IMG/VR virus record: IMGVR_UViG_3300015189_000008
Span: 1 to 41,362 of that record
Length of the DNA stretch: 41,362 nucleotides
Source of the DNA: a virus
Reading direction: 5' to 3' (one strand)
Part shown: piece after piece, positions 1-41,362 of the stretch
Layout: each line of letters starts with the position of its first letter
Numbering within the stretch: position 1 is the stretch's first letter
Made by a program: the position numbers and the translations under genes
The notes under the pieces: generated by a model
The model's input: the letters and a program-made list of their open reading frames with translations, nothing else
Database searches by the model: none
Told to the model about the DNA's origin: nothing

Positions 1-1
1 G

Positions 2-61
2 ATCTACGCTGACCCAAGCAGTGACATCAGCGTCAAGATTGCCGCGGCTGTGGTGCGGTAG
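2..61 (+). CDS. Partial tyrosine integrase (C-terminal end only)
   Basis: The frame beginning at base 2 encodes 19 residues (IYADPSSDISVKIAAAVVR) and a stop. It matches the last 19 residues of the integrase at 40419-41234 except for one Ser/Asn change. The Tyr of the IYADP motif is the expected catalytic tyrosine. The rest of the gene lies beyond the window edge, or, if the map is circular, this is an allelic copy of that same integrase. Confidence 0.85.
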   Translation: MYADPSSDISVKIAAAVVR

Positions 62-94
62 GTCAGTAGCCTGAACCCTGTCCCTCCAGACCAT

Positions 95-127
95 GCGTCC
101 CTCCCGCCTGGCACGCGGGAGGGACGC
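95..127. terminator. Bidirectional terminator between convergent genes
   Basis: A perfect 13-bp inverted repeat (95-107 with 115-127) encloses a 7-base loop. It lies between the convergent ends of the integrase (stop at 61) and the DUF2637 gene (stop at 136). There is no clear T-run, which is common in GC-rich actinobacterial terminators. The right-hand copy of the terminal repeat carries one extra G in its second arm. Confidence 0.7.
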
Positions 128-135
128 TGGGGTCC

Positions 136-942
136 TTAGCCGCCGGCAGCTGCCACTAGGTGCGGCGCGCGGACCTGCTCAGCCTCGAGCTCAGCAGCCC
201 ACCCGGCTACCCATCGCCGTGACGTCGCGGGGTCGCACGTGGCGCCGACGCTGGCGTGCAGATCCACGGCGCGCGGGCGGGCGTCCGGATCCGCCCGGAC
301 GATCCGGAGGAACTCCGCGCGCATCGCGGACTTCCCCCGGTCCGTGGGCACGTGCGGACTCTGCACGGGCTCAGGCGCTGACTGCACACGGACCTGCACG
401 GGGACGCCCGCGGACTTTGCGCGCGGTTTGCGCGCGGGCTCCCCCACCTGCTGCACGTGCATCTGGATCGTTGCCCGGTTGTCAGCCATGACGTGCGCGG
501 ACAGTCCGCGTGCCATCGACCGGCCGAGCACGTGGAAGCCCCAGGCGACGAGCATCGGTATGCCGGCGCCCACGGTGATGAGCAGCGGGCGCGGCATCGT
601 CGCGTCGCCCACGACCAGGGCGTGTTCGACGTTGCCGGCGACCGACAAGCTCAGGGCGAAGAACAGTCCGGCCCACTCCGAGACGCGCCCGCGCGCATGC
701 TCGCCGGTAGGAGCGCGGACGTTGACCGCGCAAACGACGGCAAACCCATCGATGCACAGGGGCAGAGCGAAGCTGGCGGCGCCGAAGCCCATCCGCTGAC
801 CCACCCAGACCTGGGCGAGGAAGCTGATGTATGCCGCGAGCAGGGACACGAAGAACACGCCCCAGAGAGTGAATCGTTCGAGGCCGATGCTCCTCTTCTC
901 GGAGACGGTGAGTCCGCGGGCAGATGCAGGCTGGTCAGTCAT
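136..942 (-). CDS. DUF2637 membrane protein with C-terminal DNA-binding-like tail
   Basis: The product has 268 residues if translation starts at the ATG at 942 (MTDQPASARG), which begins the conserved part; an upstream extension to 1071 looks spurious. Four hydrophobic segments fall at roughly residues 25-45, 50-75, 90-110 and 120-145. A charged C-terminal half includes a helical segment that could be a winged helix. DUF2637 proteins occur on actinobacterial plasmids, AICEs and phages, often beside an FtsK/TraB-type translocase, as here. The role is unproven: a membrane partner in DNA transfer or plasmid spread is the usual guess. This is the last gene of the leftward arm, separated from the translocase gene by the 8-bp repeat array. 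Confidence 0.8.
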   Translation of the reverse strand: MTDQPASARGLTVSEKRSIGLERFTLWGVFFVSLLAAYISFLAQVWVGQRMGFGAASFALPLCIDGFAVVCAVNVRAPTGEHARGRVSEWAGLFFALSLSVAGNVEHALVVGDATMPRPLLITVGAGIPMLVAWGFHVLGRSMARGLSAHVMADNRATIQMHVQQVGEPARKPRAKSAGVPVQVRVQSAPEPVQSPHVPTDRGKSAMRAEFLRIVRADPDARPRAVDLHASVGATCDPATSRRWVAGWAAELEAEQVRAPHLVAAAGG

Positions 943-964
943 CAGAGCTCGCTTTCGGGGAAGG

Positions 965-1115
965 GGTAGCGCAGGTAGCGCAAACCCACAGAGGGGTAAT
1001 CGGGTCGATCTGGGGTGTTTTTGGGGTATGTGAATCTGCGCTACCTGCGCTACCTCCCTGCTCAGAGGCACTACCGGAGGTAGCGCAGGGGTAGCAGCGC
1101 TACCTTTGCGCTACC
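965..1115. repeat. Array of 8-bp repeats GGTAGCGC, candidate transfer/recognition locus
   Basis: Seven exact copies of GGTAGCGC or its complement lie in 151 bp: plus orientation at 965, 974 and 1079; minus orientation at 1038, 1047, 1097 and 1108. An imperfect copy is at 1090. Pairs are spaced 9, 9 and 11 bp start to start, and the two orientations form inverted clusters. The array spans the intergenic gap and the last codons of the translocase gene. TraB-type translocases of Streptomyces plasmids bind 8-bp repeats (TRS) in the clt locus, and FtsK binds 8-bp KOPS, so a recognition site for the neighbouring translocase is the main hypothesis. Iterons or an operator are alternatives. Confidence 0.8.
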
Positions 1116-3238
1116 CCTTCCGGGGCGTCGTCACGGTCGCCCATTGCCTTGTGGAGATCCATGCGTGACAGCCCCCACCGGTTCGTAGGCACCCCTGCGA
1201 CTGTTCGTTTGATCTGGCAGGCGACGAGCCCGTGCGGCTTCACTGCCGCGCTCAACCGGTCCACTGTCCATCCCTCATATGCCGGGTAGCGGTCGCACAG
1301 GAGCTCGGCCAGGACCTCGAACCAGACCCGCCCCTGACCTGCCGGCCATACCTTGGCGAGGTGGTCAAGGACGCTGCCTACGTCGGTGTCGGGGGAGGGG
1401 TCCGCGCCCGCGGCAAGCCCCGTCAGCGTCCCCGCCGCAGACCGCGCCGACCAGGCCCGCTCTGCGACCTTCGCAGCCGTGACCCCATCGACATGAGAGA
1501 TCAGCACGATCGACGGTGCAGACGCGTGCCCGGCGACCCAGCACACACCCTTGTCCGAGTCAGTGAACAGCGTCGCCTTAAACCCCGATGCGAAAGCGCC
1601 AGGTCCCAGGATCATGTTGTTGGCCTCGTGGCCCATGACCCGGAAGCAGACCCGCAGGCCCGCGTTGTCCGAGATTCCCTTCGGCAGGCTCTCCTTGTCC
1701 GGGCGCTGAGTGGCCAGGACCACGATCACCCCGCACGCGGGGCCGCGCTTGGTCAAGTCCGTCAGCACATCAGCGATGTCCTTGCCGTGGATAGGATGCG
1801 TGATCGGGACCTGCACCTCATCGATGCCCAACGCCACTGGCCGCAGCCCCAGGCCCGGGTCGGACGCCAGCTCGTCAGTGATCCGCCCATCAGGGCACCT
1901 CTCCAGGGGGAGCCGCGACATCGTCGCGTACCGCCTCGACATGTCCGTCTGGATCGTCCGGAGATCTGCCAGGAGGGCCGCGACGTCGTCCTCACCATCC
2001 CCCGCACGCCAGCGGTGCGACACCTCTCGCAGAGCAGCAAGGTCCCGGCCGCCCTTGAAGTTGTAGACGTGGAGCTCCGTCCGGAAGTCCAGGGCGCACG
2101 CCAGGAGCATGAGCCGCAGGATCACCGACTTGCCCATCTGAGGCTTGGCGCCGATCAGGACGGAGTTGCGCATCAGCGTGACCTCGATGAGTCGCCCGAG
2201 CTGGTCGGTGCCGATGGCGACGGGCTGGAAGACGTTGATGCTTCCACTCTTGGCCAGCGGCCATGGCGCAGCCTTGATCTCGCTCAACGGCTTGTCGAGC
2301 ACGGTCAGGATGAGCCTGCCCTCATGTGCGCCGGCGTCACCCTCCACGAAGACACACCCCAAGGGCCTACGCAGCGCTGACGCCAACTCGGCCCGTTTGT
2401 CTGCGATGTCGGAGGCCACGATCCCCCGTGGCAGGTCGAGGTCGGCACGCCACCCGGTGGGGGTCCGCGCGGGCACCGAGTGGTAGGTGATCGCGCCGGG
2501 GTTGTCAGAGATGGCCTTGCTCAGCCGGGGGATCTGGATGGAGCTGAGCGCGGCCGAGATGACATCGGTTGTAAGACGTGGTCGCTTTTCAGTGCTTGCC
2601 GCGCCGGCTCCGACTACGGGCTTGTCCCGGTTACGGCCAACGACACCGAGCATGGCCAGCAGGGTTGCGACGATTGCGGCCTGCTCGAGCCTCGTCGTCC
2701 AGGCTGCCACGACCATGCCCGTGAAGATCAGCAGGGCCGTGGTGAGGACGACCACGGACGCCCGCCTGCGCACGCCGCGCTTGCGTGACAGTTTCCGCGC
2801 GTCGTACGCGAGCCGGTCGGCCTCCGATCGGCGGACATCGTAGTAGTTGTCCTTGGGGTCAGCGGTCGCGATGAGGGCGCGGCCGTGGGCTTTGAGGATC
2901 TTGTGATCGTCGGCCTGCCAGACCCACACGCCGACCGGATGCACCAGGCGGCCGAAGCCGCGCGGGGCGTAGGTCACCAGCTTCCACCAGTACAGCGGTG
3001 ACCTGAGCGCGTGGAACGTGACCCCATGCCCGATGTGCTGGGCCTGCCACTTCGCTGCGTCCTTGGCCGCTGCAGGGCTCTTGGCCCAGGTCGGCAGAAC
3101 ATCCTTGCGCACCTCGGCGCGTGTGATGGGCTGCGGTGCGATGTTGTCGACCACGGCACTGACGACGGGGATCTCTTCGGTGTCGTCGCGCCGGTGGTCG
3201 GCCAGCTCGAAGACCCTGCCCTCAACCTGCTCGCTCAC
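1100..3238 (-). CDS. FtsK/SpoIIIE/TraB-type double-stranded DNA translocase
   Basis: The product has 712 residues from the GTG at 3238, which overlaps the preceding stop by four bases (GTGA). Residues 158-200 hold two membrane segments. The motor domain follows, with Walker A GAKPQMGKS at about 363-371, Walker B PVALGIDEV at about 467-475 and the FtsK-family motif ATQRP at about 509-513. The C-terminal 90 residues (GWTVDRLSAAVKPHG at about 656-670, then NRWGLSRMD) resemble the winged-helix end of plasmid and AICE Tra proteins that read 8-bp sites. Such proteins pump double-stranded DNA across the mycelial or cell membrane during actinobacterial conjugation. A role in prophage DNA segregation or superinfection cannot be excluded. 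It is the longest gene of the leftward arm. Confidence 0.9.
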   Translation of the reverse strand: MSEQVEGRVFELADHRRDDTEEIPVVSAVVDNIAPQPITRAEVRKDVLPTWAKSPAAAKDAAKWQAQHIGHGVTFHALRSPLYWWKLVTYAPRGFGRLVHPVGVWVWQADDHKILKAHGRALIATADPKDNYYDVRRSEADRLAYDARKLSRKRGVRRRASVVVLTTALLIFTGMVVAAWTTRLEQAAIVATLLAMLGVVGRNRDKPVVGAGAASTEKRPRLTTDVISAALSSIQIPRLSKAISDNPGAITYHSVPARTPTGWRADLDLPRGIVASDIADKRAELASALRRPLGCVFVEGDAGAHEGRLILTVLDKPLSEIKAAPWPLAKSGSINVFQPVAIGTDQLGRLIEVTLMRNSVLIGAKPQMGKSVILRLMLLACALDFRTELHVYNFKGGRDLAALREVSHRWRAGDGEDDVAALLADLRTIQTDMSRRYATMSRLPLERCPDGRITDELASDPGLGLRPVALGIDEVQVPITHPIHGKDIADVLTDLTKRGPACGVIVVLATQRPDKESLPKGISDNAGLRVCFRVMGHEANNMILGPGAFASGFKATLFTDSDKGVCWVAGHASAPSIVLISHVDGVTAAKVAERAWSARSAAGTLTGLAAGADPSPDTDVGSVLDHLAKVWPAGQGRVWFEVLAELLCDRYPAYEGWTVDRLSAAVKPHGLVACQIKRTVAGVPTNRWGLSRMDLHKAMGDRDDAPEGVAQR

Positions 3239-3486
3239 CGGCGCGGCCCCCGGACAGACCAGCCCACCAGGGCGAGCAGGCTCCCCATGATCACCGCGCA
3301 GATGCTGAGCCGGGCGGTGTTGCCGATGTGGATGACGAAGATCAGCCACCCCCACCCGCCCAGGGCGAAGACGTAGGACCCCCACACCGTGCCGTAGCGC
3401 AGCAGGAGACTCCGGCCCCACACTGACCCCTTCGAGGTGCGGCGGGTCGAGGTGCGGCGGGTTGCTGTGGCCGTCCGGCGGGCCAT
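3235..3486 (-). CDS. Small two-TM membrane protein (Spd-like)
   Basis: The product has 83 residues starting MARRTATATRRT. A very basic N-terminus is followed by two hydrophobic segments (YVFALGGWGWLIFVIHIG, then a second around residues 58-76). The start codon overlaps the upstream stop by one base (TGATG), and the stop overlaps the translocase GTG, so translation is probably coupled to both. I recognise no family. Small membrane proteins coupled to a TraB-like gene resemble the Spd (spread) proteins of Streptomyces plasmids by size and context only. Confidence 0.75.
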   Translation of the reverse strand: MARRTATATRRTSTRRTSKGSVWGRSLLLRYGTVWGSYVFALGGWGWLIFVIHIGNTARLSICAVIMGSLLALVGWSVRGPRR

Positions 3487-3683
3487 CAGCGGTACCCCTG
3501 CACCGTGCTGGCCAGCAGGTCCACCCACTGGTTCAGGTGCCCACCAAAGCCGGCGGTGCCCCCCAGGAGCAACCCGAAGCTCATCACCATGATGACCTCG
3601 AACGGGGTCAACCGCTTTGTGCTGATGCCCACGATGATGCCGAAGAGCAGGACGGCCAGGACGACACCAACAGGGACGCTCAC
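3486..3683 (-). CDS. Small membrane protein
   Basis: The product has 65 residues from the GTG at 3683, overlapping the upstream stop by four bases. It has two predicted membrane segments: VPVGVVLAVLLFGIIVG near the N-terminus and VIMVMSFGLLLGGTAGFGG in the middle. No family is recognised. It sits in the coupled membrane-protein block ahead of the translocase and may be part of a transfer or translocation complex, which is inferred from context alone. Confidence 0.7.
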   Translation of the reverse strand: MSVPVGVVLAVLLFGIIVGISTKRLTPFEVIMVMSFGLLLGGTAGFGGHLNQWVDLLASTVQGYR

Positions 3684-3955
3684 GGGGTCACCTCCGTGTG
3701 GACGCGGTAGGCGGTGTCCTGCAGCGCCTCGACCACCGCGGCACGCCGGCGGGTGCCAACCCAGTAGCCGGTCGCGGCCAGGCCAACCACAGCCCCACGG
3801 ATGTACCCCCACCAGTTCATTGGGTACTCGGTCGTCGCGTCGATGACGATGAGCAGCGGCGTCATGATGCCCGCCGTGACCATGAGCATGTACGCGAGTC
3901 GCCGAGCCCGGATCCACATCGGGAGCCGGGGTGGTGCTGATCTAGGATTCTGCAC
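3680..3955 (-). CDS. Small membrane protein opening the translocase sub-operon
   Basis: The product has 91 residues from a GTG at 3955, preceded by a strong AGGAGG ribosome-binding site (minus strand, about 3963-3968). The hydrophobic segments are about residues 21-41 (LAYMLMVTAGIMTPLLIVI) and 48-66. The C-terminus is soluble and charged. It is the first of four overlapping genes (3955, 3683, 3486, 3238) ending with the translocase. The strong SD after a gap and hairpin suggests a fresh translation unit, perhaps with its own promoter. No family is recognised. Confidence 0.75.
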   Translation of the reverse strand: MQNPRSAPPRLPMWIRARRLAYMLMVTAGIMTPLLIVIDATTEYPMNWWGYIRGAVVGLAATGYWVGTRRRAAVVEALQDTAYRVHTEVTP

Positions 3956-3985
3956 GGTGACGCCTCCTGGAGTTGGTGTTACCTA

Positions 3986-4016
3986 GTCCGGCTCGGGGAT
4001 AGGTCCCGAGCCGGAC
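3986..4016. terminator. 12-bp perfect stem-loop, attenuator or terminator
   Basis: A perfect 12-bp inverted repeat (3986-3997 with 4005-4016) with a 7-base loop lies between the 37-residue membrane gene and the AGGAGG-led gene at 3955. No T-run follows on either strand. It could end or attenuate transcription from the upstream genes, or protect the 5' end of the translocase message. Confidence 0.55.
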
Positions 4017-4024
4017 ACTTCGGT

Positions 4025-4138
4025 CTAACGGTGACGATGCGAGCCTTTGCTCTGGGGCTGTTGGGAGAATCCGCCGCTGACGGCGATCAGCAGGACGATG
4101 ACGGCCAGCGTGGCCAGGGCGATTCCGAGGATGGTCAC
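4025..4138 (-). CDS. Very small single-TM protein
   Basis: The product has 37 residues: VTILGIALATLAVIVLLIAV, then a polar His/Arg-rich tail. It starts at a GTG (4138) that overlaps the transglycosylase stop by four bases, which supports a coupled, real gene despite its size. It has one membrane helix and the C-terminus is probably cytoplasmic. Function unknown; it could be a partner of the transglycosylase. Confidence 0.65.
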   Translation of the reverse strand: MTILGIALATLAVIVLLIAVSGGFSQQPQSKGSHRHR

Positions 4139-4602
4139 GTCGCACACGCCTTGAGACGGGACGGCTGGCCGAGGAACTGCCGGAAGGTCCCGTTGGTGTA
4201 GGCGCCCCAAGCTGGGAAGCCCTGCGCGAGGTAGACCTCGCGAGCCACCTTGGCGTTGAATACGGGGTCGGTCAGGGCGAGCTCGTCGCGGGCACGCCCG
4301 GTCCCCCTGTCGGCCTTCAACGAGCGGATCTGCCAGGGGCCGACGCTCGGGCCCCACTTGGCCGTCTGGATGCGCTTGTCGCCTTTGGCCTGGGTGCAGT
4401 ACCCGGACTCACCGCCGGCGATGCCGGCCATCGTGTAGGCGCCGGCGCGGGAGAAGCCCTCGTCACGCGCGAGCTGGTATGCGGTCGCTTTGCTCTGGGG
4501 GGCGGGGTTTTCGCCGCGCGCTTGGAGTCCCATGACGACTGCGAAGCCGACTCCAAGGATGCCGACGGTATCGATTAGACCAATGCCCTTACTCTTGCTC
4601 AC
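4135..4602 (-). CDS. Membrane-anchored lytic transglycosylase-like protein
   Basis: The product has 155 residues. Residues 9-27 form an N-terminal membrane anchor, followed by a lysozyme/transglycosylase-like domain. The presumed catalytic glutamate is E65 in IAGGESGYC, and the downstream GPWQIRS and AWGAYTNG motifs are typical of actinobacterial transglycosylase and resuscitation-factor-like folds. It lies in the leftward (lysogeny-side) arm near the translocase, far from the lysis cassette at 37.5-39.2 kb, and it is membrane-bound rather than a soluble endolysin. Both points fit a local peptidoglycan-opening enzyme of a transfer apparatus (VirB1-like role). An accessory surface enzyme is the alternative. 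Confidence 0.8.
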   Translation of the reverse strand: MSKSKGIGLIDTVGILGVGFAVVMGLQARGENPAPQSKATAYQLARDEGFSRAGAYTMAGIAGGESGYCTQAKGDKRIQTAKWGPSVGPWQIRSLKADRGTGRARDELALTDPVFNAKVAREVYLAQGFPAWGAYTNGTFRQFLGQPSRLKACAT

Positions 4603-4638
4603 AGGTTCAGACCTTCCTACTCGAGGTTCTGGATCTAG

Positions 4639-4673
4639 CCCCGGCGCCTGAGGGTCACATCTCAGCGTCGGGG
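4639..4673. terminator. GC-rich hairpin, possible attenuator
   Basis: An imperfect stem of about 12 bp (one G-T pair and one bulged C) sits in the 139-base gap between the zinc-ribbon gene and the transglycosylase gene. There is no T-run. The gap also holds an AGGAAGG motif upstream of the transglycosylase start. Confidence 0.4.
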
Positions 4674-4691
4674 TGCTGCTTTGTCAGGGAG

Positions 4692-4745
4692 TCATCGGAA
4701 ACAGACGACGGCGTCCGTGAACGCGATGTATCGGCTGGCGGTCAT
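4692..4745 (-). CDS. Possible 17-codon minigene
   Basis: An open frame starting MTASRYIAF has its ATG overlapping the stop of the upstream zinc-ribbon gene (ATGA), the same coupling used throughout this arm. No function is suggested and chance is a real possibility for a frame this short. Confidence 0.3.
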   Translation of the reverse strand: MTASRYIAFTDAVVCFR

Positions 4746-5065
4746 GACGGCACCGGGTAGAGCGTGCCGTCAGCGCGTCGCCACTTCTTGCGCCAGAGCA
4801 CCTTCCAGCGCAGAGCCTGAACGTCGCGCGGCTCCCACTCCAAGATGTCCTCATCGCTGACCCCGCCATAACCCCAGAGACCTTCGATGTCGCAGAGGAG
4901 AACCATGGCGTGGCAGTGCTGGCAGTTCACCCAGTTGTACGGGCCGTCGTCACCGACGATGAACTGGCGGTCGTACGTCTCACCGGGGTCGATGACCCGA
5001 CTGCACCATTGGCACCGGTGGGCTTTGCGCGCCTTCGGGTGAGACATGCTCAGGACTTCGCTCAT
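4742..5065 (-). CDS. Zinc-ribbon protein, unknown function
   Basis: The product has up to 107 residues; a second start MSHPKARK at 5047 is possible. Two cysteine pairs, CQWC near residue 19 and CQHC near residue 49, suggest one bound zinc. The C-terminal half is acidic and then strongly basic (RWKVLWRKKWRR). Similar small zinc proteins are frequent in actinophages; the role is unknown. A 31-base gap separates it from the upstream gene. Confidence 0.7.
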   Translation of the reverse strand: MSEVLSMSHPKARKAHRCQWCSRVIDPGETYDRQFIVGDDGPYNWVNCQHCHAMVLLCDIEGLWGYGGVSDEDILEWEPRDVQALRWKVLWRKKWRRADGTLYPVPS

Positions 5066-5096
5066 CGGGCGCCGACCTCAGTCCGTGAAGTGCCGT

Positions 5097-5357
5097 TCAT
5101 GGCAGCTTCCCCTTCAGCAGGAATCGTTGGCCGGCTACCTCTGGCTGCAGGGCCATCCCACCCAGCTTTTCGGACATCGCAGCCTCGGTCTCCCCACCCA
5201 TCACGATCACTCCCATACCGTCCGGCAGACCAAACTCCCCGAGCTCCGCCGCGTCGATCGGAATCGGGCGTCCCTCGAGCAACTGCTCCCAGTTCAACCG
5301 GCTGAGCCCGATCAGCAGGAACGACTTGCCGCCCGCAGTGATGCGCCCCTTGATCAT
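5097..5357 (-). CDS. Small hypothetical protein
   Basis: The product has 86 residues starting MIKGRITAGGKSF. The start overlaps the upstream stop by four bases (ATGA). An AGGAG at about 5370-5374 on the minus strand serves as its ribosome-binding site and lies within the upstream gene's 3' end. I recognise no domain. The composition is that of a soluble mixed alpha/beta protein. Confidence 0.7.
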   Translation of the reverse strand: MIKGRITAGGKSFLLIGLSRLNWEQLLEGRPIPIDAAELGEFGLPDGMGVIVMGGETEAAMSEKLGGMALQPEVAGQRFLLKGKLP

Positions 5358-5695
5358 GGCTGGATCGTCTCCTGGTCAAGGCGGGCGCGGCGGGCCCGCG
5401 CGGTAGGGAACGGTATGACGTCCTGCACTGAGCCCTTGCGGGCCTTCCTGTGCTGCTCCGCGGCCGGGCACACCGCGAAGTGAGCAACGGTCCGCCACTC
5501 ATGGCCGTCCGGGACCTCGCCGTCCCTCAACACCCGGGCGAACGTGCCGCCGGGCCCGGTTCGGTAGGCGACGACGTTCGCTGTGACGTCACCGGCCGGG
5601 CGGCGGATGGGCTCGATGGGCATGAGTTTGCCGGCGGGCGTCCGAGCCCAGAGGAATGGCGCACCGCAGGACCGGCACGTCCCCAGGTCGCTCAT
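5354..5695 (-). CDS. Zinc-binding small protein, unknown function
   Basis: The product has 113 residues from the ATG at 5695 (MSDLGTCRSCGAPF), chosen because it overlaps the upstream stop by four bases. The N-terminal CRSC pair and a later single Cys (FAVCPAA) with His residues (EWRTVAHF) could bind zinc. The pattern TPAGKLMPIEP is common in small actinophage proteins that join a zinc knuckle to a beta domain. It ends DQETIQP, almost the same peptide that ends the protein at 5883-6119. Confidence 0.7.
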   Translation of the reverse strand: MSDLGTCRSCGAPFLWARTPAGKLMPIEPIRRPAGDVTANVVAYRTGPGGTFARVLRDGEVPDGHEWRTVAHFAVCPAAEQHRKARKGSVQDVIPFPTARARRARLDQETIQP

Positions 5696-5886
5696 ATCCG
5701 TGTGATCCCGAAGCTGTAGCACTCTGGGTCGTCACACTCGGCAGGGTCGTCGCATGTCGTCTCGGCGTCCGTGGGTCTGCGGCAGTAGACGGGGCCGGCC
5801 TCAGTGCTGTGAGTGAAGCACCACCCGTCTGCGGACCACTTACAGGTGTCCGTGAAGTCCAGTTCACGTTCCACATTGGCGCTCAT
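5692..5886 (-). CDS. Cys-rich small hypothetical protein
   Basis: The product has 64 residues from the ATG at 5886 (MSANVERELDF), coupled to the upstream stop (ATGA). Seven cysteines (CKW, WCF, YCRR, TTCDD, ECDD, ECYS pattern) suggest metal binding. Its AGGAG ribosome-binding site lies in the upstream gene, inside a 15-bp sequence repeated before the gene at 5357 with the same 12-base spacing. Function unknown. Confidence 0.65.
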   Translation of the reverse strand: MSANVERELDFTDTCKWSADGWCFTHSTEAGPVYCRRPTDAETTCDDPAECDDPECYSFGITRI

Positions 5887-6119
5887 GGGCTGATCGTCTC
5901 CTGGTCGGTGCGGACGGAGTAGTGAGACAAGACAACGGGGCGCCCTGTCGCGGTGGCGATGATCTGCGCGTGCCGGCGCAGCTTGGCGACCATGGCCAGG
6001 TCTGCACCCACCAGAGGTATCCACCCCATAGACGACTGCAGCCCGATTACGTCCTCGGTGCCGTCAGTGTCGACCTGCGTGAACGCCCACATGCTGTCGA
6101 TCCGTAGCTGACCGTCCAT
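5883..6119 (-). CDS. Small hypothetical protein after the integrase
   Basis: The product has 78 residues from the ATG at 6119, which overlaps the integrase stop by one base (TGATG). An extended start at 6131 inside the integrase is possible. The middle segment is LVGADLAMVAKLRRHAQIIATATGRPVVLSHYSVRTD. No domain is recognised. Tight coupling to the integrase suggests co-expression. Confidence 0.65.
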   Translation of the reverse strand: MDGQLRIDSMWAFTQVDTDGTEDVIGLQSSMGWIPLVGADLAMVAKLRRHAQIIATATGRPVVLSHYSVRTDQETISP

Positions 6120-6985
6120 CAGGCTGCCCACGCGATCGCCGCGCGCGTCGACTCGTCAGGAACCAGGACGTAGAGCTTGGTGGTCTCCGGCTTGGAGTGC
6201 CCGAGTAACGCCTGGACTGCGAGCAGGTCGTGGCTGCCGGCGTAGCAGATGGTGCCGAAGCGGTGCCGCAGGCAGTGCGTGGTCGACCCGACCCCGAGGA
6301 CCCGGCTGACGAGTTTGCCGACGTATGCCGGGCTCAGGTGCCCGTTGATCTGCCCGGGGAACACCCAGCCGTCCGGGGCGGCCTGGATCAGGACCCGCAC
6401 CTCATCGCACAGGGGCAGGAGGCGCTCCCGGGAGCCCTTGCCGTGGACCCGCAGGTTCCAGCCGGCCACGCCTTGCTCGACGTCGGCAGTGTGGACCTGC
6501 GCTATCTCGCCGCGGCGTAGGCCCTCCCGTGCCGCGAGGAGCACCATCAGGTGAACCCGCGGACTGGCTTGCAGTAGCGCCGAGGTCAGGACGAGCTCCG
6601 ACGTCGGGCGAGGCAACCTGTGCGGGGTCGTGACCGCAGGAAGACGCCAGGCGGGGTTGACCGCGATCTGCTCGGTATCGCGGGCCCACTTGTAGAACGC
6701 GCGCAGCGCAGTCCGGTAGCTGCGTTTCGTCTCCGCGCCCCACTGCTGTGTCCCGATCCACGCGACCATGTCCATCAGGGTCACCTCGAACGGCGCGAGA
6801 CCGGTCTCTCGGGCGAACCTACGAATCTGGTAGGTGCGCAGGTACTGAGTAGTCTGCGGCCGGTTCGCGGCACACATCCACTCCCCCCACTGCTCGAGCG
6901 GCGCAACCCAGGACGTTGGAACGATGGCAGTCATGCTCGTGACAATGCGTCCGTCCGAGGTCGCGAGAGCCAGATGGTGAGCCAT
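6119..6985 (-). CDS. int: Tyrosine integrase (int1)
   Basis: The product has 288 residues with an N-terminal SAM-like core-binding region (about 28-115) and a catalytic domain carrying all expected residues. These are R157 (EGLRRGE), K183 (VHGKGSRE), H237-x-x-R240 (HCLRHR), H263 (LGHSKPETT) and the nucleophile Y272 (KLYVLV). The length is typical of a short XerC/D-like recombinase without a long arm-binding domain. It lies in the same coupled leftward operon as the repressor, about 0.8 kb from a tRNA-derived core inside the repressor gene, so it is the likely enzyme for that attP. The start at 6985 is three bases after the upstream stop; MTAIVPTS at 6934 is an alternative. Confidence 0.92.
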   Translation of the reverse strand: MAHHLALATSDGRIVTSMTAIVPTSWVAPLEQWGEWMCAANRPQTTQYLRTYQIRRFARETGLAPFEVTLMDMVAWIGTQQWGAETKRSYRTALRAFYKWARDTEQIAVNPAWRLPAVTTPHRLPRPTSELVLTSALLQASPRVHLMVLLAAREGLRRGEIAQVHTADVEQGVAGWNLRVHGKGSRERLLPLCDEVRVLIQAAPDGWVFPGQINGHLSPAYVGKLVSRVLGVGSTTHCLRHRFGTICYAGSHDLLAVQALLGHSKPETTKLYVLVPDESTRAAIAWAA

Positions 6986-6988
6986 CAG

Positions 6989-7228
6989 TCATGCCTGACC
7001 GAAAGATGGGCGGGCGTGGCCCATCATCACCGACAGATCGCCAACATCGATGACCTGACCCAGCTGGTGGAGCATCGTCGCATCGAGGCCGACGTGCGGG
7101 CTCATGGTGTTGCCGACGTTGCCACCCGGGGGGACCCTGCGGAACTCGCCATGAGCCGAGCAGGTCAGCACAGCGGTGCCATCCTCGAGCATCTCGACGG
7201 TGTAGGTCACGCTTGGCCCGGCGCTCAC
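6989..7228 (-). CDS. Small hypothetical protein between repressor and integrase
   Basis: The product has 79 residues from the GTG at 7228, which overlaps the upstream stop by four bases (GTGA). The N-terminal part (VTYTVEMLEDGTAVLTCSAHGEF) looks like a beta hairpin with Cys and His. No family is recognised. Its position between repressor and integrase suggests expression in lysogens. Confidence 0.6.
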   Translation of the reverse strand: MSAGPSVTYTVEMLEDGTAVLTCSAHGEFRRVPPGGNVGNTMSPHVGLDATMLHQLGQVIDVGDLSVMMGHARPSFGQA

Positions 7229-7662
7229 AGCGAGCCACCTCCGGCGCGGTACGCGGCAATCGCACAGTGCTGCGCGCATTGCCGGCACCGGTGGTCCAAG
7301 CCATCTGACGACTGCACCGGTGCGCCGCACTTACAGTGGGTCGGCCAGTCTTCAGATTCCCATGCGGTCGTAGCGACCGAAGGCGGCATAGCGGTGTCCC
7401 GGAACCAGATGCGTTCCTCGGCCAGGTTGGCGCCCTCACTGAGTGCAGCCGCCAAGCCTCGAGCCTGAGCGGGTGTCATGGCTGGCACTGCATCCCGGTG
7501 CTGTCCGTCAACGTCCATCCAGATGGTGACTCCGACGATGCCGTGATCCGGTCCCGAACTGATGTTGTCACCGACCCTCACGTCGTATGTCGACAGCCGG
7601 AACGGTGGCTGAACCGGCATCTCCGAGGTGATGCTGTCCAGCCAGTCACGGCTGCTCATCAC
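7225..7662 (-). CDS. Hypothetical protein with C-terminal zinc ribbon
   Basis: The product has 145 residues from GTG 7662 or the adjacent ATG 7659, overlapping the repressor stop. The N-terminal 90 residues form an unknown alpha/beta domain. The C-terminus has two Cys pairs (CKCG near 110 and CRQC near 126) and a third pair region (QHC), which looks like a zinc ribbon. It directly follows the repressor, so it should share its message. After integration at the core inside the repressor gene, this gene would be separated from the repressor promoter. Confidence 0.65.
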   Translation of the reverse strand: MMSSRDWLDSITSEMPVQPPFRLSTYDVRVGDNISSGPDHGIVGVTIWMDVDGQHRDAVPAMTPAQARGLAAALSEGANLAEERIWFRDTAMPPSVATTAWESEDWPTHCKCGAPVQSSDGLDHRCRQCAQHCAIAAYRAGGGSL

Positions 7663-8072
7663 GCCGCCTCAGGCGTGGCGATCGCAGGCCTTGACGTCGG
7701 CCGGACCCGCCTCCTGCGCTCGAACGGAAGGACCTCGGCGAGCTCACTCCGATTCAGTGCTCTGATCCAGCGGGTTGGGGGTTCAAGTCCCTCACGGCGC
7801 ACTGCATCCAGCCCCTCATCCGACATGCTCGGCTGGGGGGCTTCTTGCTGCCCAGTCAGCAACCACCCCACGTTCGTCCCAGTGATGAGCGCCCACTGCT
7901 TTACGTAGGCTGCCCGGGGCGGTGCGCCCTTGTCTGCCATCCAACGTGCGACGGTCGCCCGGTGGACCCCTAAGTCCCTTGCGATGTCTTGCGCCGCGAG
8001 GCCAGCTGCCGCCATTCTGAGCCGCCAACCCAGTGTCAGGGACGGTATGTGATCGTGCGCCATGTCGGTCAT
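7659..8072 (-). CDS. Immunity repressor with HTH and attP-encoded C-terminal tail
   Basis: The product has 137 residues. The HTH spans about residues 27-48 (AQDIARDLGVHRATVARWMADKG), with a compact helical region to about 75. Residues 91-101 (VRREGLEPPTR) are encoded by a sequence complementary to a tRNA 3' end, the presumed attP core. A basic tail of 36 residues ends ATPEAA, reminiscent of C-terminal degrons recognised by ClpXP-type proteases. It is transcribed divergently from the excisionase/Cro-like gene at 8169, across repeated operator-like sequences. The arrangement parallels the BPs/Brujita mycobacteriophage repressors, where integration removes a degradation tail and stabilises the repressor. 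It is called repressor from position and HTH only. Confidence 0.82.
   Translation of the reverse strand: MTDMAHDHIPSLTLGWRLRMAAAGLAAQDIARDLGVHRATVARWMADKGAPPRAAYVKQWALITGTNVGWLLTGQQEAPQPSMSDEGLDAVRREGLEPPTRWIRALNRSELAEVLPFERRRRVRPTSRPAIATPEAA
7768..7801 (+). other. Presumed attP core (tRNA 3' end, Lys-like)
   Basis: On the plus strand this reads as the 3' part of a tRNA. It has anticodon-stem 3' strand, variable loop GGGTT, T-stem GGGGG with CCCTC, T-loop TTCAAGT, and acceptor strand ACGGCGC plus discriminator A. No 5' half precedes it, so it is not a complete tRNA gene. From memory, actinobacterial tRNA-Lys genes match this segment from CAGCGGG to the end, so the host site is probably the 3' end of tRNA-Lys. 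The exact crossover limits cannot be set without the host. It lies wholly inside the repressor gene. Confidence 0.75.
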
Positions 8073-8183
8073 GCGTCACAGTGTGTCCCCATGATGCACA
8101 TGCGTCAAGGCGACACCGCATGATAATTGGCGGGTCGCGGCGCTTGCGCGTCATGTGACCTATGCGGCATGATGCGACCTATG
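8070..8183. promoter_or_regulatory. Divergent switch region with repeated operator-like sequences
   Basis: Three short sequences are duplicated here: CATGCGTCA at 8070 and 8099 (29 bp apart, with a GCGTCA partial match at 8148), CATGATGC at 8090 and 8168, and GACCTATG at 8157 and 8176. TGATAAT (8121-8127) is a possible plus-strand -10, and its overlapping complement TATCAT is a possible minus-strand -10; no good -35 is seen for either. The region separates the repressor from the rightward early genes, and the first repeat overlaps the repressor start codon, which would allow autoregulation. Confidence 0.6.
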
Positions 8184-8426
8184 GCGCAGACAGATCTCAT
8201 CACCAGTGTTGAAGCCGCTCACATCCTCGGACGGTCGATCCGCACCGTGCACCGACTCGTTGCGACCGATGTCTTAGTCCCAGCGAAGCGCATGAGCCTC
8301 GGCCCCAATGGCGCTTTCCTCTTCGATCGCGCTGTCGTCGAGAAGCTCGCCAAGAGCCTGCCGTTCGCCAGGCCCACGATGAACGTCCCCCTGGATGTTG
8401 CCGGCGACGTAAAGCAATCGGCGTGA
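8169..8426 (+). CDS. Excisionase/Cro-like HTH protein
   Basis: The product is 81-85 residues (starts at 8169, 8172 or 8181). The helix-turn-helix ITSVEAAHILGRSIRTVHRLVATDVLVPAKR, followed by a short wing (GAFLFDRAVVEKLA), is the MerR-like HTH of excisionases and small phage regulators. It is the first rightward gene facing the repressor, the usual place of Cro or Xis. No Shine-Dalgarno is obvious, so it may be leaderless. Which of the two roles it has cannot be decided from sequence. Confidence 0.7.
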   Translation: MMRPMAQTDLITSVEAAHILGRSIRTVHRLVATDVLVPAKRMSLGPNGAFLFDRAVVEKLAKSLPFARPTMNVPLDVAGDVKQSA

Positions 8427-8881
8427 GCAGCCCCGACCGTACCCCCGCCCGGATCCTTGATGCCCCGACGCTGAAGCCCGTCACAGGCGGACGCAAGCTC
8501 ACCCACTACGAACAAAACAAGAGATGGCGCAAGAAGAACCCAGCCAAACGCCTTGCAGGCAAGACGCGCTACTACGCCCAGACACAGGGCGCCCCAAACA
8601 CAGGCAAACACTGGACGATGACCGAGGTCGAGCGGATCACCGCCACCGACAGACCCACAGACCGCGAGCTCTACACCGAACTCGGCAGGTCGGTGAAGGC
8701 AATCCAGATCAAGCGAGTGAGAAGCAAAGGCCGGCGGATCGGCCCAGAGACTTTGCCGTTGCTGGATCACATGGATGGTCCGGCGGCGGTGGCCTCGATC
8801 CCCGTGGGGGAGGTGTATCCATCCGTGTCGAGGCCACCGCTGTGCGACGACGCGCTGTGCGCGCACCAAGAACCGAAGTAA
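8423..8881 (+). CDS. Myb/SANT-like DNA-binding protein
   Basis: The product has 152 residues from a GTG that overlaps the upstream stop (GTGA). The basic N-terminus (QNKRWRKKNPAKRLAGKTRYY) is followed by a Myb-like tri-helical segment at about 72-105 (HWTMTEVERI...ELGRSVKAIQIKRVR). The C-terminus is Cys-containing (CDDALCAH). Such proteins in actinophages are usually called HTH proteins without known targets. The peptide VASIPVGE near residue 123 recurs in the unrelated protein at 14091-14528. Confidence 0.65.
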   Translation: MSSPDRTPARILDAPTLKPVTGGRKLTHYEQNKRWRKKNPAKRLAGKTRYYAQTQGAPNTGKHWTMTEVERITATDRPTDRELYTELGRSVKAIQIKRVRSKGRRIGPETLPLLDHMDGPAAVASIPVGEVYPSVSRPPLCDDALCAHQEPK

Positions 8882-9226
8882 TTGCGGGGGGTGCCAGGTC
8901 CCCTGGTGCCCCTACAACCTGATCGGGCGAGAACGAAGGGGACTTGCAGGGGGGCCAGGGAAAAGCCCCAGCGAATGCTCCGAGGGTCCTTCTGACTCCC
9001 CCGGAATTACCGGACTAGCTCCGGGGGGGTGTCAGAAGGGGCTCGGCGCTCAGAGACCGCACAGAAGAAGGCCCGCAGCACAACAGCCACGGGCCTTCCA
9101 TCCCACAACAGGGCTGTGCGGCCCTGAAATGCCACGCATATCCAGTGTGCGCCTCCTGCCGGGGACGAACGCCTACCTTATTGCGGGCACTTTTCGGGGT
9201 CGCAGCCCTAGAAAGGCATGCCCAAC
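8882..9226. other. Noncoding region with two strong hairpins
   Basis: About 345 bases carry no convincing gene. The first part is G-rich. Hairpin 1 pairs 8988-9005 with 9020-9039 (17 bp with a small internal bulge). Hairpin 2 pairs 9067-9075 with 9090-9098 (9 bp perfect). A GAAAGG at 9211-9216 leads the next gene. Tandem terminators, a small structured RNA, or part of a replication origin next to the initiator gene are possible. Neither hairpin has a T-run. Confidence 0.6.
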
Positions 9227-9505
9227 ATGCCCTCTACGACTGCTTCCCCGCCACCAGAAACCTACAGCCCCTATCTGACAGACCACGACGACGCTGACAG
9301 CGCCGTCGAGGTCAAGCAAAATGTCGCACAAGCGCCGCCGGCAATCAAGCCAAAACCCGTGGCGCTGCAACGTGTCCGTGAACAGCCGATCAAGGAACGC
9401 GCTGCGGCCCTCGACAAGGCCATCACAGACATCCGCGGTCTCGGCCTTCACCTGGTCTTCGCCCGCGAGCTGCTCCACGTTGACGCGGCCGGCGGCCGGT
9501 CATGA
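9227..9505 (+). CDS. Small hypothetical protein upstream of the replication initiator
   Basis: The product has 92 residues from the ATG at 9227 (MPSTTASPPPE), preferred over 9218 because GAAAGG then has normal spacing. The N-terminus is Pro/Asp-rich and disordered. The C-terminal half is helical and charged (VREQPIKERAAALDKAITDIRGLGLHLVFARELLHV). It overlaps the next gene by four bases (ATGA). No family is recognised; it could be an accessory replication protein by position. Confidence 0.6.
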   Translation: MPSTTASPPPETYSPYLTDHDDADSAVEVKQNVAQAPPAIKPKPVALQRVREQPIKERAAALDKAITDIRGLGLHLVFARELLHVDAAGGRS

Positions 9506-10725
9506 GCGCCACCACCATCAGCTCCCGGCAGCCTGGCCTCACCCGTGGCGCTTTCGACCGGCCGCTCCTGGGGGACCCGAACCCGGGGAATGAGGCTCCA
9601 GTAGCGCTCTGGGAGCTCTACGGTCAGCGTGAGTGCATGCCGGGGACCGCGTATCTGGTCCGACATTTCGGATCCCTCGATCCTGGCATCAAGCCCCGTT
9701 GGCATCACGATGACACGGGCTGGGAGAACCGCAGCCGCGGTACGCACAGCCACGCACCGGAAGGCGCATACGCCCATATCCGGGCCTGGAATGGGCGTGA
9801 GGACTGGCTCAACTTCGTAGTGCCGACCGCGATGACTGTCCACGCCGACGTCCTGGAAGCCGAGCGCGTGAGCAGGGCGACGTTCACCAGATGGGCCGAG
9901 GCGGAGTCGCTCTACGCAAACCCCAGGACCGGCCGCCGCTGCATCGTGCGACCAATCACCGCGGCCAAGGTTGCCGAGATCGGGAAGTCCACGGTCGACC
10001 GGTGCCGCCGGGTGGCAAACAAGCTGGGTCTGCGCGTGGTCGTCCTCCCCGGCCGGATGCTCAAGAAGAGCGAAACCTGGCCTGGCAGGAACAGGACCTC
10101 CAGGCAGAGGGGCATGTCCGCCGAAACAGCCCTCACAGCCAGCGGGGTTGTGGATAACCTCGTGCTCAAATGGCGCAATGAGGTACCTACCAGAGGTGTA
10201 GCGCGTTTGGGCGTCGCTGGTCGTTCTCGAGGTCTTACCTACCGCGCCGCAAGCGGCGAATCGAAGGAGACGGCTTCGCCGCCGCGACCCAAGAGGCGAC
10301 GAAAGCGCCGCTCTCAACCGGCGGTAGGGGTCGCCCGAGATTTGCAGGCCCTTGTGGGGTGGCTGCGCGGCTCGAAGCTGAGCGAAATCATCCCAGTAGT
10401 TCATAAATGCGCCACCAGCCCGGGTATGGGCTGGACAGCGTACGACGTGATCACGCACATGGATTCGGTCAACCGGGCCTGGGGGTTCACATCCCTGACC
10501 CAGGAGCACGTCCGGACGCCGGCCGCTGTGCTGGCCTGGTATCTGCGCGACGTCGACCCCCAAGCTGACCATCCTCGTCTGCACGCGTTCCAGTCCGGAA
10601 CCGCGGCTGAGCAGCGGGCACCGTGGTGCGGTGCCTGCGACCAGGTCACCCGCCACGTCGAGGTCGACGGTCTGCCCGGACGCTGCCCGCGCTGCCACCC
10701 CTTGGCAGGAGAAGCACCATGGTGA
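9502..10725 (+). CDS. Replication-initiator-like protein (HTH, C-terminal zinc finger)
   Basis: The product has 407 residues. An N-terminal alpha/beta region is followed by a winged HTH at about 150-185 (TAAKVAEIGKSTVDRCRRVANKLGLRVVV). A strongly basic, low-complexity linker follows (about 235-275, including KRRRKRRSQ). A helical domain comes next (about 280-360), then a zinc finger at the end (CGACD...CPRC). This layout is that of initiator-like HTH proteins in small actinobacterial phages and integrative elements. No helicase or polymerase gene is visible in the window, so host replication proteins are probably recruited. The function is inferred from architecture and position. Confidence 0.6.
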   Translation: MSATTISSRQPGLTRGAFDRPLLGDPNPGNEAPVALWELYGQRECMPGTAYLVRHFGSLDPGIKPRWHHDDTGWENRSRGTHSHAPEGAYAHIRAWNGREDWLNFVVPTAMTVHADVLEAERVSRATFTRWAEAESLYANPRTGRRCIVRPITAAKVAEIGKSTVDRCRRVANKLGLRVVVLPGRMLKKSETWPGRNRTSRQRGMSAETALTASGVVDNLVLKWRNEVPTRGVARLGVAGRSRGLTYRAASGESKETASPPRPKRRRKRRSQPAVGVARDLQALVGWLRGSKLSEIIPVVHKCATSPGMGWTAYDVITHMDSVNRAWGFTSLTQEHVRTPAAVLAWYLRDVDPQADHPRLHAFQSGTAAEQRAPWCGACDQVTRHVEVDGLPGRCPRCHPLAGEAPW

Positions 10726-11030
10726 GCGAGCGTCTGCCTGCCAGGCGGGCTGAACCCTGCTACTACTGCAAGGCCCCCATCGAGGTTGGCGACCCGATCT
10801 ACCCGATCGCGTACGGCCGATATGGATGTGAGACCTGCGATCAGGACTCAGAGCTCCAGAAGCGGCTCCGCATCCGGCCTGCGACCCGTGACGCCCCTGG
10901 GTACTCCGTGAAGTGCCCGACGTGCGGTGTTGATCCAGCTGAGCTCTGCCTGACAGGGAGCAACAAGAAGCGACCACTTCACCCCAGCCGGAAGGCGCTA
11001 GTCGCCGTCCATATCGGCGACGTCCCATGA
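10719..11030 (+). CDS. Double zinc-ribbon protein
   Basis: The product has 103 residues from the ATG at 10719, which has a well-spaced AGGAG; it overlaps the initiator gene's stop. There are three Cys pairs (CYYC, CETC, CPTCG) plus a final Cys, enough for two zinc ribbons. The second part (VKCPTCGVDPAELC...RPLHPSRK) matches a common actinobacterial small-protein motif. Nucleic-acid binding is likely but unproven. Confidence 0.65.
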   Translation: MVSERLPARRAEPCYYCKAPIEVGDPIYPIAYGRYGCETCDQDSELQKRLRIRPATRDAPGYSVKCPTCGVDPAELCLTGSNKKRPLHPSRKALVAVHIGDVP

Positions 11031-11245
11031 CGACATATAGATCGGAGTGCGGTAGCACCCGGGGATGGTGGGCCCACAACCGAGCACTGGAGAGGGCATG
11101 TCAACCCTGTCGCCTCGCGATCGCTAAAAGCCTCCGCGAGGAGAACCTACTGAACCTCGGCCAGGCCATCGACGAGCTACGCGCTGAACGCACCGGCCGC
11201 AGGTTCTGGAATCCCAACCTGCCCGAGCCCAGGGACGCACAATGA
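11027..11245 (+). CDS. Small CxxC protein
   Basis: The product has 72 residues starting MTTYRSECGSTRGWWAHNRALERACQPC. A lone Cys (CGS) and the CQPC pair, separated by a Trp/His-rich turn, form a frequent actinophage zinc motif. The C-terminal half is a charged helix. It is coupled to both neighbours by 4-base overlaps. Function unknown. Confidence 0.65.
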   Translation: MTTYRSECGSTRGWWAHNRALERACQPCRLAIAKSLREENLLNLGQAIDELRAERTGRRFWNPNLPEPRDAQ

Positions 11246-11427
11246 CAGACACCCCACGTGCACAGACCCACACCGTGGCCTTCCTGCCGACACAGCTACA
11301 CCAGCTCGAGCTCGCAGACGCCCGCATCGTGCAGTGCGCCTGGTGCGACGCCCGGAGCTTCACCAACCCCTGCCACATCTGTGCAGCCCGCTATCCGGAA
11401 TCTGGAAACCAGAGGAGCGCTTCATGA
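11242..11427 (+). CDS. Small zinc-finger-like protein
   Basis: The product has 61 residues with CAWCDARSFTNPCHIC, two closely spaced Cys pairs typical of a treble-clef or ribbon knuckle. It overlaps the preceding gene by four bases. The function is unknown; in this series of tiny zinc proteins it could be a host-takeover factor. Confidence 0.6.
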   Translation: MTDTPRAQTHTVAFLPTQLHQLELADARIVQCAWCDARSFTNPCHICAARYPESGNQRSAS

Positions 11428-11459
11428 GTGATGACCGTGATTGGGTACTCACGCCATGA
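11424..11459 (+). CDS. Possible 11-codon coupled minigene
   Basis: ATG overlaps the upstream stop (ATGA) and the stop overlaps the ATG of the HNH gene (ATGA), encoding MSDDRDWVLTP. The in-frame TGACCGTGA (DR-D) also occurs just inside the next genes. It could be a translational relay that brings ribosomes to the HNH gene. A coincidental frame is possible. Confidence 0.4.
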   Translation: MSDDRDWVLTP

Positions 11460-11818
11460 GCCCTATCAGCAAGGAGAATCGCGCCCGCTACCCGAAGGAC
11501 TGGCGCGACATCAGCGCAGCCATTAAGGCACGGGCAGAGAACCGCTGCGAATGCTTCGGGGAGTGCGGCCGCGGTACCCACGATGGGCGCTGCACCAACC
11601 GCCACGGAGCGCCGGCCTACGGCACCGGCTCCATCGTGGTCTTGACGACGGCGCACCTGAACCACACGCCTGAGGACTGCCGGCCGGAGAACCTAAAGTC
11701 GATGTGTCAGGGCTGCCACCTGCACTACGACCGGGACCACCACGCACAAACCCGCGAGGCTACCCGGCGCGCGGCGCTGGCTGCACAGATGGACGGACTT
11801 TTCGAGGTGAGCCAATGA
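11456..11818 (+). CDS. HNH-endonuclease-like protein
   Basis: The product has 120 residues from the ATG at 11456. Cys pairs CECFGEC and the core LTTAHLNHTPEDCRPENLKSMCQGCHLHYD match the HNH beta-beta-alpha metal fold (AHL as the first His position, NL..MC..CH..YD). It may be a homing-type or replication-associated nuclease. A second HNH protein, of a different subtype, lies before the terminase. Confidence 0.75.
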   Translation: MSPISKENRARYPKDWRDISAAIKARAENRCECFGECGRGTHDGRCTNRHGAPAYGTGSIVVLTTAHLNHTPEDCRPENLKSMCQGCHLHYDRDHHAQTREATRRAALAAQMDGLFEVSQ

Positions 11819-12528
11819 GTGACACAGATCCTGGTGACCGTGAAGCAATAATCATGCGCAGACCGCGGCTGCTGGACCTGTTCTGCGGTGGCGGTGGGTG
11901 CTCGGTCGGCTACTCCAGGGCAGGGTTTGAAGTCATCGGTGTGGATCTCCGACCGATGCCCAACTTCCCCTTCGAGTTTCATCAGTCCGACGCGTTGGAG
12001 TTTCTTGCCCAGCATGGCCATGAGTTCGATGCGATCCACGCCAGCCCGCCGTGTCAGCGGCACAGTGCCATGAGTGCGTGCCGACCGGGCTTGGCTGACG
12101 AGTACCCCGACCTGATCGCACCGACCCGTCACCTACTCGACCTCGCGGGTCTGCCCTATGTCATTGAGAACGTCGCCGGCGCTCCTCTGGCAAGTGGAGA
12201 TGACCTGTTTGGATCACACGGCGTAGAGCTTTGCGGGGTGATGTTCTCCCTGCCGCTGTACCGGCACCGCCTCTTTGAGACGAGTTTCCCGATCACCCAA
12301 CCGAGTCACCCGAACCACGCCATCCCTGCGAGCAAGGCCGGGCACTGGCGACCGGGGACGGTTATCAGCGTGTCGGGCAACTGCTCGCCCATCGCTCTCG
12401 CCCGCGCGGCTATGGGCATCGACTGGATGACCCGCGACGAGCTGGGCGAGTCGATCCCGCCCGCGTATACCGAGCACATCGGGCACCAACTGCTAGCCCA
12501 CATCACACGCAAGGCGGTGGCCGCATGA
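11815..12528 (+). CDS. C5 cytosine DNA methyltransferase-like protein
   Basis: The product has 237 residues from the ATG at 11815 (overlaps the HNH stop). Motif I LLDLFCGGGGCSVGYSRAGF binds AdoMet; motif IV HASPPCQRHS carries the catalytic Cys; motif VI is YVIENVAGAP; a motif VIII-like YRHRLFET follows. The target-recognition region is very short compared with the 300-450 residues of full C5 enzymes, as in many phage methylases. The conserved part begins at MRRPRLLD, so the first 13 residues (MSDTDPGDREAII) are an extra leader. It probably protects phage DNA from restriction. Confidence 0.85.
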   Translation: MSDTDPGDREAIIMRRPRLLDLFCGGGGCSVGYSRAGFEVIGVDLRPMPNFPFEFHQSDALEFLAQHGHEFDAIHASPPCQRHSAMSACRPGLADEYPDLIAPTRHLLDLAGLPYVIENVAGAPLASGDDLFGSHGVELCGVMFSLPLYRHRLFETSFPITQPSHPNHAIPASKAGHWRPGTVISVSGNCSPIALARAAMGIDWMTRDELGESIPPAYTEHIGHQLLAHITRKAVAA

Positions 12529-12794
12529 CTGACCGTGATGAGATAGTCACCAACCCCACGTTGAGCGACGTTCTCGCGGGGATGCCCGGCACTCGTGAAC
12601 TCCTGGCGGAGTTGACAGCCGAGCGCGACGAGGCGCGGGCAGCCATCGCCCGCGTCCAAGCGCTGACGGACGAGTGGCAGATGGGTCCTGGCCGCGATCG
12701 CACACACGCTCCTGGCCTCTGCCACCGGTGGCATCCGGACTGCCTGGTCATGACCATCCGGGCTGCTCTCGAGGAGCGTCATGAGCACCACTGA
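12525..12794 (+). CDS. Small hypothetical protein
   Basis: The product has 89 residues starting MTDRDEIVTNPTLSDVLAG; it is coupled to the methyltransferase stop. The central helix ELLAELTAERDEARAAIARVQAL is coiled-coil-like and is followed by a Cys/His segment (GLCHRWHPDC) that could bind metal. The C-terminus overlaps the next gene by 14 bases. No family is recognised. Confidence 0.6.
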   Translation: MTDRDEIVTNPTLSDVLAGMPGTRELLAELTAERDEARAAIARVQALTDEWQMGPGRDRTHAPGLCHRWHPDCLVMTIRAALEERHEHH

Positions 12795-13044
12795 GCCTGC
12801 TGACCGTGAAGGGATGTTCACACGCCGCGAGTACATGCTGGTGAAGCTCTCGGCCACATCGTCGGGCACCATCAACATCTTCATGGCCGCAGAGGCAATC
12901 GCCTCGGTGGCACTCGCGCACCCAGAGTGGGATATGGACGAGACCAAGACGTTGGCGCAATGGAACGCCGCCGGGCGTGCCGCTCGTGAGGACAGGTTCA
13001 CCAGCACCGAGTACGAGAACAGGCGCGGAATGGCACACGAATGA
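12781..13044 (+). CDS. Small hypothetical protein
   Basis: The product has 87 residues starting MSTTEPADREGMF; GAGGAG lies ten bases upstream. Like its two upstream neighbours it carries the in-frame TGACCGTGA near its start. The remainder is helical, with no recognised domain. Confidence 0.6.
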   Translation: MSTTEPADREGMFTRREYMLVKLSATSSGTINIFMAAEAIASVALAHPEWDMDETKTLAQWNAAGRAAREDRFTSTEYENRRGMAHE

Positions 13045-13406
13045 GCGCCGACATCTGGCTCGAGGACGCGGACGGTAACGCCCTCGACTTCGGTGAAGAC
13101 GAGATCATCCCGATGCGGGCCAGCTCCAAGGGCTTCGGCAACGCTTTCAACCTGACCTACAACCTGACCCCGATGCTCGCAGCGGCCGGGATGCCCCCGT
13201 GGAGGGAGTTCATTGGCATGCGCGCAACCACGGCGGGGCTGAAGTGGGCCAACGTCACCAGGGAGCTGATCGGCGACCCCGACAAGTACAAGGCCATGAA
13301 CCCGGCCAATGGCTGGGGTGACTACGACGGCGCGGTAAAGGTCCTGAACGCGCTCATCGACGCCTGCATCGCTCACCCGGACGCGAAGATCGGCGGCTGG
13401 CTATGA
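13041..13406 (+). CDS. Hypothetical protein of a widespread actinophage type
   Basis: The product has 121 residues beginning MSADIWLEDADGNALDF. The NAFNLTYNLTPMLAAAGMP segment and the Trp/Gly-rich NGWGDYDGAVKVLNALIDACIAHPDAKIGGWL end look like a conserved family that I associate with actinophage early genes; its function is unknown to me. It is coupled on both sides by ATGA overlaps. Confidence 0.65.
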   Translation: MSADIWLEDADGNALDFGEDEIIPMRASSKGFGNAFNLTYNLTPMLAAAGMPPWREFIGMRATTAGLKWANVTRELIGDPDKYKAMNPANGWGDYDGAVKVLNALIDACIAHPDAKIGGWL

Positions 13407-13675
13407 GTGGCCGGATGTTCAAGTACCGAATCTCAGCCAGCCAGGAATCGACCAGGGTGATGATGCGGATCGACGCCAAGGTCAAGGCCGTCGGCGTCCA
13501 GGAGTTCCGCGAGATCAGCCTCTGGGCTGAGGTGCCATACGACGTCGGCGGTGAGCAGCTCGAGCCGCGCACCTTCCTCGTGGTCCCCACTGGTGGTGAT
13601 GTGCCCGACGCCGGCACCTATCTCGGGACCGTACTCGACGCTCGTCTGGTCTGGCACATCTATGAGGTGCCATGA
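13403..13675 (+). CDS. DUF7352-like small protein
   Basis: The product has 90 residues, MSGRMFKYRISASQ. The mostly beta pattern and the central phrase (IDAKVKAVGVQEFREISLWAEV) followed by FLVVPTGGDVPDAGTYLGTVL match a small beta-barrel-like family frequent in actinophages. The role is unknown. The start is coupled to the previous stop. Confidence 0.65.
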   Translation: MSGRMFKYRISASQESTRVMMRIDAKVKAVGVQEFREISLWAEVPYDVGGEQLEPRTFLVVPTGGDVPDAGTYLGTVLDARLVWHIYEVP

Positions 13676-13688
13676 CCACCCAGCCGCC

Positions 13689-14045
13689 ATGTACCTGAAT
13701 CCTGATTGGATGACGACGGACCAGCGGAACGCTGTTGCTGCCTGGCTCGAACGCAATGGGTGTCGCCACGACATCGCCCTCGAACCACTCGTGATCCGAG
13801 GACAGTGGGTGCACTACACCGCGCTGTGCCGCAGGGATCGGAAATCGCGTCAGCGCATGGTGATTCGTGACAATGCGATCGTTCCGCTTGGTCGTCGTCG
13901 TGTCCGTGTGACCTCAAGGAACTGGCATGTCCGAGAGGCAGTCCTGAGTGATGACGTGTGGGATCAATGTCTGCTGTCATCCGACGCCGCACGCTGGATA
14001 CCAGGGGTGGCGATGAGTGATGACACGCTGGTGGCGGGTTCGTGA
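13689..14045 (+). CDS. Small hypothetical protein
   Basis: The product has 118 residues from the ATG at 13689 (MYLNPDWMTTDQRN). The N-terminal helix is followed by beta strands (ALEPLVIRGQWVHYTALC, MVIRDNAIVPLGRRRVRV). It ends MSDDTLVAGS, whose DNA begins ATGAGTGATGAC, like the 11-codon minigene at 11424. No family is recognised. Confidence 0.55.
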   Translation: MYLNPDWMTTDQRNAVAAWLERNGCRHDIALEPLVIRGQWVHYTALCRRDRKSRQRMVIRDNAIVPLGRRRVRVTSRNWHVREAVLSDDVWDQCLLSSDAARWIPGVAMSDDTLVAGS

Positions 14046-14090
14046 CTCATAATCATGGTTATCCCCATTGAGAGATCTGCGTGACCTTGA

Positions 14091-14528
14091 ATGATTGCTG
14101 CTAGCGACGATCCAGTATTCGTGGCCGGATACCAAGCCGCCCTCGCACGAGTCTCGGGCGCCATTGCTACCGATCCGATGGCTGTCTCCGCAGCAGAGGC
14201 GTACCGCGCAGCGGTCGACATCGAGGCCCTACAGGCACACAGCGCCGGCGACATTCCCGGCCGACGGATGCTGGAGCGGAGCCTGGTCGACGCCAACCGT
14301 GAGGGAGGCCGACTAACGAAACAGCTGAAGGTGCTGACACGGCTCAGCGCGTTGCGGAAGGCCGGCCGGGACCAGGCCCGCGAGGACCTGGCGGCAACCC
14401 GGGATACCCGCGACATTGCCCTGGCCGCGCTGGTCCGGGTGGTCGTTCTATGTGACCAGTACGACGCTGAGGCCGTGGCCTCGATACCCGTTGGCGAGCT
14501 CCGCGCCGTGATGAAGGCTCAGGAGTAG
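14091..14528 (+). CDS. Helical hypothetical protein
   Basis: The product has 145 residues, almost entirely helical and Ala/Arg-rich, with a probable coiled coil at about 60-120 (RSLVDANREGGRLTKQLKVLTRLSALRKAGRDQAREDLAATRDTRD would be its core). It ends with VASIPVGELRAV, a peptide also seen in the protein at 8423. There is a short 45-base gap before it with CATAAT at 14047 as a weak -10 candidate. Function unknown. Confidence 0.6.
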   Translation: MIAASDDPVFVAGYQAALARVSGAIATDPMAVSAAEAYRAAVDIEALQAHSAGDIPGRRMLERSLVDANREGGRLTKQLKVLTRLSALRKAGRDQAREDLAATRDTRDIALAALVRVVVLCDQYDAEAVASIPVGELRAVMKAQE

Positions 14529-14533
14529 CCCCG

Positions 14534-15295
14534 GTGATGACCGTCGTCTCGCCCTGCTCACACCCCCACTGCGTCGACGCTGACGGGAACCGGCGCCTGA
14601 CCACACAGATCATGTGTGACCCCTGTCGGAACCGGTTCCGCCGCGAGCTTTCCTGGATCGTCATGGACTATGTGACCCTGAAGACAGCCCTGCCCTCACC
14701 AGTGCGACGGACCGGCCAACTCCGGCATGCACCACAGCAGTCCTTCGGCCACCCCGCCCAAGACGCCTCAGACGCCTGCCGTGAGATCGCGTGGGTCCTC
14801 AACCGCATCGAGGCGGGGCTCCGTACGCACCTCGGTGACAGGCCCGCACCCGACATTTCGACAACAGCCGGTAAGTTCGAGGTCGGTCACGGCTCGTCAT
14901 TGCAGACCGGCTTTTCGATGGCTGCCGGTGGGCTGCTCGTAAGCCACGCCTACACCTACCTGAGCTCGCACTTCGACCAGCTCTGCGACTGGCCTGACGT
15001 CGGCTACCACGCCGGTGCCATCCACGACACGCACCAGACCAACCGTGCCAAGTACGGACTCACCCGCAAGGTGGAGCCACGCCTGCCCATGCCATGCCCC
15101 AGCTGCGACGTCGCCATGCTCGTCCACAGCGGCCCGGCCCGCGCCAAAGACGTCGGCAAGATCACCTGCGAGAACTGCGGCCGGGTCATTCGTGAGGAGG
15201 ACCTTCCGATGTTCACCCGCATCGCGGTCGACTGGGCCCTGGCCGACTACGAGGCTGAAATTGCCGTCACCAAGGGCAATAGTGAGGCGACCTGA
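14534..15295 (+). CDS. Zinc-ribbon protein of unknown function
   Basis: The product has 253 residues (GTG 14534 or ATG 14537). An N-terminal Cys/His set (CSHPHCVDADG...MCDPC), a helical middle and a C-terminal ribbon (CPSCDVAMLVHSG...CENCGRVI) give two zinc sites. The overall plan is common in actinophage early regions. It may bind DNA, but no enzymatic motif is visible. Confidence 0.65.
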   Translation: MMTVVSPCSHPHCVDADGNRRLTTQIMCDPCRNRFRRELSWIVMDYVTLKTALPSPVRRTGQLRHAPQQSFGHPAQDASDACREIAWVLNRIEAGLRTHLGDRPAPDISTTAGKFEVGHGSSLQTGFSMAAGGLLVSHAYTYLSSHFDQLCDWPDVGYHAGAIHDTHQTNRAKYGLTRKVEPRLPMPCPSCDVAMLVHSGPARAKDVGKITCENCGRVIREEDLPMFTRIAVDWALADYEAEIAVTKGNSEAT

Positions 15296-15312
15296 GCAGA
15301 GCGCCACCCCCC

Positions 15313-15497
15313 GCCGACACCTCTGTCGGACAACGGTGTGATACTGATGCCACCACCGCAGTTGTACCCAAACCCGTCCGGCTGATCCGGCCGGGTTTTC
15401 CTATGTTGCGAACAGACACCGGCCCACGGTGTGACACTGGTGGCAGTAGGCGAGCTGTATCCAAACCCCGTCCGGGAAAACCTGGTCGGGGTTTCGT
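15313..15497 (+). repeat. Tandem 93-bp-offset repeat, each ending in a terminator-like hairpin
   Basis: Two imperfect copies run from about 15333 to 15401 and from 15426 to 15497. Each starts ACGGTGTGAnACTGnTG, passes TGTAnCCAAACCC and ends in a GC stem followed by TTTTCC or TTTCGTC (second stem 15463-15470 with 15487-15494). A further small hairpin (about 15313-15329) precedes copy 1. The block sits between the zinc-ribbon gene and a small HTH gene. Tandem terminators are the simplest call; a duplicated structured leader RNA controlling the HTH gene is possible. Confidence 0.65.
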
Positions 15498-15514
15498 CAC
15501 GTCGGGAGGCGTCG

Positions 15515-15718
15515 ATGATGCACGACCTGATCAACACCACAGAGGCCGCGACCACAGTTGGGGTCGGCACATCCACCATCAGCATGTGGGTCACTCGTGG
15601 ACACCTGACACCATTCGGCCTGGACGAGCACGGCCGCCCGTTGTACCGCCTCGGTGACGTCTTGGTCGCCGCCCGCGATACGCGCAAGCGTGGCAGCGGA
15701 GCCCGGCGTATCGCCTGA
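15515..15718 (+). CDS. Small HTH (excisionase/MerR-type) protein
   Basis: The product has 67 residues, MMHDLINTTEAATTVGVGTSTISMWVTRGHLTPF, with a GGGAGG ribosome-binding site. The single HTH with a following GRPLYRLGDVLVAAR wing is the HTH_17/excisionase-like fold. It is the second such protein here (the other is at 8169); with two integrases present, each could be the directionality factor of one. An upstream in-frame extension through the terminator repeat (from 15431) is judged not real. Confidence 0.65.
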   Translation: MMHDLINTTEAATTVGVGTSTISMWVTRGHLTPFGLDEHGRPLYRLGDVLVAARDTRKRGSGARRIA

Positions 15719-15839
15719 CCCACTCCCCCCCAATCTCCCGCCTTCTCGCCGGACGACACCACATACCTGGCCCTGAGCCTGCGGTCGGTCACCGCGACCA
15801 GGCGGGGCCCCACGTCACACATCTGCATAGGGAGTCCCG

Positions 15840-16133
15840 TTGACGACCCGAGCTGCCGCCGAGAAAGCCGCCCTCGCCTACCGGGAGACCCAGCCGGCCA
15901 TCGACGCGCTCAAGGACACCATGGCGCGGAATACCGCAGCCAAGAAGACCTTGGGCAGCTACATGACCGAGAAGAACCTACCCAGCTTCCGAGGCGTCAC
16001 GCTGCGGATCGTGTCCTTCGAGGGTTGGGACAGCGACAAGCTGCGCGACTACCTCGGTGACAAGGCCAAGAACTTCCGCCGCCCCATGGACAGGAAGTAC
16101 TTCGACCTCGCCAAGCGTCGTGCCGTCAAGTAG
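15840..16133 (+). CDS. Small basic hypothetical protein (TTG start)
   Basis: The product has 97 residues from a TTG at 15840 with AGGGAG seven bases upstream. It is helical and lysine-rich, with the sequence FRGVTLRIVSFEGWDSDKLRDYLGDKAKNFRRP, a type seen in several actinophages without known role. The 121 bases upstream contain no other visible gene. Confidence 0.6.
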   Translation: MTTRAAAEKAALAYRETQPAIDALKDTMARNTAAKKTLGSYMTEKNLPSFRGVTLRIVSFEGWDSDKLRDYLGDKAKNFRRPMDRKYFDLAKRRAVK

Positions 16134-16287
16134 CCCCTCGGCGCCTGAGCGCAGGTATCCCTCACGGTGCCCCAGCTGCAAACGACTGCTCGCTGACGCA
16201 GCCAGACCACACTGCCCACCGACCAACACCCACTGCCAATGGATGAAGTGCGGATGCGGCACCAACATCGACCAGGTCAGGCAGTGA
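16120..16287 (+). CDS. Small zinc-ribbon protein
   Basis: The product has 55 residues from the GTG at 16120, overlapping the upstream gene by 14 bases. Metal ligands: CPSC, HC, HC and CGC, consistent with one or two zinc sites in RYPSRCPSCKRLLADAARPH... to CGCGTN. The next gene starts within its stop (GTGA). Function unknown. Confidence 0.55.
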   Translation: MPSSSPSAPERRYPSRCPSCKRLLADAARPHCPPTNTHCQWMKCGCGTNIDQVRQ

Positions 16288-16652
16288 GCCCGTCGGCGCT
16301 GCCAGGTGCAGTCCTCATCGGCAGTGTCACATACCGGGTCACTGCCGATCCTGACGACTGGATGCGCATCGAGCACGAGCGCCAGAGCAAGGGCGACTAC
16401 GGCTGCACCGACAACAACAAAGCCACGATCTACCTCAACCCAGAGTCAACGCCCGACGTGCAGCGCTTGACCCTCTGGCACGAGGTCATGCACGCGCTGT
16501 GCGAGACGGTGATGGGCGGGCTGGACTGGCGCGGTCTCGGCAAGGACAGGCACGCCCGGGAAGAGACCGTCATCCGCTTGCTCGAGTCGCCGATCGTCCT
16601 GGTGCTGCGTGACAACCACGAGCTGGTCAACTACCTGATGGCAGATCGCTGA
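16284..16652 (+). CDS. Small zinc-metalloprotease-like protein (HExxH)
   Basis: The product has 122 residues from GTG 16284. The motif LTLWHEVMHALCE contains HEVMH, the zincin active site, preceded by a beta strand with ATIYLNPESTPD. This resembles the short phage and ICE metallopeptidases related to ImmA/IrrE that cleave repressors or other regulators. The substrate is unknown. In a temperate phage, cleavage of a repressor or a host factor is a reasonable guess, but no partner can be named. Confidence 0.7.
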   Translation: MSPSALPGAVLIGSVTYRVTADPDDWMRIEHERQSKGDYGCTDNNKATIYLNPESTPDVQRLTLWHEVMHALCETVMGGLDWRGLGKDRHAREETVIRLLESPIVLVLRDNHELVNYLMADR

Positions 16653-16656
16653 CGCC

Positions 16657-17013
16657 GTGACGTTGCGTGTCTGCTCGCTGCCTGGCTGCCCAGTGCTGTG
16701 TTCCGGAGGCCGCTGCCCAGCCCACGCCAAGGCAGCAGACCAGGCGCGAGGGACAGCCGCACAGCGAGGATACGGACGCGAGCACAGACGCCGCTTCCGA
16801 CATGGTGTGCTCGCTCGTGATCTGATCTGCGTTGCTTGCCACTCAGCTCGCTCGACAGTGGCTGACCACCACCCGCTCGACAAGCGTGAGCTCATTGCGC
16901 GCGGCCTGGATGACAACGACCCAGCACACGGCCGCGGTCTGTGCAAGCAGTGTCATGACGAGCACACAGCAGCGACCCAGCCGGGCGGCTGGCGCATCTC
17001 ACCAGGCGACTAG
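16657..17013 (+). CDS. HNH endonuclease (packaging-associated)
   Basis: The product has 118 residues. Cys pairs at both ends (CSLPGCPVLC, CKQCHDEHT) and the core CVACHSARSTVADHHPLDK...GRGLCKQCHDEH form a canonical HNH fold with the general-base His in ADHH. HNH proteins next to the small terminase are needed for cos cleavage in HK97-type phages, and this one lies directly before it. Confidence 0.85.
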   Translation: MTLRVCSLPGCPVLCSGGRCPAHAKAADQARGTAAQRGYGREHRRRFRHGVLARDLICVACHSARSTVADHHPLDKRELIARGLDDNDPAHGRGLCKQCHDEHTAATQPGGWRISPGD

Positions 17014-17197
17014 TTCTCGGCCGTCAGGGGTGGGGGGTGACCCCCTCCGCCCCCACGGCCGCAGTACCGCCGGGGAGGTGGCTCGGTGGTGCGGAGGGTT
17101 CAAACATTTGCGAACCACCCCCCAGACGTAACCCGAGGCTCAGCGCGAGGCTGACCTCACCCGACGCCGCGCGACGCGGTTGATGGAGGAATGACCG
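17014..17197. other. Gap before terminase, candidate cos region
   Basis: This 184-base stretch carries no gene. It holds a G/C-skewed palindromic patch (GGGGGGTGACCCCC near 17032), an interrupted inverted repeat GGTTC...GAACC (about 17098-17117) and a GGAGG that serves the small terminase. In HNH/terminase phages, cos commonly lies here. No cohesive-end sequence can be identified directly. Confidence 0.4.
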
Positions 17198-17662
17198 ATG
17201 GCCAGTGGTGGAGCACGCAACCGATCCGGCCCCAAACCGACCCAGGACTCTGCTCGCTCCGACCGCCGCGGCTTCAAACTGACCGCGCTGCCGGCGCAGG
17301 GATACGCCGGCGATATCCCTGACTTCCCACTCCCCAGGCCAGCCAAGCGTGAGCTCGCGCTATGGACCCGGGCATGGCGGACACCGCAGGCATGTGCCTG
17401 GTCGATGCCATCGGAGCAGTGGCGCGGCTACACGGTCGCGCTGTGGGTCCGGGTGGCATACCGGTGCGAGCTCAAGGACGCATCAGCGTCGCTAATGGGC
17501 CAGCTGCACCGCTTCGGTGACCAGGTCGGGATGACGACCGCGGGCCTGGCCGAGCTGGGCTGGGTCGTCGCCGTCGACGAGGTGACTGAGAAGGCACCGG
17601 TGGCTAAGAAGGCTGCAGCGCCGCGCGCCCGCCGCCTTCGGGCTGTTGGCGATGGGCAATGA
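17198..17662 (+). CDS. Terminase small subunit
   Basis: The product has 154 residues starting MASGGARNRSGPKPTQDSARS, the typical opening of actinophage small terminases. The middle region (ELALWTRAWRTPQACAWSMPSEQWRGYTVALWVRVAYRCEL) is helical and would recognise the packaging site. The tail is basic and Ala/Lys-rich. It overlaps the large-subunit gene. Confidence 0.85.
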   Translation: MASGGARNRSGPKPTQDSARSDRRGFKLTALPAQGYAGDIPDFPLPRPAKRELALWTRAWRTPQACAWSMPSEQWRGYTVALWVRVAYRCELKDASASLMGQLHRFGDQVGMTTAGLAELGWVVAVDEVTEKAPVAKKAAAPRARRLRAVGDGQ

Positions 17663-18707
17663 CTTCGTCGTCGACTTCCCGACCCTCGGCGACCTGGTCG
17701 ATGGCTGGATCGAGCAGCACTGCCGCGTACCCGATCTCTTCGCTCGAGGCGAGCCGTTCAAGGAGTACGACTGGCAGTTCTGGTGCGCGGCGAACCACTA
17801 CCGGATCCGTGAAGATGCGAAGTGGATCCCGCAGCGGCCGCTGCTGAATCAGGCGTTCACCTACCGCCGCAGCCAGATCGTCGGCCCCCAGAAGACCGGC
17901 AAAGGGCCCTGGTCGGCAGCGATCGTGGCGAACGAGGCCGTGGGCCCGTGCCTGTTCGGCGGATGGGCCAAACGCGGCGAGGTATATGACTGTGCCGACT
18001 CAGGCTGCCCCTGTGGCTGGACCTTCGCCTATGAGCCAGGCGAGCCCAAGGGTCTACGGCATCCATCTCCGCTGATCCAGCTCACAGCCACGTCCCAGGA
18101 CCAGGTCGACAACGTCTACCGGCCGCTAACCGCGATGATCCACATGGGACCGCTGAAGCACCTCCTGAAGGTCCGTGAGTCCTTCATCCGCATCGTCGGC
18201 GCCAGCGACGACCCGGACATGGACCGGATCGACGCCGTGACCTCATCAGCTCCGGCCCGCCTGGGCAACCCCATCAGCTTCGGACTCCAGGACGAGACCG
18301 GGCTGTACCTGACATCGAACAAGATGCGCAAGCTCGCCGAAACCCAACGCCGCGGCGCGGCCGGCATGGGCGGCCGAACGATGGAGACCACGAACACGTG
18401 GGACCCGGGCGAGAACAGCGTCGCGCAGAGCACATTCGAGTCCCCGGCCCCGGACATCTTCAAGTTCTTCCGGCAACCACCGGCTGCTCTGTCGTTCAAG
18501 AACAAACGCGAGCGCCGCAAGATCTTGCAGTACGTCTACGCGGGCTGTGGCCACATCGACCTCGACAGCATCGAAGCCGAGGCCCTCGAACTACTCGAGA
18601 AGGACCCCACCCAGGCCGAGCGGTTCTTCGGCGGGCGCCTGGTCCAGGGCCTGGGCGCATGGCTGCCTGAGGGCCTGTGGGAGACGTCATGCAAGACGTC
18701 TGCCTAG
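17652..18707 (+). CDS. Terminase large subunit, ATPase part
   Basis: The product has 351 residues from the ATG at 17652. The Walker A-like P-loop is IVGPQKTGKGPW (about residues 77-87); the Walker B/catalytic region is ISFGLQDETGLYL. The frame stops at 18707 right after LPEGLWE, where intact terminases continue into the nuclease. The nuclease lies in the -1 frame with its own start, so ATPase and nuclease are encoded as two overlapping genes. Such split terminases are known in actinophages, but a single-base indel would give the same picture. Confidence 0.88.
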   Translation: MGNDFVVDFPTLGDLVDGWIEQHCRVPDLFARGEPFKEYDWQFWCAANHYRIREDAKWIPQRPLLNQAFTYRRSQIVGPQKTGKGPWSAAIVANEAVGPCLFGGWAKRGEVYDCADSGCPCGWTFAYEPGEPKGLRHPSPLIQLTATSQDQVDNVYRPLTAMIHMGPLKHLLKVRESFIRIVGASDDPDMDRIDAVTSSAPARLGNPISFGLQDETGLYLTSNKMRKLAETQRRGAAGMGGRTMETTNTWDPGENSVAQSTFESPAPDIFKFFRQPPAALSFKNKRERRKILQYVYAGCGHIDLDSIEAEALELLEKDPTQAERFFGGRLVQGLGAWLPEGLWETSCKTSA

Positions 18708-19285
18708 GATTCGACGGCTCCGACAGCGACGACTTCACCTACCTGCGAGCAGAGACCCGAGAAGGGCACCAGTTCACACCGACCTACGGACCCGACAAGC
18801 GGCCAACGATCTGGAACCCGGCCGAGTGGGGCGGGCGAATCCCCCGCCTCGAGGTCGATGCCGCGCTGGCCGAGACGTTCGCGACCTACCGCGTCGCCCG
18901 GGGCTACTTCGACCCGCCGTGGTGGCAGTCCGAGATCGAGGCCTGGGCCCTGAGGTTCGGGGAGACGGTCGTCATCCCATGGGCGACCTACCGGACCGCG
19001 CAGATGCACGCCGCCTGCCAGCGATTCGTCACCGATCTCACCACCGGTGCGCTCACCCACGATGACTGCCCCACCACGGCCCTGCACATCGCCAACGCCC
19101 GTAAGAAAGCCGTCGGCGCTGACCGTTACGTCTTGACCAAACCGGCCGGCGCCTACCACCGCAAGATCGACGGCGCCGCGACCTCTGTCATCTGCCATGA
19201 GGCTGCCGCCGATGCTCGAGCTGATGGGTGGGGCGTCGCGAAACACAACCTGACCCGCGCCCGCGGAAGGGTCTCCACATACTGA
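18689..19285 (+). CDS. Terminase large subunit, nuclease part
   Basis: The product has 198 residues from ATG 18689 (a GTG at 18677 gives 202). VCLGFDGSDSDDFTYL supplies the first RNase-H-like catalytic Asp, followed by PWWQSEIEAWALRF and conserved C-terminal features of actinophage terminases. It overlaps the ATPase frame by 19 bases. GGGAG at 18679-18683 could act as its ribosome-binding site. The ATG sits in the loop of a small hairpin formed by two GACGTC palindromes (18683-18688 and 18695-18700). Confidence 0.85.
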   Translation: MQDVCLGFDGSDSDDFTYLRAETREGHQFTPTYGPDKRPTIWNPAEWGGRIPRLEVDAALAETFATYRVARGYFDPPWWQSEIEAWALRFGETVVIPWATYRTAQMHAACQRFVTDLTTGALTHDDCPTTALHIANARKKAVGADRYVLTKPAGAYHRKIDGAATSVICHEAAADARADGWGVAKHNLTRARGRVSTY

Positions 19286-19302
19286 CGGAAAGGGGGCTCC
19301 GG

Positions 19303-20706
19303 GTGCCTGAACTGACGCCGTTGTCCCCGCAGTGGTGGGTGGCGAAGCTGCACAAACGCCTCGAGGTACAGCAGGAGGAGTGCGAGTTCTTCGACGCGTA
19401 CTACCGCGGCGACCACCCGCTGCCATGGCTGGCACCGCAGGCTCGTCAAGAGTTCCGGCGGATCCTGCTGATGACCCGCAGCAACTACATGGGGCTGGTC
19501 TGCGATGCCACCGCTGAGCGAATGCAGATTGAAGGGTTCCGTCTTGGTGCAGATGCTGAGGGGGCGGATGAGGACACGTGGCGGATCTGGCAGGCCAACA
19601 ACCTGGACTCCGACTCCGACCAAGGCATCCTCGAGGCGCTCATCTGTGGGAAGTCGTACATGCTCGTGGCGCCGAACCCTGGTGACCCGTCCACACCGTT
19701 CATGTGGGTGGAGCACCCCTCACAGACCGTCGTGGCTTACGAGCCGGGTAGTAACCGGCGAGTTCGCAAGGCCGGCCTGAAGGTCTGGGACGACGAGTGG
19801 ACCGGTGAGCTCCACAGCTCGCTTTGGCAGGGCGGCTTCCTTTACAAGCAGAAGGCCAAGAAACGTGATGGCCAGCCGGCCGAGTCGCTGATCTGGGAAC
19901 AGCGCATCGTTGGTAAGGAGTCATGGCCGGCCCGGAACCCCCTCGATGTCGTGCCGCTGATCGAATGGCCGAACAACCCGCGCCTGCTGACCGGTGGCGT
20001 GTCCGAGCTCGCCGATGTGACGGACATTCAGGACCGGATCAACAAGACCCTCGCCGACAGGCTGATCACCCAGGACTACGGAGCGTTCCCGCAGAAGTGG
20101 GCCACCGCCTGGCCCGAGGAAGACGAGCACGGTCAGCCACTGCCGCCGATCGATGTGGGCCGTAACCGGATGGTGACCACAGACGTCAAAGAGACGACGT
20201 TCGGACAGTGGGATGCCGCGCCCCTGGACCCGTACTCGGCCGCAAAGCGCGAGGACGTCAAGGACATCGCATCCCGCACCCGGACCCCCGCCCAGTACCT
20301 GCTCGGTGAGCTGAACAACGTCAACGGCGAGACGCTCAAAGCCTCTGAAAGCGGCCTGATCTCCAAGACCCATCAGCGCATGCGCACGACCGACGACCCG
20401 GCCGAGGAGTCAGTTCGTTTGGCGCGCAAAGCCGCTGGACTGCCAGATGTTGGTGATGAGTCCTTGGAGACGATCTGGCGTGACCCGGAATTTCGCACTG
20501 AGGGTGAACGCACCGATTCAGTGGTGAAGAAGTATGGCGCGGGACTGATCCCGTTGCGGCAAGCCCGGGAAGACCTGGGCTACTCGGCGACCGCGATCGG
20601 CCGGATGGAAGAACAGGACGGTCTGGCAGCTGAGACCGACCCGGTCCTTGCCGCCGCCCGCGGGCTGATGAACGGCGGCCAAGGTGCTCCCGTCGGCGGC
20701 CCTTGA
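19303..20706 (+). CDS. Portal protein
   Basis: The product has 467 residues from the GTG at 19303 (GGAAAGGGGG upstream). SPQWWVAKLHKRLEVQQEECEFFDAYYRGDHPLPW is the characteristic N-terminus of SPP1-like/actinophage portals, and the SNYMGLVCDATAERMQIEGFRLG and IASRTRTPAQYLLG segments also fit. It forms the dodecameric ring through which DNA enters and leaves the head. It overlaps the MuF-like gene by 23 bases. Confidence 0.92.
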   Translation: MPELTPLSPQWWVAKLHKRLEVQQEECEFFDAYYRGDHPLPWLAPQARQEFRRILLMTRSNYMGLVCDATAERMQIEGFRLGADAEGADEDTWRIWQANNLDSDSDQGILEALICGKSYMLVAPNPGDPSTPFMWVEHPSQTVVAYEPGSNRRVRKAGLKVWDDEWTGELHSSLWQGGFLYKQKAKKRDGQPAESLIWEQRIVGKESWPARNPLDVVPLIEWPNNPRLLTGGVSELADVTDIQDRINKTLADRLITQDYGAFPQKWATAWPEEDEHGQPLPPIDVGRNRMVTTDVKETTFGQWDAAPLDPYSAAKREDVKDIASRTRTPAQYLLGELNNVNGETLKASESGLISKTHQRMRTTDDPAEESVRLARKAAGLPDVGDESLETIWRDPEFRTEGERTDSVVKKYGAGLIPLRQAREDLGYSATAIGRMEEQDGLAAETDPVLAAARGLMNGGQGAPVGGP

Positions 20707-21559
20707 CCAGTACCGAGCTCAGCAACGTCTCATCGTTGCGATCCTTGGCCTGACTCGTCGCGAGTGGGCGGCGATGGGCCCCGACTTCGACACCTCCTGG
20801 GCGAAGATCGGCCCTCGGATCACTCTGCTGACAGCTTCGGCCCAGCTCGGCGCGGCACGCAACGGCGCAGCATATGTTCCGGCGACCCTGACCGAGCTCG
20901 GCCAGTCCATCAACCCCCTAGCCGAGGTTGACCCCCAAGCCTTTGCCGGCATCGCCGCTGACGGCAGGCCATTGGTCTCACTCCTATACGGCGCCGTGAC
21001 GACCGCCAAGAGCGCAGCCCAAACGCTGGAACCTCAAGCGGCACTGCAGACCGGCGGCAAATGGCTCGACATGGCGATACACACACAAGTCGCTGACGCC
21101 TCACGTGGTGCCGCTGGGGTCGCGATTGCTGCGCGTCCAGGTATCGGGTACATCCGCATGGTCTACGGCGTTTCATGCAGCCGCTGCGCAGTCCTGGCAG
21201 GGCGCTGGTATCGCTACAACCAAGGGTTTCAACGCCACCCGCGCTGTGACTGCCAGAACGTGCCTTGCGGTGAGGGATCAGCCAAAGGGTTGACTGCGGC
21301 CCCGCCCCTTGACCAGATCACCGGCCTGAATGCTGCCGAACGCAAGGCCCTGACCGACGGAGCGGACCTCGGCCAGGTCGTCAACGCCAAGCGCGGCGCG
21401 CAGGGGATGACGACCTCCGAAGGCACCACCACGAGCGGCCTCGCTCGTCAGCGGCTTGGCCCCGGACGGCAACGACTCACCCCAGACGGCATCTACCGGA
21501 TCGCCTCTGACCGCACGGAAGCCCTGAACCTGCTCCAGCAGCACGGCTACCTGCTCTAA
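20684..21559 (+). CDS. MuF-like capsid maturation protein
   Basis: The product has 291 residues from the GTG at 20684. The helical N-terminal two thirds precede the conserved core IRMVYGVSCSRCAVLAGRWYRYNQGFQRHPRCDCQNVPC, the Cys-rich MuF signature. MuF proteins enter the head with the portal and assist capsid assembly; some carry toxin tails, but this C-terminus is short and shows no such domain. Confidence 0.85.
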   Translation: MLPSAALDQYRAQQRLIVAILGLTRREWAAMGPDFDTSWAKIGPRITLLTASAQLGAARNGAAYVPATLTELGQSINPLAEVDPQAFAGIAADGRPLVSLLYGAVTTAKSAAQTLEPQAALQTGGKWLDMAIHTQVADASRGAAGVAIAARPGIGYIRMVYGVSCSRCAVLAGRWYRYNQGFQRHPRCDCQNVPCGEGSAKGLTAAPPLDQITGLNAAERKALTDGADLGQVVNAKRGAQGMTTSEGTTTSGLARQRLGPGRQRLTPDGIYRIASDRTEALNLLQQHGYLL

Positions 21560-21609
21560 GCCCCCCACCAGCCGCGACGGCCAGTGGACGAAAAAAGGAG
21601 ACGGCCGCG

Positions 21610-22149
21610 ATGGCTGATGACACCAACACCGACCCGGACGACCAGCAAGACACAAACACCGACCAGCAACAGAACCAAGGCCACTCCACCACCGACGACC
21701 TCGGCGACGCAGGCAAGAAGGCCCTCGACACCGAGCGTGCTGCCCGCAAGGAGTCCGACCGCAGATTCAAAGCTCTCGAAAAGGAGCTCCAGCAGGTCCG
21801 TCAGTCCTCGATGACCGACGCCGACAAGGCCGTAGCTGAAGCCAAAGCCGCTGGTCGCACCGAGGCTGTGGGTGAGTTCGGCAAGCGGCTGGCCCGCACG
21901 GAGTTCGACGCCGTTGCTGGTCGTCGCAACCCCGACTTCGACACGGCTTCCGCGCTCGAGTGGGTCGACCTAGGCCGCTTCGTCGGCGACGACGGTGAGC
22001 CCGACTCCAAAGCCATCAAAGCCGCAGTCGAGCGCCTCGTCCCAACCCCTGAGGGAGGTCCGCCGTCCTTTGACGGTGGTGCCCGCACATCGGCCACGCC
22101 GGCGAAGGACATGAACGACATTCTCCGTCGAGCCACCGGCTGGGCGTAA
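21610..22149 (+). CDS. Scaffolding protein
   Basis: The product has 179 residues. It has an acidic, Gln/Asp-rich N-terminus, a coiled coil at about 38-85 (KALDTERAARKESDRRFKALEKELQQVRQ) and a C-terminal segment DMNDILRRATGWA that typically contacts the capsid. AAAAAGGAG lies upstream. Position between MuF and capsid supports the call. Confidence 0.85.
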   Translation: MADDTNTDPDDQQDTNTDQQQNQGHSTTDDLGDAGKKALDTERAARKESDRRFKALEKELQQVRQSSMTDADKAVAEAKAAGRTEAVGEFGKRLARTEFDAVAGRRNPDFDTASALEWVDLGRFVGDDGEPDSKAIKAAVERLVPTPEGGPPSFDGGARTSATPAKDMNDILRRATGWA

Positions 22150-22211
22150 ACCGCAGCACCAGTCGGCATGGCTGGCCTCGCTGCAAAACCCCAATGACCT
22201 AGGAGGTCAAC

Positions 22212-23162
22212 ATGCCGTACAACAACATCGTCAGTCGCACGAGCGCACAGTCGCTCATCCCCGAAGTCGTCTCAAACGACATCCTCACCGCCCTGGTCAA
22301 CCAGTCCGCGTGCATGTCCATGTTCAAGCAGGTCCGGATGAGCACCAACCAAACCCGTATGCCGGTCCTGTCAGCGCTGCCTCTGGCCTACTTCGTCAAC
22401 GGCGACACCGGGGTCAAGCAGACCACCCAGGTCGACTGGGCCAACAAGTACCTCAACGTCGAAGAGCTCGCGGCGATCGTCCCGATCCCTGAGGCGGTCC
22501 TGAACGACGCAAGCTACGACGTGTGGGGTTCCATCAAGCCCCTGATCGTCGATGCCATCGCACGGGCCTGCGACGCAGCGGTGTTCTTCGGGACGAACAA
22601 GCCCGCATCCTGGGGTGGCGCGATCGTCACCGACGCCACGGCCGCCGGCAACGTCGTCAACCGCAGCATCGGCACGCCACGCACCGACAAAGCCGGACTG
22701 TCAGGCGACTTCGCGGATGCGTTCGGACTGGTCGAGACTGACGGTTTCTCAGTCGACGGAGTCGTGGCCAACGTCGCCTACAAAGGCAAGCTGCGGAGCA
22801 CTCGTGACGCCTACGGTGTCCTGCTCGCTGAGGTCAGCCCCACCAGCGTCTACGGCGTCCCTGTCCTCTACCCCATGCGTGGACTGTGGCCGGCCCCGGC
22901 CACGGGAGCCGCCGAGGCCGTCGTCGGCGACTACACCCAGGCGATCATGGGCATCCGTCAGGACATCACCTACAAAGTCCTGACAGAGGCCACGATCTAC
23001 GGCGCCGATGGCGTCACCCCGCAGTACGCCCTGGCCCAGCAGGACATGGTCGCGCTGCGCGTCGTATGCCGCTGCGCCTTCCAGACGGCGAACACCATCA
23101 ACTACGACAACCCGGTAGCCGGATCCAGGTACCCCTTCGCCGTGATCAAGCAAGCCGTCTGA
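22212..23162 (+). CDS. Major capsid protein (HK97 fold)
   Basis: The product has 316 residues with the strongest ribosome-binding site of the region (AGGAGG at 22202-22207). The N-terminal SRTSAQSLIPEVVSNDILTALVNQSACMSMFKQVRM and later WANKYLNVEELAAIVPIPEAVLNDASYDVWG are typical of HK97-type major capsid proteins of actinophages. No protease gene is visible, in keeping with a separate scaffold. Confidence 0.92.
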   Translation: MPYNNIVSRTSAQSLIPEVVSNDILTALVNQSACMSMFKQVRMSTNQTRMPVLSALPLAYFVNGDTGVKQTTQVDWANKYLNVEELAAIVPIPEAVLNDASYDVWGSIKPLIVDAIARACDAAVFFGTNKPASWGGAIVTDATAAGNVVNRSIGTPRTDKAGLSGDFADAFGLVETDGFSVDGVVANVAYKGKLRSTRDAYGVLLAEVSPTSVYGVPVLYPMRGLWPAPATGAAEAVVGDYTQAIMGIRQDITYKVLTEATIYGADGVTPQYALAQQDMVALRVVCRCAFQTANTINYDNPVAGSRYPFAVIKQAV

Positions 23163-23163
23163 C

Positions 23164-23403
23164 ATGAGGCGCCCCCGTCGTTGGGTTCGGCCCGCCCCGG
23201 ACTGGGCCGAACGATGGGGCAACAAACGCTCCGACTACGGCACGTCACCCTACGCCCGGGACGAGGCCGCAACCGCTGCGGTCAAGGCCGCGTGGGCGCC
23301 GTTGCTGGCCCCGTACGCCCTGTACGCGTACCCCAATGGCACAGACGCCGACATCATCGAATGGGAGAACAGCCATGGCAAGCAAGTCCACAGACAGTGG
23401 TGA
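23164..23403 (+). CDS. Small structural-region protein, unknown
   Basis: The product has 79 residues, MRRPRRWVRPAPDWAERWGNKRS; the start is one base beyond the capsid stop. It is basic at the N-terminus with Trp- and Tyr-rich stretches. Its 3' end overlaps the next gene by 29 bases. It may be a minor head protein; no family is recognised. Confidence 0.6.
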   Translation: MRRPRRWVRPAPDWAERWGNKRSDYGTSPYARDEAATAAVKAAWAPLLAPYALYAYPNGTDADIIEWENSHGKQVHRQW

Positions 23404-23602
23404 GACGAGCAAGGCAAAGAACAGTGGCGAGGCTGAGGTTCAGGCCAACGTCGACGAGGAGACCGCCAAGGGATTCAGTGGCATCCGCACCGATCCGACA
23501 CCGCTGGAGAACTACACCCTCCCAGGCAAGGCCGGCGACCTGCCCACGCCTGAGACCGACGCACCGGATGAGAAGCCGCCCACCAAGGAGGATGGTTCCT
23601 AA
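23375..23602 (+). CDS. Small acidic head-region protein
   Basis: The product has 75 residues from ATG 23375 (GGGAG upstream), MASKSTDSGETSKAKNSGEAE, disordered and acidic, ending PPTKEDGS. Proteins of this type, with a conserved YTLPGKAGDLPTPETD stretch, are common after the capsid gene. It is possibly an assembly aid. Confidence 0.65.
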   Translation: MASKSTDSGETSKAKNSGEAEVQANVDEETAKGFSGIRTDPTPLENYTLPGKAGDLPTPETDAPDEKPPTKEDGS

Positions 23603-23934
23603 TGGGAACGCAGGTGGCCGGGGTTGTCTCGGAATCCTCGGGTGCTGCAGTCACGAATGGCTTCCTGGGCTGGTCCTCGGACGCTGACCGGTCCCCGTAC
23701 CTCCTAGCCAACGGCAGAGACGGAACTGCCGCGACCGCATACGTGACCCTGACCGCGTACGCGGTTGGCAAGTCCGTCACTGACGCCGGGGCGACCTACG
23801 TCGTTCGCACCGCAGTCACGGGGGCGAACGCCACGGCCCCGGCCGCCAACGCCAGCTTCGTGAATGTGGAGAACCACCGCGGCCCCGCCGAGATCCAGTC
23901 GGCGGCGACTCCTACTCCGCAGTTCTACCGCTGA
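23602..23934 (+). CDS. Head decoration/fibre-like protein
   Basis: The product has 110 residues starting MGTQVAGVVSESS; the start overlaps the previous stop (TAATG). It is rich in Ala/Thr/Val with repeated short beta strands (ATAYVTLTAYAVGKSVTDAGATYVVRTAVTGANAT), as in carbohydrate-binding-like or head-fibre domains. Surface decoration of the capsid is the likely role. Confidence 0.55.
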   Translation: MGTQVAGVVSESSGAAVTNGFLGWSSDADRSPYLLANGRDGTAATAYVTLTAYAVGKSVTDAGATYVVRTAVTGANATAPAANASFVNVENHRGPAEIQSAATPTPQFYR

Positions 23935-23950
23935 CAGGAGGTGGTCGCCA

Positions 23951-24331
23951 GTGGCACTTTCGGTGCTCGTATCTGACCTCGAGGCACGCTGGCGGCCACT
24001 GTCCGCATCCGAATCCGTGGTGGCGGAGTCATTCATCGCTGACGCGCTAAGCATCCTGACTGTGCGCCGGCCGAACCTGGCTACGGACGTGACCGCCGGG
24101 ATCGTGACCCAACAGTCACTCTCCTGGGTCGTGGCGAGCATGGTCCTGCGCGTCTTAAAGAACCCCGACGGCAAGGGTGAAGAATCGATCGACGACTACC
24201 GCTACAAACGGGACGTGGCGATCGCCTCCGGTGCCCTGTACGTCTCCGATGACGAGTTGCGCCTGATCACGGGGGTCGTCATCCCCCGCGTGCGCGGCGT
24301 GCGTCTGCTGGCCAACGGCGAACTGTTATGA
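23951..24331 (+). CDS. Head-tail connector (Gp15/Gp19-like adaptor)
   Basis: The product has 126 residues from the GTG at 23951, nine bases after AGGAGG. The helical pattern LEARWRPLSASESVVAESFIADALSILTVRRPNL and the C-terminal RYKRDVAIASGALYVSDDELRLI match the Gp19/Gp15/Gp42 connector family that docks under the portal. Confidence 0.8.
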   Translation: MALSVLVSDLEARWRPLSASESVVAESFIADALSILTVRRPNLATDVTAGIVTQQSLSWVVASMVLRVLKNPDGKGEESIDDYRYKRDVAIASGALYVSDDELRLITGVVIPRVRGVRLLANGELL

Positions 24332-24732
24332 GTGCCGAGTCCGCGGTCCTGGCAGGCCGTGCCCTTGCTGAAGCCCAGATGGTCGATGCCTGCACCATCA
24401 CCCGCTGGGACGGGACGACAAGCACGAACCCGAACACCGGCGTCGACGTGAAGAACACATCGACGGTCTACGCGGGCAAGTGCCGGGTCCAGAACAGGGC
24501 TCCACGCACCCAACTCCCGATCGCCGGCGAAACCGTCGCCCCCCAGCACCTGGTCGAGCTACAGCTCCCCATGTCCGTTGTCGGGCTCCGCACCGGTGAC
24601 GTGGCCACCATCGACGCATCAGCCCTAGACCCCGACCTTGTCAGTCGCCACTTCCGGATCAGCGTCTCGATCCACAAATCCCACGCCACCATGCGCCGGC
24701 TGCCGTGCATCGAGGGAGGTTTCGATGGCTGA
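24328..24732 (+). CDS. Head-tail connector / stopper (DUF6093-like)
   Basis: The product has 134 residues. The central sequence MVDACTITRWDGTTSTNPNTGVDVKNTSTVYAGKCRVQ is characteristic of head-closure proteins in actinophages. It follows the adaptor gene with an ATGA overlap, the usual order adaptor-stopper-gp10-tail terminator. Confidence 0.78.
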   Translation: MSAESAVLAGRALAEAQMVDACTITRWDGTTSTNPNTGVDVKNTSTVYAGKCRVQNRAPRTQLPIAGETVAPQHLVELQLPMSVVGLRTGDVATIDASALDPDLVSRHFRISVSIHKSHATMRRLPCIEGGFDG

Positions 24733-25093
24733 CATCGACGTCTCACAGCTCAACAAGCTCGCCTTCGACCTAGGCCGGGGCAACGCCGCGATCGTGACCG
24801 GCGCCCGCAAGATCCTCGAGGTCGCCAGCATCAAGATCAAGAAAGACATGTCGGCCGAGATCGCCCGGTCACCGCACTTCAAGAAGGTCGCCCCGGCAAT
24901 CAGCTACGACATGCAAGGCCTCTCCTCTGAGATCGGGCCGGTCCAAGGCAAAGCCGCCGGCTCCCTGGCATTCATCGCTGCCTACGGCACAAGCACCCAG
25001 CCCCCGAGCTGGGACCACACCGCAGCGCTGCACCGTGAAGCCCCGATCGTCACAGGCCTACTCGAGGCACTAGCTGCCAAGAGCATCCTGTGA
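24725..25093 (+). CDS. HK97 gp10-like connector protein
   Basis: The product has 122 residues from ATG 24725 (MADIDVSQLNKLAFDLGRG); GGAGG precedes it. The N-terminal helix, then KDMSAEIARSPHFKKVAPAISYD and the C-terminal AAYGTSTQPPSWDHTAALHREAPIVTGLLEALA are typical of the minor tail-completion family HK97 gp10. Confidence 0.8.
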   Translation: MADIDVSQLNKLAFDLGRGNAAIVTGARKILEVASIKIKKDMSAEIARSPHFKKVAPAISYDMQGLSSEIGPVQGKAAGSLAFIAAYGTSTQPPSWDHTAALHREAPIVTGLLEALAAKSIL

Positions 25094-25509
25094 CGAACGT
25101 CGATGCCGCCGAGGCAGTCGTGGCGCTCATCACCGCCGACCCCAACCTGAAGGTCTACGACGGCAAAGTGCCCACCGATCCCGCCACCGGGAAACTGCCG
25201 TCCCGCCCCTACGTCGTCATCTGGTCCTCGCCCGTTCCCAGCGCGGCGCGAGACACCCTCTCGGGCCGCTCCGGGTGGTGGGAAGAGATCGTCACCACCA
25301 CCGTCGTAGGAGACAGCATCGGCTCCGTGCGGATCGTCTCCCGCCGCGTCCGTGAAGCCGTCCTCGACGTCATCCCAGCCGTGACCGGACGCGTATCAGT
25401 GCCGATCCGGATGGACGGTGGCCCCCTACCCATCCAGGCAGACCAGGACGTCCAGCCGCCCGTGCTCTACGCCGTCATCCGATGGCTCTGCTCAAGCGTC
25501 CCCGCCTGA
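25090..25509 (+). CDS. Tail terminator
   Basis: The product has 139 residues from a GTG overlapping the previous stop. The pattern AAEAVVALITADPNLKVYDGKVP...RPYVVIWSSPV followed by DQDVQPPVLYAVIRW is typical of tail-terminator proteins, which cap the tail tube. The position before the tail-tube genes agrees. Confidence 0.78.
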   Translation: MTNVDAAEAVVALITADPNLKVYDGKVPTDPATGKLPSRPYVVIWSSPVPSAARDTLSGRSGWWEEIVTTTVVGDSIGSVRIVSRRVREAVLDVIPAVTGRVSVPIRMDGGPLPIQADQDVQPPVLYAVIRWLCSSVPA

Positions 25510-25698
25510 TACTCGGGTCTCCCCGCACCGAGCCTGGCGAAGATCACCGGCCTTGATCTCCTCCGCTGAGATGACGTGCTCAAGCGGGCCGGCATTGAAG
25601 CGATAGAGCCAGTGGCCGTGAACGCACCGGCCGACCCTCTCAATCCTCACTTCCGCGCTGGGCCCTGAAACGAACCCGCCCCTGCTCTCCGATGTCAT
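25492..25698 (-). CDS. Reverse-strand small gene inside the structural operon
   Basis: The product has 68 residues. It fills the only large gap (25510-25749) between tail-terminator and next tail gene, has a good GGGAGGA ribosome-binding site on the minus strand about ten bases upstream of its ATG, and overlaps the tail terminator's 3' end by 18 bases. The sequence (RIERVGRCVHGHWLYRFNAGPLEHVISAEEIKAGDL) is compact and not an obvious shadow. It is probably a lysogeny-expressed accessory gene (moron); function unknown. Confidence 0.55.
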   Translation of the reverse strand: MTSESRGGFVSGPSAEVRIERVGRCVHGHWLYRFNAGPLEHVISAEEIKAGDLRQARCGETRVSGGDA

Positions 25699-25749
25699 GC
25701 CCCGATCCTCCCAAGCACTTCCCAGCCAACCCCACCGAGAGGCAGACCC

Positions 25750-26073
25750 ATGGCTTTTTTGGCCCCCCAGCAGATCGCCGTTACGGGGACGACGGTCACA
25801 TATGCCGCCGCCTCCGCAGGTGGTGACTCGTGCAACCCCGACGACCGGGTGTTCCTCCGAGTGAAGAACGGTAGCGGCGCCTCGATCAACGTCACCATCC
25901 TCGTCCCCGGCTCCACGTGGGGGCAGGCGAACCCCGACCCGGTCATCGCAGTGCCCGCCGCAGGTGAGGTCAGCATTGACCTCCCCTCCGGCCTCGCAGA
26001 CCCGGCCACCGGGCTCGTGTCCTGGACCTACTCAGCCGTGACTACGGTCACCGTCGCACTGGTGCGCGCCTGA
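25750..26073 (+). CDS. Small beta-rich structural protein
   Basis: The product has 107 residues, MAFLAPQQIAVTGTTVTYAAASAGG, made of alternating Thr/Val strands with PGSTWGQANPDPVIAVPAAGEVSIDLPSGLADPATG. The type is common beside the major tail gene of actinophages and may decorate head or tail. It overlaps the next gene by one base (TGATG). Confidence 0.65.
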   Translation: MAFLAPQQIAVTGTTVTYAAASAGGDSCNPDDRVFLRVKNGSGASINVTILVPGSTWGQANPDPVIAVPAAGEVSIDLPSGLADPATGLVSWTYSAVTTVTVALVRA

Positions 26074-26450
26074 TGCCCGGCCTGACCCGCTGCCGGCACC
26101 CCGAGCTCGGCACCGAAGCAGAGCTACCCACCGACGCACTCGGCGCATGGGCAGCACGCGGCTGGGAGCCGATCACCGAGTCCCGCAGCCTCGAGACCGC
26201 CGACGTCGAGCGGATCCAGGCCGAAGAAGCCGCCGCCGCCCACGTCCAGGCCGTCATCAAGGCCGTCTCAGCAGCGAAGCGCCCGAACGTCGACCAGGTA
26301 CTCGATGAGGTCGCAGGCGAACCCGCGGCCGCAGCCGCGGCGCTGGCCGCCGAACAGTCCCACGAAAGCCCCCGGTCCACGCTCGTGGCCCGGCTGAACC
26401 AGATCGTCAACCCCGCTGGCACAGCCGGCACCCCCGAAGGAGAGAACTGA
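26073..26450 (+). CDS. Structural-region protein, unknown
   Basis: The product has 125 residues. The N-terminal MPGLTRCRHPELGTEAELPTDALGAWAARGWEPI resembles the short conserved domain found in actinophage head-tail regions. The rest is an Ala/Glu-rich helix. Function unknown; virion assembly is likely from position. Confidence 0.6.
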   Translation: MPGLTRCRHPELGTEAELPTDALGAWAARGWEPITESRSLETADVERIQAEEAAAAHVQAVIKAVSAAKRPNVDQVLDEVAGEPAAAAAALAAEQSHESPRSTLVARLNQIVNPAGTAGTPEGEN

Positions 26451-26451
26451 C

Positions 26452-26922
26452 ATGGCCGACCTCGTCTCAGATGGAAAAATCCGGGTTACCTGGGCGCCGA
26501 CGGTGGCCAACATCGCCGCGCCCACGGTGGCCGAAGCGAACGCCGGGCTCAGGCTCGACACCGTGATGACCCCCGACGGGCTGCAGGTAAGCCCCAAGAC
26601 CGCGGACGTCGACACGTCCGCGCTGTCCTCGACCTACGACACCAGCCGTGCTGGCCGACGTGGGTTCGACAACTCGGTGAAGATCAAACGGCAAGACGCC
26701 GCAGACACGGCCCTGACGACTCTCGTCTTCCGGGCCACCGGATACCTCATCGTCCGCCGAACCGTCGACGCCGCAACGGCCAACACAGTCGGCGACAAGT
26801 GTGAGGTCTACCCGAGCGAATGCAAAGAGGGCGTCCGCGGCTATGGCCCGAACACCGTCCAGACCGTCGAGATCCCGCTCGGGACGACCAGCGACCCGAA
26901 CACAGCGGCGGTCATGGCCTGA
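26452..26922 (+). CDS. Major tail (tube) protein
   Basis: The product has 156 residues with GGAGAG upstream. MADLVSDGKIRVTWAPTVANIAAPTVAEANAG opens the family; a beta-rich body contains TALTTLVFRATGYLIVRR and ends VQTVEIPLGTTSDPN. It lies directly before a terminator hairpin and the tail chaperones, as expected for the most abundant tail protein. Confidence 0.88.
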   Translation: MADLVSDGKIRVTWAPTVANIAAPTVAEANAGLRLDTVMTPDGLQVSPKTADVDTSALSSTYDTSRAGRRGFDNSVKIKRQDAADTALTTLVFRATGYLIVRRTVDAATANTVGDKCEVYPSECKEGVRGYGPNTVQTVEIPLGTTSDPNTAAVMA

Positions 26923-26942
26923 CCTGCTCCACCCCCTATTCG

Positions 26943-26971
26943 GGGGCGCAGCTTGTCCCGGGCTGCGCCCC
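26943..26971 (+). terminator. Hairpin after the major tail gene
   Basis: A perfect 10-bp stem (26943-26952 with 26962-26971) and 9-base loop are followed by TTCACG. It lies between the major tail gene and the less abundantly needed chaperone genes and probably causes partial termination that sets their ratio. Confidence 0.7.
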
Positions 26972-27008
26972 TTCACGCCTCCACCGGGACTCAAAGACGG
27001 GACACCAC

Positions 27009-27578
27009 ATGAGCGCCATCGAAGACCTCCTAGCTAAGGTCAAACCAGCCACCGCGTCCGTCAGGATCTGCCTTCGCGGTGACCTGCTGGGCGACCTCGA
27101 CCTGCTCAAGGACGACCTCGACCAGTACGACGAGTGGGAGCCCTCTGGGATGGAGGCTGACCCGCGCGCCAAGCTGCGCGCCCGCAAGGCCGAGCTGGAG
27201 GCGGAGATGCGGGCAGCGTCCGCGACGTTCCGGTTCAAGAGCATCGGCGACAAAGCATGGTCTGACCTGCTCGCCAAGCATCCGCCGCGCGAGGGCAAGG
27301 ACGATAACGAGCCCTTCGATCCGACATCGTTTCCCACAGCGCTGCTCGCCGCGTCTGCCGTCGAGCCGACGATGAGTGTCCAGCAGGCCGGGCAGCTGCT
27401 CGAAGGCTTCACCCTGGCCCAGCGCAACACGGTTTTCGCCGCCGCATACAGCGCGAATGTGCGCGGCGTCGACATCCCTTTTTTACAGCCCTCCTTCGAC
27501 GCTCAGATAGTCACCGCGAAGAAGTCGAGACCGCGCGGGCGTGGGGCGTCCCCCGATCCGTCTTCCTCGGCCGAGTAG
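27009..27578 (+). CDS. Tail assembly chaperone (G)
   Basis: The product has 189 residues from ATG 27009. The opening VKPATASVRICLRGDLLGDLDLLKDDLDQ and the TMSVQQAGQLLEGFTLAQRNTVFAAAYSANV segment are typical of actinophage G chaperones. It coats the tape measure during tail assembly. Near its 3' end a slippery heptamer diverts some ribosomes into the T frame. Confidence 0.88.
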   Translation: MSAIEDLLAKVKPATASVRICLRGDLLGDLDLLKDDLDQYDEWEPSGMEADPRAKLRARKAELEAEMRAASATFRFKSIGDKAWSDLLAKHPPREGKDDNEPFDPTSFPTALLAASAVEPTMSVQQAGQLLEGFTLAQRNTVFAAAYSANVRGVDIPFLQPSFDAQIVTAKKSRPRGRGASPDPSSSAE

Positions 27579-27817
27579 TCGAACCGGGCGAACCGCTCTG
27601 GCTTGAAGATGATCGCGGATACGCGATCGCTCTTGCCCGGGTCGAGGCCGACATTCACCACGACTGCGGGCGCCCCTGGAGTGAGGCGATGGACCCCAAG
27701 AATGCCGAGGCGTACACCGTCGACGTCCTGGGCTCATGCGCAGCCTGCTACGCGCTTGCGGCCAAGACCGGCAAGGACCAGCCAGGGCCGATGTACCGAG
27801 TCAGGCTGCGGGACTAA
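27009..27817 (+). CDS. Tail assembly chaperone fusion (G-T), made by -1 frameshift
   Basis: In frame 0 codons CCT TTT TTA (27477-27485) contain T TTT TTA (27479-27485). A -1 slip continues as TTT ACA GCC and yields an uninterrupted extension through ARAWGVPRSVFLGRVVEPGEP and HHDCGRPWSEAMDP to the TAA at 27815-27817. The extension has Cys residues (DCGRPW, CAACYA) usual for T domains. The G-T fusion is a conserved feature of long-tailed phages, and this heptamer equals the HIV-1 slip sequence. Confidence 0.88.
27479..27485 (+). promoter_or_regulatory. Slippery heptamer for -1 frameshifting
   Basis: T TTT TTA in the zero frame matches the X XXY YYZ rule. It is the only long T-run in this GC-rich gene and lies 91 bases before the zero-frame stop, within the overlap of the two frames. 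Confidence 0.88.
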
Positions 27818-27996
27818 TCGCTCCGAGCCATCCCCGCACCCCACATGATCCCGCCAATGACAGCGACTAGGAGCCCCAGTAGGGCCATGCGGGGCACGTT
27901 CTCGAACACGCCCACGCCGGCGAGCATCAGACCGAGGATGCCGGTCCTAACCCCTTGGCTCTCGCGGTCCTTCGCACTCGTTCGCGGCTTACTCAT
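27814..27996 (-). CDS. Reverse-strand two-TM protein between chaperones and tape measure
   Basis: The product has 60 residues, MSKPRTSAKDRESQGVRTG, then two hydrophobic stretches (ILGLMLAGVGVF and MALLGLLVAVIGGIMWGAG). It exactly fills the gap between the G-T stop and the tape measure. Its ribosome-binding site is weak. A positive N-terminus and two helices fit a small inner-membrane protein, for example a superinfection-exclusion factor; this is inference. Confidence 0.5.
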   Translation of the reverse strand: MSKPRTSAKDRESQGVRTGILGLMLAGVGVFENVPRMALLGLLVAVIGGIMWGAGMARSD

Positions 27997-28029
27997 GCCC
28001 GAACCATAAAGCCGATACGGGAGGCCCGC

Positions 28030-31000
28030 ATGTCAGATCGCAGCGTGAGCGTCTTCCTCAATGCCACTGTCACGGGTTTCCTTGCGGGAATGGAGAAGGC
28101 CAAGCTCGCTACGACTGACCTGGCCAAATCCGCCGAGAAATCGGCAACCCAGCACAGGCAGAGCTGGGACAAGGTCGGCAAGGGAATGCTGCTCACCGGC
28201 GGTGTCATCGCAGCCGGAGTGGTCCTGGCAGTCAAGGCGTTCGCGGACTTCGACAAGCAAATGGGCAACGTCAAAGCCGTTTCCAACGCCAGCGCGACCC
28301 AGATGGAGAAGCTCGCCAAGGCTGCGATCAAGGCTGGCGCCGACACCGTGTTCTCAGCCTCCGAGGCAGCCAAAGCCGAGGGCGAACTGGCCAAGGCCGG
28401 TGTCAAGACTTCCGACATCCTCGGGGGTGCGCTGACCGGATCTCTGAACCTCGCCTCAGCTGGCGGGCTTGACCTGGCCAACGCGGCAACCATCGCCGCC
28501 CAGTCGATGAACATCTTCAAACTTGGTGGCAAGGATGTCTCCCATATCGCGGATGTGCTCGCAGCGGGAGCAAACAAGAGCGCGGCCGACGTTGGGAGCT
28601 TGGGCGATGCGCTGAAGCAAGGCGGTCTCGTCGCAGCCCAGACCGGCCTACACCTCGAGGACACAGTCGGCACCCTTTCGATGTTCGCCGACTCGGCGCT
28701 AGTTGGATCGGACGCTGGGACGAGCCTGAAGACGATGCTGATGCGTCTGGTCCCTAGCTCTGACGCGGCCCAAACAGCGATGGACAGCATCGGGTTCAGC
28801 GCCTACGACGCGCAGGGCAAGTTCGTCGGTATGGCGTCCGTCGCTGAGCAGCTCAAGACCGGACTCGGCGGGCTGACAGAGAAGCAGCGCGCATCGACCC
28901 TCAACACAATCTTCGGGTCTGATGCGACGCGTGCAGCGAGCATCCTCTACGAAAAGGGCGCTGCAGGGGTCAGGGACTACACCTCTGCCGTGAACGACCA
29001 GGGAGCAGCTTCCCGGATGGCCGCAACCATGCTCAACAACCTGAGCGGTGACTTCGAGGGCTTGAAGGGCTCCATCGACACTGCACTGATCCAGTCTGGA
29101 TCCGCGGGTAATGACGTGCTTCGCGGGCTGGTCCAGGGCGCCACGAAGGCCGTTAACGCGTTCGGGAACCTCCCAGATCCAGTACAGAAGAGCGCTGTGG
29201 GTTTTGCCGCGGTGACCTCTGCAGGGCTCCTTCTGGTGGGCGGGTTCCTGACTGTTGTGCCGAAGATCATCGAGACCCGGAAGGCGCTGGAAGCGCTGCA
29301 CATCACATCTGGCAGGACCGGTGCCGCGCTCAAGGGCTTGGGCAAAGCCGCGGGGATAGCGACCGTTCTAGCCGCGGCTGCCGCTGCCGCATCCGCTTTC
29401 GACACCGCTAACACCCGTGCAGTTCCGGGCATCGAGGCGACTACTGCAGCCCTGCTCAAAACCGGTGACGCCGCAGGGAACGTCGATGCCCTTTTCAAGG
29501 GGATGGACACGGGGAGTTTCCTTGGTTCAGCGAACCGGCCCGTCGACGACCTCGCGGCAGCGTTCAAACGGCTGACTAACAAGGACGGCATCGACTCGTT
29601 CAGTGATTCCGTTGACGGGTTGTTTGGGCGGATCAACGGCGGGACGCAGTCCGCAGCCGTGTTCAACAACATCGGTACGGCTCTTGGCACCTTGGTGACC
29701 TCCGGACATGCGGACCTGGCCAAGAAGCAGTTTGATGCGATGGCCAAGAAGCTGGGGCTAAGCGGCGACGCAGTCAACAGGCTGCGTGATCTGATGCCTG
29801 GCTACGACGAAGCACTAGCAGGGGCCGCGAACGCCGCCGATCTTGCAGGACAAGCCACTGGCTCGGCAGCCAAAGGCGCGGATGGTCTCACTGCTGCGCA
29901 ACGGAAACTGGCTGCCGCCGCGGGGGATGCCAAGAAGGCTCTCGATGCTGAGGTCCAGTCCCTGCAGGACGCGGGCCTTGTGGTGTTGTCGACCCGCTCG
30001 GCGACCAGGGATCTGATCCAGGCACAGGTCGACGCCACAGCCGCGCTGCACAAGAACGGGAAAGGGCTGTCCAACAACACCGCTAAAGGCCGGGAAAACG
30101 CTGCGGCCCTGGACTCCGTCGCTAGTAAGGCGCTGAGCCTGGCTGACTCGATCTACAAGGAGACCGGCTCCGAGGCGAAGATGCGGGCCTCGCTGGTGAG
30201 CTCACGCGGGTCGCTGATCAAGACCTACCTGCAGTTCGACAACAACATCGGCCGGGCCCGCGCCTACGCAGACTCGATCCTGAAGATCCCCAAGCAGCAT
30301 TTGACGAAGCTGCAGGTCGATAAGGCTGCAGCTGATGCGAAGATCGTTGTGTTGCAGAAGAAGATTGACGCCGTGAAGCAGGGCAAGGTACCGGGGATCA
30401 CGGCCAACTCGAAGGCTGGGCGGGCGATTATCGCCGGTTTCCAGAAGCAGATCGATGTCCTGCACGGTAAGACGATCGTGGTCAAGGCGGGGTTCTCGTT
30501 CGCCACGGCCAACTTCCCTGGGAAGGCCACAGCCCCGAAGTCGGCGGTCTTCAAGCAGGCCGGCGGTGGGCTGCTCAAGGGCCCCGGCACCGGCACCTCG
30601 GACAGCATCATGGGCATCGACAACCATGGCCGGCACATCGCCGACGTGTCCACCGACGAGTACGTCGTCAACGCGAAGCAGACGGCCCGAAACCTGCCCC
30701 TGCTCGAGGCGATCAACAGTGGCGCCCAGGGTTTCGCTGGTGGCGGCCAAATCGGCCCAAACATCAACGTCAAACTGCCGCCCCTGGACGCGATCCGGGC
30801 CGCGTTGACGATCCATGTCCCTGCTGCCGTGGCTGGCGGGGCTGGTCTTGGCGGTGGCAGCGGTACCAGTGGCGCGAACCAGGCTCTTGGCCGGGCGATG
30901 ATGCTCGCTGCAGGGTGGGGCGCGGACCAATGGCCCCCTCTGCGTGGGCTGTGGACCCGGGAATCGGGCTGGAACGCGCGGGCATCTAACGGTGGCGGTG

Positions 31001-31455
31001 GTCCTGACTCAGGCCGCGCCTATGGCATCCCTCAGAGTCTGCCGGGGTCGAAGATGGCGTCGGCAGGCGCGGACTGGCGGACCAGCGCCGCCACCCAGAT
31101 CAAGTGGGGGCTGGGTTACATCCGTGGCCGCTACGGCAGCCCGAGCAGTGCGATGGCCCACAGCAACGCCTTCAACTGGTACGGAGGAGGCGGGATGGTC
31201 GCCCCTGGCGGCGTGGCGATGAACGAGCCTGGTGGGCGCCCTGAACGGATGCTGTCCGGTCACCAGACGGAGTCCTTTGATCGGCTGGTGGCGCTGCTGT
31301 CGAGCGGCGCCGCCCGCAGCGGCGGCGTCGGGAGCATGCCGGCGTCGAGCCGCACAATCATCATGCAGGTCGACGGTCGTGAGATCGGAAGGGTCGCGAT
31401 CGACCACATGGACAACGTGATCACCGGCGGGATGACCAGGGTCGGGGTGTCCTGA
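28030..31455 (+). CDS. Tape measure protein with C-terminal transglycosylase domain
   Basis: The product has 1141 residues from ATG 28030 (GGGAGG upstream), MSDRSVSVFLNATVTGFLAGM. The N-terminal two thirds are the phage TP901-like tape measure domain (FADFDKQMGNVKAVSNASATQMEKL) plus hydrophobic helices. The C-terminal part (about 960-1060) holds a lysozyme/SLT-like domain with RESGWNARASN and GRAYGIPQS. This could open cell-wall peptidoglycan during DNA injection. At about 1.5 angstroms per residue, the tail would be near 170 nm. Confidence 0.93.
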   Translation: MSDRSVSVFLNATVTGFLAGMEKAKLATTDLAKSAEKSATQHRQSWDKVGKGMLLTGGVIAAGVVLAVKAFADFDKQMGNVKAVSNASATQMEKLAKAAIKAGADTVFSASEAAKAEGELAKAGVKTSDILGGALTGSLNLASAGGLDLANAATIAAQSMNIFKLGGKDVSHIADVLAAGANKSAADVGSLGDALKQGGLVAAQTGLHLEDTVGTLSMFADSALVGSDAGTSLKTMLMRLVPSSDAAQTAMDSIGFSAYDAQGKFVGMASVAEQLKTGLGGLTEKQRASTLNTIFGSDATRAASILYEKGAAGVRDYTSAVNDQGAASRMAATMLNNLSGDFEGLKGSIDTALIQSGSAGNDVLRGLVQGATKAVNAFGNLPDPVQKSAVGFAAVTSAGLLLVGGFLTVVPKIIETRKALEALHITSGRTGAALKGLGKAAGIATVLAAAAAAASAFDTANTRAVPGIEATTAALLKTGDAAGNVDALFKGMDTGSFLGSANRPVDDLAAAFKRLTNKDGIDSFSDSVDGLFGRINGGTQSAAVFNNIGTALGTLVTSGHADLAKKQFDAMAKKLGLSGDAVNRLRDLMPGYDEALAGAANAADLAGQATGSAAKGADGLTAAQRKLAAAAGDAKKALDAEVQSLQDAGLVVLSTRSATRDLIQAQVDATAALHKNGKGLSNNTAKGRENAAALDSVASKALSLADSIYKETGSEAKMRASLVSSRGSLIKTYLQFDNNIGRARAYADSILKIPKQHLTKLQVDKAAADAKIVVLQKKIDAVKQGKVPGITANSKAGRAIIAGFQKQIDVLHGKTIVVKAGFSFATANFPGKATAPKSAVFKQAGGGLLKGPGTGTSDSIMGIDNHGRHIADVSTDEYVVNAKQTARNLPLLEAINSGAQGFAGGGQIGPNINVKLPPLDAIRAALTIHVPAAVAGGAGLGGGSGTSGANQALGRAMMLAAGWGADQWPPLRGLWTRESGWNARASNGGGGPDSGRAYGIPQSLPGSKMASAGADWRTSAATQIKWGLGYIRGRYGSPSSAMAHSNAFNWYGGGGMVAPGGVAMNEPGGRPERMLSGHQTESFDRLVALLSSGAARSGGVGSMPASSRTIIMQVDGREIGRVAIDHMDNVITGGMTRVGVS

Positions 31456-32150
31456 TGGCTGCTGCGATCACCGCAACCGTGACCTCAGGCACGACACCAC
31501 CCTCCATCACGCTTGTCGCGTCTGGCGGCGTGGGAGTGGTGCAGAGGATCCAGGGCGGCGTGGCAACACCGGTGCGTGGCACCGACGCAGCCTTTGCGGG
31601 GACCGTCCTGGACTATGAGGTCCCGCAGGAGGTCAGCGTCACCTACACGTTCGCAGGGGCGACGTCTCCGGCACGGACCCTGCCTGATGTGGGCGTGTGG
31701 ATGGTCCCGGTTGGTCGCCCCGAACTTGCGGTGCAGATCACCGTCGCCATACACGACTCATGGGACACCCCCGCAGGCCAAGACATCGCCCGCACCCCCG
31801 GCCGGAAGTTTCCCCTCGTCGTGTCGTGGGGGGCCCGCGGTGGGGCAGCCGGCAAGTTCGAGATCATCCTCGCCGACTACACCGCCGAGGTTGCCCTGAT
31901 CGCGGCTCTGGCCGACCAGGCCATCATCTGGCTGTCCAGCCACGCCCGGCACGGCCTCGGTGGGTACATGAGCATCGGCGATGTCGGGTGGTCACGGCAG
32001 CTCAGCTACAGCCGCGACGAAGCACGCAGGGTGGCCCTGCCGTACGTCATGGTCGACCGCCCCGAGGTGGTCGATGCGCCTGCGGGTCACCGGTGGGTTG
32101 ACCAGGTGGGGGCCTGGGCGCAACAGATTGGGACCTGGGCCCTGCAATGA
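31455..32150 (+). CDS. Distal tail / minor tail protein
   Basis: The product has 231 residues with a beta-rich N-terminal half (VTSGTTPPSITLVASGGVGVVQRI) and a C-terminal LSSHARHGLGGYMSIGDVGWSRQLSYSRDEARRVALPYVMVDRPEV, like Dit-type proteins of actinophages. It overlaps both neighbours by ATGA-type joints. Confidence 0.7.
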   Translation: MAAAITATVTSGTTPPSITLVASGGVGVVQRIQGGVATPVRGTDAAFAGTVLDYEVPQEVSVTYTFAGATSPARTLPDVGVWMVPVGRPELAVQITVAIHDSWDTPAGQDIARTPGRKFPLVVSWGARGGAAGKFEIILADYTAEVALIAALADQAIIWLSSHARHGLGGYMSIGDVGWSRQLSYSRDEARRVALPYVMVDRPEVVDAPAGHRWVDQVGAWAQQIGTWALQ

Positions 32151-33238
32151 TCCACGGCACGGATGCTTTCGAGGCAGCGATCCGCGGATCACACACTCTC
32201 GCGGTCCGCTGCGAGGCTTGGATCGCGGGCAGGCGGGTCACCAAGGATCTGCCCCTGCGTGAGGATGCCACGATCAACGTCGACTCCTCCCGATTCGTGC
32301 GCCGGACCGCGCAACTGTCCTTCGTCGAGGACACGGCAAGCAGCGCTGATTCGTTGCGGTCGGTCCTGTCCCGCCCCGGGTGCGAGCTGCGGCTCTGGCG
32401 CGGTATCCAGTGGGCATCCGGTGGCACCGAGTACTTGCCGATTCACTGGGGCATCGTGGACAAGGTCTCCGGGGCTTGGCCGGCAAAAACGCTAACCGTC
32501 GACTGTCCGGACCTGGCCCAAAAGGTTGCCTATGACAGGTTCGCCGGGCCACGCCAGTCCGGGGCAGGGTTCACAGTCAACCAGCAAATCCAACAGCTAG
32601 TGAGCGAGTCGATCCCGCGACTGCGGTACGTCGACACCACCGGAAACGCGACGGTAGTGCGGCCGGTGGTGTGGACTCGTGACCGGAACGCCGCCGTGGA
32701 CAAGCTCGCGGTATCCATCGGCGCCGAGAGCTTCGCCTCCCCGGACGGGCGGTGGCTGACCCGCCAGGTGCAGACCCTGCTGGGGATCCCGATGCTGCGG
32801 GTCCGCGAAGGTAAGGCTCTGATCTCGGCTGCGGATGACACTGACTGGTCCCAGGTCCGCAACGACATCATCGTGACCTGCGAACGCGCCGACGGCACGA
32901 AGCTCCTCGGCCGGTCCACCGACAACGACCCCATGTCGGCTACGTGGGTCGATGGTCCGATGGGGCGGCGCACCGGGTTCTACCCGACAAGCCTTCCGAC
33001 GACCGCGCCGCAGTGCGTCACCATCGCCGCGGCGCTGCGGGCACGCCAGGCCGGCGCCCGCGTGAGCATCTCGTACGAGACGTTTCTTCACCCCGGTATC
33101 GAGGCAGGCGACCGCCACGACGTGACCCACGACGGTGTTACGGCCAGGGTCGTGGCCGACAGCTTCGAGCTGCCAGTCTTCGGCGCATCAATGCGGGTTC
33201 AGGGCCGGATGCAAGTTGTCCCCGAAGGTCTCGAATGA
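32147..33238 (+). CDS. Minor tail protein (baseplate hub-like)
   Basis: The product has 363 residues. DAFEAAIRGSHTLAVRCEAWIAGRRVTKDLPLREDATINVDSSRFVRR opens a DUF5047-like hub domain, and the rest is mixed beta with GFTVNQQIQQLVSESIPR. Position after Dit fits the tail hub. It is probably part of the tail tip that contacts the cell wall. Confidence 0.72.
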   Translation: MIHGTDAFEAAIRGSHTLAVRCEAWIAGRRVTKDLPLREDATINVDSSRFVRRTAQLSFVEDTASSADSLRSVLSRPGCELRLWRGIQWASGGTEYLPIHWGIVDKVSGAWPAKTLTVDCPDLAQKVAYDRFAGPRQSGAGFTVNQQIQQLVSESIPRLRYVDTTGNATVVRPVVWTRDRNAAVDKLAVSIGAESFASPDGRWLTRQVQTLLGIPMLRVREGKALISAADDTDWSQVRNDIIVTCERADGTKLLGRSTDNDPMSATWVDGPMGRRTGFYPTSLPTTAPQCVTIAAALRARQAGARVSISYETFLHPGIEAGDRHDVTHDGVTARVVADSFELPVFGASMRVQGRMQVVPEGLE

Positions 33239-33447
33239 GTGTGCTCAGGACCTTGTCTGCGCCGCGCCGTGAGATCCGGGTCGCCACCGTCACCTCCGTG
33301 GCCGGGCCAGTGGCAACTTGCGACCTGGCAGGTAGCCCCATCGACGCGCAGATCCCCTCCGTGCCCGCTTTCACCCTGGCCACCAACGACACCGTCTACG
33401 TGATCCCCGTGGGCGACGACACGTGGCTCGTCATCGCAGCACTCTAA
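33235..33447 (+). CDS. Small tail-tip protein
   Basis: The product has 70 residues from ATG 33235 (MSVLRTLSAPRREIRVATV), a small beta-barrel-like protein with VASVAGPVATCDLAGS-type strands and the ending DDTWLVIAAL. Such OB-like small tail proteins often follow the hub gene. Function is inferred from position. Confidence 0.6.
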   Translation: MSVLRTLSAPRREIRVATVTSVAGPVATCDLAGSPIDAQIPSVPAFTLATNDTVYVIPVGDDTWLVIAAL

Positions 33448-33456
33448 GGAGCCCCC

Positions 33457-34119
33457 GTGTCTGATTTTCTACCTCCCGGTGCAATGCCCGCGCCGAACAT
33501 GGACAACGACCTCAGCCGGGACTTCCCCGACTTCTTCGCCTCTGACATGTGGCCTTCGCTGTGGCCCCGGATCATCCACAGGTACGCGACTGTTGCGGCG
33601 CGGGACGCGGACATGGCTGGGTTGGGTGCGACCGATAGGGCATTCTGCTACGTCGACGCACTAGCCCGGACGTTGGCGTGGACCGGTACCGGGTGGCATG
33701 CCATCGGGATCGTCGCGTCCTACACGAGTGTGGGTGGCGCGGCGCCAACCACGGTGGTGGGCAACACCAACGGGACGGTCCTACAAACACTGCTGGTTCC
33801 CGCAGTGGCCTTTGACCGGGTTTTATCGGTGTCGATGCTGGCCTACCTCAGCAGCACCCAGACCGCAGACTCATGGGAGACCGTGGGGAACTTCGACAGC
33901 CTGAACATCGCAACGAATGTTTTGGGCCGGTTCTGCATGACCCTGAACAGCGCCTCCTCCGCGGGCTCGGGTGTGATCCCGGCGACCCGCCTCATCCTCC
34001 TGGCCAACCAGGCCACGACACTGCGGGTATGGGTCCGTAGGGTCGCAGGTACGGGCACAGGTACGGGCAGCGCAGACCCGACCTACTGCAACATCCAAGC
34101 CCTCGCCTCGGCGTACTGA
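33457..34119 (+). CDS. Minor tail protein
   Basis: The product has 220 residues from GTG 33457, MSDFLPPGAMPAPNMDNDLSRDFP. The N-terminal region with RDADMAGLGATDRAFCYVDALARTLAWTGTGWHAIG is shared by many actinophage tail-tip proteins. The C-terminal half is a beta-sandwich-like domain with TSVGGAAPTTVVGNTNGTVLQTLLVPA. Receptor binding is possible. Confidence 0.7.
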   Translation: MSDFLPPGAMPAPNMDNDLSRDFPDFFASDMWPSLWPRIIHRYATVAARDADMAGLGATDRAFCYVDALARTLAWTGTGWHAIGIVASYTSVGGAAPTTVVGNTNGTVLQTLLVPAVAFDRVLSVSMLAYLSSTQTADSWETVGNFDSLNIATNVLGRFCMTLNSASSAGSGVIPATRLILLANQATTLRVWVRRVAGTGTGTGSADPTYCNIQALASAY

Positions 34120-34748
34120 TGACCGATTACGGCAGCGGCGCGCTTGGTCCGTGGCAGGACTGGGGATGCAGTATCAGCCCGCCCCCGATCATCAAGCAGG
34201 TCCTAGCCGCAGATGGCGTGTTCATGTTCGGCGACAGCATCTCGGTGTCCACTGCGCGCGAGCTCGCCGAGCTGCTCTTGCCGTCCGGGACGTTGCTGGC
34301 GGTGAACAACTGGTCCGGCCGACCGACCGCCCCGAGCGTCAACGCGTGCCTCGCCTGGATCAGGACGTATGGCGCGCCCCGACGCATTCTCATGGCCACC
34401 GGCACCGACGACATCTTCGACCCGACAGTGATGGCCGCGCAGATCGACCGACTGATGGCCGCGGCAGGGCCAGGCCGGTCGGTGTTTTGGGTGAGTGTGC
34501 AGTGCTCCCGCTGGTCGCAGGCCCCGGACGTACAGGTCGCCGATCAGCGCAACAGCGGCTGGGTCAACACCCATCTGGTGCAGGCCACCGCCAGGCACCC
34601 GAACTTGACCGTCATCCCGTGGCATCGCTGGCTGGCCGAGAAACCCCCCCGGATCCCCATGTACCTACGCGACGGCGTGCACGTGAACACGCTGGGGGCG
34701 ACCTTCCGCAACACCATCATCCGCGACGCGATTCTCGCAGCGACCTGA
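34119..34748 (+). CDS. SGNH/GDSL hydrolase, first of two
   Basis: The product has 209 residues. Catalytic residues are visible: Ser40 in FMFGDSIS, the oxyanion Gly/Asn-block equivalents (VNNWSG, ATGTDD) and the Asp-x-x-His dyad D185/H188 in RDGVHVN. Such esterases deacetylate cell-wall glycans. It lies among tail genes, overlapping the preceding one by one base, so it is probably tail-associated and clears a path to the cell surface. Confidence 0.8.
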   Translation: MTDYGSGALGPWQDWGCSISPPPIIKQVLAADGVFMFGDSISVSTARELAELLLPSGTLLAVNNWSGRPTAPSVNACLAWIRTYGAPRRILMATGTDDIFDPTVMAAQIDRLMAAAGPGRSVFWVSVQCSRWSQAPDVQVADQRNSGWVNTHLVQATARHPNLTVIPWHRWLAEKPPRIPMYLRDGVHVNTLGATFRNTIIRDAILAAT

Positions 34749-34774
34749 CCGATTCTGAACCTGAGGAGCCCCAC

Positions 34775-36136
34775 ATGTGGATGTCACACCCCGGCGTGAC
34801 CGGCGTCGTCACCGTCGCAGACAACGCCTTCTACGGCGGATGGGACACCATGGGCTGGGTCGTCGCCGCAGCACCAGTCGGCCCGCCACTAGTCGACGCG
34901 GGCTGGCCGGTCTCCCAGGGCGAAGTCACCGCCCTCGTCGGCACCGCCGTCGCAGCCCAGATCCCCGCCGCGATCGCCCCCGCACTCGCGACCGAACGCA
35001 CCACCGAGCGGGCACTACAATCTGCCACATTTGCGCTGGTCAGCGCAGGGCGCCCTGGCAGTCGTTGGGTTGCACTGGGAGACTCAATCACAGCGGGAAT
35101 CAGTAATGGCCGCTACATGGACATGACCCAACTGGTGTCGATGGGTCGGATGCGGCTCGTCAAGAACGCAGGCGTCGGTGGCGACACTGCTGCGATGATG
35201 CTTGCCCGGTTTGATGCCGACGTAGCCCCCTACTCCCCGAACCTCATCACTATCCTGGCTGGCACCAACGACACCGGGGTCACGGCGGCTCTTGCGTCCT
35301 ACCAGACGAGCATCCAAGCCATCGTCGGCAAGTGTTACGCGATCGGTGCCACACCCGTCATCATGACGATCCCCCCGAACTCCAGTGGCACCCCCGCGAA
35401 CCGTCGCCAGCAGATCGTCATCTTCAACGCTTGGCTGCGAATCTATGCCCAAGCGAGAGGTATCGCCCTCGTGGATCTCTTTGCCGCGCTGGTCGATCCC
35501 GCTACCGGGAACTACGTTGCGGCGTACAACCTCGACGGGACTCACCCCACGCCAGCAGCCATGACGATCATCGGGACCGCGCTCAACAGCACCCTCGCAC
35601 CCTGGCTGCCCCCACAGGGAACTCTCGTAGGGAACGACACGGTCGACCTGAACCAGTGCATCAAGAACCCACTGTTCCTCGGCCAGACAGCCAACCCCGG
35701 CGTCCGTGCGGACTCGTGGAACACCTACGGCGCAGGCGGCACCTACACGACGGACGCCACAGACACCACGATCAAGGGCGTCTGGCAGAACTGCGCCATT
35801 ACAGCAGGAACCGGCGTCGGTCTCATCTCCCAGGCCGCAACAGGCTTCGCTGTCACGGTCGGGCACACCTACGCGCTTGCGGGGCTAATGAAATCCTCGG
35901 GCGCGGCGCTGACGAACGTTTCCCTGAATCTTCACAACGGGTCCGCAGCCGTGGCTGGAGCCGTCCTGAACGGCGCTGGTGGGTGCGTCGTCGCCAAGGG
36001 TGCGTTCTACGTGGAGTGGTTGGCTGTCGGCACGCCCTCGGCGCTCTCGGTAAACGTCATTGCCAGCGGCACCGGAAGTTTCGGAGTCGCCCAGTTGTGC
36101 CTCTACGACCTCACTGCGATGGGCCTCGCCGCGTAA
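34775..36136 (+). CDS. Tail protein with SGNH hydrolase and C-terminal beta domain, second of two
   Basis: The product has 453 residues from ATG 34775 (TGAGGAG upstream). Residues 1-80 are a virion-anchor-like start (VTGVVTVADNAFYGGWDTMGWVVA). The SGNH domain runs about 95-275 with S104 (LGDSITAG), G135 (GVGGDT), N165 (AGTNDTG), D254 and H257 (DGTHPT). Residues 285-453 form a carbohydrate-binding-like jelly roll. It is probably a receptor-binding, glycan-deacetylating tail spike. Its SGNH domain differs clearly from the preceding gene's. Confidence 0.85.
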   Translation: MWMSHPGVTGVVTVADNAFYGGWDTMGWVVAAAPVGPPLVDAGWPVSQGEVTALVGTAVAAQIPAAIAPALATERTTERALQSATFALVSAGRPGSRWVALGDSITAGISNGRYMDMTQLVSMGRMRLVKNAGVGGDTAAMMLARFDADVAPYSPNLITILAGTNDTGVTAALASYQTSIQAIVGKCYAIGATPVIMTIPPNSSGTPANRRQQIVIFNAWLRIYAQARGIALVDLFAALVDPATGNYVAAYNLDGTHPTPAAMTIIGTALNSTLAPWLPPQGTLVGNDTVDLNQCIKNPLFLGQTANPGVRADSWNTYGAGGTYTTDATDTTIKGVWQNCAITAGTGVGLISQAATGFAVTVGHTYALAGLMKSSGAALTNVSLNLHNGSAAVAGAVLNGAGGCVVAKGAFYVEWLAVGTPSALSVNVIASGTGSFGVAQLCLYDLTAMGLAA

Positions 36137-36171
36137 CGACCCCCACCACTAATGACCCGGATATGCGCGGT

Positions 36172-36261
36172 CTAGTTTGACGCGTTTGCTCCGGCAACAA
36201 ACCCATCAAACTCTCGCGAACTCAGCCCCGTCACGTTGACCACCGACGGTGGCTTCCGCAT
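36172..36261 (-). CDS. 29-residue reverse-strand gene
   Basis: The frame MRKPPSVVNVTGLSSREFDGFVAGANASN is preceded on the minus strand by GGGGAGG at ideal spacing. It occupies the gap between the tail esterase and the coiled-coil gene. The strong ribosome-binding site argues for a real gene despite the size. Function unknown. Confidence 0.5.
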   Translation of the reverse strand: MRKPPSVVNVTGLSSREFDGFVAGANASN

Positions 36262-36300
36262 GTCACGCCTCCCCAAGCGATACCCCAAGAAAGGCACCTG

Positions 36301-37161
36301 ATGGCAACCACCTCCGAAGCCAGCCAGCAACCACCCGGCCCCGGGGTCGACGCGCAAGGCCGGGCAGTGGTGGACCCCACCAAGAACGTCCTCGACCTCG
36401 TCAACGCCGCCATCAAACGACAGGACGACATACGCGCCATGTCGATGGACGCAACGCAGCGAGAGCTTGGACTACGTCAGGACATGCGCCAACGCGAGCA
36501 CGCCGCGCTGCAGGAGCTCCTCGAGGTACGCCTGGACGCCATGGACCGGGCCAACGAGCTGCTGAGTGAGACCGTCAACCGGGCACCCACCGAGGTCACC
36601 AAGTCCATCGACCACCTCAAGGGCATCCAGGACGAAAGATTCCGGTCGGTCGAGACCCAGTTCAGGGAACGTGACACCCGCTCCGAGCGGGAGTCCAAGG
36701 ACAACAAGGTCGCCGTCGACGCGGCGTTCGCGGCGCAGAAGGACGCGGCAAACGAGCAGAACAAGGCCAACACCACCGCGATCAACAAGTCCGAGGCGAC
36801 CACCACCGAGACCATCAAGACCAACCAGGAGCTCTCGAAGTCGGAGAACGCGGCGCTGGCCAAGAGCCTGGAGGACACGAAAATCAGGCAGGTCGAGATC
36901 GACGACGACATCAAGAAGCGCCTCGGGGCAGTCGAGGCGACCTTCGCAGGCCTGGCATCGGCCGCCCGGGTCGGCGCGGTGGAGTCCCAACTCGTGGGGC
37001 TGGCCTCCGCCCGCCAAGGCGCAGCTGACACCCGTGTGGAGTACCGGGATCAGAACACCGATCAACGGGCCGGCAGCAGCCTGACGCTCGCTGTCATTGG
37101 CACGTTCCTTCTCGCACTCAGCATTGGCATCGGCGTCGCCTCGCTAGTCCTGGGCAAGTAG
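36301..37161 (+). CDS. Coiled-coil protein with C-terminal membrane anchor
   Basis: The product has 286 residues. A disordered start is followed by long charged helices (about 35-240), rich in Lys/Glu/Ala/Thr, then a membrane helix at about 262-283 (LTLAVIGTFLLALSIGIGVASLV). It lies at the entry of the lysis region. A lysis accessory (holin- or spanin-like) or a membrane-anchored tail chaperone are possibilities; no family is certain. Confidence 0.65.
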   Translation: MATTSEASQQPPGPGVDAQGRAVVDPTKNVLDLVNAAIKRQDDIRAMSMDATQRELGLRQDMRQREHAALQELLEVRLDAMDRANELLSETVNRAPTEVTKSIDHLKGIQDERFRSVETQFRERDTRSERESKDNKVAVDAAFAAQKDAANEQNKANTTAINKSEATTTETIKTNQELSKSENAALAKSLEDTKIRQVEIDDDIKKRLGAVEATFAGLASAARVGAVESQLVGLASARQGAADTRVEYRDQNTDQRAGSSLTLAVIGTFLLALSIGIGVASLVLGK

Positions 37162-37274
37162 TGAACCCGCCGGGCAGCGCCCCGTCCCGGCAGGTCCTGC
37201 GCACGTCCTTCCTATTAGGCGCCTTCGCCGGCGGAGCTTTCGCTCTCGCTGTGATCTACCGCCAGCTCACCTGA
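37161..37274 (+). CDS. Very small membrane protein
   Basis: A GTG at 37161 shares one base with the preceding stop and opens a 37-residue frame, VNPPGSAPSRQVLRTSFLLG, with one hydrophobic helix (FLLGAFAGGAFALAVIY) and a positive N-terminal flank. Tight coupling to the membrane-anchored coiled-coil gene supports it. A holin partner is possible. Confidence 0.55.
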   Translation: MNPPGSAPSRQVLRTSFLLGAFAGGAFALAVIYRQLT

Positions 37275-37345
37275 CCGCCGCCACCTGGTCCAGACCCTCG
37301 CCAGGTGGCGGTGCCATGTCCACAACCCATCGAAGGAGCACCACC

Positions 37346-37516
37346 ATGGGCGACACCACGTCCGAATCCCCGGCCGAGGCACTACTAGGCATCGACCACC
37401 CCGACGACGGCCCACAGCCCCAGCACGAGGACGCCGACGTGTCCGGCGACCCGGTCCCCGAGACCGACGTCGACGTTCCCGATGTCGAGGCCGACACCAG
37501 CGAGCCGCCGGTATGA
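37346..37516 (+). CDS. Small acidic disordered protein
   Basis: The product has 56 residues from ATG 37346 (AAGGAG upstream), MGDTTSESPAEALLGIDHP, mostly Asp/Glu/Pro/Val. The stop overlaps the endolysin start (ATGA). Function unknown. Confidence 0.6.
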   Translation: MGDTTSESPAEALLGIDHPDDGPQPQHEDADVSGDPVPETDVDVPDVEADTSEPPV

Positions 37517-38100
37517 GCGGCTACTCCTACGGCCAGGCCGTCGCGGTCCTGAGAAGTTTCGGCTTCCGGATCCGCTCGAGCGCCGAGTTCCGGCAGGCCA
37601 TCGCCGCGTTCCAGGGCGGTTACAACCTCGGCCGATGGCTGGCCGTTGACGGAGTCTGCGGGCCCGTGACGTCTGCGGCCCTAGCTCGCTCACGCGCTGC
37701 CGGCGGCAAGGCATCAGCCCACTTCTCCTGGGCGGAGTTCCGCTGCACCTGCGGCGGGCGGTACTCCAGCTGCCGGCGAATCCTGGTCCGACGCGAGCTT
37801 CTGCAAGGCCTGGAGAAGTACCGGGCCCGGGTTGGCTCGGTTTCCATCGTGTCCGGCTACCGATGCCCCGGCAGGAACCGGGAGGTCCGTGGCGTCAGCA
37901 ACAGCCAGCACGTCTACGGCACAGCCGCCGACGTCAGCTATGCGCTTTCCAACTCTGCCGTCATCGGGCTCCACGCCTTCGCAGGTATCGGCCGCTCCGG
38001 ACGGACCAGCATGGTCCGGCACGTCGACCGCAGAGACGTCGGCGGCCACAACAACGGCGGCACCCTCGGCCGCCCGATGTGCTGGGTCTACGCCTCATGA
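37513..38100 (+). CDS. Endolysin, PG-binding plus M15 peptidase
   Basis: The product has 195 residues. Residues 5-60 resemble a PG_binding_1 domain (FRQAIAAFQGGYNLGRWLAVDGVCGPVTSAAL). A peptidase M15 (D-Ala-D-Ala type) domain follows: FSWAEFRC at 71, SGYRCPGRN, H133/D140 in SQHVYGTAADVSY and H170 in VRHVDRR as zinc ligands. It cleaves peptide cross-links at lysis. Confidence 0.88.
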   Translation: MSGYSYGQAVAVLRSFGFRIRSSAEFRQAIAAFQGGYNLGRWLAVDGVCGPVTSAALARSRAAGGKASAHFSWAEFRCTCGGRYSSCRRILVRRELLQGLEKYRARVGSVSIVSGYRCPGRNREVRGVSNSQHVYGTAADVSYALSNSAVIGLHAFAGIGRSGRTSMVRHVDRRDVGGHNNGGTLGRPMCWVYAS

Positions 38101-38237
38101 CCCTCGATGAACGCATCGCCCCCCCGACGTGGGCTGATAGCCAGATCCACCCCGACGACATGCACGCAGACCCCCACCCCTTCGACGCGATCGACACGAC
38201 AGTGTTCGTCGGCGCAGTCGTGGAGGCCAAGCCGTGA
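38097..38237 (+). CDS. Small protein between the endolysins
   Basis: The product has 46 residues, MTLDERIAPPTWADSQIHPDD. Its start overlaps the endolysin stop and its stop overlaps the next start, which supports translation. No family is recognised; His/Asp-rich. Confidence 0.5.
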   Translation: MTLDERIAPPTWADSQIHPDDMHADPHPFDAIDTTVFVGAVVEAKP

Positions 38238-38992
38238 CCCTCACCCTGGCCTACCCCGCAGTCGGCCGCGGCGCATGGCCGTCCAGCGGGCTCGGCGGCA
38301 CCCTGAACGTCGCCGGCACCAGGCCCGGCAACTACTACCGGGCACCCACCATCTCGGCTGTGACGATGCCCGGACTGGTTGGCGCCCTGGCAGTACGGCT
38401 CGGGACCAGTTGCGACATCAACGACTACGCGGTCCACCGTGCCGTCATGGCTCTGCAGCCCTACTTCCACGCTGTCCCCGACGGGATCCTGGGGACAGCC
38501 ACCAGTCTGGCTATTCGTGCCTACCAGAAGGCACACGGCCTAGCTATGGACGGGGCGATCGGCCCGGCGACCTGCCGGTCGATCTTCGAGCCCCTGGTGA
38601 CCGAGGCAGCAGTCCACCTCGACACCCCGCACGCTGTCCTACTGCGCACGATCGCAATCGGAACGATCAGCATCGAGTCCGGGTTCGACCTTGGCGCCGT
38701 CGGAGTTGATACACCCCAGGACCTGGGAATCGCCCAGATTAACGGCCCGGCGCACCCATCCATGAGTGCCGCCGCGCGCCTGGACCCCGCCATTGCCATC
38801 CCATGGATGGTGGCCTTCGTCGATGACCACCTGGTCGAGTTCCGGTACGACGTCGACCCAGCGATCGCGGCATACAACCTCGGCGTCTCCGGCGCCTGGG
38901 CGTGGGTCAACGCGGGCCGGCCCCAGTGGTACCGCGGAAGAGATGTCCAGGCCTACGTGGCCAAGATCAAGGAAGCAGGAGCACCATCATGA
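38234..38992 (+). CDS. Endolysin, PG-binding plus transglycosylase
   Basis: The product has 252 residues from GTG 38234. Residues 65-117 form a PG_binding_1 repeat (FHAVPDGILGTATSLAIRAYQKAHGLAMDGAIGPAT). Residues 125-245 are an SLT-like domain with the catalytic E148 in TISIESGFD and DLGIAQINGPAHP. Together with the M15 enzyme it gives two bond specificities, glycan and peptide. Confidence 0.87.
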   Translation: MTLTLAYPAVGRGAWPSSGLGGTLNVAGTRPGNYYRAPTISAVTMPGLVGALAVRLGTSCDINDYAVHRAVMALQPYFHAVPDGILGTATSLAIRAYQKAHGLAMDGAIGPATCRSIFEPLVTEAAVHLDTPHAVLLRTIAIGTISIESGFDLGAVGVDTPQDLGIAQINGPAHPSMSAAARLDPAIAIPWMVAFVDDHLVEFRYDVDPAIAAYNLGVSGAWAWVNAGRPQWYRGRDVQAYVAKIKEAGAPS

Positions 38993-39168
38993 AGAAGGAA
39001 CCAGCCCTCATTATTGGATTCGTCGGCGCGCTCATCGCGCTCGGCGTGTCGTTCGGACTGCCCGTGACTGCCGAGCAAGTCGGCTTCGTCATGGCGTTCG
39101 TCTCGGCGGCACTGGCCCTGGTGACCAGGAGTCTCGTCACGCCAGTCGCGTCACCGCCACTCAAGTAG
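38989..39168 (+). CDS. Holin
   Basis: The product has 59 residues, MKKEPALIIGFVGALIALGVSFG, with a second hydrophobic segment VGFVMAFVSAALALVTRSLVT. Two membrane helices, small size and position directly after the endolysins fit a class II holin. Confidence 0.8.
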   Translation: MKKEPALIIGFVGALIALGVSFGLPVTAEQVGFVMAFVSAALALVTRSLVTPVASPPLK

Positions 39169-39184
39169 CTCGTCCCCTGCACGG

Positions 39185-39222
39185 AACGCCCTTCTTGCCT
39201 CACCGCAGGAGGGGCGTTTTCG
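39185..39222 (+). terminator. Terminator after the lysis operon
   Basis: A 14-bp stem with two G-T pairs (39185-39198 with 39205-39218), a six-base loop and a T-tract (TTTTCG) end the rightward late operon 17 bases after the holin stop. Confidence 0.85.
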
Positions 39223-39247
39223 TGCTCAGAGAGGTGACCGATAACGA
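39213..39247. repeat. Imperfect direct repeat, left copy
   Basis: GGCGTTTTCGTGCTCAG, then GGTGACCG and ATAACGAA, match 40297-40334 (GGCGTTTTTGTGCTCAG, AGTGACCGTGATTAACGAA). Both copies begin in the second arm of a terminator. They bracket the two-gene reverse cassette. Confidence 0.75.
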
Positions 39248-39263
39248 AGAACCAAGGTCAGCC

Positions 39264-39307
39264 CTACTAGAAACCCACTGGAAAGCTACTGGAAAGCTAC
39301 TGGAAAG
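39264..39307. repeat. Four tandem 11-bp repeats
   Basis: CTACTAGAAAC, CCACTGGAAAG, CTACTGGAAAG and CTACTGGAAAG follow without spacers. The 11-bp period is about one helical turn, so a protein could bind all on one face. They lie five bases beyond the stop of the reverse-strand HTH gene. Integrase arm sites or iterons are candidate roles. Confidence 0.8.
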
Positions 39308-39312
39308 ATGGA

Positions 39313-39771
39313 TCACTTCCCGAGTGCTTTGCGGACGGTCATGCGGGTCACACCTGTCACTCTGGCGATCTCGGATTCGCTCATCGTCGGGACTGCATCA
39401 CGGATCGCCGCCTGCAAGTCCGCCATCGCCCCAGTCCGCCACTGGTCTGCCCGCCAGTAGGTCTCAGCCTGTGACCGAAGGTGGCTGGCGTTCTCGGCGG
39501 CCTGATCCATCGTGGCGACCTCGGCCTCTTCCATCTCGATCTTGATCATCTCTGGGTCGCGTTCGCGCCGATCGCTTGCCGGATCCACGATCTCCTCACA
39601 GATGATGTCGGCGTCCTCGTCATCCCACGGGCCGGTCTCACTGAGCGTCGGCATGCCGTCATCGGCGGCATTGAGGGTCAGGATCGCGTCCTTGATGCTC
39701 GCCTCCGCCCACCCTGCGGTGTTGCCGTTGGGCTCGCGGACGATCTCGATGAGCTTCCCCATGGTGATCAT
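39313..39771 (-). CDS. Acidic protein with C-terminal HTH, cassette gene 2
   Basis: The product has 152 residues (MITMGKLIEIVREPNG). It has an acidic middle (PWDDEDADIICEEIVD), a helical stretch and a C-terminal HTH (MSESEIARVTGVTRMTVRKALGK). It is translationally coupled to the upstream gene (ATGA). As the only DNA-binding protein of the cassette it is the candidate regulator of the palindromic operator at 40222. Immunity, exclusion or toxin-antitoxin roles are possible; none is shown. Confidence 0.7.
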   Translation of the reverse strand: MITMGKLIEIVREPNGNTAGWAEASIKDAILTLNAADDGMPTLSETGPWDDEDADIICEEIVDPASDRRERDPEMIKIEMEEAEVATMDQAAENASHLRSQAETYWRADQWRTGAMADLQAAIRDAVPTMSESEIARVTGVTRMTVRKALGK

Positions 39772-40187
39772 GACCGGATCCCAGCAGCGGAGAGCATGGA
39801 CTTCATGACCCGCTCGAACATCGCGGCCGGCATCTCAGCCACAGGCATATCTGCCGGGACTGCTGCGAACTTGGTCCAGCGGTAGCCCAGCATCACCTGG
39901 AGCTTGATGATGTTGCTGGCCTGGTGCTCGGTGATGGTCTGGACGACCACCTGGGCGAAGTGCTCGGGGACAGCGATCTCAGGTGTTCCCTCGACGTATG
40001 GGTGTGCGGCCTTGAGGTCTGCGAAGGACGCGTACTGCGTGCTGTATGCGCCGATCATGTCGCTGTAGTGGCTGGACTGCGCGTCGTGGTGTGCGCGCCC
40101 GTCCTGCTCGTATGTCGCGGCGAGAGCGCTGGCCAGCTCGTTGTGCAGGGTGACGAGGTGGATTTGGTTGTTGCTGAGGAGTGGCAT
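39768..40187 (-). CDS. Unknown protein, cassette gene 1
   Basis: The product has 139 residues (MPLLSNNQIHLVTLHNELASALAATYEQDGRAHH), with GAGAGGG upstream. It is helical, His-rich and soluble. I recognise no family. It is the first gene after the strong minus-strand promoter and so should be the main product of the cassette. Confidence 0.7.
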   Translation of the reverse strand: MPLLSNNQIHLVTLHNELASALAATYEQDGRAHHDAQSSHYSDMIGAYSTQYASFADLKAAHPYVEGTPEIAVPEHFAQVVVQTITEHQASNIIKLQVMLGYRWTKFAAVPADMPVAEMPAAMFERVMKSMLSAAGIRS

Positions 40188-40221
40188 TTTTCCCTCTCGC
40201 GGGCTGGTATCTCCTGCCCTT

Positions 40222-40259
40222 CTGTATATGACTATACAGAGACCTAGGTGCCCTGTCTA
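40222..40259 (-). promoter_or_regulatory. Strong promoter overlapped by a palindromic operator
   Basis: On the minus strand -35 TAGACA (40259-40254), a 17-bp spacer and -10 TATAGT (40236-40231) form a near-consensus sigma70-type promoter for the cassette genes. A perfect palindrome CTGTATA-tgac-TATACAG (40222-40239) covers the -10, so a dimeric regulator bound there would block transcription. It is the most AT-rich spot seen in the right part of the window. Confidence 0.8.
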
Positions 40260-40277
40260 CACCTATACAAAACCAAT

Positions 40278-40306
40278 CCACGTGACCCCCGTCACGTGGC
40301 GTTTTT
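40278..40306 (+). terminator. Terminator facing the cassette promoter
   Basis: A 9-bp perfect stem (40278-40286 with 40291-40299) with a CCCC loop is followed by CGTTTTTG. It is oriented rightward, so it would stop plus-strand transcription before it reaches the second integrase. The start of the right copy of the 36-bp direct repeat lies in its second arm. Confidence 0.8.
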
Positions 40307-40334
40307 GTGCTCAGCGGAGTGACCGTGATTAACG
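40297..40334. repeat. Imperfect direct repeat, right copy
   Basis: This is the partner of 39213-39247. It contains TGACCGTGA, the 9-mer also found just inside four early genes at 11.4-12.8 kb. Confidence 0.75.
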
Positions 40335-40365
40335 AATCAACGTGCACCCCCTGATTCAGCCCGGG

Positions 40366-40394
40366 CCACGAGCACCCCCGCTCGTGGTCTTTCC
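40366..40394 (+). terminator. Second hairpin before integrase 2
   Basis: An 8-bp perfect stem (40366-40373 with 40380-40387) is followed by TCTTTCCC, only about 14 bases before the integrase ribosome-binding site AAGGAAG. Two terminator-like hairpins in 120 bases suggest that integrase-2 expression is tightly limited or attenuated. Confidence 0.65.
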
Positions 40395-40418
40395 CATGCC
40401 CCAAGGAAGCCGAGCACC

Positions 40419-41234
40419 ATGAGTCACCCCATCCCCCTGACAGACCCTCTCTCAATCGCCTGGATCGAGTGGTGCCGCAACGAGCACGTCCCGCCGAACA
40501 CCATCGCCCGTCGGGTGGCTACGCTCCGCTCGATCGGCAACGCCGGCACAGCGACCCGCGAGGACGTCGAGACCTGGTGGGCTGCCCGCACCGGCCTAGC
40601 CCCCTCCAGCCGTGCCAGCGACCTCGCCGGCATCCGGTCCTTCCTCAAATGGTGCCGGCGCTGGGAACACCGGACCGACGACCCGACCCTGCGCATCGAC
40701 CCCCCGCACGTCCCGACCGGCCTGCCGCACCCGATGGCCAAGCACGACCTGGAGAAGGCCCTGAGCACCTTCGAGCCTGACCTTCGCCGTGCCGTATGCC
40801 TGGGTGCATACGCAGGGTGCCGCATCCACGAGGCTGCGGCCCTGAACTGGCCTGAGATCGACGTCGAGGCCAGGACACTGCGGGTCCTGCACGGCAAGGG
40901 CCACGCGGGCGGCAAGGAGAGGCTCATCGCGATCTCCCCCGTCCTGATCGACCAGCTGCTGCCTGACACCGGCGGTAACGTCGTGTCGGCGGGCCATAAG
41001 CCCTACACCGCGGCGACGCTGCAGCGCCGGGTCAACCGGGCGTTCGATCGGGCCGGGATCAGCGGAACCTCGCACGCGCTCCGCCACCGGTACGGGACCA
41101 TGGCGTACCAGGCGACCGGGGACCTGCTCGCGGTCGGCCGGATGATGGGTCACGCCTCACCGGTGACGACAGCGATCTACGCCGACCCGAGCAACGACAT
41201 CAGCGTCAAGATTGCCGCCGCCGTGGTGCGGTAG
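40419..41234 (+). CDS. Tyrosine integrase (int2), different from int1
   Basis: The product has 271 residues (MSHPIPLTDPLSIAWIEWCRNEH). It has an N-terminal core-binding domain (about 8-95) and a catalytic domain with R135 (AGCRIHEAA), K160 (LHGKGHAGG), H219-x-x-R222 (HALRHR), H245 (GHASPVTT) and Y254 (AIYADP). All catalytic residues are present. It is clearly diverged from int1. It faces the DUF2637/translocase module across the circular junction, like the integrase of an AICE. Its attachment site is not identified. Confidence 0.92.
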   Translation: MSHPIPLTDPLSIAWIEWCRNEHVPPNTIARRVATLRSIGNAGTATREDVETWWAARTGLAPSSRASDLAGIRSFLKWCRRWEHRTDDPTLRIDPPHVPTGLPHPMAKHDLEKALSTFEPDLRRAVCLGAYAGCRIHEAAALNWPEIDVEARTLRVLHGKGHAGGKERLIAISPVLIDQLLPDTGGNVVSAGHKPYTAATLQRRVNRAFDRAGISGTSHALRHRYGTMAYQATGDLLAVGRMMGHASPVTTAIYADPSNDISVKIAAAVVR

Positions 41235-41362
41235 GTCAGTAGCCTGAACCTGTCCCTCCAGACCATGCGTCCCTCCCGCCTGGCACGCGGGGAGGGACGC
41301 TGGGGTCCTTAGCCGCCGGCAGCTGCCACCAGGTGCGGCGCGCGGACCTGCTCAGCCTCGAG
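41174..41362. repeat. Terminal near-repeat, right copy
   Basis: This is the partner of 1-189, about 95 percent identical. It carries the true 3' end of int2, the terminator hairpin (41267-41300, with one extra G) and the last codons of the DUF2637 gene. Confidence 0.9.
41309..41362 (-). CDS. Partial DUF2637 gene (C-terminal end)
   Basis: The last 17 codons (LEAEQVRAPHLVAAAGG) and stop are identical in protein to the end of the gene at 136-942. The gene is cut by the window edge and, on a circular map, continues at position 190. Confidence 0.85.
   Translation of the reverse strand, partial: LEAEQVRAPHLVAAAGG

Follow-up and report, generated by a model that had tools for sequence, protein, structure and literature searches.

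An attachment core inside the repressor gene of an uncultured, probably Dermatophilaceae phage: a probable integration-dependent immunity switch

The window, by which we mean the whole stretch of 41,362 bases analyzed, encodes an immunity repressor, two small ORFs and a tyrosine integrase on the minus strand, and a helix-turn-helix (HTH) gene diverging from the repressor on the plus strand. The features at this locus are:

6119..6985, minus: tyrosine integrase, 288 aa, ending AIAWAA (Pfam Phage_integrase, E 1.4e-14; Gordonia phage relatives 41-48% identical)
6989..7330, minus: second small ORF, putative, in the interval from repressor to integrase
7225..7662, minus: small ORF, 145 aa, with a Cys/His-rich end and a start overlapping the repressor stop; counterpart in a sister phage
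8072..7659, minus: immunity repressor, viral form, 137 aa from 137 codons, HTH domain at about residues 18-77; homologues annotated "immunity repressor"
7662..7769, minus: C-terminal tail of the repressor (codons 102-137), ending ATPEAA as a putative ssrA-like degron; integration is predicted to remove it
7767..7769, minus: switch codon 102, TGG (Trp) in the phage, predicted to become TGA (stop) once joined to the host tRNA
7762..7803, plus: 42 bp identical to the sister phage, the surrounding repressor coding sequence being unrelated (blastn against G002; sequence of L002)
7768..7802, plus: common core of attP, 35 bp long, or 36 counting the T at 7803; identical to the 3' half of tRNA-Lys(CTT), it codes residues 91-101 in antisense (exact match to the tRNA-Lys(CTT) in L005 3688-3761)
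8073..8180, no strand: divergent control region from repressor to HTH gene (gene layout)
8181..8426, plus: divergent HTH gene, excisionase/Cro-like (HTH_17 and phrog_66 "excisionase and regulator", weak); the longest ORF runs from 8127, the start near 8181 being a prediction

The initial annotation had described an ORF of 137 aa at 7659-8072 with VRREGLEPPTR at residues 91-101 and a 36-residue tail ending PEAA, and all of this was confirmed; the tail after R101 reads WIRALNRSELAEVLPFERRRRVRPTSRPAIATPEAA. Assignment as a repressor is backed by PHROG 2328 ("transcriptional repressor"), which matches residues 6-127 in a profile search (E 1.4e-21), and by Pfam HTH_23 and Phage_CI_repr. Annotated immunity repressors of Gordonia and Mycobacterium phages are 33-42% identical to the product, and no near-identical DNA was found among annotated phages.

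The neighborhood has the layout of integration-dependent immunity systems. The integrase lies downstream of the repressor in the same direction and has an AA end of its own, with the two small ORFs intervening, and the Cro-like/excisionase-like HTH gene (8127/8181-8426, plus) diverges across the control region. That region presumably holds the operator and both promoters; no sigma-70-like promoter was recognized in it and no clear palindrome that could serve as operator, only short imperfect repeats. The small ORF at 7225-7662 has no Pfam matches and only weak PHROG matches. Its counterpart in the sister phage (L002 10117-10389) shares the pattern CxCGxPVQ...HCAIAAY, and its overlap with the repressor stop hints at coupled translation that integration would break. 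A DNA methyltransferase-like gene (11704-12528, PHROG 363) ends KAVAA, and is the sole other AA-ending ORF among those checked in the window. The two ends of the window (1-189 and 41174-41362) are 95% identical across 190 bases, and each has its match in the middle of the contig of the sister phage. The 41,362-base record probably represents a whole genome, circularly permuted and assembled with an imperfect overlap.

Residues 91-101 of the repressor are the antisense reading of a tRNA segment. The initial annotation had recognized this tRNA 3' end within the repressor gene and given its length as 34 bp; the segment is there, but it measures 35 bp, since the C at 7768 matches too. The exact 34-mer has a single occurrence among 84,980 bacterial and archaeal genomes (one per species), within the tRNA-Lys(CTT) gene of a Dermatophilaceae MAG, and a single one among 2.9 million viral contigs, a collection from which the window's own record may be left out; that occurrence is the sister phage. 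In the MAG the tRNA-Lys(CTT) gene reads CTCTTAATCAGCGGGTTGGGGGTTCAAGTCCCTCACGGCGCAC, and its antisense strand encodes VRREGLEPPTR followed by TGA. A single base makes the difference: T-C-A in the tRNA corresponds to C-C-A in the phage, and the T, the first host base past the 35-bp core, creates the stop. It had been predicted that a tRNA-Lys attB reading TCAGCGGG would place TGA directly after R101 and leave a prophage form of 101 residues. The host tRNA-Lys then still to be found is now located in this public MAG, and the real gene introduces the stop as foreseen, one base being responsible. Nearest tRNA matches in other Dermatophilaceae genomes are 2-3 bases off, leaving one MAG as candidate host. 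The phage's own host is probably a member of the Dermatophilaceae (Micrococcales); no integrated copy of the exact phage was found in the genomes searched.

At the level of sequence, an exact match of 35 bases to a tRNA half excludes an origin by chance. It is scarcely credible that the piece is a relic or tRNA fragment devoid of attachment function. No tRNA or Rfam gene was called across the window, where only a fragment lies, and this is also what is expected for half a tRNA. A tyrosine integrase, however, sits alongside, and it is precisely this segment of the tRNA that bounds homologous prophages. Chance and relic origins were both rejected on the exact match, the adjoining integrase and these prophage boundaries.

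The integrated state was read from related prophages. Repressor residues 1-90 were searched against 396 Micrococcales genomes and gave matches in 14 genomes. In the Dermatophilaceae, junctions were located by pairing integrase matches with repressor matches; a tRNA screen of integrase matches misses attR, because attR contains no whole tRNA. Three related prophages had readable junctions, one in a Micrococcales genome (G193) and two in Dermatophilaceae (G096 and G124). All three have direct repeats at a tRNA-Lys, int beside attR, and at attL a truncated repressor that stops in the tRNA anticodon arm, and their rebuilt viral repressors have tails ending LAA, PAA or SAA. The best match is G193, with 53% identity to the window phage in the repressor N-terminal part and 49% in the integrase. 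Its 35-bp repeats lie at 329206 and 362112 (32.9 kb apart), with int at 329442. The attL repressor reads ...VRHQGLEPRTR-stop, ending ...EVRHQGLEPRTR-TGA inside the antisense tRNA-Lys(CTT). When the flanks are joined, attB is an intact tRNA-Lys, and the rebuilt attP repressor reads through to ...GLEPRTRWFSASDRLAA, also given as ...TRWFSASDRLAA; the switch codon undergoes the same TGG to TGA change that is predicted for the window phage. The prophages in G096 and G124 have repeats of 38 and 39 bp and use the second reading frame of the tRNA segment; their attL forms end PKPAD-TAA and PEPAD-TAA, and the rebuilt tails DEPAA and LSAA.

More widely, the stop fell inside the antisense anticodon arm in all 14 prophage copies that had a complete tRNA and were found by repressor homology, whether this was tRNA-Lys, -Arg, -Asn or -Thr. 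None of the 14 used the third frame, in which the reading continues or meets a stop far later in these tRNAs. Were the copies independent, early-stop frames throughout would be expected by chance about once in 1,000 times; since they are related, this statistic is weak and the absence of the third frame is suggestive only.

The sister phage, IMGVR_UViG_3300034965_000017 (G002, 41,183 bases), is partly collinear with the window, and its integrase is 89% identical at the protein level. The N-terminal part of its repressor gave no match to the window repressor, residues 90-107 alone being matched. The 42 bp recur in it, read in an identical frame as VRREGLEPPTRWI and followed by a different tail of 27 residues ending QVAA, so that its predicted forms have 110 and 83 residues. 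The 3' halves of tRNA genes are the commonest attB sites for tyrosine integrases, and with an integrase nearby an attachment site near the repressor is to be expected; the core could then have come to lie in the gene by happenstance, with no regulatory meaning and both repressor forms equal. We find this most unlikely. Two unrelated repressors sharing one core in one open frame are hard to explain without a function, every prophage copy with a complete tRNA stops in the anticodon arm, and AA ends are strongly enriched. The pair offers a clean natural experiment on the swapping of immunity specificity. Since the frame is common to both sisters, a hybrid att site between them would join the repressor of one to the tail of the other, a situation argued to be non-viable for tandem lysogens (PMC9934374).

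Several known systems resemble this locus. Integration-dependent immunity was reportedly described by Broussard in 2013 for the mycobacteriophages BPs, Brujita and Charlie. Like the window phage, these have attP in the repressor ORF, a downstream integrase on the same strand, a divergent HTH gene, a stop supplied by the host and a tail that is lost. The BPs repressor gp33 has forms of 136 and 103 residues (PMC4557955, Villanueva 2015), in agreement with the lengths quoted in the initial annotation and very similar to the 137 and 101 of the window phage; for BPs, stabilizing the tail is reported to raise the frequency of lysogeny. The cores of Brujita and Charlie differ from ours, as do the host lineage and, as far as seen, the tRNA target. 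Unlike the BPs group, the window phage has two small ORFs between repressor and integrase, and the earlier remark that its architecture is otherwise different is fair; Gordonia phage GMA5 has one ORF at this position.

GMA5 belongs with Gordonia cluster CW and relatives (McGonagall, Jeanie, GMA5, Emperor, SallySpecial, EricDab and Rahul), which share the tRNA-Lys target class and have integrases 44-48% identical to that of the window phage. They differ from it in their genomes of 16-17 kb, their Gordonia hosts and, mostly, in using the other frame (IRDSNPEPAD), although Rahul has the same frame, VRHQGLEPRTRW, under a record label that says merely immunity repressor. Diverged repressors with one common att core are known among the Gordonia tRNA-Lys users (PMC5559632), and in total we saw an antisense tRNA end near the repressor C-terminus in nine annotated phages. 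The Mycobacterium abscessus prophages MabB, MabC, MabH, MabK, MabN and MabO have a truncated repressor at attL, with AA tags in many (PMC8092301; PMC9934374). In several of the M. abscessus prophages the stop is completed by the first bacterial base (PMC8092301), the same logic as in the window phage, and unrelated repressors read one core in different frames (PMC9934374). Their att sites and hosts are different, however, and the phiGD34-2 repressor is just 33% identical. In the Bifidobacterium prophages Bb423phi2 and 689b-1, which also have a different host, the viral repressor rebuilt in silico gains an 18-residue tail with an ssrA-like end (PMC6109161).

The window repressor ends ATPEAA and so has the AA tag typical of these systems, as far as its presence goes. 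Of 16 repressors in viral, viral-like or rebuilt form, 15 have a terminal AA, the exception being Curtobacterium phage Barebow (RRAS); of 89 other genes, complete and annotated, on the same stretches of phage DNA, 4 do. Among relatives sharing the frame, tails range from 10 to 36 residues and their sequences differ. With length and sequence otherwise unconstrained, a C-terminal degradation signal is favored over a folded domain, and the tail is a putative degron, read mainly from its terminal AA, PEAA differing from the usual LAA. The tail might instead inhibit by other means than proteolysis, blocking oligomerization, DNA binding or folding, with attP still in the repressor gene and integration still truncating it. 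The unusually basic (RRRR) and long tail, its non-canonical end, and some M. abscessus phages of this arrangement that have no AA tags (PMC8092301) are consistent with such an action. We nevertheless judge it improbable, given a final AA kept through such varied tails and the behavior of BPs, whose long form binds DNA like the short form but is inactivated by degradation through an ssrA-like tag, the short form being stable and repressing (PMC4557955).

An integration-dependent immunity switch is thus, with high probability, the best explanation for the locus. Its attP core lies within the repressor coding sequence, and a host junction with a real tRNA-Lys yields a stop and a shorter repressor, an outcome seen at the attL of related prophages rather than of the window phage itself. 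Every feature of such immunity that can be tested in sequence was found here, so we count the window phage among these systems. What can be read from the DNA is the core, its frame, the stop that a real tRNA supplies and, in three related prophages, the same rearrangement. We infer that the long form is degraded, that the short form is active and that the operon is expressed, as follows. In free phage DNA, the repressor with its 36-residue, AA-ending tail would probably be degraded and the lytic program would run. Recombination by the integrase would take place between the core and the 3' half of the tRNA-Lys(CTT) gene in the host, and phage sequence would restore the tRNA. Reading of the repressor would then continue, in antisense, into the host-derived portion of this tRNA; there the first host base turns TGG into TGA, and the product would be a tail-less repressor of 101 residues, probably stable, that represses the lytic genes. 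Integration would also part the integrase from the repressor promoter.

The window phage is a convincing further example of a mechanism known from mycobacterial and Gordonia phages, and described also for M. abscessus prophages and Bifidobacterium. The finding is therefore confirmatory more than surprising. It brings an uncultured Micrococcales phage, probably of Dermatophilaceae, into the range of a simple lysis-lysogeny switch whereby integration itself turns on immunity, with intact examples in bacterial genomes of the order; the swap of repressors between the sisters around an unchanged att core and the breadth among Micrococcales prophages are what is added. Tentatively, and with a little more doubt than belief, we suggest two things for this branch of actinobacterial phages. 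Selection may have acted on the antisense anticodon arm itself as a stop device, unrelated repressors repeatedly carrying the tRNA half only in early-stop frames; and att core and frame may form an exchange joint at which sister phages swap the DNA-binding parts of their repressors with the switch left intact.

Tailed repressors of related types were met elsewhere. Gene 19 of Barebow (L006) is annotated merely as a helix-turn-helix protein; it carries an antisense tRNA end in the GLEPPTF frame before its RRAS tail, and resembles this switch except that the AA tag is missing. One bacterial genome (L060, G248:C1:589765-589983) has a tailed, viral-like repressor of the window repressor's family that ends RTPVAA, with a tRNA-Asn-like core and no adjacent tRNA, near other copies; a tandem or rearranged prophage is a possible source. 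In a bacterial bin (L075, G185:C450:17860-18036), a sister-type repressor with the core-like VRHPRLERGTRW and a tail ending TEAA has an integrase alongside at 18896, and probably belongs to a free phage contig binned with its host.
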